From Bacteroidales bacterium (GTDB lineage Bacteria > Bacteroidota > Bacteroidia > Bacteroidales > UBA7960), in contig SLQX01000088.1 of the NCBI GenBank assembly GCA_007131245.1, positions 1 to 32,614 on the forward strand: a stretch of DNA of 32,614 nt, read 5' to 3'. Position 1 is the first letter of the stretch. Each line of letters begins with the position of its first letter. The notes beneath the pieces are model-generated. The model had not been told where the DNA came from. It made no database searches and saw nothing but the letters and a program-made list of their open reading frames with translations. The translations under genes were made by a program, and so were the position numbers. Of the stretch, positions 1 to 32,614 are shown piece by piece.

Positions 1-131
1 AAAAAATCATTAAACTTTTCAGCATACCTGAAAAACAACTTTTTGACACCATCGAAATGTTCAGATTCAATTTCAGCCTCCAGGGTAGCCCTCCCTTCCC
101 AATTACTTTTATTTATGCTTTTTAACTTCAT
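1..131 (-). CDS. Partial hypothetical protein, N-terminus only (runs off left edge)
   Basis: An open frame on the minus strand starts with ATG at 131 and stays open to position 1, giving 43 codons. It begins MKLKSINKSNWEGRATL and continues with an acidic, amphipathic stretch (EAEIESEHFDGVKKLFF). The composition is protein-like, and the gene would continue the run of minus-strand locus genes after the glycosyltransferase that ends at 366, with a spacer of about 235 bp. No family can be assigned from so short a piece. It is likely another EPS-locus gene, but that rests on position only. Confidence 0.55.
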   Translation of the reverse strand, partial: MKLKSINKSNWEGRATLEAEIESEHFDGVKKLFFRYAEKFNDF

Positions 132-365
132 GTGGTATAAAAATATTTTTTTGTGTTTACGTTTGATTGTTGTGCAATAACTGCAAACCAGGATAGATGT
201 CCGGTGACCTTGTATGCCTAATTTATAGAAGGTATTTTTTTTTGTATGATTTTGTTTTTAAAAAATGGGTTAAAGTGCTTGTGACTCCGCAGATAATTCA
301 AATCCCATAGGTGTATTGGAATAGGATCTTCACGAAGGCCGGCCAATTATTTGATAAACCTTCTG

Positions 366-1271
366 TCATGGATGTTTCTTTTTGAAATTTAATACCTGGA
401 ACAAATAAAACCCCCCGGATTTGAGGCGATGAAACAAGCTTTGCCACAAAAGTTTTCGAAGAATTTTACCCTGGGGTTTTGTTACAACACGTTTTCTTTG
501 ACTGATGAAAGCTGAAAAATATCCCCATAAAAAATACATCGATCCCAGAAAAAAAGGTGACTTGAACACATCGTGCACACTTTTTAGAAGCAGATAAAAA
601 AAGTTGTATCGGAGCTTAAAGGCACCTACGCCTTGTCTTTTCCAACCTTTTAGCAGTGAATATCTTCCTATGGGGCGGGTTTGTTCATAATAAACATCCC
701 TGAACACCCGGGTAACATAGCCTTGTTCCATAGCTGAGAGGTTGTCGGCACAATCCCATCCAAGATCCTGTCTGGCTCCACCTATGGCTTCATAACATTT
801 GCGGTTATAAACTTTGAAGTCGCCTGCTGTATGCCAGTCAGGGGTAGATGTATACACCTTATGGCCATTTTGTTTTATGTAGGCCAGGGGAGATACAATG
901 CCAAATTTATCTCCTTTGGCAACATGACTGGCAATTTTGGAAAAGACATCTTTGGATAGATTGATGTCTGCATCCATTTTGACGATATAATCATAGGATA
1001 TGCCCTGCTGGTCAATATGTTTTTTCCCGACCGTAAAAATTTGTACAATTTTTCCTCCCAGTGCATAGGCTTTCTCGCCTGAAAAAGACAAATACTGAAT
1101 GTATTTGAACCGGGCTGAAAAATCTTTGACAATTTGTGATGTTTTATCGTCAGATTCATTATCTACAACTACCACAAGTTTTGGTTGAAGGGTTTGCCGG
1201 ATAAGTGATGTAAGGGTTGATCCTATTTTGTCTTCCTCGTTTTTAACAGGAATTACTACAACATATTTCAT
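366..1271 (-). CDS. Family 2 glycosyltransferase (GT-A fold)
   Basis: This 301-residue protein has a GT2 core. The nucleotide-binding strand MKYVVVIPVKNEEDKIGSTL opens it, VVVVDNESDDKTSQIV follows at about 33-48, and YIVKMDADINLSKDVF at about 95-110 carries the DxD-type metal/nucleotide-sugar site (DAD). The region around GWDCADNLSAMEQGY (about 168-182) is probably the acceptor/catalytic part. The C-terminal third is basic with a hydrophobic segment (SPFFLGSMYFLWGYFSAFI, about 238-256) suggesting membrane association. It probably adds one sugar to the polyprenyl-linked repeat unit on the cytoplasmic face. The start is ATG at 1271. It diverges from the plus-strand GT2 at 1533 across a 261-bp spacer. 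Donor and linkage cannot be read from sequence. Confidence 0.88.
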   Translation of the reverse strand: MKYVVVIPVKNEEDKIGSTLTSLIRQTLQPKLVVVVDNESDDKTSQIVKDFSARFKYIQYLSFSGEKAYALGGKIVQIFTVGKKHIDQQGISYDYIVKMDADINLSKDVFSKIASHVAKGDKFGIVSPLAYIKQNGHKVYTSTPDWHTAGDFKVYNRKCYEAIGGARQDLGWDCADNLSAMEQGYVTRVFRDVYYEQTRPIGRYSLLKGWKRQGVGAFKLRYNFFYLLLKSVHDVFKSPFFLGSMYFLWGYFSAFISQRKRVVTKPQGKILRKLLWQSLFHRLKSGGFYLFQVLNFKKKHP

Positions 1272-1392
1272 GGATTATTTTTGTTCTGCTTTGTATTGGG
1301 TGTCAGAATGCTTAATAATATTCTTTGTAAAATGTTTCTGTATCGCTAAGTTACTTAAAAAGCACTTTAAAACAAAATATTGTTTCAACAAA

Positions 1393-1425
1393 ATTGATTA
1401 AAAAGCGTTAGTCTGTTAACTTTGC
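1393..1425 (+). promoter_or_regulatory. Candidate Bacteroidota-type promoter for the plus-strand GT pair
   Basis: ATTG at 1393-1396 is followed after 20 bases by TAACTTTG (1417-1424), which fits the Bacteroidota -7 consensus TAnnTTTG exactly and the -33 TTTG with one mismatch. Transcription would start near 1431, leaving a leader of about 100 bases before the ATG at 1533. It was found by eye only. Confidence 0.5.
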
Positions 1426-1532
1426 ACAATGAGTTTATCAGAGCAAGCTGCGTGTCTGCTTTTTGCTAGTCATTACCAACTATTGGAGGCATGCCCGGAA
1501 AGGTAAATTAAACTACAAGACAAAAAAGAGTT

Positions 1533-2441
1533 ATGAATGACATACGATTATCTATTGTGGTGCCGGTGTTTAATGGCATTGCATATACTAAAAAATGCCT
1601 GAAAAGTCTATATCAACTTAAGGATGCGTCAGGCAAAATTTCCAAGCAGGTAGATATTATTATTGTGGATGATGGCTCTAAAGATGGCACATCTGATTAT
1701 ATTAAAATGCATTATCCTGAAGTTCACCTGGTCTATGGTAATGGAGGGTTGTGGTGGGGAGGAGGGGTTAATAAAGGGATGAAATATGCCGTGGAAACCC
1801 TAAATTCAGATTACATACTGTGGTGGAATAATGACATCCTGCCCCAGGATGACTATCTGGAACAACTTTTTTCTATTATCGAAACTCATCCCCGTGATGT
1901 GGTAATCGGGTCAAAGATTTTTGTATTGAATAACGATTTACTTTGGGGAATGGGTGGTAAGTTTGACCCTGTGAGCGGAAGTCGGTTTATGTATGGTGAA
2001 AAGCAGCCCGATGGTGCATCCTACCAAAGGTCATTTGAGGTTGACTGGTTTCCAGGTATGGGAACGAGTATGCATCGCAACGTTATTGAGAAAATAGGTT
2101 ATGTAGATGAGACAAGGTTTCCCCAGTATCATGGTGACAGTGATTTTACTTTCAGGGCCAAAAAGGAAGGTTTCAGGCTGATTGCATTCCCACAACTGGT
2201 GATATACAATGATAATACGAACACCGGGCTAATTCACAAAGGGAGTGCCCGGAAATTGTACCAGTCTCTTACAAGTATCAAGTCCAATTTTAATATCCGG
2301 AAGGACTTTGCTTTTTACAGGAAACATGCTCGCTCACACAGGGCTTACTATCCTTTGTGGAGTAAATACTTTCGCTATATTGGCGGGTTTACCAAATGGT
2401 CTGTTTTGGGATTAGCAGGTATAAAAAGAAAACAGATATGA
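1533..2441 (+). CDS. Family 2 glycosyltransferase
   Basis: This 302-residue GT2 protein opens with RLSIVVPVFNGIAYTKKCL and then shows VDIIIVDDGSKDGTSDYI (about 40-57). YILWWNNDILPQDDYLEQLF at about 89-108 occupies the DxD-like position (NND). A later GDSDFTFRAKKEGF (about 205-218) fits the catalytic ED/DxD region of this group. The tryptophan-rich GGLWWGGGVNKGM before the DxD recalls rhamnosyltransferase-like GT2 proteins, though the donor is not provable. It starts at ATG 1533 and its TGA overlaps the ATG of the next gene (ATGA at 2438-2441), so the two are probably translationally coupled. This pair is on the strand opposite to most of the locus. Confidence 0.88.
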   Translation: MNDIRLSIVVPVFNGIAYTKKCLKSLYQLKDASGKISKQVDIIIVDDGSKDGTSDYIKMHYPEVHLVYGNGGLWWGGGVNKGMKYAVETLNSDYILWWNNDILPQDDYLEQLFSIIETHPRDVVIGSKIFVLNNDLLWGMGGKFDPVSGSRFMYGEKQPDGASYQRSFEVDWFPGMGTSMHRNVIEKIGYVDETRFPQYHGDSDFTFRAKKEGFRLIAFPQLVIYNDNTNTGLIHKGSARKLYQSLTSIKSNFNIRKDFAFYRKHARSHRAYYPLWSKYFRYIGGFTKWSVLGLAGIKRKQI

Positions 2442-3457
2442 AGTACAATGCATATCTCTACCCTATTACCAACAGATTGAAAACAGGTATTTACAACCCC
2501 TACCTGGATAATTTTATGCAGTCTACCCAAAGCTATGTCAATTATCTGAACCAGCATTATCCATCGGATACCGGTATTTTTAACCTGCTGAAGTATATTC
2601 ATAAAACTGATGTGCTTTTTCTTAACTGGATAGAAAATCTTCCGGAAAAGAAAGGGGGGCTTATACAGACGCTTTTTTTTCTTTTGGTGCTGAGAATGAA
2701 AAAGGTTTTGGGGGTTAAGGTTGTCTGGACCCTACACAATAAAGTATCCCATTCCAAGGGTAAGTTGTTTTTGAAAAAGTGGTTGTTTGCCAGTTTAATC
2801 AAGCGGAGTGATCTTATTATAACCCATGCCAGGGAAGGGATCCGGTTTGCTGAGCAATGGCATCAGGGAGCTTCGTCCCGTGTTTTTTATTTTCCACATC
2901 CAGTTGTGCCCGAACAAGAGCCTGAATTTACGATTGACCAAGAGTATGACGTAATCATATGGGGAACATTGGCCCCTTATAAAGGGATAGATGCATTTCT
3001 TGAGTTTTTGCAGCAAAACAATACACTTGCAGGCTACCGTATTCTGATAGCCGGAAAAGCAACCTCACCCGATTTTTACCAAAAAATAAAGCGTTTGGCA
3101 GGGGATACGGTGAAAATAAAAAACCAGTTTATTGATAAACAAGAGCTTGCCAGGCTCATCCAAAGTTCCAATGCTGTTTTGTTTACGTATGCCGGAGGAT
3201 CTGTATTAAGCTCAGGTGCACTAATTGACTCACTGGCTTACCGCGCAAGGGTAATTGGGCCAAATGTGGGAGCATTTGCTGACTTGGGCGAAGAAGAAAT
3301 TATAGATACGTACAAGGATTTTAGTGAAATTCCCGATATACTTGACAACTTGAAGAATGATAAAGCAAGCAATCCTGAAAAAATGGATGCTTTTTTAAGG
3401 AATCATACCTGGCAAAAGTTTGCAAGATCCTTTAAAAAAGCACTTTCCAATGTTTAA
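2438..3457 (+). CDS. GT-B fold glycosyltransferase (family 4-like)
   Basis: This 339-residue protein starts at ATG 2438, which overlaps the stop of the upstream GT2 as ATGA. A longer frame from 2396 exists but lies inside the upstream gene. The N-terminal half has GT-B features: VVWTLHNKVSHSKG (about 93-106) and DLIITHAREGIRFAEQW. The C-terminal half has YDVIIWGTLAPYKGIDAFLEFL (a nucleotide-binding domain entry) and GGSVLSSGALIDSLAYRARV, corresponding to the donor-binding segment. It probably transfers a nucleotide-activated sugar in repeat-unit assembly. Its stop (3455-3457) shares TTAA with the stop of the convergent gene at 3454, so there is no spacer or terminator between them. Confidence 0.82.
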   Translation: MKYNAYLYPITNRLKTGIYNPYLDNFMQSTQSYVNYLNQHYPSDTGIFNLLKYIHKTDVLFLNWIENLPEKKGGLIQTLFFLLVLRMKKVLGVKVVWTLHNKVSHSKGKLFLKKWLFASLIKRSDLIITHAREGIRFAEQWHQGASSRVFYFPHPVVPEQEPEFTIDQEYDVIIWGTLAPYKGIDAFLEFLQQNNTLAGYRILIAGKATSPDFYQKIKRLAGDTVKIKNQFIDKQELARLIQSSNAVLFTYAGGSVLSSGALIDSLAYRARVIGPNVGAFADLGEEEIIDTYKDFSEIPDILDNLKNDKASNPEKMDAFLRNHTWQKFARSFKKALSNV

Positions 3458-4590
3458 ATTACTTCTTTAAGGATTTTGCGGAACTTTGCTATGGATGTCT
3501 TCCAGTTTAAGCGGGTAAGGTATTCATTGAATGCACTTCTGGAAAGTTCAATATACTTTTCTTTATGGCTGAAAAGTTCTTCAATGGCATTGGAAAACTC
3601 CTCTGCATCTTCATCTTTGGAGAACATAAAACCATTTACACCATCGTGTATTACGGAGGGAATGCCTCCTTCATTGGTTGTTATCACAGGAATGCCATGT
3701 GCGTTCATTTCATTGTAAACAATAGGTGTGCAATCGGCCCTGGTTGGTAAAACCAGAAAATGTGAATCGGAAATGATTTGGTTAAGTAGCTGTAACCCTT
3801 TTTCCTCAGATTTATTGATGAAACCATAGACTTTGACAAAGTCCAGTTGTTCAATTTCCTCACCAGGGTTTACCCCCACAATGGAAAGGATGGTTTTTAT
3901 ACCTCTTTGGTTTAGCTCTCTTGCAATGGCAACGGCTTTATCACCCCCTTTGCGTTCCCATTCAACGCCCAGGAAAAGAAGGTTGCAAACATCAAAAGGC
4001 TTATTTTTGGCACGCTCTGCTATATCATTATCCGTATAGTCCACATTGATATTTGCACCGTAAGGAATTACCTTAACTTTTCCGTCAGGAACATTGTAGT
4101 GCTCTATGGCAGCCCTGGCAGCCCATTCCGATGAGTAAACAGCTATGGAGGCATTGTGGATGGCCTCATACTCCATCCGGTTGCCGTCTTTGATTGATTC
4201 CTGGCACAAATTGCTGTAAACCTCATAATAATCTACCATATTGGCAAATACTGCATCGGCCCAAAACACCTTAGGTCTGGCAATATCAAGCTTGGCAAAG
4301 GGTTGACTGGAGTAAGCAACCAGGACCTGTGACCGGGTATCTGTTTCTTTTCTAATTTGAGAAGCCCAAAGTTTTAAAACACCGGGATTTCTTTCAATGA
4401 GGTACTTTTTCCCCAGCAGACTGTAGTAATTTCTTTTGATTTTTTGATGGAGTGGGTTTAATTGGCTCAGGTTTCCCACATAGGATATTGTATCTCCAGC
4501 GTCCTTTAATTTGGTGGGGATAAAATACCCTGTGCCAGAATAGCTGTTGATATCTGTTGCATCGAAAGAAGAAATATATGAAATATTCAC
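3454..4590 (-). CDS. Family 4 glycosyltransferase (GT-B fold)
   Basis: This 378-residue retaining GT4-type protein has the N-terminal motif YSGTGYFIPTKLKDAG (acceptor domain) and mid-protein IPYGANINVDY, the typical entry to the C-terminal Rossmann domain. Then come LLFLGVEWERKGGDKAV (with the conserved R/K of the phosphate site) and ADCTPIVYNEMNAHGIPVI with the EX7E-like donor loop, ending GGIPSVIHDGVNGFMF. The start is GTG at 4590: the residues right after it form the expected first beta strand (NISYIS), and no better ATG exists. It is a cytoplasmic repeat-unit glycosyltransferase of unknown specificity. It follows the pyruvyl transferase-like gene by 96 bp on the same strand. Confidence 0.88.
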   Translation of the reverse strand: MNISYISSFDATDINSYSGTGYFIPTKLKDAGDTISYVGNLSQLNPLHQKIKRNYYSLLGKKYLIERNPGVLKLWASQIRKETDTRSQVLVAYSSQPFAKLDIARPKVFWADAVFANMVDYYEVYSNLCQESIKDGNRMEYEAIHNASIAVYSSEWAARAAIEHYNVPDGKVKVIPYGANINVDYTDNDIAERAKNKPFDVCNLLFLGVEWERKGGDKAVAIARELNQRGIKTILSIVGVNPGEEIEQLDFVKVYGFINKSEEKGLQLLNQIISDSHFLVLPTRADCTPIVYNEMNAHGIPVITTNEGGIPSVIHDGVNGFMFSKDEDAEEFSNAIEELFSHKEKYIELSRSAFNEYLTRLNWKTSIAKFRKILKEVI

Positions 4591-4686
4591 TGTTTTTATA
4601 TTTTGTGCGACAATTTGTTAGTTAAAGCAAAACTTGCAATGGGCCCGGTTAATATACCCGGAGTGGCAGATGTCAGGGGTGAAAAT

Positions 4687-5595
4687 CTATGAATACCTGG
4701 TTTTAAGTTCTTCTATTTTTTGTAGCATTTGTTCATACCTGGTATTAAGGGTTTTCTCATCACTGAGAAAAGGTTTTTGTTTTGATATACGTTCAAGTTG
4801 ACGAACTGCTTTTTTTTTCTTTAATTGACCCTGGTAAAATTTGTAAATATTTGCAAGAAGGGTTCGTGCGAATCTGGTGCTTTTTAAAATAGGTTTTTGT
4901 TCCAGGATGTTTCTAATCTTTTCTTCTCCAAAAAGCGATACCAGTTTGTGAGGATGGTAATCAAGATTGAGCGTAGCAAGCCAGTCTTTCCATTTGAAGG
5001 CGTTGATGTGGTCGTATGCACGTACTGCAATCCAAGGAACCCTGTATACATCGGCCACAATAGCACCATGCATGGCTTCAGTGACAAGTACTTCAGATTT
5101 CAGTATTTCTTGTATCACTTTTTGCGGGTCATTGATGGCACTGATATAATTTCCACCGGCTTTTTTTACCACTGACTCCCAGTCTTTGTACATTTTGTCA
5201 CTTTTATGGTGAGGCATATAAGACCATTTATATTCTTTTTCAGGTACGGTGGTTTCTATTCCTTTTAGCAAAATGGCTCCGTCAGTTACCGCGAGTTTTT
5301 CATCCAGGTCCAGCTTTTGGGCGGTTAAGGGGCCTCTCACACAAATAATGTCATAGCGGTCATCTAGAGAAGGTTTTTGCCCATAGGTTTTCTCATCACC
5401 AAAACCGTAGCCAGAGCTGAATACCACAATTTTTCGGGTTTTGGGTGTACCTCCCTCCAGTCCCAGAACAGTTCCTATCCCAAGCAAAATAACTTCTTCG
5501 TTGTCGTCCAGTAATTCGGGTATATACTGTTCGAAAATTAGCTTGTTTAAAGCATCTCCGAAATTAATTTCTTTTGTGTAGTATTTTAACTGCAT
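4687..5595 (-). CDS. Polysaccharide pyruvyl transferase family protein
   Basis: This 302-residue protein fits the polysaccharide pyruvyl transferase family (CsaB/WcaK/ExoV type), which moves pyruvate from phosphoenolpyruvate onto sugars as a ketal. Supporting features are the N-terminal NFGDALNKLIFEQY, the segment KIVVFSSGYGFGDEKTYG, the IICVRGPLTAQKL signature (R-G-P-x-T/S, about 84-96), DGAILL after it, and VLVTEAMHGAIVADVYRVPW (conserved EAMHG-I-A, about 171-190). The C-terminal 60 residues are basic and charged. A pyruvyl group would make the polymer acidic. Members also occur as uncharacterised glycosyltransferase-like proteins, so the exact reaction is inferred. It starts at ATG 5595 and sits 79 bp after the Wzy-like gene. 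Confidence 0.82.
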   Translation of the reverse strand: MQLKYYTKEINFGDALNKLIFEQYIPELLDDNEEVILLGIGTVLGLEGGTPKTRKIVVFSSGYGFGDEKTYGQKPSLDDRYDIICVRGPLTAQKLDLDEKLAVTDGAILLKGIETTVPEKEYKWSYMPHHKSDKMYKDWESVVKKAGGNYISAINDPQKVIQEILKSEVLVTEAMHGAIVADVYRVPWIAVRAYDHINAFKWKDWLATLNLDYHPHKLVSLFGEEKIRNILEQKPILKSTRFARTLLANIYKFYQGQLKKKKAVRQLERISKQKPFLSDEKTLNTRYEQMLQKIEELKTRYS

Positions 5596-5674
5596 ACAGG
5601 GGCTGGGTTTATTGAATGGTTTTTATGATACATCAACTTAGAGAGAAATACTCATAATTATTGCATTTAATTTG

Positions 5675-6919
5675 TTAGGAACTTTCAGGCTTTAGCGAAA
5701 AGCCCGGGGAATGATGCGGTGTATTGCTTTGTTGGTTCTTGTAAAAGTCAACCAGGTATAAAATCATGGTAACGAAAACGATACCATCGCTGGTGCCAAA
5801 TAAATTCCTTCCGCTAAACATTACCAAAGCAATAGATATAAACAAATATCTCATAAAAGATGTTTGGGAAGGTAGTTTTCCAAAAATCAGCCTTATCATA
5901 ACACTCAGTTGTGCAATAACGAATAAAATGCCAAATTTTGTGTAATCACCAATAATGCCGATATCAGATTGGAAAAAACCCCTTGCAAACCTGTAAATAT
6001 GGATTCTCTGACCGTATGTAGAGTTCATGCTGTCTTGCCCGTTGCCCAAAATATAAGCAATGTCTGCGGGCATAAAATCGGAAAGAAAAAACCTAACAGC
6101 TCTTACTCTTACATTGGGTTGGCTAGTAGTCGTTTCCTGCTGTGTAGCAGCCAGTATTTCCAAAAACATGTCATGAAACAATATAAAAATTGCAAAACCA
6201 GCAAAAACAGCCAGGGTAATATTTAATAATCTTGACTTTACCTGCTTGTTGAAAAAAATGAAACCAAGTGTTAGCAACGTCATCGTTGCCATTGTTTGAC
6301 GGGTCCCCTGTAAAACCCCGCCAACCAGGAAAAAAACAAATACCAGTGCACCGTACATCAGCTTTTGAGTGGTGAGATACTCCTGGAGAAATTTATAATA
6401 GGTGAAAAACATAAAACCAAGGGCAGGCAAAAAAATACGAAGTGTGCCCCGGTCAACATCTATTCGGGCTTCAAATAGAATGGCTGGGTGAATAGCGTAT
6501 TGTATGACAAAAAATACCACATACAGTACTCCCATTGTTACCATGATTTTTTCAATATCTCTGGCATGTAATTTAAAAGTATGCAAAAGGAAATAGAAAA
6601 AATAGAAGTACATAAACCTTTGTGCAAGTAAGGTGATTCCAATGTTTTGGTTGTGGTAATAATCAGCAACAAACATGCTGAAAAAGACAGCCAGTAAAAA
6701 CAGGTGAACCTCCCTGCTGAAATGTTTTTTGGTTGTTGTGGATGAAGAAAACAACAGGTTGGCAACTACAAAAAGTAAAATGAGAAATAAAGAAACCAAC
6801 TCCAGCATATCTCTTGTGGATTCAGGAATGTACCTGAACAGAAAGAAAGAGTTGGAGCTCAGTACAATGAAAAACAATATTATCTTTTTGGCCAGAGGGC
6901 TTTCTAAAATAAATCTCAA
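5675..6919 (-). CDS. O-antigen/EPS polymerase-like integral membrane protein (Wzy-like)
   Basis: This 414-residue, very hydrophobic protein has about 10-12 predicted membrane segments (for example KKIILFFIVLSSNSFFLF near the start and LLNITLAVFAGFAIFILF near 230). A larger hydrophilic loop at about 250-310, between QETTTSQPNVRVRAVRFFLSD and FARGFFQSDIGIIGDYTKFG, matches the periplasmic loop layout of Wzy/O-antigen ligase-like proteins. The motif GTRQTMATMTLL (about 205-216) resembles the S/T-R region of such polymerases. It would polymerise flipped repeat units at the periplasmic face. The start is TTG at 6919, the first usable codon after an in-frame stop; the next Met is well inside the membrane region. 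Wzy proteins are divergent, so the call rests on topology and context. Confidence 0.72.
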   Translation of the reverse strand: MRFILESPLAKKIILFFIVLSSNSFFLFRYIPESTRDMLELVSLFLILLFVVANLLFSSSTTTKKHFSREVHLFLLAVFFSMFVADYYHNQNIGITLLAQRFMYFYFFYFLLHTFKLHARDIEKIMVTMGVLYVVFFVIQYAIHPAILFEARIDVDRGTLRIFLPALGFMFFTYYKFLQEYLTTQKLMYGALVFVFFLVGGVLQGTRQTMATMTLLTLGFIFFNKQVKSRLLNITLAVFAGFAIFILFHDMFLEILAATQQETTTSQPNVRVRAVRFFLSDFMPADIAYILGNGQDSMNSTYGQRIHIYRFARGFFQSDIGIIGDYTKFGILFVIAQLSVMIRLIFGKLPSQTSFMRYLFISIALVMFSGRNLFGTSDGIVFVTMILYLVDFYKNQQSNTPHHSPGFSLKPESS

Positions 6920-7144
6920 AGCAGGCAGAAATTTGGTTTATATGTTAACAATAAATTAGGGTAATCTGTTTGTGGAAATTCTATTTTGTTTAAAATGTGG
7001 TATTTATTTTTAAAATGTGTTGTGCACTTCGTGGTGGCATGGGTTAAAAGTTTAACTGACTAAAATGTTTTATTGGGGGTGATTTTCATTTTTATGGAAA
7101 CCTGTTTTGGGCTAATATCTCCATAAGAAATTTTTAGCCAGAAA

Positions 7145-8599
7145 TCAACTGTCCTCCATGTTTGTATCTGTGTTTTTATTTTTCTTCATAAGCATATTTA
7201 GGCCATATTGTAAAAATTCACTAATAGTATTTCTGAGGCTGAATATCAGCATGAAATTATAACCTACCAGCAAAATTATTCTTAGGGTGTAGTTGTCAAA
7301 ATGCACTGATGTGAATAGTCCTAGTCCGATTAGCATGACCGGAACCCAAAACTTAACCAGTACTCCCTTACGGAACCCAAAGGATTTGTAAAATCCGAAG
7401 AATATATGTAAAGGGAGACTGATAACTATGATACCCAGCGTGATAAAACTTATAATGTGCATGATAGAAAACAAACCGCCAATTAATACCAGTGCAATGG
7501 TAAGTGCAGAATTCACAAAATTTACAATGGTCATATTGCGCTCTTTCCGGTATAAAATGTAAACCGGACTTGTGGTTTGAAGCATGGATTTAAATAACAA
7601 AATGATTGCAATGTACGGCAAAAATACAGACACCCCTTGCCATTTTTTACCCCATAAGATAAGTACCAGTTCACTTGGGAAAAGTAGTAAAATAAGTATT
7701 ACGGGCATATTAAACAGGGTGATGATTTTTAATATGTCCAGGTATTCTTTATTGGCATCCCCATTTTCGGTCAATAATTTTTTCAAAGAAGGCAGCAAAA
7801 CAATACTGAAAATTCCGGTAATAAGCTTTGTAGCAATCATTATAAACCTAAATGCCCTGTTGTATAGACCCAGGTCGGCTTCAGAATAAAACCTACCTAC
7901 AATCACTTTGTCAGCATTACCCGACCAGTAAGATACCAGCTTGCTGATAGTAAGATGCCCCATAAGTGAGCGTATTTTGCGCATTGTTCTCAGGGTTGCT
8001 CTTATTCCATAAAGGCGGAAAGGGATTTTTACCTTTCTGCGCAAATATATCAATTGAAACAAAGGTCCCAAGACCAATGGGAAAATCAGTGACCAATACG
8101 AAAATCCCAGGGCAGCCAGAATAATGGTGAAAATTATTTGAAAACCAGTGCCAAATAGATTGGCAATCCCTATGCTTTTGAACATCAGTTTTTTGGAAAG
8201 GATGGCATAGGGTATATAGGTAAATGCATCGAAAATAAAACGTAACGAAATGAGTATTGTAGGCAGTATCAGTGCTTCATTATCAAAGAAATAGGCTATA
8301 GGATAGGCCATTCCCATCATTATCAAAGCAAGAAACATTCCCAGCCAAACAGATAGGCTGTAAAGGTGCCTGTGAAAAGTATAACCATAATCACTCCTTA
8401 CCACTGAGGCGCCCAGCCCTACATCTGAAAAAAGTTGTACAAACCCTGAAAAAACCAGGATTATAGCTACAAACCCATATTCTTCAGGAAGCAGCAGCCG
8501 GGATAGTATAATGGTTGATAGAAACTCAAGCCCTTGTGAGATGTATCTATAGATGGCAAAGCTGGAAATGTTTTTAAAGAATGTTTTTTTAAAGGACAT
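7145..8599 (-). CDS. wzx: Polysaccharide flippase, Wzx/MOP family
   Basis: This 484-residue protein has about 12-14 membrane segments. It fits the oligosaccharide flippase family (polysaccharide_synt/MVF group), which moves the undecaprenyl-linked repeat unit to the periplasm. Signature segments include YRYISQGLEFLSTIILSRLL and LLPEEYGFVAIILVFSGFVQ near the N-terminus, then SYWSGNADKVIVGRFYSEAD and LGLYNRAFRF in the middle, the latter typical of WzxC/lipopolysaccharide flippases. I chose ATG at 8599 (MSFKKTFFKN). The frame can be extended to a TTG at 8650, but that adds a lysine-rich stretch with no family resemblance. It lies between a GT2 and the Wzy-like polymerase, as expected for a Wzx/Wzy locus. 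Confidence 0.88.
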   Translation of the reverse strand: MSFKKTFFKNISSFAIYRYISQGLEFLSTIILSRLLLPEEYGFVAIILVFSGFVQLFSDVGLGASVVRSDYGYTFHRHLYSLSVWLGMFLALIMMGMAYPIAYFFDNEALILPTILISLRFIFDAFTYIPYAILSKKLMFKSIGIANLFGTGFQIIFTIILAALGFSYWSLIFPLVLGPLFQLIYLRRKVKIPFRLYGIRATLRTMRKIRSLMGHLTISKLVSYWSGNADKVIVGRFYSEADLGLYNRAFRFIMIATKLITGIFSIVLLPSLKKLLTENGDANKEYLDILKIITLFNMPVILILLLFPSELVLILWGKKWQGVSVFLPYIAIILLFKSMLQTTSPVYILYRKERNMTIVNFVNSALTIALVLIGGLFSIMHIISFITLGIIVISLPLHIFFGFYKSFGFRKGVLVKFWVPVMLIGLGLFTSVHFDNYTLRIILLVGYNFMLIFSLRNTISEFLQYGLNMLMKKNKNTDTNMEDS

Positions 8600-8766
8600 C
8601 GAGTGGTGTTTTGTCTTTTTGGAATTGTTTTTTGATCTGATGTAGGGCAATCAAACGGGCTGATCCAGCTGCGAATGGTCTTTGTTTTGTCCTTGTTTAC
8701 TCATAAAAGATATGATTTGCTTTTAATAAACAGTGCTATGTATTCTGCCATGCAAGCAAGGATGTT

Positions 8767-9669
8767 TTAACTCCTGAAAATAGCAAGGGCTGTTTTGGCA
8801 TAGAGTCTGACGTTTATCGATTTTACCCTTATCAATTCTTTAAAGCCTTTGCGTAAATTTTTTCCCGGGTTCAGTCCGGGTTTTTCAATCATCGATTTTA
8901 CCATAGCTTCGGTTTTACTCCTTTTGAACTGGTTGTAACTTTTTATGCCTGCATGACTCTTGATTTCCTGTCCCCACTTATCTAAAAAAACGCTAATTCC
9001 TTTTTTCCTAAGGTTGAAATCTTTGGCCATCTGGGACCCCTTGTGCTCATGTTTGATAATCAATGGTTCATCTACATAATCAAAGGTGTATCCCTTCCTG
9101 GATATTCTTAGCCACAAATCCAGATCAACAAAAGTTTTTATATCCTCATCAAAACCATCCACTTCTTTTAGTACGTTGGTTTTCACCATAAACATGGTTG
9201 TAGTGGAAGGACAAAAGCCGCTTAACAGGTTCTTGTATATGTTTCCGCGAAGGTTATCTCTGTTAATTGTAACAGATGTGTTTAATATTTCATCCTTCTC
9301 AATGAAACCACAATATACCGCTGCCAGGTCAGGGTATTCTGTCTCCTGAAAAAGTTTAACCTGTTTTTCCGTCTTTTGGGGCAGCCACTCATCATCAGAA
9401 TCCAAAAAAGCGATATAGCTGCCATGGGCATGCCTTAAAGCATTATTCCGGGCAATACACTGACCTTTGTTTTCTGCTAGTTGTATAAAGTTTATACGTT
9501 TATCTTCATATTTTTCAACTACTTGACGGGTATTGTCAGTGGATGCATCATCAATCACCAGTATCTCCAGATTTTGATAAGTTTGGTTGAGCACACTGTT
9601 TATGGCACGTTTAATTAGCTTTTCGCGGTTGTGTGTAGGTATAATTACAGTAACCAGGGGTGTTTTCAT
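8767..9669 (-). CDS. Family 2 glycosyltransferase
   Basis: This 300-residue classical GT2 protein opens with PLVTVIIPTHNREKLIKRAI, followed by LEILVIDDASTDNTRQVV (about 34-51). AENKGQCIARNNALRHAHG leads into YIAFLDSDDEWLPQK (about 86-100) with the DxDD metal site. FDEDIKTFVDLDLWLRISRKG at about 174-194 carries the acceptor-side acidic/DLWLR motif. The C-terminal 100 residues are basic. It starts at ATG 9669. It is probably one of the cytoplasmic transferases building the repeat unit, with unknown donor. The 1-kb stretch upstream has no intact gene. Confidence 0.9.
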   Translation of the reverse strand: MKTPLVTVIIPTHNREKLIKRAINSVLNQTYQNLEILVIDDASTDNTRQVVEKYEDKRINFIQLAENKGQCIARNNALRHAHGSYIAFLDSDDEWLPQKTEKQVKLFQETEYPDLAAVYCGFIEKDEILNTSVTINRDNLRGNIYKNLLSGFCPSTTTMFMVKTNVLKEVDGFDEDIKTFVDLDLWLRISRKGYTFDYVDEPLIIKHEHKGSQMAKDFNLRKKGISVFLDKWGQEIKSHAGIKSYNQFKRSKTEAMVKSMIEKPGLNPGKNLRKGFKELIRVKSINVRLYAKTALAIFRS

Positions 9670-9819
9670 ACGAATTTATGATATTGTCGGAGTTGCTAAT
9701 AATTTATTTCCGGGTTTATCCGTCTGTTTGTTTATTTTGTTGATGATTCTTATATCGGTTTTTGAGAAAAATAGTCAACCCAAAAGCCTTTGATGTATTA
9801 TGAATTCTAAAATGGCAAA

Positions 9820-10411
9820 TCATGTTTTTTTGCGCCAGTAATCGGGCTTACTTTTCTTCATTTTAATGCTTTTCATGCTGTTGTTTTGCAAATCAAATAT
9901 TACTTCTGACAGATAAAAAAAATATTTGGAGAAAAATTCTCTAATTAAATTGCCTTTATGACCAAAATAAATAACAAAATCATTCAGGTCGTGGCTATTG
10001 TTGCCTGAATAGCTTTCTGCCTAAAGTGCTTGTTAGTGTAATCATAAATGCATTGGTCTGTATTTCTTTATAATTCATATAGGTTAATGTGCGGTATGTC
10101 CTTTTTGTTCATTTCTGTATTTAATCTTGGCAAAAACTCATTGTTTTTGGATTAAGGGTTCACCTTGTAATGATAGATTGTGAATTTGGAGGGTACTGGT
10201 AAAAAAAGCCATGGTTTGTCGTCTTCAGTAATATATCCCAGGGATAGGGGATGCGCATCCCTAATGAAATTCAAACTAAGAGGGATAGGAGAGTAGAGAA
10301 AAAGGATGTATTATAATTTATTTATATAAGTACTCTGTACAATTCATCACTTCTTTCATGAATAAAAAGTCTTTGATTACTTCTGCTAATAACGTTCACA
10401 ACCGGACTGTT
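9820..10411 (-). pseudogene. Possible decayed coding region (three open pieces in different frames)
   Basis: On the minus strand 9820-10020 is open for 66 sense codons without an ATG start. It gives a protein-like sequence with NDFVIYFGHKGNLIREFF and a basic end, KMKKSKPDYWRKKT, before TGA. Upstream, 10152-10310 is open in a second frame (includes FIRDAHPLSLGYITEDDKPW) and 10322-10411 in a third (includes RSNQRLFIHERSDELYRVLI). In-frame stops and shifts separate them. The residue mix looks coding rather than random, and the last piece resembles the tail of a locus enzyme, but I cannot name a family. Chance reading of AT-rich spacer remains possible. Confidence 0.3.
10248..10261. repeat. Perfect 14-base palindrome
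   Basis: GGGATGCGCATCCC at 10248-10261 is a perfect inverted repeat with no spacer, lying in the gene-free stretch. It is GC-rich against an AT-rich background and could be a protein-binding site, a hairpin or part of a dispersed intergenic element. No poly-T run follows it on either strand, so a terminator is unlikely. Confidence 0.5.
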
Positions 10412-10693
10412 TTAGGTGTTGTCGGGCATAAATTCGATCAAATTTGCCAGGGATTTTCCCCCAAGTGCAATAGCAATACTTCTTTTTTTGGGTGCTAAGT
10501 AGTTTCCTGGGGGAGTAGTATTTGGATAATTCTTTATCTCAGCACCCTTTTGAATACTCACTATTTAAGAACCTGGGGTATGTCCTGTTGCATCAAAACA
10601 ATTTCTGGCTGCGGGCAGGTATAATAATGATGACATGGTTATTATCCTGAAAGTGACAGAAGAGTTGCTGGCTGAGAAGATGAAAAAAGGAGT

Positions 10694-11749
10694 TTATTGG
10701 GGATAAAATTGGTTGTACCAATCTACAAACTCTTGGATGCCTTCATTGATAGACGTTTGAGGTATGTAGCTAATATTCTTCTCCAGCTCCTGCGTATCTG
10801 CCCATGTTTTTTCTACATCACCAGCCTGTAGTGGCATCATATTTTTGATGGCTTTTTTATTCAGTGCTCTCTCAATGGCTGAGATAAAATCCATTAGCAT
10901 TTCCGGGCCTGATTTACCGATGTTGTATAACCTGTAAGGAGCATCCGAACTGGCAGGGTCGGGGTTGTTGCTGTTGAACGCTGAATTGGGTGTGGCGGGT
11001 TTTTGCACAAGTCTGCTAATACCTTCTACTACATCATCAATGTAAGTGAAGTCGCGCATCATCTCTCCATTGTTGAATACTTTGATGGGTTGGCCATCCC
11101 TGATAGCTTTGGTAAATAAGAAAACAGCCATATCGGGTCTGCCCCAGGGTCCATATACTGTAAAAAACCTTAACCCTGTGGTTGGAATCTGGTATAGATG
11201 GCTATAGGTGTGTGCCATCAGTTCATTGGACTTCTTTGTGGCTGCATAGAGGCTGACAGGATGGTCCACATTGTCCTTTTCTGAAAAAGGAATTTTTGTA
11301 TTGGAGCCATAAACTGAGCTTGAGCTGGCATATAGTAAGTGACGCGGGGAATACTTTCGGCACGCCTCAAGGATATTCAGAAAACCTTTCAGGTTGCTGT
11401 CAACGTATGAATAGGGGTTTATCAGGGAGTACCTCACTCCTGCCTGGGCGGCCAAGTGGATGACATAGTCAAACTTATACTTTTGAAATAAATTTTCTAC
11501 ACCCTGGTTGTCCTGCAAGTCAAGTCGATGAAAAACATAGTTTTCATAACGATTGCTTTCAACTGGTTCTGCCCAATGGATTTTTTCCCGTGCAATACCA
11601 GTTTCTTTTAACCTGCCGTATTTAAGATCAACATCATAATAGTCATTGATATTGTCCATGCCAATGACCCGGTAACCCTGTTTTAACAAATTAATCACCG
11701 TATGATACCCTATAAAACCGGCAGATCCTGTTACTAAAATAGTTTCCAT
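10694..11749 (-). CDS. UDP-glucuronate 4-epimerase-like NAD-dependent epimerase
   Basis: This 351-residue extended short-chain dehydrogenase/reductase starts ETILVTGSAGFIGYHTVI (GxxGxxG NAD site). MDNINDYYDVDLKYGRL (about 32-48) follows, the N-D-Y-Y-D-V-x-L-K signature of UDP-glucuronate 4-epimerases (LpsL/CapI/WbpP-related). YASSSSVYGSNTKIPFSE supplies the catalytic serine region and YAATKKSNE the YxxxK pair. RFFTVYGPWGRPDMA is the typical substrate-binding stretch. It probably converts UDP-GlcA to UDP-GalA, providing an acidic sugar for the polymer; another UDP-sugar 4-epimerisation is possible. I chose ATG 11749 because AGGAAAA lies 7 bases upstream, an unusually good ribosome binding site here; the frame extends 8 codons further to 11773. 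Confidence 0.85.
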   Translation of the reverse strand: METILVTGSAGFIGYHTVINLLKQGYRVIGMDNINDYYDVDLKYGRLKETGIAREKIHWAEPVESNRYENYVFHRLDLQDNQGVENLFQKYKFDYVIHLAAQAGVRYSLINPYSYVDSNLKGFLNILEACRKYSPRHLLYASSSSVYGSNTKIPFSEKDNVDHPVSLYAATKKSNELMAHTYSHLYQIPTTGLRFFTVYGPWGRPDMAVFLFTKAIRDGQPIKVFNNGEMMRDFTYIDDVVEGISRLVQKPATPNSAFNSNNPDPASSDAPYRLYNIGKSGPEMLMDFISAIERALNKKAIKNMMPLQAGDVEKTWADTQELEKNISYIPQTSINEGIQEFVDWYNQFYPQ

Positions 11750-11951
11750 ATTGTTTTTCCTGAATCGCTGCAAATGTAACCAATTATTCCCTTTTTTCGG
11801 TATTAAAAAAGTAAAGCAAACTTGTTTTCACGGATGATTTGTTGGTTTTATGATAGTTGCTATTAATGAGCAATGTCCGGCAAATACGTTAGCCGTTTTG
11901 CCGGACAATGCTAATCTGTGGCAATAAAAAATTACACGTGTAAAGGCTCTC

Positions 11952-14900
11952 TTACTTTATAATTATTCTTTGTGTATGAGATTCTTCTTCTTTGGTAATT
12001 TGCATAAAATATATACCCGGGGGAAATTCGGAAATATTTACTTCATTATGGCCGAGTGCCAAAGTACCTTTCCGTATCATTATGCCACTGGATGAGTATA
12101 CTTCATAAGAAGCCGAATTGTTGATGTTTACGCGAAATCTGCCATCCGATGGGTTTGGATAGGCCACAATCTGAGAGCTGTTTATTTGGCTGAAATCCAG
12201 GAGAGCCTCCAGCTCTATATCTCTTGTTACCACAAACTCATAAGGATTTTGCCTGGCTACTATCTGACCTGCTGAATTTCTCCATCCAACAAAACGAATA
12301 TTTGCTGGCAGCGACACTTCCAGGATGGCTTTTTCATTTTCTTTATAAGTTCCCGAGCCTTTGATTTCTACATCAACATTCCTTTGATCTTTAGGTTGAC
12401 TATAGAAAGCATTTACATTAAAGTTACCCCCGGAACGTCTAAAGAGGGCCTCCACCGTTTTGTTTTCTGTTGCAGTAAATTCATAGATGGGATTGTTGTG
12501 GATGTATTCGCCATCTACAAACCAACCCCGGAATGGGAAACCACTTTGTGAAGGGACGGCTTCAAGCATAACATTATTGCCATGAACATATTCTCCACCA
12601 CCTGTTACAAACCCTAATCCATTGGGAGTGGCTTGGGTTTCAATTAAAACAATTTGTTCAGCGGGCTTAAAATGTGCTGTAAGTTCAACAGACTGCTGAA
12701 CTGAAATCAAATATACTGATTCTGTTGAGACGATATTGTCTCCAATTGTCCAGTGTGAAAATGTATACCCTGAGTAAGGTATTGCTGTTACCCTGATGGT
12801 ATCATTGTAATTATAAATACCTTCTCCGTATACCTCTCCGGCATCTGTGGGTGAGGCTACCAAAGTTACCTCATGTTCCTGTTTTAAGAAGTTTGCCGTA
12901 ATAGTTTTATCTGATTCTACCACATATTCTATGATGTTGTCTGAGGATAAAACTTCTCCGCTTTCGAATGTCCAGTTATCAAAATAATAACCCTGGTTGG
13001 GGCTTGCTGTCAATACTGTTGTTTCTCCCTGATGGTATTCCCCTGCACCGGAAAGTGTTCCTCCCTGTGTAGGTTCTGCGTTTAATGAAATGGTGTGGAT
13101 AGTGAACTCTTTAATTAATGTTACAGAAACCATGGTATTTTCCGATACTTCCAGTATGGTTACTTCTGTGGGGAGATAACCTGTTTTAGATACCTGGTAT
13201 TCATAAATACCTTCTTCAACGCCTGATATATTATAATCTCCTGGAGGGTTGGTGTTATCATCAAAGGTAACTGTGGCTTCTGTAAGTTGGTTGTCCTCTT
13301 CATCTGTAATATCAAATGTCACTGTAAAAGTGGGTTGTGGCTCAGGATTCATCTCTACAGAAATGGTAGTGTCCCCTGTTACATTTACTTCTGCTTCAGG
13401 AGCTTCCTGGTATCCGGGAGCAGAAACAGTGTACAGGTAATTCCCTACGGAAATGCCTGAATATGAGTAATCGCCGGGCTCATTGGTCAGGTTGTTAAAG
13501 GTAATTACGGCATTACTTATCTCGCTACCACCTGAACCTGTAATGTGAAAACTGACTGTGTAAGTTTCTGGTGGCAGGGGAGTCATGACAACTTCCAGGG
13601 TGGTGTCCTCATCCACCAAAACCCCCTGTGAGGAAATATCTTCAAACCCCGTTGCGCTGACATGGTAGTCGTAATATCCTTCAACGACTTCTTCAAAAGT
13701 ATAGTCACCGGTAGGGTTGGCGTTACCGTCAAAATTGACAATGGCATCGTTAATGCTTACGCCTTCCAGACTTTCAACCACAAATGAAACGGAGTAAGTT
13801 TCTGGTGGCAGGGGAGTCATATTCACCTGCACTGTCAGATTGTTTTCAAGTGTAATTATTGTTTGCGCAACTTCCTCGTGATCGGGTGCAGTGATGCTAT
13901 ATGTATAGGTATCCTCTTCCAGATCAGCGAAATTGTAGTTGCCAGGATCATAAGTTACACCATTTAGCGTAATGACCGCATTGTCGATGGTGTTTCCCTC
14001 GATGCAATTGATGTTGAAGTTCAGATCGTGGGTAGGCACGCTGGTGGGGGTCATCACGACTTGGATTACCGTGTTCTCATTTATGGATAAATCTGTTTGT
14101 GAAATATCATCATAACCGGTTGCTGTAACTTCAAAATCATAATTCCCTTCCGCTACATTATCAAAAGTATATTCTCCCTGGGGTTGAGACAGGTTGCCAA
14201 GGGTAATTTGTGCATTCTCAATATTGGCTCCCTCTTCATTTTTTACATCAAAAGTAACCGTGAAAGAAGGGTTGTCGTGGCATACCGGAGTAAACAGATC
14301 GTTGGTGTCAATGTCGGAGCCATACAATTCCAGATGAGGGTTTTGGTCAAGAAAAGTTTCGTATTCGTTTTGTGAGTAAAACCTTTGGTTGGTTTCATTG
14401 AGTTCAGCCCCATTATGAACCACCAGTTTACCCTCTTCTCTTAAGATATGATTATCTCTGATGCCATAGGGCTCAGGCCTGTTGGCATGGCCGTCATAGG
14501 TGTCAATGGGAAATTCCAGTCCAATACCATTGACCACATTTTTTCTGAAAATGGCATCAGGTCCTGCTACCCAGCGAACCGCAGCACCACCCCGGCCAAT
14601 TTTGGGTGCATAAAATGTGTTGTTTTCCACAACGATATTTTCTGCTTTATCACCGTCAGAAAGTGAATAGTTAAGCATTAAACCATACTTCCAAATGGCA
14701 TTGCTCTTGTCAAGGATATTTCCAGCCATGTAAAAGTCTTTTAATTCGTTGTACAGATAGATGGACTGGATGATATCACCAGTTGACTCATTAGAGTCTT
14801 CACCATCCATATTAATTTTATGGTACCAGTTTCTGATAACTTTGATATTATGACCACCAATGCCAGAGCCATTGTTTCTGAAGTAAGCAATTTCGTTGTT

Positions 14901-15488
14901 GTAGATAGTAATATTAGTGCCATGATACCCCAGACCGGTTCGCGGATAGTATCCCGTATCATCGTTTTTCCCCACTACTTTGCAGTAAGCAATGGTAATA
15001 TCGTGGGTGTCAGCGTAGTCGTCAACATTGGGTGAGCCAAAGCTGACAATACCGTCATACCCGCCACTACCTGATTTGGTAATATGCAAATTACGGAAAG
15101 TGGTGTGCCTGGAATGTTGTGGAATAACAAACTGTGAATCGGGTGTCGATTCAATAATTGGTTTGGGACCTTGACCATAGGCACCTACCAGGTTATTGTC
15201 CCACACTTTATTAATGTTTTCATGCAATACAGTGCCTCTTTTTATTAAATAGGCTGTATGGGGTTCTATGTCCAGACCTTGTAAGGTATTGTAAGGGTTT
15301 TCTATACTTCCATCGCCATTACTGCCAGATGGATCAATGTAAACTATATTATTAAAGTCTTCTGCAGAGGCAATGGTGGGTATATCATAGGGGGGGCAAT
15401 TGGCGTTTGCGTTAGAAAAACTTACTAAAAGAAATAGAAGGATACTTATTGTTGGAAAACTAGTGGTTGATATTTTGTTGGTTTTCAT
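11952..15488 (-). CDS. Secreted modular beta-helix protein with two repeat arrays and T9SS sorting domain
   Basis: This 1,178-residue protein has a signal peptide at 1-29 (hydrophobic ISILLFLLVSFSNANA). Residues about 48-395 begin YIDPSGSNGDGSIENPYNTL, the usual entry of right-handed parallel beta-helix proteins, with repeated short turns such as NITIYNNEI and NIVVENNTFY. Residues 407-793 hold five roughly 77-residue carboxypeptidase-regulatory/PEGA-like beta-sandwich repeats (GDYTFEEVVEGYYDYHVSAT type, linkers PLPPETY). Residues 797-1098 hold four InlB-B-type repeats (GYYFDNWTFESGE, TANF type). Residues 1105-1178 are a T9SS sorting domain (AYPNPSDGRFRVNI, GIYFMQI, QRIIIK). It should be exported and surface-attached or released. 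It lies between fcl and the epimerase, so it may bind, cleave or epimerise the locus polysaccharide; no catalytic residues can be assigned. Confidence 0.88.
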   Translation of the reverse strand: MKTNKISTTSFPTISILLFLLVSFSNANANCPPYDIPTIASAEDFNNIVYIDPSGSNGDGSIENPYNTLQGLDIEPHTAYLIKRGTVLHENINKVWDNNLVGAYGQGPKPIIESTPDSQFVIPQHSRHTTFRNLHITKSGSGGYDGIVSFGSPNVDDYADTHDITIAYCKVVGKNDDTGYYPRTGLGYHGTNITIYNNEIAYFRNNGSGIGGHNIKVIRNWYHKINMDGEDSNESTGDIIQSIYLYNELKDFYMAGNILDKSNAIWKYGLMLNYSLSDGDKAENIVVENNTFYAPKIGRGGAAVRWVAGPDAIFRKNVVNGIGLEFPIDTYDGHANRPEPYGIRDNHILREEGKLVVHNGAELNETNQRFYSQNEYETFLDQNPHLELYGSDIDTNDLFTPVCHDNPSFTVTFDVKNEEGANIENAQITLGNLSQPQGEYTFDNVAEGNYDFEVTATGYDDISQTDLSINENTVIQVVMTPTSVPTHDLNFNINCIEGNTIDNAVITLNGVTYDPGNYNFADLEEDTYTYSITAPDHEEVAQTIITLENNLTVQVNMTPLPPETYSVSFVVESLEGVSINDAIVNFDGNANPTGDYTFEEVVEGYYDYHVSATGFEDISSQGVLVDEDTTLEVVMTPLPPETYTVSFHITGSGGSEISNAVITFNNLTNEPGDYSYSGISVGNYLYTVSAPGYQEAPEAEVNVTGDTTISVEMNPEPQPTFTVTFDITDEEDNQLTEATVTFDDNTNPPGDYNISGVEEGIYEYQVSKTGYLPTEVTILEVSENTMVSVTLIKEFTIHTISLNAEPTQGGTLSGAGEYHQGETTVLTASPNQGYYFDNWTFESGEVLSSDNIIEYVVESDKTITANFLKQEHEVTLVASPTDAGEVYGEGIYNYNDTIRVTAIPYSGYTFSHWTIGDNIVSTESVYLISVQQSVELTAHFKPAEQIVLIETQATPNGLGFVTGGGEYVHGNNVMLEAVPSQSGFPFRGWFVDGEYIHNNPIYEFTATENKTVEALFRRSGGNFNVNAFYSQPKDQRNVDVEIKGSGTYKENEKAILEVSLPANIRFVGWRNSAGQIVARQNPYEFVVTRDIELEALLDFSQINSSQIVAYPNPSDGRFRVNINNSASYEVYSSSGIMIRKGTLALGHNEVNISEFPPGIYFMQITKEEESHTQRIIIK
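12195..13100 (-). repeat. Four tandem InlB-B-type repeats in the beta-helix protein
   Basis: Four units of about 72-76 residues (protein positions about 797-869, 871-942, 946-1018, 1020-1098) share the order: beta strand, G-x-G-E/I-Y, strand, GYxFxxW or similar, then a closing ANF/AHF/ALF. They are divergent at DNA level, so this is an old duplication rather than recent expansion. Confidence 0.75.
13110..14270 (-). repeat. Five tandem beta-sandwich repeats in the beta-helix protein
   Basis: Five units of about 75-78 codons (protein positions about 407-482, 486-559, 563-637, 641-715, 719-793) share: x-V-x-F-x-I, N-A-x-I/V-T-F/L, P-x-G-D/N-Y, G-x-Y-x-Y-x-V-S/T-A-x-G-Y/F, then T-x-x-V-x-M. A 27-base DNA block is identical at 13560-13586 and 13794-13820, encoding the P-L-P-P-E-T-Y linker. 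It implies recent duplication or gene conversion between neighbouring units. Confidence 0.85.
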
Positions 15489-16447
15489 TTTCTTATTATT
15501 AATAAATCAGTAATTGTGGTGCGGTTAAAGTGGTATTCTGAAAATAAGGTTGGTGTTAAAATGCATGCTCTTCTGATTGAGCGTATAATAATGAGGAGCT
15601 TTAAATTGTTTAGCTCTATTTGCCCGGCGGTGTTAAAAAAAATGGTCTTTCATAGTAAAAGGTGGATTTTAAGGTGTGCAAATAATTGTTTTGTGAATTC
15701 ATGATGTGAACTATTTCAACTTACCTGATTAACACTTTAGTTTTTGTAAGCTACCCTGAAAACGGTGGTTAAAACCAGAAATTTGGTTTTGTGAACCGAA
15801 ATTGGGTTTTGTGAAAAAAGCATTATCCCACAAAACATCAATATTTTATCATGAGCGTTTAGCTATTGCCTATGCGGCTCATCTGCTGAATCAGCAGTGT
15901 ATGCAGGTAAAGATATATTATATATTTTGAATAGGTTTAGGTGATTTTGCCGCTTTTAACTAAGTGATATCTCCTAGAAAAAAATGCATGGGTTGATGTC
16001 GGGTTGAATATCTTTCACGGAGTGGTAGATATGCAATGAAGTAGGTAGGTATTATAGGGTATAACGGGAAAAGCTGTATGAGAAACCAGATTAGGACGAT
16101 CATTCCCCAAAAACGATGTTTTGGTCTTGTAAGTTTCCGCAGGCCAAGGTTTAACATCAGTATGCTTAGGGCTTAGAAGTCCATGCCGAATGGATGACTG
16201 GTATACCTAATAGGGTATTGGGAAAAGGTATCCAACAGGCAAACGATTGCAAAAAAGGTAAGGAAAACAGGGGCATTGGGTTGCCGAATCAAGCTATTCC
16301 CAAATTGACATACCCCGGCACTATGGTCAGAATAGGATAAGTATAATATAAAACCTTATAAAAAGGATCAGGCCCAGTAAACCAATTATCTAATCTGTCG
16401 CAACCCCTCTACTTTTTTATAGTGCTTAAGAATATTGGAAAAATCAT
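15489..16447. other. Roughly 1-kb spacer without an intact gene
   Basis: No intact gene is seen between the beta-helix protein start (15488) and the fcl stop (16448). The part next to 15488 should contain the promoter and leader of the beta-helix gene, but I found no convincing consensus there. The part from about 15960 to 16361 holds hydrophobic open stretches (see the separate entry). A small plus-strand frame at 15516-15704 has no support as a gene. Confidence 0.55.
15960..16361 (-). pseudogene. Possible remnant of a membrane-protein gene
   Basis: Two adjacent minus-strand open stretches in different frames read as membrane protein. From 16361 down to a TAA at 16173-16175 there are about 62 codons including VFLTFFAIVCLLDTFSQYPI. 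From ATG 16157 to a stop at 15960 there are 65 codons including FWGMIVLIWFLIQLFPLYPI. Joined by one frameshift they would give about 130 residues with at least two membrane segments. A decayed locus membrane gene would explain the otherwise long spacer. AT-rich non-coding DNA can mimic this, and no family is recognised. Confidence 0.3.
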
Positions 16448-17560
16448 TTAACTATACTGCCTGTATGCATTATAAACATCCCGAATCCCTTGTTCCAGAT
16501 GAATAGTGTACTTCCAGTTCAGGGAGTTTAATAAAGAGACATCCAGTTGTTTTTTGGGTGTTCCGTCTGGTTTGGATGTATCCCATGCTAACTCTCCCCT
16601 GAAACCGGTAATTTCTTTCACTTTTTCGGCCAGCTCTTTGATGGTAATATCTTCCCCGGTGCCAATATTAATGTGTGTTTGTTTTAGCTGGTTATAAAGT
16701 TCCTCACCACTGGTATTAAGTATGATGTGCACGCAGGCATCTGCCATGTCATCCACATGTAAAAATTCCCGGTAAACCTTGCCACTTCCCCACAGGCTAA
16801 TAGAAACAGTGGGCTTTGATCCTTCGTTGTCCTTGTAATGTATGCCCAGCCTGGCTAAAGTTTGAATGATATCCTTTTTTTTACTGTCTTTGACAAGTTC
16901 ACCAATGGGGTTTTTGTTTAAGTCTTGGGCAATGGTTGGCCAGTCGTTGTTCTCCAGGCATTTCCCCAGGTGCATTTTTCGGATTAATGCAGGCAATACG
17001 TGCGATTTTTCCAGATCGTAATTGTCGTTGGGCCCATAAAGGTTGGTTGGCATTACCGAGATAAAGTTGCTACCGTATTGTTTGAAATAGCTTTCGCACA
17101 TTTTTATCCCAGCAATTTTGGCAATGGCATAAGGTTCATTGGTATATTCAAGCGGGCCGGTAAGCAAGTATTCTTCCTTTAGTGGCTGGGGGGCATGTTT
17201 GGGGTAAATGCATGAACTGCCCAGGAAAAGAAGTTTATCTACACCATACTTCCATGATGCATGGATTACATTGTTCTGTATCATAAGGTTTTCGTAAATA
17301 AACTCAGCCCTGTAAGTGTTGTTGGCAACAATACCCCCAACTTTGGCAGCTGCCAGAATGACCAGGTTTGGTTTTTCCTTACTGAAAAAGGCGTCTACCT
17401 CAGGCTGGTTTCTAAGATCCAGTTCATTGGATGTGCGTGCCAAAATGTTTTCGTACCCTTTAAGGTTTAGGTTTCTTTTTATGGCAGAACCAACCATTCC
17501 TTTATGACCTGCAATAAATATTTTTTTGTATTTTCCCATAATCGGATCGGTTATAGTCAT
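16448..17560 (-). CDS. fcl: GDP-L-fucose synthase
   Basis: This NADPH-dependent epimerase/reductase converts GDP-4-keto-6-deoxy-mannose, the Gmd product, to GDP-L-fucose. It shows [15 protein letters not shown] (GxxGxxG), the [13 protein letters not shown] region, [27 protein letters not shown] and [15 protein letters not shown] (YxxxK), then [13 protein letters not shown]. At 370 residues it is longer than the roughly 320-residue E. coli enzyme because of an insertion around [20 protein letters not shown], which I recall as common in Bacteroidota homologues. The ATG at 17560 overlaps the gmd stop (ATGA), suggesting coupling; an internal ATG at 17539 is the alternative start and matches the family N-terminus better. 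Confidence 0.93.
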
Positions 17561-18603
17561 CTGTTTTTTTGGATAGCCTTTTTGTAATCAGCTTCAACCA
17601 TTGTCCTGACAAGGTCTTTGAATTTTGTTTTGGGTTGCCAGCCCAGTTTCTTTTTGGCTTTGGAGTAATCGCCAATAAGTAGTTCTACTTCGGTAGGTCT
17701 GAAGTACCTTGGGTTGATACCCACAACCTCTTTCCCTGATGATTTTAATTTTCCGGTTTCTTCTTTACCACTTCCCTGCCAGATGATTTCTTCACCAAAA
17801 AAGCCAAATGCCTCTTCCACAAATTCTCTCACGGTATGGGTTTCATTGGTTGCCAAAACAAAATCTTCGGGGGTGTCCACCTGAAGCATTCGCCACATCC
17901 CCTCCACATACTCTGGTGCATAGCCCCAGTCTCTTTTTGCGTCCAGGTTTCCAAGTAAAAGCTTATTTTCAAGCCCTGCCATGATGCGGGCCACTGCCAC
18001 ACTGATTTTTCGGGTTACAAATGTTTTGCCTCTTCTTTCGCTTTCATGATTAAACAATATCCCGTTGCAGGCAAAAAGGTCATACGCTTCACGGTAGTTG
18101 ACCACAATCCAGTAGGCATAAAGCTTGGCAACAGCATAAGGGCTCCTGGGGTAGAAGGGTGTATTTTCGGTTTGGGGAACCTGTTGAACCTTGCCGTATA
18201 GCTCGGAAGTGGATGCCTGGTAAAACTTTGTTTGAATCCCTGTCTCTTTAATGGCATCCAGGAATCTCAGGGTACCAACTCCGTCAACCTCTGCTGTGTA
18301 TTCGGGAACTTCAAATGAAACCTGCACATGACTTTGGGCCCCCAGGTTGTATATTTCATCAGGTTTTATCTTTTCCACCAAGCGGTTTAGGTTGCTGGAG
18401 TCTGTTAAATCGCCATAATGCAGAAAAAATCGTTTGTCAAGTAAATCTTTTTGATGATATATGTGATCGATACGGAACGTGTTGAATGAACTGGCTCTTC
18501 TTATGATTCCGTGTACGTCATATCCTTTCTCAAGAAGAAGTTCGGTTAAATAAGAACCATCCTGGCCGGTTATACCTGATATTAATGCTACTTTTTTACT
18601 CAT
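17557..18603 (-). CDS. gmd: GDP-mannose 4,6-dehydratase
   Basis: This 348-residue enzyme carries out the first step from GDP-mannose to GDP-L-fucose. The family signature is nearly complete: [104 protein letters not shown] (catalytic YxxxK) and [17 protein letters not shown]. Length is normal for the family. It starts at ATG 18603 and overlaps fcl by four bases. The pair could also feed other GDP-6-deoxyhexoses, but with fcl next to it fucose is the clear product. Confidence 0.97.
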
Positions 18604-18779
18604 AGGTTTGATATTCGTTTTAATGATGTTGATTTGTGAGTGTTTTTAACAGTTTATTTATTATCCGAAATTGTTTGAAAGAACTGGTGCCGTTGCCAGT
18701 GGTGTTAAGTTCGTTGTATCTATTCGTTATAGCTAAACTTCAGGGTTATATGCGGTACTTTATACCAGTGCAATCATAC

Positions 18780-19628
18780 TTATTTGGCACCCCATATGAC
18801 TTTTGCAAACCAGCCTTGTCGCTTTTTGTTTGTTAATTGATGCAACTCCATAAGTTTTTCCGATGAATAATCTTGGTTGCAAGGATGAAATGCTCTTCTT
18901 CCATTTTTTAACTGCAATTGTTTTTCAATGGTATTCAGGTTTATCACAAACCTGTTTGCGTTGAAGAACCTGTATTCCTTATCTGAAAACCATTTTCTGA
19001 AAAACCCGGTATCATATATAGGGAAGTTGTTGATTTGTGCCAACAGGGGTAACCTTGTTTCATCATTGGACAAATCGGGTATTTTGATGTTCTTGATAGC
19101 TTCCAGAAAGGACCTGGGGAGACTTGTTCCAGGCCCCAAAGTTGCTATAGGCAAATCCTTATAGCCATATTCCCGGATAAAATAATCCATAAGCATTTTC
19201 CACTCTTTGTTTTGTGGGCTGCGGGTCCAGTACCATTTCTTCTCAATATTCTTTAAAGGCGTCACTCCCGTAAGAGCCAGAGCATTGTGGGGGACATGGC
19301 TAAATAATGCATCCAGGGAGTCAAAGTAAAATAGATCGTGTTCTACAACATGCATCATGTCAAAATCAATATTGTGCCCAACATGATTGTACCATTGCTG
19401 GAAACTCATGTCACTGTTTTTCCAGTTCCATTCGGGGTTTTCATGTCTTAATAGGTAATTGTGGTTCAATACTTCACCTAAAACCTGCGAAGATTCAGTA
19501 AATAACTCTTCCGGTCCTCCATAAAGGCCATATATGTCAATGCCCGGATTAAGGTATTTGTAAAACTTCAAAAGCTTCTTATTCCTATCAAAATTATTAT
19601 GGTATCTGAATAATATGATGCGTTTCAC
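18780..19628 (-). CDS. Unrecognised protein, glycosyltransferase-like
   Basis: This 282-residue soluble protein matches no family I can name. It starts at GTG 19628, just after an in-frame stop. MKRIILFRYHNNFDRNKKLL looks like a GT-A first strand and helix. DFDMMHVVEHDLFYFDSLDA (about 88-107) has an E-H-D motif followed by aromatics, in the place a DxD metal site would take. TLGPGTSLPRSFLEAI, LPLLAQINNFPIYDTGFFRK and RRAFHPCNQDYSSEK resemble the later acceptor/closing segments, with a late histidine (FHPC), in GT-A enzymes. It sits between gmd and the WecG-type gene, so a role in repeat-unit synthesis is likely. This is inference from pattern and place. Confidence 0.75.
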   Translation of the reverse strand: MKRIILFRYHNNFDRNKKLLKFYKYLNPGIDIYGLYGGPEELFTESSQVLGEVLNHNYLLRHENPEWNWKNSDMSFQQWYNHVGHNIDFDMMHVVEHDLFYFDSLDALFSHVPHNALALTGVTPLKNIEKKWYWTRSPQNKEWKMLMDYFIREYGYKDLPIATLGPGTSLPRSFLEAIKNIKIPDLSNDETRLPLLAQINNFPIYDTGFFRKWFSDKEYRFFNANRFVINLNTIEKQLQLKNGRRAFHPCNQDYSSEKLMELHQLTNKKRQGWFAKVIWGAK

Positions 19629-19684
19629 TTTAAATAATGGATTTTAAATTTTGTACGATTTACATTACTTAAATCGACCAGCTA

Positions 19685-20422
19685 TCAGCGCTGTTTTAGT
19701 GCGAGAGCCAGGACGTGGTAGAAAAAAATAAAATTTCCTGCCACATATCTTTTCCACATGCGTTTGGGTTCCAGGAGCAAACGATAAATCCATTCCATTC
19801 CTGCTTTTCTCATCCATTTTGGGGCGCGGCTCACTTCACCTGAAATAAAATCCAGGATCGCTCCTCCGGCTATAATTAATTTTACATTGGTAAACTGTTT
19901 TTTATTTTCATGAGCCCACAACTCCTGTCTTGGGACTCCCATGCCCAACACCAGGATATCTGCTCCTGATGTGTTGATAGATTCTATGATTTTTGGCTCA
20001 TCAGATTTATTAAAATAGCCTGAACTAAAACCGGCTATTTTTAATTGTTTCGTTTTTTCTCTGGCTACCTGGGCGGCTTTTTCTGCAATGCCTGGCTTGC
20101 TCCCCAAAAAATAAATGCTTTTCCCTTTTTGGGCTGCAAAAGTAAGAATTTGGGGAATCAAATCGGTGCCATTCAAGTTTTCTTTGAAACGAACCTTGCT
20201 AAAATAAGATGCAATCTTTAAGCCTATTCCGTCGTTCAGCAATAAGTCAGCTTCTTCAAGTGCTTTATAGTAATGAGGGTTTTTTTGTGCAATATTAAAG
20301 CAATGAGCATTTAAAAAATAAAGTGTGTGCGGCCTTTTGTTTTGAAGAAATGTATCACATTTATTGAAAACATCTTCCCGGGTGAATGCATGAATTTGTA
20401 CATTGAAGAAGGTTTTTTTCAT
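19685..20422 (-). CDS. WecG/TagA/CpsF-family glycosyltransferase
   Basis: This 245-residue GT26-family protein adds the second sugar to a polyprenyl-diphosphate-linked monosaccharide. It shows LYFLNAHCFNIAQKNPHYYK, ADLLLNDGIGLKIAS (about 69-83, with the conserved catalytic Asp before GxG), the NGTDLIPQIL site, SIYFLGSKPGIAEKAAQVA, DILVLGMGVPRQELWAHEN (G-x-P-x-Q-E, about 156-174), and RAPKWMRKAGMEWIYRLLLE (about 203-222) with the following P-K-R-M. I start it at ATG 20422, preceded by AGGGA about 10 bases upstream; a GTG 10 codons upstream (20452) is less likely. Acting right after the initiating transferase at 22016, it probably makes the lipid-linked disaccharide on the cytoplasmic membrane. 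Confidence 0.92.
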   Translation of the reverse strand: MKKTFFNVQIHAFTREDVFNKCDTFLQNKRPHTLYFLNAHCFNIAQKNPHYYKALEEADLLLNDGIGLKIASYFSKVRFKENLNGTDLIPQILTFAAQKGKSIYFLGSKPGIAEKAAQVAREKTKQLKIAGFSSGYFNKSDEPKIIESINTSGADILVLGMGVPRQELWAHENKKQFTNVKLIIAGGAILDFISGEVSRAPKWMRKAGMEWIYRLLLEPKRMWKRYVAGNFIFFYHVLALALKQR

Positions 20423-20772
20423 TGTGTTGTCCCTGTTTTTTACAGCCGTCACGATGATTTAAGTTAGGTTTTACAGTTATCTGTTATTGTATCAACAAAA
20501 ATGTAAAACAACGTTTCTATAGATTTGTTTTTTTTGTAGACTAAAAATGTTTTTTTACTTGGTAAAATCCTTGATTTTGAGTGCATAGGCTTCCAGGGTT
20601 TCTGTTTTTATGGCTGACAGATGCTTTTGTTGGTTTTATGCATTATGATTTAACGATTACATTTGCAAAGACAATTTTGCTGACTAATTGAGTGAAGTTT
20701 TCGTATATAAGCTGCCAGGTTTGCCTTGCAGCATGTTTTTTGCTATATGTTATTGCCGGGGTAACATGAAAC
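20423..20772. other. Divergent intergenic region
   Basis: This 350-bp AT-rich spacer separates the minus-strand WecG-type gene and the plus-strand YdcF-like gene, so it must hold two divergent promoters. A weak plus-strand candidate is TTTG at 20720-20723, then 20 bases, then TATATGTT at 20744-20751. Nothing else is recognisable. Confidence 0.3.
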
Positions 20773-21864
20773 ATGATTGTAAAAAAGGATTACCGCATAG
20801 CAGAACTAATATGCCAGAAACGAATTCTCAAAAGAAGAGCCATGAACGATGATTTTACAAATAATTTTATCATGCGGTATTTGAGGCTACTTGTAGTATT
20901 TGTTTTATTTTTGAGTATTACAGGTTTGTTGTTCTTTACGTTCATGCCAAACTATCTGACTTTGGATCGACGGGCAGTAGCGAATGTTTTGGTTGTGGAG
21001 GGATGGATTCCTGACCAGGGATTAAGGAAGGCATATGATGAGTTTACATATGGAAACTATGATTTTATGCTGATTACAGGAAGCAGACTTCAGGAAGGGG
21101 TTACCTTGTATATTAACTCCTATTTAATCTTTTATCCACATGACAGTTTATATAGGAATAGGGGTTTGTATGATGAGGAGCAGATTTTTGAGATGCATAT
21201 AACCAGTACATTGGGTAAAAAGGATTCGGCTCATTTTGTGTTTTGGGTGAATGATCATCCTGTTACAGATTATTACACTACTGAAAATCAGGGTTCTTTT
21301 TCTGTTAAATGGAACGGTGATTTACAGGATATTGATTCAGTAATGGTACAATATGATAATGATAAGGTTGATGATGGGGGGGATCGGAACCTGTTTATCC
21401 AATCCCTTACGCTCAATGGAAAAAGCCTGATCCTGGATTATGCGGATATGATGCTAGATAGGGGGAGACCCATGGGAAAATATCGTTGGAACGTGACAGC
21501 CCATTCTTATGCTGAACAGGCTTCTTATTATTTCCTGGACCGGGGATTGACAACGGATGAGGTAATTGCGGTAACCAATAATTTTAAAAGAAAGAGACGA
21601 ACCTTTGGTAATGCAATGGCGCTGAAACAATGGATGGAAACTAATGGTCTGCAGCCAGCAGGTATCAATGTAGTAAGTATGGATTATCATTCCAGGCGAA
21701 CCTGGCTTACTTATAATCGTTTGCTTGGCCAATATACAGATGTAGGAGTCATTAGCTCCCATGACCCTGGTTTTAGTGATTCACCTCAAAAAAAGTATTA
21801 CGGTATTATCAGGGAAAGCCTGGCTTTGGTCTATTATGGTGTAGTTATTCTTCCCTGGGTTTAG
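20773..21864 (+). CDS. YdcF/ElyC/SanA-like (DUF218) membrane protein with inserted carbohydrate-binding-like domain
   Basis: This protein has up to 363 residues. A membrane anchor lies at about 35-57 (YLRLLVVFVLFLSITGLLFF). VANVLVVEGWIPDQGLRKAY (about 69-88) and YDFMLITGSRLQ match the DUF218 core strands, and SYAEQASYYFLDRGL through SSHDPGFSDSPQKKYYG (about 245-344) completes that core. Between the halves, about 105-225, sits a foreign-looking block with FVFWVNDHPVTDYY, WNGDLQDIDSVMVQYDNDKV and DRNLFIQSLTLNGKSL. This resembles Ca-dependent xylan-binding (CBM36/60-like) modules. A hydrophobic C-terminus (about 348-361) could be a second anchor. The DUF218 role is unclear; SanA/ElyC affect envelope precursors. 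The start is uncertain: ATG 20773, 20842 or 20872. It is the only plus-strand gene in this part of the locus. Confidence 0.82.
   Translation: MIVKKDYRIAELICQKRILKRRAMNDDFTNNFIMRYLRLLVVFVLFLSITGLLFFTFMPNYLTLDRRAVANVLVVEGWIPDQGLRKAYDEFTYGNYDFMLITGSRLQEGVTLYINSYLIFYPHDSLYRNRGLYDEEQIFEMHITSTLGKKDSAHFVFWVNDHPVTDYYTTENQGSFSVKWNGDLQDIDSVMVQYDNDKVDDGGDRNLFIQSLTLNGKSLILDYADMMLDRGRPMGKYRWNVTAHSYAEQASYYFLDRGLTTDEVIAVTNNFKRKRRTFGNAMALKQWMETNGLQPAGINVVSMDYHSRRTWLTYNRLLGQYTDVGVISSHDPGFSDSPQKKYYGIIRESLALVYYGVVILPWV
21085..21447 (+). other. Inserted CBM36/60-like domain region within the YdcF-like gene
   Basis: Residues about 105-225 of the YdcF-like protein interrupt the DUF218 fold just after the ITGSRLQ strand. 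The segment is all-beta in character and contains the Y-D-N-D...D-R-N-L and S-L-T-L-N-G-K pattern. I associate this pattern with calcium-dependent xylan-binding domains appended to many Bacteroidota secreted enzymes. The family match is from memory and not computed. Confidence 0.55.
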
Positions 21865-21952
21865 TTGAATAGGTTTGTGACTTTTTGCCATTAAACCTTA
21901 TTTATGCATTTACCTGGAGAGTCAATTTTCAGGAAAGCTATGTAGAAAAAAC

Positions 21953-21984
21953 AGGCCAGAAAAGATTTTTTACTTTTCCGGCCT
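21953..21984 (-). terminator. Hairpin terminator for the sugar transferase gene
   Basis: AGGCCAGAAAAG (21953-21964) pairs with CTTTTCCGGCCT (21973-21984) with one mismatch around an 8-base loop. On the minus strand the stem is followed by a run of six T (about 21945-21950), as in a Rho-independent terminator. It lies 32 bases past the stop of the minus-strand gene at 22016 and also separates the convergent plus-strand gene. Confidence 0.7.
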
Positions 21985-22015
21985 ATTGAGATGAGCATCT
22001 TTTGTTTCAGCTAAA

Positions 22016-23473
22016 CTATCTACCCGTTGCAAAGAGCAAAGCTGAAATGGTTTTAAAGATTAACCGAACATCTTTGGTTAGCGACCAATTGTCGATATAG
22101 TTCAGGTCCATTCGCATCCACTTCTCAAATTTTATATCGTTTCGGTGGGGCATAATTTGCCAGGTACATGAGATGCCCGGCTTTACCGAAAGTCTTCTGA
22201 GCTGCCAACGTTGGTATTGCTGAACTTCTGATTCCAGTGGTGGGCGGGGGCCAATAAGCGACATTTCACCGCGGGCAACATTATAAAGTTGGGGCAGCTC
22301 ATCCAGCCCTGTTTTCCTGAGGAATTTGCCCACAGGGGTAATCCGTGGGTCGTTTTTCAGTTTAAAAGTGGGTCCGTCCATTTCATTTTGGGCTCTGAGC
22401 TTTTCCAGCATTTGCTCGGCATCTTCCCGCATGGTTCTGAACTTGTATAGCTTAAACTTTCTTCCCCTTAAACCCACTCTTTCCTGGGCAAAGAGAGCAG
22501 GCCCCCTGGATGTAAGTTTTACCACCATTGCTATGAGTAATAGAAAGGGAGAAAGCAAGATGATAGCTGTTGAAGAAAAGAACACATCGGTAATGGTTTT
22601 GATGTCATGGGCCAGCTTGCGTGATGGAATATCTACCAGGGTGAGTTTGCCGGCATCATTGACTGTTTTTAGCTGAACACGCTCAGGGGCGAGAGTGGAA
22701 GTAGCCGTTTGCACCCTGAAAACAACTCCGATTTCATTGGAGTCTTTAATGATTTTTCGCACCTCGCCCTGGTCTATGTTTTTCTTACAGTAAAACACTT
22801 CATCTACTATCTGGCTTTCCAGGATATAACTGATATTTTCTGTGCCAGCGATGATGGGGATTTCATCTCCAAACTTTTTCCTTAAAAGGTTGGATTTGGT
22901 AATGATGGCCCGGATTTTAAATCCCCAGTCTTTCTGTTCGTTGAGTTTGTCAATGAATTCATGGGAGCAGGCGTCTCCAATTATCACAATGTTGCGAAGG
23001 TTATAGCCGTCAGTACGGTAGACTCGCAGGAAATGGATGGTTAGTATCCTGAGTCCAAGTGTAAAAATAAAAGCCAGATGTACATTAATGAATATCAGGG
23101 TGGAGGGAATAGCTGTCAGGCCCAATGCAAATTTAACAACCATTAGACTGATGTAGATTAAAAAGTAACCCCTCAAAAAGATCAGACCAGCACTAATATA
23201 CCTTTGAGCTCTGGGCAGCATAGCCATGGATGTAACTTGTGAGAGTACAAACCAGAAAAATACCAGGAAAAAGCTGAAAAACCCAAACTGGTAAATATTG
23301 AAATCCCAGGCAATGCCAAAATGATTAAATATTACACGAGTAATCGCATATGAGAGTGGTATGGTAAAAACAACTATTAAAAACTCAATAAAATACAGGA
23401 GCCATTTCAGGTTTATCTGATAATGGGTCTCCAGTTTTTTAAGTTTATTGAAAAAGGTTACTGATTTTAACAT
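22016..23473 (-). CDS. Undecaprenyl-phosphate sugar phosphotransferase (polyprenyl glycosylphosphotransferase)
   Basis: This 485-residue initiating enzyme of the WbaP/WcaJ/PssY type moves a hexose-1-phosphate from a UDP-sugar to undecaprenyl phosphate. Four or five N-terminal membrane segments span about 20-165. A CoA_binding_3-like Rossmann domain begins at NIVIIGDACSHEFIDKL (about 172-188). Another membrane segment lies at about 295-318 (IITDVFFSSTAIILLSPF region). The catalytic bacterial sugar transferase domain follows: GPALFAQERVGLRGRKFKLY, KFRTMREDAEQML, LRKTGLDELPQLYNVARGEM (D-E-L-P-Q), SLIGPRPPLESEVQQY and RLSVKPGISCTWQI. It starts at ATG 23473. As the first minus-strand gene after the housekeeping block it marks the start of the EPS locus; a promoter candidate lies just upstream and a terminator just downstream. 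Confidence 0.94.
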   Translation of the reverse strand: MLKSVTFFNKLKKLETHYQINLKWLLYFIEFLIVVFTIPLSYAITRVIFNHFGIAWDFNIYQFGFFSFFLVFFWFVLSQVTSMAMLPRAQRYISAGLIFLRGYFLIYISLMVVKFALGLTAIPSTLIFINVHLAFIFTLGLRILTIHFLRVYRTDGYNLRNIVIIGDACSHEFIDKLNEQKDWGFKIRAIITKSNLLRKKFGDEIPIIAGTENISYILESQIVDEVFYCKKNIDQGEVRKIIKDSNEIGVVFRVQTATSTLAPERVQLKTVNDAGKLTLVDIPSRKLAHDIKTITDVFFSSTAIILLSPFLLLIAMVVKLTSRGPALFAQERVGLRGRKFKLYKFRTMREDAEQMLEKLRAQNEMDGPTFKLKNDPRITPVGKFLRKTGLDELPQLYNVARGEMSLIGPRPPLESEVQQYQRWQLRRLSVKPGISCTWQIMPHRNDIKFEKWMRMDLNYIDNWSLTKDVRLIFKTISALLFATGR

Positions 23474-23518
23474 TTTGATTATTTTTTTCGGTTTTAGTGT
23501 TTAATCTTGCTTGTTAAT

Positions 23519-23550
23519 CAAATATAACAATTTATTTGACCGAAAAAAAT
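23519..23550 (-). promoter_or_regulatory. Candidate promoter for the EPS initiating transferase
   Basis: On the minus strand TATATTTG (23526 to 23519) matches the -7 consensus TAnnTTTG. About 19 bases upstream is a T run (23549-23546) where TTTG would be expected, so the -33 element is imperfect. The start codon lies 46 bases downstream at 23473. It was found by eye only. Confidence 0.4.
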
Positions 23551-23870
23551 AGCGTTTTGCCCTTATTTATTTTGTCGGTAAACCCTTAGAGTTGTTTATT
23601 GACTTTCTTATATATTATTCGGCAAAACACTGATATTAAAAGGGTTTTTGATTAAAGTTAAATACGTAAATATACGGATATGAATATACGGGTTATTGCT
23701 TTAGTAAAAAAGAAAAAGTAAAATTAGTTCTGTAGATATTTAGATTTAACAGTTAAATCTTCATACATGAATCATCACTGTTAAAAATATTTGCTTTTCA
23801 GAATGGTGTTTTAACAAACCGGTTTGGTTATCCAGGCTGTATGTCAAGCCTTGCCTTTCAGGCAATAAAA

Positions 23871-23888
23871 ATAACCACTTGTGGTTAT
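23871..23888 (-). terminator. Hairpin terminator downstream of yebC
   Basis: ATAACCAC (23871-23878) and GTGGTTAT (23881-23888) form a perfect 8-bp stem with a 2-base loop. On the minus strand the stem is followed by TTTTATTG, a short T tract. It lies about 70 bases past the yebC stop at 23959. A second small hairpin (TTGCC, loop, GGCAA at 23851-23865) lies just beyond. Confidence 0.55.
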
Positions 23889-23890
23889 AA

Positions 23891-23899
23891 GGGGGGGGG
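23891..23899. repeat. Homopolymeric run of nine G
   Basis: Nine consecutive G lie between the yebC stop and its terminator hairpin. It is the longest G/C homopolymer in the window, in an otherwise AT-rich spacer. It may vary in length between cells, but it is not in a coding frame. Confidence 0.6.
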
Positions 23900-23958
23900 T
23901 AAAAGTTTGTTATGTATGTTTAACAAATGTTTGTTGAAGATTAAGGGTGTTTGCCCTT

Positions 23959-24702
23959 TTACCCAATTTCTTGCATGATTTCGTCGGTAAGCTCAAGGTT
24001 GTGAAAAACATTTTGCACATCGTCATCTTCTTCAATAACATCCACAAGCCTCAATACTTTTAAAGCCTCTTCTTTATCTAGTTTCACCGTTGTTTTGGGG
24101 ATCCTTTGTAGCTCTTGGCTTTGTGCTTCAATACCCATTTGCTCCAATTTTTTTTGCATGGGGCCAAAGTCTTCCATTGCAGTATAAATGGAAAAATAGC
24201 CATCTTCCTTCTCCACATCTTCTGCTCCGGCATCAATAACTTCCATCATGAATTCATCTTCATCCATTTCAATGGGAGGAACAGAGAATACCCCTTTCCT
24301 GTCAAAAATAAAATCCAGGGAGCCGTTTTTCTCCAGTTTGCCGTTGTATTTATTAAAGTAAGAACGAACTGCTGCGACTGTTCGCTGAATATTGTCAGTC
24401 AGGCATTCTACATATATACCTACACCATAGGGCGCATATCCTTCATAGGTTACTTCCTGGAAGGTGGCTGCGTTTTTATCTCCTGCTTTGGTAATGGCTC
24501 TCTGGATGTTGTCTTTGGGCATGTTTACACCCTTTGCATTGGCAATGGCCAGTCGTAGTCGGGGGTTGGCATCCGGGTCAGGTCCGCTTTCCTTTACAGC
24601 TACACTTATCTCCTTGATTACTGAGGAAAATATTTTGGAACGCTTGGCATCCAGTGCCGCTTTTTTGCGTTTGATGGTTGACCACTTGCTATGTCCTGAC
24701 AT
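23959..24702 (-). CDS. yebC: YebC/PmpR family (TACO1-like) protein
   Basis: This 247-residue member of the conserved YebC family has recently been linked to relief of ribosome stalling; older work describes some members as DNA-binding regulators. It starts with the family signature SGHSKWSTIKRKKAALDAKR, then IFSSVIKEISVAVKESGPDP, the LRLAIANAKGVNMPKDNIQR region, ITKAGD, and YEGYAPYGVGIYVECLTDN. Acidic middle-domain strands (PPIEMDEDEFMMEVIDAGAE) complete it. The frame extends to 24813, but homology sets the start at ATG 24702. A hairpin terminator follows the gene. Ordinary housekeeping gene at the edge of the EPS locus. Confidence 0.97.
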   Translation of the reverse strand: MSGHSKWSTIKRKKAALDAKRSKIFSSVIKEISVAVKESGPDPDANPRLRLAIANAKGVNMPKDNIQRAITKAGDKNAATFQEVTYEGYAPYGVGIYVECLTDNIQRTVAAVRSYFNKYNGKLEKNGSLDFIFDRKGVFSVPPIEMDEDEFMMEVIDAGAEDVEKEDGYFSIYTAMEDFGPMQKKLEQMGIEAQSQELQRIPKTTVKLDKEEALKVLRLVDVIEEDDDVQNVFHNLELTDEIMQEIG

Positions 24703-24949
24703 AATCGCTTGTTTTTTGGGGCTCTGTTGGTAATGTAATTTTTTCTTTGATTTTCCTGTTGCAAAAATATTAAAAACTGCCGAAAGTTCTGTATAAATGA
24801 AAAGATCCCACATTGGATAACAGCAAAAAATGAATTTGAAAAGTTTGGCTGCCAGAGTGCATATTTAGGTACGCTGTTTACTAAATGTACGCTTGTTTAT
24901 TTTTGGAAAGTCGGAAATTTTATGGGAATGGTATGGGTCGGGACTGTTT

Positions 24950-25381
24950 TTATACTTCAGAGTAATCGCGCATTATATAGACCAGGTAATCTCCCAGGTA
25001 GTTAAATCCCAGTTTTTTATACAATTCGATGGCATGCCTATTGCTTCGGTGGACTTCCAGTTTCATTTGTATATTTTTACGTTTGGCAACCTGGATGGAT
25101 TCCATTGCAAGCATTCTTCCAATACCTTGTTGCTGGTATTTTGGTAACACACCAAAGTGATGAAGGTGTAATCGCCTTCCATCAAAAGTCATCCATGATG
25201 TGGCTACCACATGTCCATTTTTGATTTCAGCTACAAGTAGCATGCCCCCCAGTTTAATGCTTTTTTCTATAGTTTTTTGGTTATCCCCACGCTGGGGACC
25301 ACCAAGCCCGGTTTTAAGCCAGATGTCGAGTACCGCTGAATAATCGGCCGGTTGGTATTTCCGAATGATAAGATCCTTCAT
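24950..25381 (-). CDS. GNAT-family N-acetyltransferase
   Basis: This 143-residue GCN5-related acetyltransferase transfers an acetyl group from acetyl-CoA to an unknown amine. DLIIRKYQPADYSAVLDIWL opens the fold. The acetyl-CoA loop is LPKYQQQGIGRMLAMESIQV (Q-x-x-G-I/G pattern, about 80-99), and LEVHRSNRHAIELYKKLGF (about 108-126) is the typical fourth motif, followed by YLGDYLVYIMRDY. I chose ATG 25381, which matches the usual GNAT N-terminus; the frame runs back to 25459. It follows the pantothenate kinase gene on the same strand with a 117-bp gap. Substrate cannot be predicted. Confidence 0.9.
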   Translation of the reverse strand: MKDLIIRKYQPADYSAVLDIWLKTGLGGPQRGDNQKTIEKSIKLGGMLLVAEIKNGHVVATSWMTFDGRRLHLHHFGVLPKYQQQGIGRMLAMESIQVAKRKNIQMKLEVHRSNRHAIELYKKLGFNYLGDYLVYIMRDYSEV

Positions 25382-25498
25382 GTGTTTATAATTTGCTATT
25401 GGTTTTTTATCTGCAGGTGAAAACTCCAAATTACAGGCATGTCCGGCAAAAAGGGGCATAAGTGACGTTGTGCCTGATGAGCAGGGGTTAATTTGTTG

Positions 25499-26317
25499 CT
25501 ACCCTTTGTCGTTGTGGCTTATGGCCGCCCCAATAGCGGTGCAATATTCAGCGTGCCTGGGGGTGTGAAATTTTACCCCGTACAATTTCGATAATTCGGA
25601 AAAGGTTTTTTGAGCTTGTGGCACCTGAACCAATTTGCCTGACAATACAATGTTTTTGTCTTTTTCTACCCTGGCCGCCAAAACAGCCATCATGCCAATT
25701 GTTTGAAAAACCATGTTTAGTATAGCTCTAAGCAGATCGTTTTTTCCAGCTTTATCGCTCATTTTCCCAAAATTTGAAGCTGTAAGGGTGGGGGGGAGGT
25801 TGCCAATGTCTCCTTGTGTAATGTCGCTGATGCTTAAATCAACCAGGCTCAGGTCTCCGCTTTCAGCCAGGGATACAATGTTGTCGAAGTCGGAAAGATT
25901 AAGCATGGCTTTGGATAAGCCCAGAATGGTGCCTCCGCCTACTCCTGTTCCGCCAATATGGGAGATGCATTTGCTATGGGCTTTCACAATGGCTGTGCCT
26001 GTCCCCATGCTCACAATCACCGCATTTTTAAGCTCTGATAAATAGAGCCCTCCATATCCCAGTGCCATAAACTCTTCCACTTTCACAACCGGAATACCCA
26101 GGATGTTTTGCCCGATAAAGCTGGCACCCGCACCTGTCATGCGTATTAGCTCAATGTCGCTTAAGGAAAGCTCATTGTGGTTTAAAAATTTTCCCAGTGC
26201 GCCAGATGCAGATGCCACGGGATCGCTGGCTTCAACTGATAAGGGAGCCAAAAGCTCATTACCCCTGGCTCCAACAATTTTGGTGGTGCTTCCACCGATA
26301 TCTATTCCTATGATCAT
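25499..26317 (-). CDS. coaW: Type II pantothenate kinase-like protein
   Basis: This 272-residue ASKHA-fold kinase fits the type II (Fumble/CoaW) pantothenate kinases, which phosphorylate pantothenate in the first step of CoA synthesis. It has the phosphate-1 motif MIIGIDIGGSTTKIVGARG, EEFMALGYGGLYL, VSMGTGTAIV and the diagnostic HIGGTGVGGGTILGLSKAM (about 119-137). A glycine-rich adenosine end (NIVLSGKLVQVPQAQ and TAIGAAISHNDKG) closes it. Length matches the Staphylococcus enzyme. It starts at ATG 26317 and diverges from hflK. A BadF/NAG-kinase-like relative is the alternative, but the GTGVGGGT block favours PanK. Confidence 0.88.
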   Translation of the reverse strand: MIIGIDIGGSTTKIVGARGNELLAPLSVEASDPVASASGALGKFLNHNELSLSDIELIRMTGAGASFIGQNILGIPVVKVEEFMALGYGGLYLSELKNAVIVSMGTGTAIVKAHSKCISHIGGTGVGGGTILGLSKAMLNLSDFDNIVSLAESGDLSLVDLSISDITQGDIGNLPPTLTASNFGKMSDKAGKNDLLRAILNMVFQTIGMMAVLAARVEKDKNIVLSGKLVQVPQAQKTFSELSKLYGVKFHTPRHAEYCTAIGAAISHNDKG

Positions 26318-26395
26318 GTTTCAAAAATAAACATTTTTTACATAGTCTCTGTTTTTCCTTCCTTTTATCTAGGAGGGGTTTTTTAAGCATACGCC

Positions 26396-26426
26396 TTTGC
26401 CAGTAATTATTTTTGTTATACCTTGC
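26396..26426 (+). promoter_or_regulatory. Candidate promoter for hflK-hflC
   Basis: TTTG at 26396-26399, then 19 bases, then TACCTTGC (26419-26426) approximates the Bacteroidota promoter pattern TTTG/TAnnTTTGC, one T short in the second element. The hflK ATG at 26462 is 35 bases further. It was found by eye only. Confidence 0.4.
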
Positions 26427-26461
26427 AGCCATAAGTCTAACAATTTATAAAACTGGAAAAA

Positions 26462-27436
26462 ATGAGAACTCCTGAAGAACAAGTGCAGTACTATACCGAT
26501 ATGCTAAAGAAAAATATCAAAAAAGTCGTTATTGTACTGGTATTATTAGTAATTGCTTTTACATCGGTGAAAACCGTTGGCCCGGAAGAAGAGGGTGTTG
26601 TAGTGCAGTTTGGTAAGTACAACAGAACATTGCAGCCCGGGCTGAATTTTATTTTACCCATTGGTATAGAAAAGATGTATAAAATTCCTGTACAAAGGCA
26701 GCTTAAGCAGGAATTTGGCTTTCGCACTGAGCATGCAGACACCCGTACCCGGTATGCCACCGGTGAATATTCTGATGAATCTTTGATGCTTACCGGCGAT
26801 CTAAACCTGGCCGATGTGGAGTGGGTTGTGCAATACCGTATTGTAGACTCTTACCAGTATTTATTCAGGGTAAGAGATGCTGAAGATGCACTTCATGATA
26901 TGTCAGAGGCAGCCATGCGAAAAATTGTAGGTGATCGGACGGTCAATGAGGTTCTTACGGTTGGTCGCCAGGAAGTGGCCTCCACGGTTGAGGTCTTGTT
27001 GCAGGAAATGTGCATAGAATATGAGAATGGGATACGTATTGACCAGGTGGTACTTCAGGATGTGAATCCCCCCGAGTCGGTAAAACCATCTTTTAATGCC
27101 GTCAACCAGGCTCAACAACAACGTGAAACCCTTATCAACCAAGCTGAATCTGAGTACAACCGGGTAATACCCCGTGCACGGGGCGAAGCCTTTGAAACCA
27201 TAGAAAGGGCCAATGGTTATGCGCTGAATCGCGTAAACAGGGCACAAGGAGAAGCCGAAAGGTTTAATTCTGTTTATGCCGAGTATATCAGGGCACCCCG
27301 GGTTACAAAACAGCGTTTGTACCTGGAAACAATAGAAAGAATTTTGCCTGAGCTGGGTAATAAAATAATTGTGGATGAGGATGGTACCAATGTATTGCCA
27401 CTATTAAATATTGGTAAGGAAACTCTTCAGCCTTGA
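26462..27436 (+). CDS. hflK: HflK, SPFH-domain modulator of FtsH protease
   Basis: This 324-residue membrane-anchored stomatin/prohibitin-type protein pairs with HflC to form the complex that surrounds and tunes the FtsH protease. A cytoplasmic tail precedes one membrane segment (KVVIVLVLLVIAFTSVKTV, about 21-39). The SPFH domain then starts with GPEEEGVVVQFGKYNRTLQP and GLNFILPIGIEKMYKIPV, and contains WVVQYRIVDSYQYLFRVRD. The C-terminal coiled coil runs about 220-285 (NQAQQQRETLINQAESEYNR and following). It lacks the long glycine-rich N-terminus of E. coli HflK. It is followed by hflC with a 60-bp gap, forming an operon. Confidence 0.93.
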   Translation: MRTPEEQVQYYTDMLKKNIKKVVIVLVLLVIAFTSVKTVGPEEEGVVVQFGKYNRTLQPGLNFILPIGIEKMYKIPVQRQLKQEFGFRTEHADTRTRYATGEYSDESLMLTGDLNLADVEWVVQYRIVDSYQYLFRVRDAEDALHDMSEAAMRKIVGDRTVNEVLTVGRQEVASTVEVLLQEMCIEYENGIRIDQVVLQDVNPPESVKPSFNAVNQAQQQRETLINQAESEYNRVIPRARGEAFETIERANGYALNRVNRAQGEAERFNSVYAEYIRAPRVTKQRLYLETIERILPELGNKIIVDEDGTNVLPLLNIGKETLQP

Positions 27437-27496
27437 TCAGACTTATGATCCAAGTATGCTTATATGAATAGTAAATGAATGTAAAATAGAAACACA

Positions 27497-28435
27497 ATGA
27501 AAACAAAGAATATTATCATTATCATCGTAATAGCTGTGATTGGCATTATTGGTTTTAATAGCTTTTTTATTTTGGATGAAACGCAGCAGGCCATTATCAC
27601 CCAGTTTGGTAAACCTGTGGGAGAGGCACGAACAGAACCTGGTGTCAATTTTAAAGTACCCATTATTCAAAAAGTGCAGTATTTTGACAAGCGATATCTT
27701 AAATGGGATGGAGATCCCAATCAGGTGCCTACCGAAGACAAAAAGTTTATATTTGTTGATACCTATGCCCGTTGGGAAATCACCAATCCTTTACAGTTTT
27801 TTATCCGTTTGCGTGATGAGCGCTCCGGACAATCCAGGCTGGATGATATACTTGACGGGGAAACCCGTAATGCTGTGGCCAGCAATGAACTGATCGACCT
27901 GGTAAGATCCACCAATCGTACCCCGGAAATTTATGATGAATACCTTGAGGATATTGAGGAGCTGGAGGAAATATCAGTAGGGCGGGCCCACATTGAAAGC
28001 ACTATCCTGGATCGTGCCAATGAGAGGACGGCCGACCTGGGAATCAGGGTTCTGGATTTTCGGTTTAAGCGTATGAACTACGTGGATGAGGTACGTGAGA
28101 ATGTATATGACAGGATGATCAGTGAACGAAATCGAATTGCCGACCAGTTTCGTTCTGAAGGTGAGGGCGAAGCCCTCAGGATTGAGGGTAACAAAGAACG
28201 CGATTTGGCTGAAATACAGTCTGAAGCCCATCGTGAAGCAGAAATAATCCGGGGTAGAGCAGATGCAGAAGCTACTACAATCTATGCCAGTGCTTATAAC
28301 CGTTCCGCTGCTGCCCGTGACTTATATGCTTTCCTTAGGTCGCTGGAAGCCCTGGAAAATACACTTGATGAGAAAACAAGTCTTATCCTGACTACTGATA
28401 GTGAACTTTATAAGTATTTAAAAAGTATGCAGTAG
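27497..28435 (+). CDS. hflC: HflC, SPFH-domain modulator of FtsH protease
   Basis: This 312-residue partner of HflK has a membrane segment right at the N-terminus (NIIIIIVIAVIGIIGFNSFF, about 4-23). The SPFH domain follows, with DETQQAIITQFGKPVGEART and PGVNFKVPIIQKVQYFDKRY, then FVDTYARWEITNPLQFFIRL. The C-terminal part has the typical RMISERNRIADQFRSEGEGE motif and EIIRGRADAEATTIYASAYN helix. Length is close to E. coli HflC. It is co-directional with hflK. It ends 28 bp before the stop of convergent miaA; a short GTGTC/GACAC stem lies in the gap but without a T run. Confidence 0.95.
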   Translation: MKTKNIIIIIVIAVIGIIGFNSFFILDETQQAIITQFGKPVGEARTEPGVNFKVPIIQKVQYFDKRYLKWDGDPNQVPTEDKKFIFVDTYARWEITNPLQFFIRLRDERSGQSRLDDILDGETRNAVASNELIDLVRSTNRTPEIYDEYLEDIEELEEISVGRAHIESTILDRANERTADLGIRVLDFRFKRMNYVDEVRENVYDRMISERNRIADQFRSEGEGEALRIEGNKERDLAEIQSEAHREAEIIRGRADAEATTIYASAYNRSAAARDLYAFLRSLEALENTLDEKTSLILTTDSELYKYLKSMQ

Positions 28436-28463
28436 ATGGACTCTGGTGTCATATTCGACACAA

Positions 28464-29375
28464 TTAAAAATTTTGAATGTGTGCAAGAATGGTTTTTATC
28501 TCTGAGGGTAAAAACCATTTTGCATTTTCATACCTCTTAAACCAGGTAATCTGCCTTTTGGCATAGCGGCGGGTATGTGTTTTGATTTTTTCTTTTGCTG
28601 TGGCCATATCCCATCTGTTTCCCAGCCATGCATAAATTTCTTTGTAGCCCACGGTGTTTAGAGCGTTAAGGTGTCGGTATTTAAAAAACTTTAAAGCCTC
28701 CTCGGTGAGACCCTCCTTTATCATTTGTTCTGTTCTTAATTCTATTCTGTCAAAGAGCTCCTTCCGTGGCCGGTTTAGGATAATTTTTTTGATCTGAAAA
28801 GGGCGTGATACCCTGGTGTTTTGCCGTAATTCGGAAAACTTTTTTCCCGTAGAGAGGTAGGTTTCCAGCCCTCGCATCATGCGATTGGGGTTGGAAATAT
28901 CTACTTCATCATAGTAGGCTGGGTCCACTTGTTTCAAATGCTCTTGCAATGCTTCAATGCCCTGCTGGTGGTACATCGCCTTTACCTGACTGCGAATGTT
29001 GGGGTCAATGTCGGGCAGGGGGCCAATACCATAGCAAAGGGTATCAATATACAGTCCTGAGCCACCGGTTAGGATTGCATAATCTGATTTTTGAAATAGT
29101 TTTTCAAGGATTTGCAGGGCATGCTTTTCAAAAAGGCTGGCATTGTAATAATCAAAAACAGAAAGATGGCCTGTCAAGTGATGGGTAACTTGGGACAGTT
29201 CAGTTGGTGTGGGTGCTGCAGTACCAATTTTTAGCTCTTTGTAAAACTGGCGGGCATCTGCTGAAATGATTTCAGCCTCCAGTTTTTGTGCTATCCTGAT
29301 GCTGGTTTCCGTTTTGCCTACTGCCGTTGGTCCTGTGAGAACAACCAGGGTTTTCTGGGGCTTATTTACCCTCAT
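28464..29375 (-). CDS. miaA: tRNA dimethylallyltransferase
   Basis: This 303-residue enzyme adds a dimethylallyl group to A37 of tRNAs reading UNN codons. It has the P-loop LVVLTGPTAVGKTETSIRIA, the EIISADARQFYKELKIGTAA block, DYAILTGGSGLYIDTLCYGI, NPNRMMRGLETYLSTGK, LNTVGYKEIYAWLGNRW and the ending YAKRQITWFKR. Length is standard. Two positions differ from the usual form: SADSRQ is here SADARQ and GTAKP is GTAAP. The other motifs are intact, so activity is expected. Its ATG overlaps the preceding pRiA4b-like gene by 14 bases, so the two are probably co-translated. Confidence 0.96.
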   Translation of the reverse strand: MRVNKPQKTLVVLTGPTAVGKTETSIRIAQKLEAEIISADARQFYKELKIGTAAPTPTELSQVTHHLTGHLSVFDYYNASLFEKHALQILEKLFQKSDYAILTGGSGLYIDTLCYGIGPLPDIDPNIRSQVKAMYHQQGIEALQEHLKQVDPAYYDEVDISNPNRMMRGLETYLSTGKKFSELRQNTRVSRPFQIKKIILNRPRKELFDRIELRTEQMIKEGLTEEALKFFKYRHLNALNTVGYKEIYAWLGNRWDMATAKEKIKTHTRRYAKRQITWFKRYENAKWFLPSEIKTILAHIQNF

Positions 29376-29988
29376 GGTTGCTGTTTATCTCGCTGTCGGG
29401 GTTGTCCATTCGCGAATTATCAATTTGATCAAATTCATCAGTGTCTAATAACTCATCTTCCCGCTCTGGGTGGTCTTCTAGCTGGGGGGGGTCAAATTCA
29501 TTGTCATCTTCCAGCTCCGCTTCTTTCTGATTTGCTTTTTGGACATCGATGACTTTTTTTCTCAACTCTCTGGGAATAGGGCCTTTGCTTGCTGCAACCC
29601 TGGGGTATTCCTCCTCCTTATTGGATGGTGATATTTTAAACAACTCAATGAAAAAGTTCCACTCTTTATCCGGGTCAAATACAAATAAAAACCGTTGATG
29701 GGGATCATCAATATAATCACTCAGGGTGCATTGATCCATAATGAGTTTTTTGGGCGCTTCCGTATTTGGTTGCTCACTTTCTGATAAGTCCATGGGACGG
29801 ACAATTTCCCGGTGCTTTCTGTACCTGTGGTCAGAAAGATAAAATGACGCAGGTTTTTCCTGGTCCAATGCCAGGTTGTTTGCTATAATGGTATAAAAAT
29901 CCCAGAAAGTTTGATCCGACTTTAATTCAATATCCCGGGAGAAGGTTTCACTCTCCTCAAAACCCATTTTAAATCTGTAAGTAAACAT
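29362..29988 (-). CDS. pRiA4b ORF-3-like protein with acidic tail
   Basis: This 208-residue protein resembles the plasmid pRiA4b ORF-3 family, a domain of unknown function also found with IS1096 passenger proteins and common in Bacteroidota chromosomes. Recognisable pieces are FKMGFEESETFSRDIELKSD, the DQTFWDFYTIIANNLALDQ helix, PASFYLSDHRYRKHREIV and FLFVFDPDKEWNFFIELFKI. Residues from about 130 are strongly acidic and low in complexity (ELEDDNEFDPPQLEDHPERE), probably disordered. No mobile-element features flank it. It sits directly upstream of miaA and overlaps it by 14 bases. A run of eight G (29484-29491, minus strand C) lies inside the tail-coding part. Confidence 0.8.
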   Translation of the reverse strand: MFTYRFKMGFEESETFSRDIELKSDQTFWDFYTIIANNLALDQEKPASFYLSDHRYRKHREIVRPMDLSESEQPNTEAPKKLIMDQCTLSDYIDDPHQRFLFVFDPDKEWNFFIELFKISPSNKEEEYPRVAASKGPIPRELRKKVIDVQKANQKEAELEDDNEFDPPQLEDHPEREDELLDTDEFDQIDNSRMDNPDSEINSNHEGK

Positions 29989-30140
29989 AAAATATACAGC
30001 TGGTTGTATTGTTCTTATTCCGTTTTAAGCTGGCTTTGCCCTCATAGTATTCTAAAAATAAAGCCTGTTTTGAAAAAAATTGGGCCCTGGTTTTTAAGGC
30101 CATGAATAAAAAAATCGTTTGTCAGTAACAAATTTACGGA

Positions 30141-31562
30141 TTAATTTACATCTTTGACAGGGGTAAGGCCCAGTTTTTTGCCTTCCTGGAGCATATATTG
30201 CAGAGCGGCTTCTCTTTCATTGGGGATGATCCCATCCAGAATAGCTTCACGGATGGCAGTTTTGATGATTCCTACCTCTTTTCCCGGTCCCATGTTAAAG
30301 GTTTCCATGATATCTAATCCGGTTACAGGGGGCTGCCAGTTGCGTATTTTGTCTTTTTCTTCAATTTCCTGAAGTTTTTGCCTTACCAATTCAAAATTCC
30401 TGAGATAGCGCTTTACTTTTTGTTTGTTGGCACTGGTAATATCTGCCTCGCACAAAGTCATTAAGTCGTCAATATCATCTCCTGCTTCAAACAGTAAGCG
30501 GCGTACTGCAGAATCTGTAACAATGCTTTCGCTGAGTACAATGGGCCTCAGGTGAAGTAAAACGAGTTTTTGCACATACTTCATTTTTTCATCCTGGGGC
30601 AGACGAAGTTTTTTAAAAATACCAGGTACCATTTTTGCACCCACAAACTCGTGGCCATGAAAAGTCCAGCCTGCTTTTTCATCAAATTGTTTGGTGCGGG
30701 GTTTGCCTACATCATGAAGCAAGGCCGCCCAGCGCAGCCAAAGGTTGTCTGATCTTTGTGAGAGATTTTCAAGCACCTGCAGCGAATGATAAAAGTTGTC
30801 TTTGTGGGCTTTGCCACTAACTACCTCAACCCCCTGCATGGCATTGAGCTCGGGGAAAAACTCTTTGAGCAACCCGGCTTTTTTCAGCAATTTAAGACCT
30901 TTGGCTGGATGAGGCGAGCGCATTATTTTGTTGAATTCGTCCATGGTGCGCTCAATGGATACAATTTTGATGCGTGAATTATTTTTGCAGATGGCTTCAA
31001 AGGATGCAGCATCGATTTTAAAGTTCAACTGTGCCGCAAACCGAATGGCACGCATCATTCGCAGCGGGTCATCCGAATAGGTGATCTCCGGGTCCAATGG
31101 GGTGCGAATTTGTTTTTTTTGCAAGTCTTCCAGGCCACCATAAAGGTCTTCCAGGCTGCCAAAGTTTTTCTTACCAAGGCTGATTGCCATACTGTTGATG
31201 GTGAAGTCGCGCCGGCTGATGTCTTCCCGGAAGGTTCCATCTTCCACGATTGGTTTTCTTGAATTGCTCCGATAGGATTCTTTGCGTGTTCCTACAAACT
31301 CAATTTCCCAGTCATCGATACGAAGCATAGCCGTGCCAAAATTTTTGAATACTTTCAGTTTTTGACCACCCGGCAATTCACCGGCAATTTTTTGGGCGAG
31401 CTCAATGCCACTGCCTTCTACCACTATATCTATGTCCTTTGATGGTCTGCCAAGCAACAAGTCACGGACCCATCCTCCCACAACCCAGGCCTCACAACCC
31501 ATTTGTGGCAGCACTTGGGATACCAGTTTAAAGACCGGATGTTCTAAATCTTTTGCAAACAA
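30141..31562 (-). CDS. cca: CCA tRNA nucleotidyltransferase with HD domain
   Basis: This 473-residue class II nucleotidyltransferase of the poly(A) polymerase/CCA-adding family adds or repairs the tRNA 3' CCA. The head domain has AWVVGGWVRDLLLGRPSKDI and DIVVEG (GGxxRDxxLG...DxD, about 25-50). REDISRRDFTINSMAISLG then follows, and SDDPLRMMRAIRFAAQLNFK (neck). An HD phosphohydrolase domain follows: RWAALLHDVGKPRTK (HD, about 280-294) and FHGHEFVGAKM. The start is TTG at 31562: the upstream frame has no ATG, and MFAKDLEHPVFKLVSQ is the expected N-terminus. The fused HD domain suggests additional phosphohydrolase activity, as known for several bacterial Cca proteins. Confidence 0.93.
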   Translation of the reverse strand: MFAKDLEHPVFKLVSQVLPQMGCEAWVVGGWVRDLLLGRPSKDIDIVVEGSGIELAQKIAGELPGGQKLKVFKNFGTAMLRIDDWEIEFVGTRKESYRSNSRKPIVEDGTFREDISRRDFTINSMAISLGKKNFGSLEDLYGGLEDLQKKQIRTPLDPEITYSDDPLRMMRAIRFAAQLNFKIDAASFEAICKNNSRIKIVSIERTMDEFNKIMRSPHPAKGLKLLKKAGLLKEFFPELNAMQGVEVVSGKAHKDNFYHSLQVLENLSQRSDNLWLRWAALLHDVGKPRTKQFDEKAGWTFHGHEFVGAKMVPGIFKKLRLPQDEKMKYVQKLVLLHLRPIVLSESIVTDSAVRRLLFEAGDDIDDLMTLCEADITSANKQKVKRYLRNFELVRQKLQEIEEKDKIRNWQPPVTGLDIMETFNMGPGKEVGIIKTAIREAILDGIIPNEREAALQYMLQEGKKLGLTPVKDVN

Positions 31563-32024
31563 TGTAGTGATTATATTAAAAATAATAGACTTTTTGATAA
31601 TTTTAATAGCTTTTCGCTCCTGATAATCGTGGGTTAATCTTTACTTTGACCATCCCTTGCCATTTTATTCTCTTGTTACAGACTTTACGTAAGGTGATGT
31701 CCTAAATGAACGGTTTTATAGCACCAACGAATAAGTCTTTGTACTTTGTTAGCTGGTTGGGGAGTATACCCCCTGGTAATGTATTTTATCCTTCACTCAT
31801 CTTACATCCCAAAAATTGCGCAAAATTAGGAAAAAAAAAGGGTTTTATGGAGTTCTGTGTCAATCTTTAGATTGTTAAGACTATATGATTATCAAACCTG
31901 CTCTATATGTAAAATTAATAAAGGCGCAGGATATTTCAACGCTGTTTCTAAAATAAAAAAGCTGCCCAACCATGTGAGCAGCTTTTTTGAATAAATATCT
32001 GTACCGGAATAATTCCGGGAAATT
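31563..32024. other. Intergenic region between gdhA and cca
   Basis: This 462-bp AT-rich spacer contains the gdhA terminator (31955-31988) and presumably the cca promoter, which I could not locate with confidence. No gene or RNA is recognisable. Confidence 0.5.
31955..31988 (-). terminator. Rho-independent terminator of gdhA
   Basis: AAAAAAGCTGC (31955-31965) pairs perfectly with GCAGCTTTTTT (31978-31988) around a 12-base loop. Read on the minus strand it ends in a T run, 37 bases past the gdhA stop. It is symmetrical, so it could stop transcription in both directions. Confidence 0.85.
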
Positions 32025-32614
32025 TTAGATAACTCCCTGGTCAATCATGGCATCAGCAACTTTAATGAATCCTGCTACGTTAGAACCTTTAACATAGTTT
32101 ACATAGCCTTCTTCATCTTTGCCATATTTGACGCAGGCAGAGTGGATGTTGATCATGATCTGGTGAAGCTTTTCTTCCACTTCTTCCGCAGTCCAGTTAA
32201 GCTTCATGGCGTTCTGGGTTTGTTCCAGGCCAGATGTTGCTACACCACCTGCATTGGATGCTTTACCCGGGCCATAAAGAATTTTGGCTTTGAGGAACAA
32301 CTCCATGGCTTCAGGGGTGCAGGGCATGTTTGCACCTTCAGAAACGCACAATACGCCGTTGTTCAGGAGGTTTTGTGCATCTTGCTCGTTAAGTTCATTT
32401 TGAATGGCGCAAGGCAGAGCCACGTCACACTTAACTTCCCAGGGGCGTTTCCCTTCATAAAACTGGGCATTGGGGAATTCATCCGCATAGGGCTTAACAA
32501 TATCCTGGTTGGAAGCGCGAAGCTCCAGCAGATAGTCGATTTTTTCGCCTGAAATACCATCGGGGTCATATACGTATCCATCGGGTCCACTGATGGTAAC
32601 AACCCTTGCTCCCA
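32025..32614 (-). CDS. gdhA: NADP-type glutamate dehydrogenase, C-terminal part (partial, runs off right edge)
   Basis: The minus-strand frame is open from the window edge to the stop at 32025, giving about 195 C-terminal residues of a roughly 445-residue hexameric glutamate dehydrogenase. The enzyme interconverts glutamate with 2-oxoglutarate and ammonium. The visible part begins in the nucleotide-binding domain (GARVVTISGPDGYVYDPDGI) and continues with FYEGKRPWEVKCDVALPCAI, QNELNEQDAQNLLNNG and VLCVSEGANMPCTPEAMELF. KILYGPGKASNAGGVATSGL then follows and closes the NAD(P)/substrate domain; the end is GFIKVADAMIDQGVI. The lack of a long C-terminal extension and these motifs fit the NADP-dependent GdhA type. 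A strong terminator follows. Confidence 0.95.
   Translation of the reverse strand, partial: GARVVTISGPDGYVYDPDGISGEKIDYLLELRASNQDIVKPYADEFPNAQFYEGKRPWEVKCDVALPCAIQNELNEQDAQNLLNNGVLCVSEGANMPCTPEAMELFLKAKILYGPGKASNAGGVATSGLEQTQNAMKLNWTAEEVEEKLHQIMINIHSACVKYGKDEEGYVNYVKGSNVAGFIKVADAMIDQGVI

Follow-up and report, generated by a model that had tools for sequence, protein, structure and literature searches.

A predicted membrane-anchored DUF218 protein with a nested CBM36/60-type module in a Bacteroidales exopolysaccharide locus

A gene within an exopolysaccharide (EPS) locus of a Bacteroidales bacterium encodes a protein with a nested two-domain architecture, in which a CBM36/60-type module lies inside a DUF218 domain. 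This architecture recurs within the order, the motifs of both parts are conserved, and the genes concerned are enriched beside EPS genes. On balance, we think it probable that the protein is a membrane-anchored ElyC/SanA-like factor whose module grips the cell's own exopolysaccharide, or a lipid-linked precursor of it, via a calcium loop. Throughout, "window" denotes the whole stretch of DNA that was analysed (32,614 nucleotides), and "window protein" the product of the gene under study.

The gene and its neighbourhood

The open reading frame starts with ATG and comprises 363 residues, as originally predicted; however, given the shorter N-termini of most family members, translation may start at M24 (20842). 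Hydropathy reaches its maximum of 2.7 at residue 39, the first 36 residues contain nine K/R versus four D/E, and the full-length model has a helix at residues 2-57; an inner-membrane anchor followed by a periplasmic DUF218 domain is predicted. A second, weaker hydrophobic stretch (1.54) was seen in the hydropathy profile at the C-terminus, from residue 345. The gene and its neighbours comprise the following features:

20773..21864, plus strand: complete gene; its product (363 aa) is predicted to be a membrane-anchored DUF218 protein carrying a CBM36/60-type insert
20878..20943, plus strand: membrane helix predicted near the N-terminus, about residues 36-57, behind a segment rich in K/R (hydropathy)
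22016..23473, minus strand: polyprenyl glycosylphosphotransferase, the initiating transferase of EPS synthesis, oriented convergently to the gene (TIGR03025, above cut-off)
19685..20452, minus strand: WecG/TagA/CpsF-family glycosyltransferase, divergent from the gene with a gap of 320 bp (Pfam/NCBIfam)
17557..18603, minus strand: GDP-mannose 4,6-dehydratase, gmd (Pfam/NCBIfam)
16448..17560, minus strand: GDP-L-fucose synthase-like protein (NF047922, 454.9 bits, below the cut-off of 500)
7145..8650, minus strand: Wzx-type polysaccharide flippase

The locus additionally contains a pyruvyl transferase-like gene and several glycosyltransferase genes. The original prediction had described a lone plus-strand gene in an EPS locus, adjoining the initiating transferase, and this description is correct, the strand being opposite to that of both neighbours.

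Boundaries, distribution and origin of the insert

Alignment with compact relatives, SanA and ElyC delimits the insert as follows:

21085..21501, plus strand: insert, residues about 105-243 (about 139 residues)

That the DUF218 core is split by an insert had been recognised at the outset and stands, but the extent then given (residues about 105-225, about 120 residues) falls short of that in the alignment; the sandwich seen in structural superposition covers about residues 108-226. An ordinary elaboration shared by most DUF218 proteins had been named as an outcome that would refute this view; the insert is missing from the aligned compact relatives of the order as well as from E. coli SanA and ElyC.

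With the window protein as query, matches at E ≤ 0.01 were found in 29/295 genomes of the order sample, and a profile built from nine sequences gave matches at E ≤ 1e-8 in 48/393 genomes. The relatives within the order occur in three forms: (i) compact proteins of about 205-235 aa, (ii) proteins of 405-421 aa that are compact apart from an extension at the C-terminus, identified as DUF1684 in both of those tested, and (iii) proteins of 320-371 aa that accommodate an additional stretch of roughly 120-140 residues, or more, at a single site, bounded by the T-G following strand two of DUF218 and by an S-x-A helix. The insert form is represented by 17 genes, one of them cut by a contig end, from 16 of the 393 sampled genomes and 11 families.

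Outside the order, a phylum-wide sample searched with the window protein returned 2/395 genomes, namely the host and G014, whose protein is compact. A further scan of genome contigs yielded five loci, comprising one insert-bearing gene (L041, identical in sequence to the gene of G684) and four without the insert; genome and viral contigs searched with single-sequence patterns, and plasmids searched by tblastn, gave no useful relatives of the window protein, and an NCBIfam search found no family for it.

A tree was computed from the DUF218 cores of 16 insert-bearing and 23 compact proteins, with the contig-end-cut L040 omitted; on it, the insert rows cluster, requiring 3 changes versus 12.6 with shuffled labels. 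A tree with a single insert clade fits equally well (p-AU 0.52), and a single origin of the insert is not rejected by these sequences. Several insert rows sit on long branches of this tree.

The DUF218 core

The two halves of the DUF218 domain and its putative active-site residues were assigned as follows:

20980..21084, plus strand: DUF218 N-terminal half, residues 70-104 (E76, W78 and G103 in 17/17 members)
21502..21759, plus strand: DUF218 C-terminal half, residues 244-329 (Pfam match, model and superposition)
21601..21603, plus strand: T277, equivalent of SanA T125, putative catalytic triad (alignment)
21688..21690, plus strand: H306, equivalent of SanA H149, H-x-x-R motif (alignment)
21814..21816, plus strand: E348, putative counterpart of SanA E182 (paired visually through the I-R-E motif, not by the alignment)

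The Pfam DUF218 profile (PF02698) matches the window protein at residues 245-322 with an E-value of 0.0015 and 18.8 bits, the curated cut-off being 27.6; across the insert-bearing group, 9/17 members including the window protein are matched at E ≤ 0.01, with a best value of 1.2e-8. In structure comparison, the flanks of the insert superpose on E. coli YdcF (3ca8) with Z 13.8 and rmsd 3.2 over 165 residues across 58-361, and the entry ranked directly below YdcF in the comparison of the full-length model reaches Z 7.1. A YdcF-type α/β fold, as had been anticipated for the flanks, is therefore what the model predicts.

T277, H306 and R309 are present in 16/17 insert-bearing proteins, the single miss being L040, which is cut by the contig end; E348 is present in 15/17, and is missing from this cut gene and from L081. 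In SanA, E182 lies within R-I-R-E-F, and E348 of the window protein within I-I-R-E-S. The exchanges T125A, H149A and E182A each abolish complementation by SanA, according to PMC12176290. A SanA-type Thr/His/Glu triad thus appears to be conserved in the insert-bearing group, with the glutamate assigned by visual comparison of motifs. The host genome encodes, in addition, a separate DUF218 protein (L113), which has a SanA-like sequence and meets the DUF218 cut-off.

The inserted module

Two features were located within the insert:

21229..21426, plus strand: Pfam CBM60 match, residues 153-218 (Pfam)
21358..21393, plus strand: putative calcium-binding loop ND-x6-DRNL, residues 196-207 (conservation; place compared with the CBM36 loop)

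The CBM60 profile (PF16841) matches the window protein with an E-value of 8.7e-5 and 23.4 bits (26.3 in another run), the curated cut-off being 28.2. At E ≤ 0.01, it matches 13/17 members including the window protein (best 1.1e-11), and seven DUF218-type members exceed the curated cut-off; in the host genome, the window gene is the sole CBM60 match at this threshold. CBM60 is reportedly a circularly permuted relative of CBM36.

The full-length model (six sequences, mean pLDDT 70.9) has an all-beta insert within the α/β domain, with most ten-residue blocks of the insert at pLDDT 46-69 and residues 221-240 at 29-38. Modelled alone (residues 103-243, alignment of two sequences), the insert reaches a mean pLDDT of 66. 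The top ranks for this model are held by the second domain of XynJ, which we take to be a CBM36 (2dcj, Z 8.8; 2dck, 8.6; 6kjl, 8.5; 6kka, 8.5), and the CBM36 structures 1w0n (8.4), 1ux7 with calcium and xylotriose (8.2) and 7ay3 (8.2) score similarly; together, the CBM36 and XynJ entries occupy ranks 1-3, 5-7 and 10 with Z 8.2-8.8 and rmsd 2.4-2.9, with other sandwiches, including some from non-carbohydrate proteins, within one Z unit of CBM36. Plain Foldseek with the insert alone ranked the sugar-binding domain 6yf6 first (E 5.1e-4), and CBM36 1w0n was found at 4.6e-3. Neither E-values from a single sequence nor Z values of middling size were by themselves accepted as proof of the module. Profile searches of solved structures with the insert or the whole family returned no CBM36, CBM60 or YdcF entry. 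Matches obtained with phmmer to TAL-repeat chains and xylanases among the solved structures were repeats or short weak stretches and were discarded.

Taken together, the models point to a jelly-roll β-sandwich of the CBM36 kind, and the resemblance to CBM36/60 modules claimed from the bare sequence is supported, by fold rank as well as by the CBM60 profile across the group. It is very improbable that the insert is an artefact or ordinary elaboration, in which an unremarkable DUF218 loop would resemble such a module by chance. Both Pfam matches of the window protein do fall below their curated cut-offs; this is outweighed by the 17 genes in 16/393 genomes with conserved motifs, by the compact relatives that do without the insert, and by the combined profile and fold evidence.

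The motifs quoted in the original prediction exist in the sequence, and the loop residues among them are conserved: N196, D204 and L207 are found in 17/17 members, D197 and N206 in 16/17, and R205 in 14/17. Across the 11 families of the order, no other part of the insert is as well conserved as the acidic loop. In the insert model, it is located between the last two strands. In CBM36-1, the calcium at the ligand site is held by the Asp367 and Asp372 side chains (PMC9165906); the location of the ND-x6-DRNL loop is consistent with that of the CBM36-1 calcium loop, the match being one of position in the model and not a residue-level superposition. On this likeness, the window protein may bind calcium. 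One copy within an EPS locus (L081) has a degenerate loop.

In another, somewhat unlikely explanation, the insert descends from a CBM but serves as a structural lid or as a surface for protein interaction; calcium, where present, would do no more than stabilise the fold, and the DUF218 domain would serve general envelope housekeeping, such as lipid-carrier or peptidoglycan balance, that has nothing to do with gripping a glycan. The ties of the insert model with sandwiches of non-carbohydrate proteins fit such a role, whereas the standing of the acidic loop as the best-conserved part of the insert speaks against it.

Enrichment beside EPS genes

EPS markers were defined as glycosylphosphotransferase, Wza, Wzc, Wzx, MBOAT and WecG genes, and were sought in flanks totalling 241.5 kb for the insert genes versus 287.0 kb for the compact genes, often cut by contig ends in both groups. 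The compact control consists of 20 loci fetched from the order list (G699, G726, G762, G442, G755, G751 and G688 were left out); excluded from the counts were G014, which is compact, lies outside the order and has EPS genes next to it, and the GH5 cellulase of G532. At least one marker lies within 10 kb of 9/17 insert genes versus 0/20 compact genes (Fisher p 2e-4). Gene calling by longest ORF performs poorly in the GC-rich loci of genus g382 (62% G+C); the search was therefore repeated on bare DNA by tblastn, and the same markers were again found at 9/17 insert and 0/20 compact loci, and at 0/13 g382 loci.

Some of the marker reference proteins stem from insert loci, and such self-hits favour insert loci in these counts; hence, a test restricted to Pfam profiles is fairer. 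By hand count, PF02397/PF02563 lie within 10 kb of 6/17 insert versus 0/20 compact genes (p 0.005), and within 20 kb of 7/17 versus 1/20 (p 0.014). Related genomes are not independent, for which counting by family is a partial remedy; counted in this way, the Pfam markers within 10 kb are found in 6/11 versus 0/13 families (p 0.003). EPS markers are present in 7/11 insert families. On the contigs of the compact loci G571, G607, G509, G496, G478, G622, G594 and G526, no PF02397/PF02563 match was found.

Several arrangements are intimate. In L078, a Wzc-like gene with GNVR and AAA_31 domains abuts the insert gene on the same strand; in L036, a flippase gene lies 12 bp away, likewise on the same strand; and in L076 and L081, the insert gene follows an MBOAT gene and a gene for a protein without Pfam match, on the same strand and with short gaps. 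In the survey of relatives, a check named in the original prediction, the fusion recurs near glycosylphosphotransferase, Wza or Wzc genes. Pure housekeeping, as in the lid explanation above, would hardly explain this enrichment.

The MBOAT neighbours touch on a further reading, in which the protein is a polysaccharide-tailoring enzyme: the DUF218 domain would modify the polymer chemically and the module would position the substrate, much as the binding module of AlgX positions the substrate in alginate O-acetylation. MBOAT-type genes occur within 10 kb of 4/17 insert genes, including the two closely spaced arrangements just described, and in the window itself, neither the called genes nor tblastn revealed an MBOAT marker within 10 kb. 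AdoMet is not expected in the periplasm, which weighs against this reading. Its other support is that YdcF, the closest solved fold, is reported to bind AdoMet (PMC12176290). All in all, we judge tailoring to be quite improbable.

For 8/17 insert genes, the DNA examined holds no EPS marker within 10 kb. These are L035, L037 and L040 of genus g237, L039 and L077 of one genus, L079, L080 and L032. The last of these was counted as unmarked, and has a glycosyltransferase gene and a nucleotide-sugar dehydrogenase-like gene near, with PF02563 and PF02397 matches about 42 and 52 kb away. The g237 members adjoin a small regulator-like gene and metabolic genes (HTH_1 in L035; in the other two judged by eye). 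All eight unmarked members retain N196 and D204 (8/8), a combination that counts in favour of a structural lid. Conversely, a Poly_export gene is found about 3 kb away from the compact gene of G014, which means that a DUF218 protein near EPS genes does not require the module.

These loci also bear on the idea that the module binds some other glycan, i.e., peptidoglycan, the lipopolysaccharide core or plant-type xylan, which would make the protein a wall- or substrate-tethered factor with an incidental EPS neighbourhood. The three g237 members, adjoining regulator-like and metabolic genes instead of EPS genes, agree with it, as do the targets described for CBM60, β-1,4-glucan and β-1,4-xylan (PMC4725902), the occurrence of CBM36 in a xylanase (PMC9165906) and the tie of SanA to peptidoglycan synthesis (PMC12176290). 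With the predicted inner-membrane anchor, external xylan would be out of reach; furthermore, the host has no further CBM60 match, and most insert families have EPS markers nearby. We consider binding of another glycan unlikely.

Absence of the loop in genus g382, and other CBM60 fusions

A class-wide sample searched with a profile of the 17 members gave matches in 19/395 genomes including the host, 14 of them from genus g382. The g382 proteins comprise about 290-340 aa and carry an insert at the same place; the counts given here refer to 13 of the 14 genomes, read at length, with G983 left out, as was G900 from the same class list. Of the DUF218 residues, E76, W78, G103, H306, R309 and E348 are retained in 13/13 proteins and T277 in 11/13. 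The loop residues are almost entirely absent, with N196 in 1/13, D197 in 2/13, D204 in 0/13 and N206 in 1/13, and EPS markers were found within 10 kb of none of the 13 loci. The g382 protein L118 has no CBM60 match. Since L124 keeps RNLFIKDLRINGRN, the g382 insert is likely homologous to that of the window group.

As its insert is without the calcium-type loop, g382 was not counted as the same functional type. Persistence of the insert together with the DUF218 residues, but without loop and EPS neighbours, supports a structural role of the insert in this genus, in line with the lid explanation, and cautions against assuming binding everywhere. The pattern fits retention of the loop where EPS-linked work occurs, with loop-bearing members also existing outside EPS loci.

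CBM60-type modules occur in other proteins as well. Through the insert part of the family profile, matches were obtained to L083, a GH5 cellulase with CBM60 and a T9SS tail, and to L084, a PL14-like lyase with CBM60 beside glycosyltransferase-like genes. PMT_2 glycosyltransferases with a C-terminal CBM60 are represented by L133 (E 3.8e-9) and L130 (E 0.0015); in L134, the motif was recognised by eye and there is no CBM60 match. These cases hint that modules of this type have been built into several kinds of polysaccharide-linked proteins of these bacteria, comprising DUF218 proteins, PMT_2 glycosyltransferases and a PL14-like lyase.

A model of action

According to our preferred reading, that of an ElyC/SanA-like factor contacting the cell's own exopolysaccharide, the N-terminal helix would anchor the protein in the inner membrane with the DUF218 domain in the periplasm, and the CBM36/60-type sandwich sits in the loop that follows strand two of DUF218 (behind T102-G103). 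Such a module would hold the exopolysaccharide, or its lipid-linked precursor, through calcium in the ND-x6-DRNL loop, and would thereby place the DUF218 site (E76/W78, T277, H306, R309 and E348) on the nascent polymer. This site might then act on the polymer-carrier intermediate or throttle the assembly line, as proposed for ElyC and enterobacterial common antigen (ECA). The natural presence of a glycan-binding module inside a DUF218 domain would predict that the DUF218 ligand is the polysaccharide itself.

By analogy, the simplest synthesis may be that the protein plays the part for an exopolysaccharide that ElyC plays for ECA, with contact made through a dedicated module. More tentatively, and with more doubt than belief, we suggest that ElyC-type DUF218 proteins work in the periplasm on glycan intermediates that are linked to lipid, either as enzymes or as brakes, and that in this group of Bacteroidia a calcium-dependent insert lets one of them read the cell's own exopolysaccharide directly; occupancy of the module by EPS would then feed back on initiation and export in the manner of a built-in sensor.

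Comparison with known systems

In the titles and abstract beginnings of the papers found on DUF218, ElyC and YdcF, with subscription papers mostly outside this scope, no fusion of DUF218 with a carbohydrate-binding module is described. The available part of PMC12419801 mentions DUF218 a single time, within a list of EPS-linked domains.

The individual parts have known counterparts. CBM36 (1ux7, 1w0n, 7ay3) and CBM60 share with the insert the best Z matches, the CBM60 profile and an acidic loop between the last two strands; they are, however, modules of carbohydrate-degrading enzymes, while here the module is nested inside a DUF218 domain with a predicted membrane anchor. E. coli YdcF (3ca8) has the same fold as the modelled flanks, but is described as cytosolic and AdoMet-binding (PMC12176290). 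Membrane glycosyltransferases with a C-terminal binding module, such as mycobacterial EmbC (PMC3044687), are comparable in that a membrane enzyme making an envelope polysaccharide carries a lectin-like module, as do the PMT_2 fusions described above; in contrast to the window protein, they have another catalytic domain, and their module is appended, not nested.

E. coli SanA, which acts in the periplasm on peptidoglycan synthesis (PMC12176290), would share its membrane anchor with the window protein and corresponds to it in the aligned residues T125/H149 (T277/H306), with E182 matched to E348 by eye, but lacks the insert, shares 17% identity and is linked to peptidoglycan. A further counterpart is E. 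coli ElyC, which limits phosphoglyceride-linked ECA (PMC8609368); the authors of that paper favour a feedback in which periplasmic cyclic ECA takes part, perhaps through direct contact. An inner-membrane anchor combined with DUF218, a link to surface-polysaccharide assembly and a proposed periplasmic contact with glycan are features that ElyC would have in common with the window protein. It differs in its two membrane helices (same source), the missing inserted module and a sequence identity of 18%, and in that the window gene lies inside an EPS locus. ElyC and SanA both influence how peptidoglycan and surface polysaccharide are balanced (PMC8609368, PMC12176290), and the window protein offers a direct way to test whether the ElyC/SanA family works by gripping the polysaccharide being made.

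Variation Among Insert-Bearing Proteins

Two insert-bearing copies, i.e., DUF218 cores carrying the inserted module, are present on one contig of genome G712 (L081:9320-10306 and L082:9691-10653), separated by about 25 kb; in one of them, the putative calcium-binding loop (ND-x6-DRNL) is degenerate and the equivalent of E348 is missing. In genus g382 (L118-L129 and L132), the DUF218 insert occupies the same position as in the window's group; the calcium-type loop is absent from these inserts, and no EPS markers were found within 10 kb of the genes. Instead of EPS genes, the neighbours of the insert-bearing gene in L035, L037 and L040, all from one genus, include a small gene resembling a regulator (HTH_1 in L035) and a metabolic block common to all three.

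Related Architectures

CBM60-type modules are also located at the C-terminus of PMT_2-type membrane glycosyltransferases:

L133:1492-3228, (-), Pfam match
L130:1492-3222, (-), Pfam match below cut-off
L134:1519-3210, (-), DRNL motif by eye only

In genome G720, a CBM60 module forms the C-terminal part of a PL14-like polysaccharide lyase (L084:5689-7089, (+)), whose gene lies among glycosyltransferase-like genes.

The fusion of compact, module-free DUF218-like proteins to a C-terminal DUF1684 domain is a second recurrent architecture of the same family, as assigned by Pfam in two loci:

L044:10055-11278, (+)
L022:547-1812, (-)

Protein lengths are comparable in L019, L021, L025, L029 and L030 (Pfam was applied to L044 and L022 only).

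Window and Host Genome

One further gene within the polysaccharide locus and one elsewhere in the host are as follows:

Window 11952-15488, (-), 1178-aa protein bearing a T9SS sorting tail as well as carboxypeptidase-regulatory-like and InlB-type repeats
L113:1354-2004 (contig C167), (+), separate DUF218 protein, SanA-like sequence

Since the host possesses this separate SanA-like protein, the insert-bearing protein is an addition to it, not its replacement.
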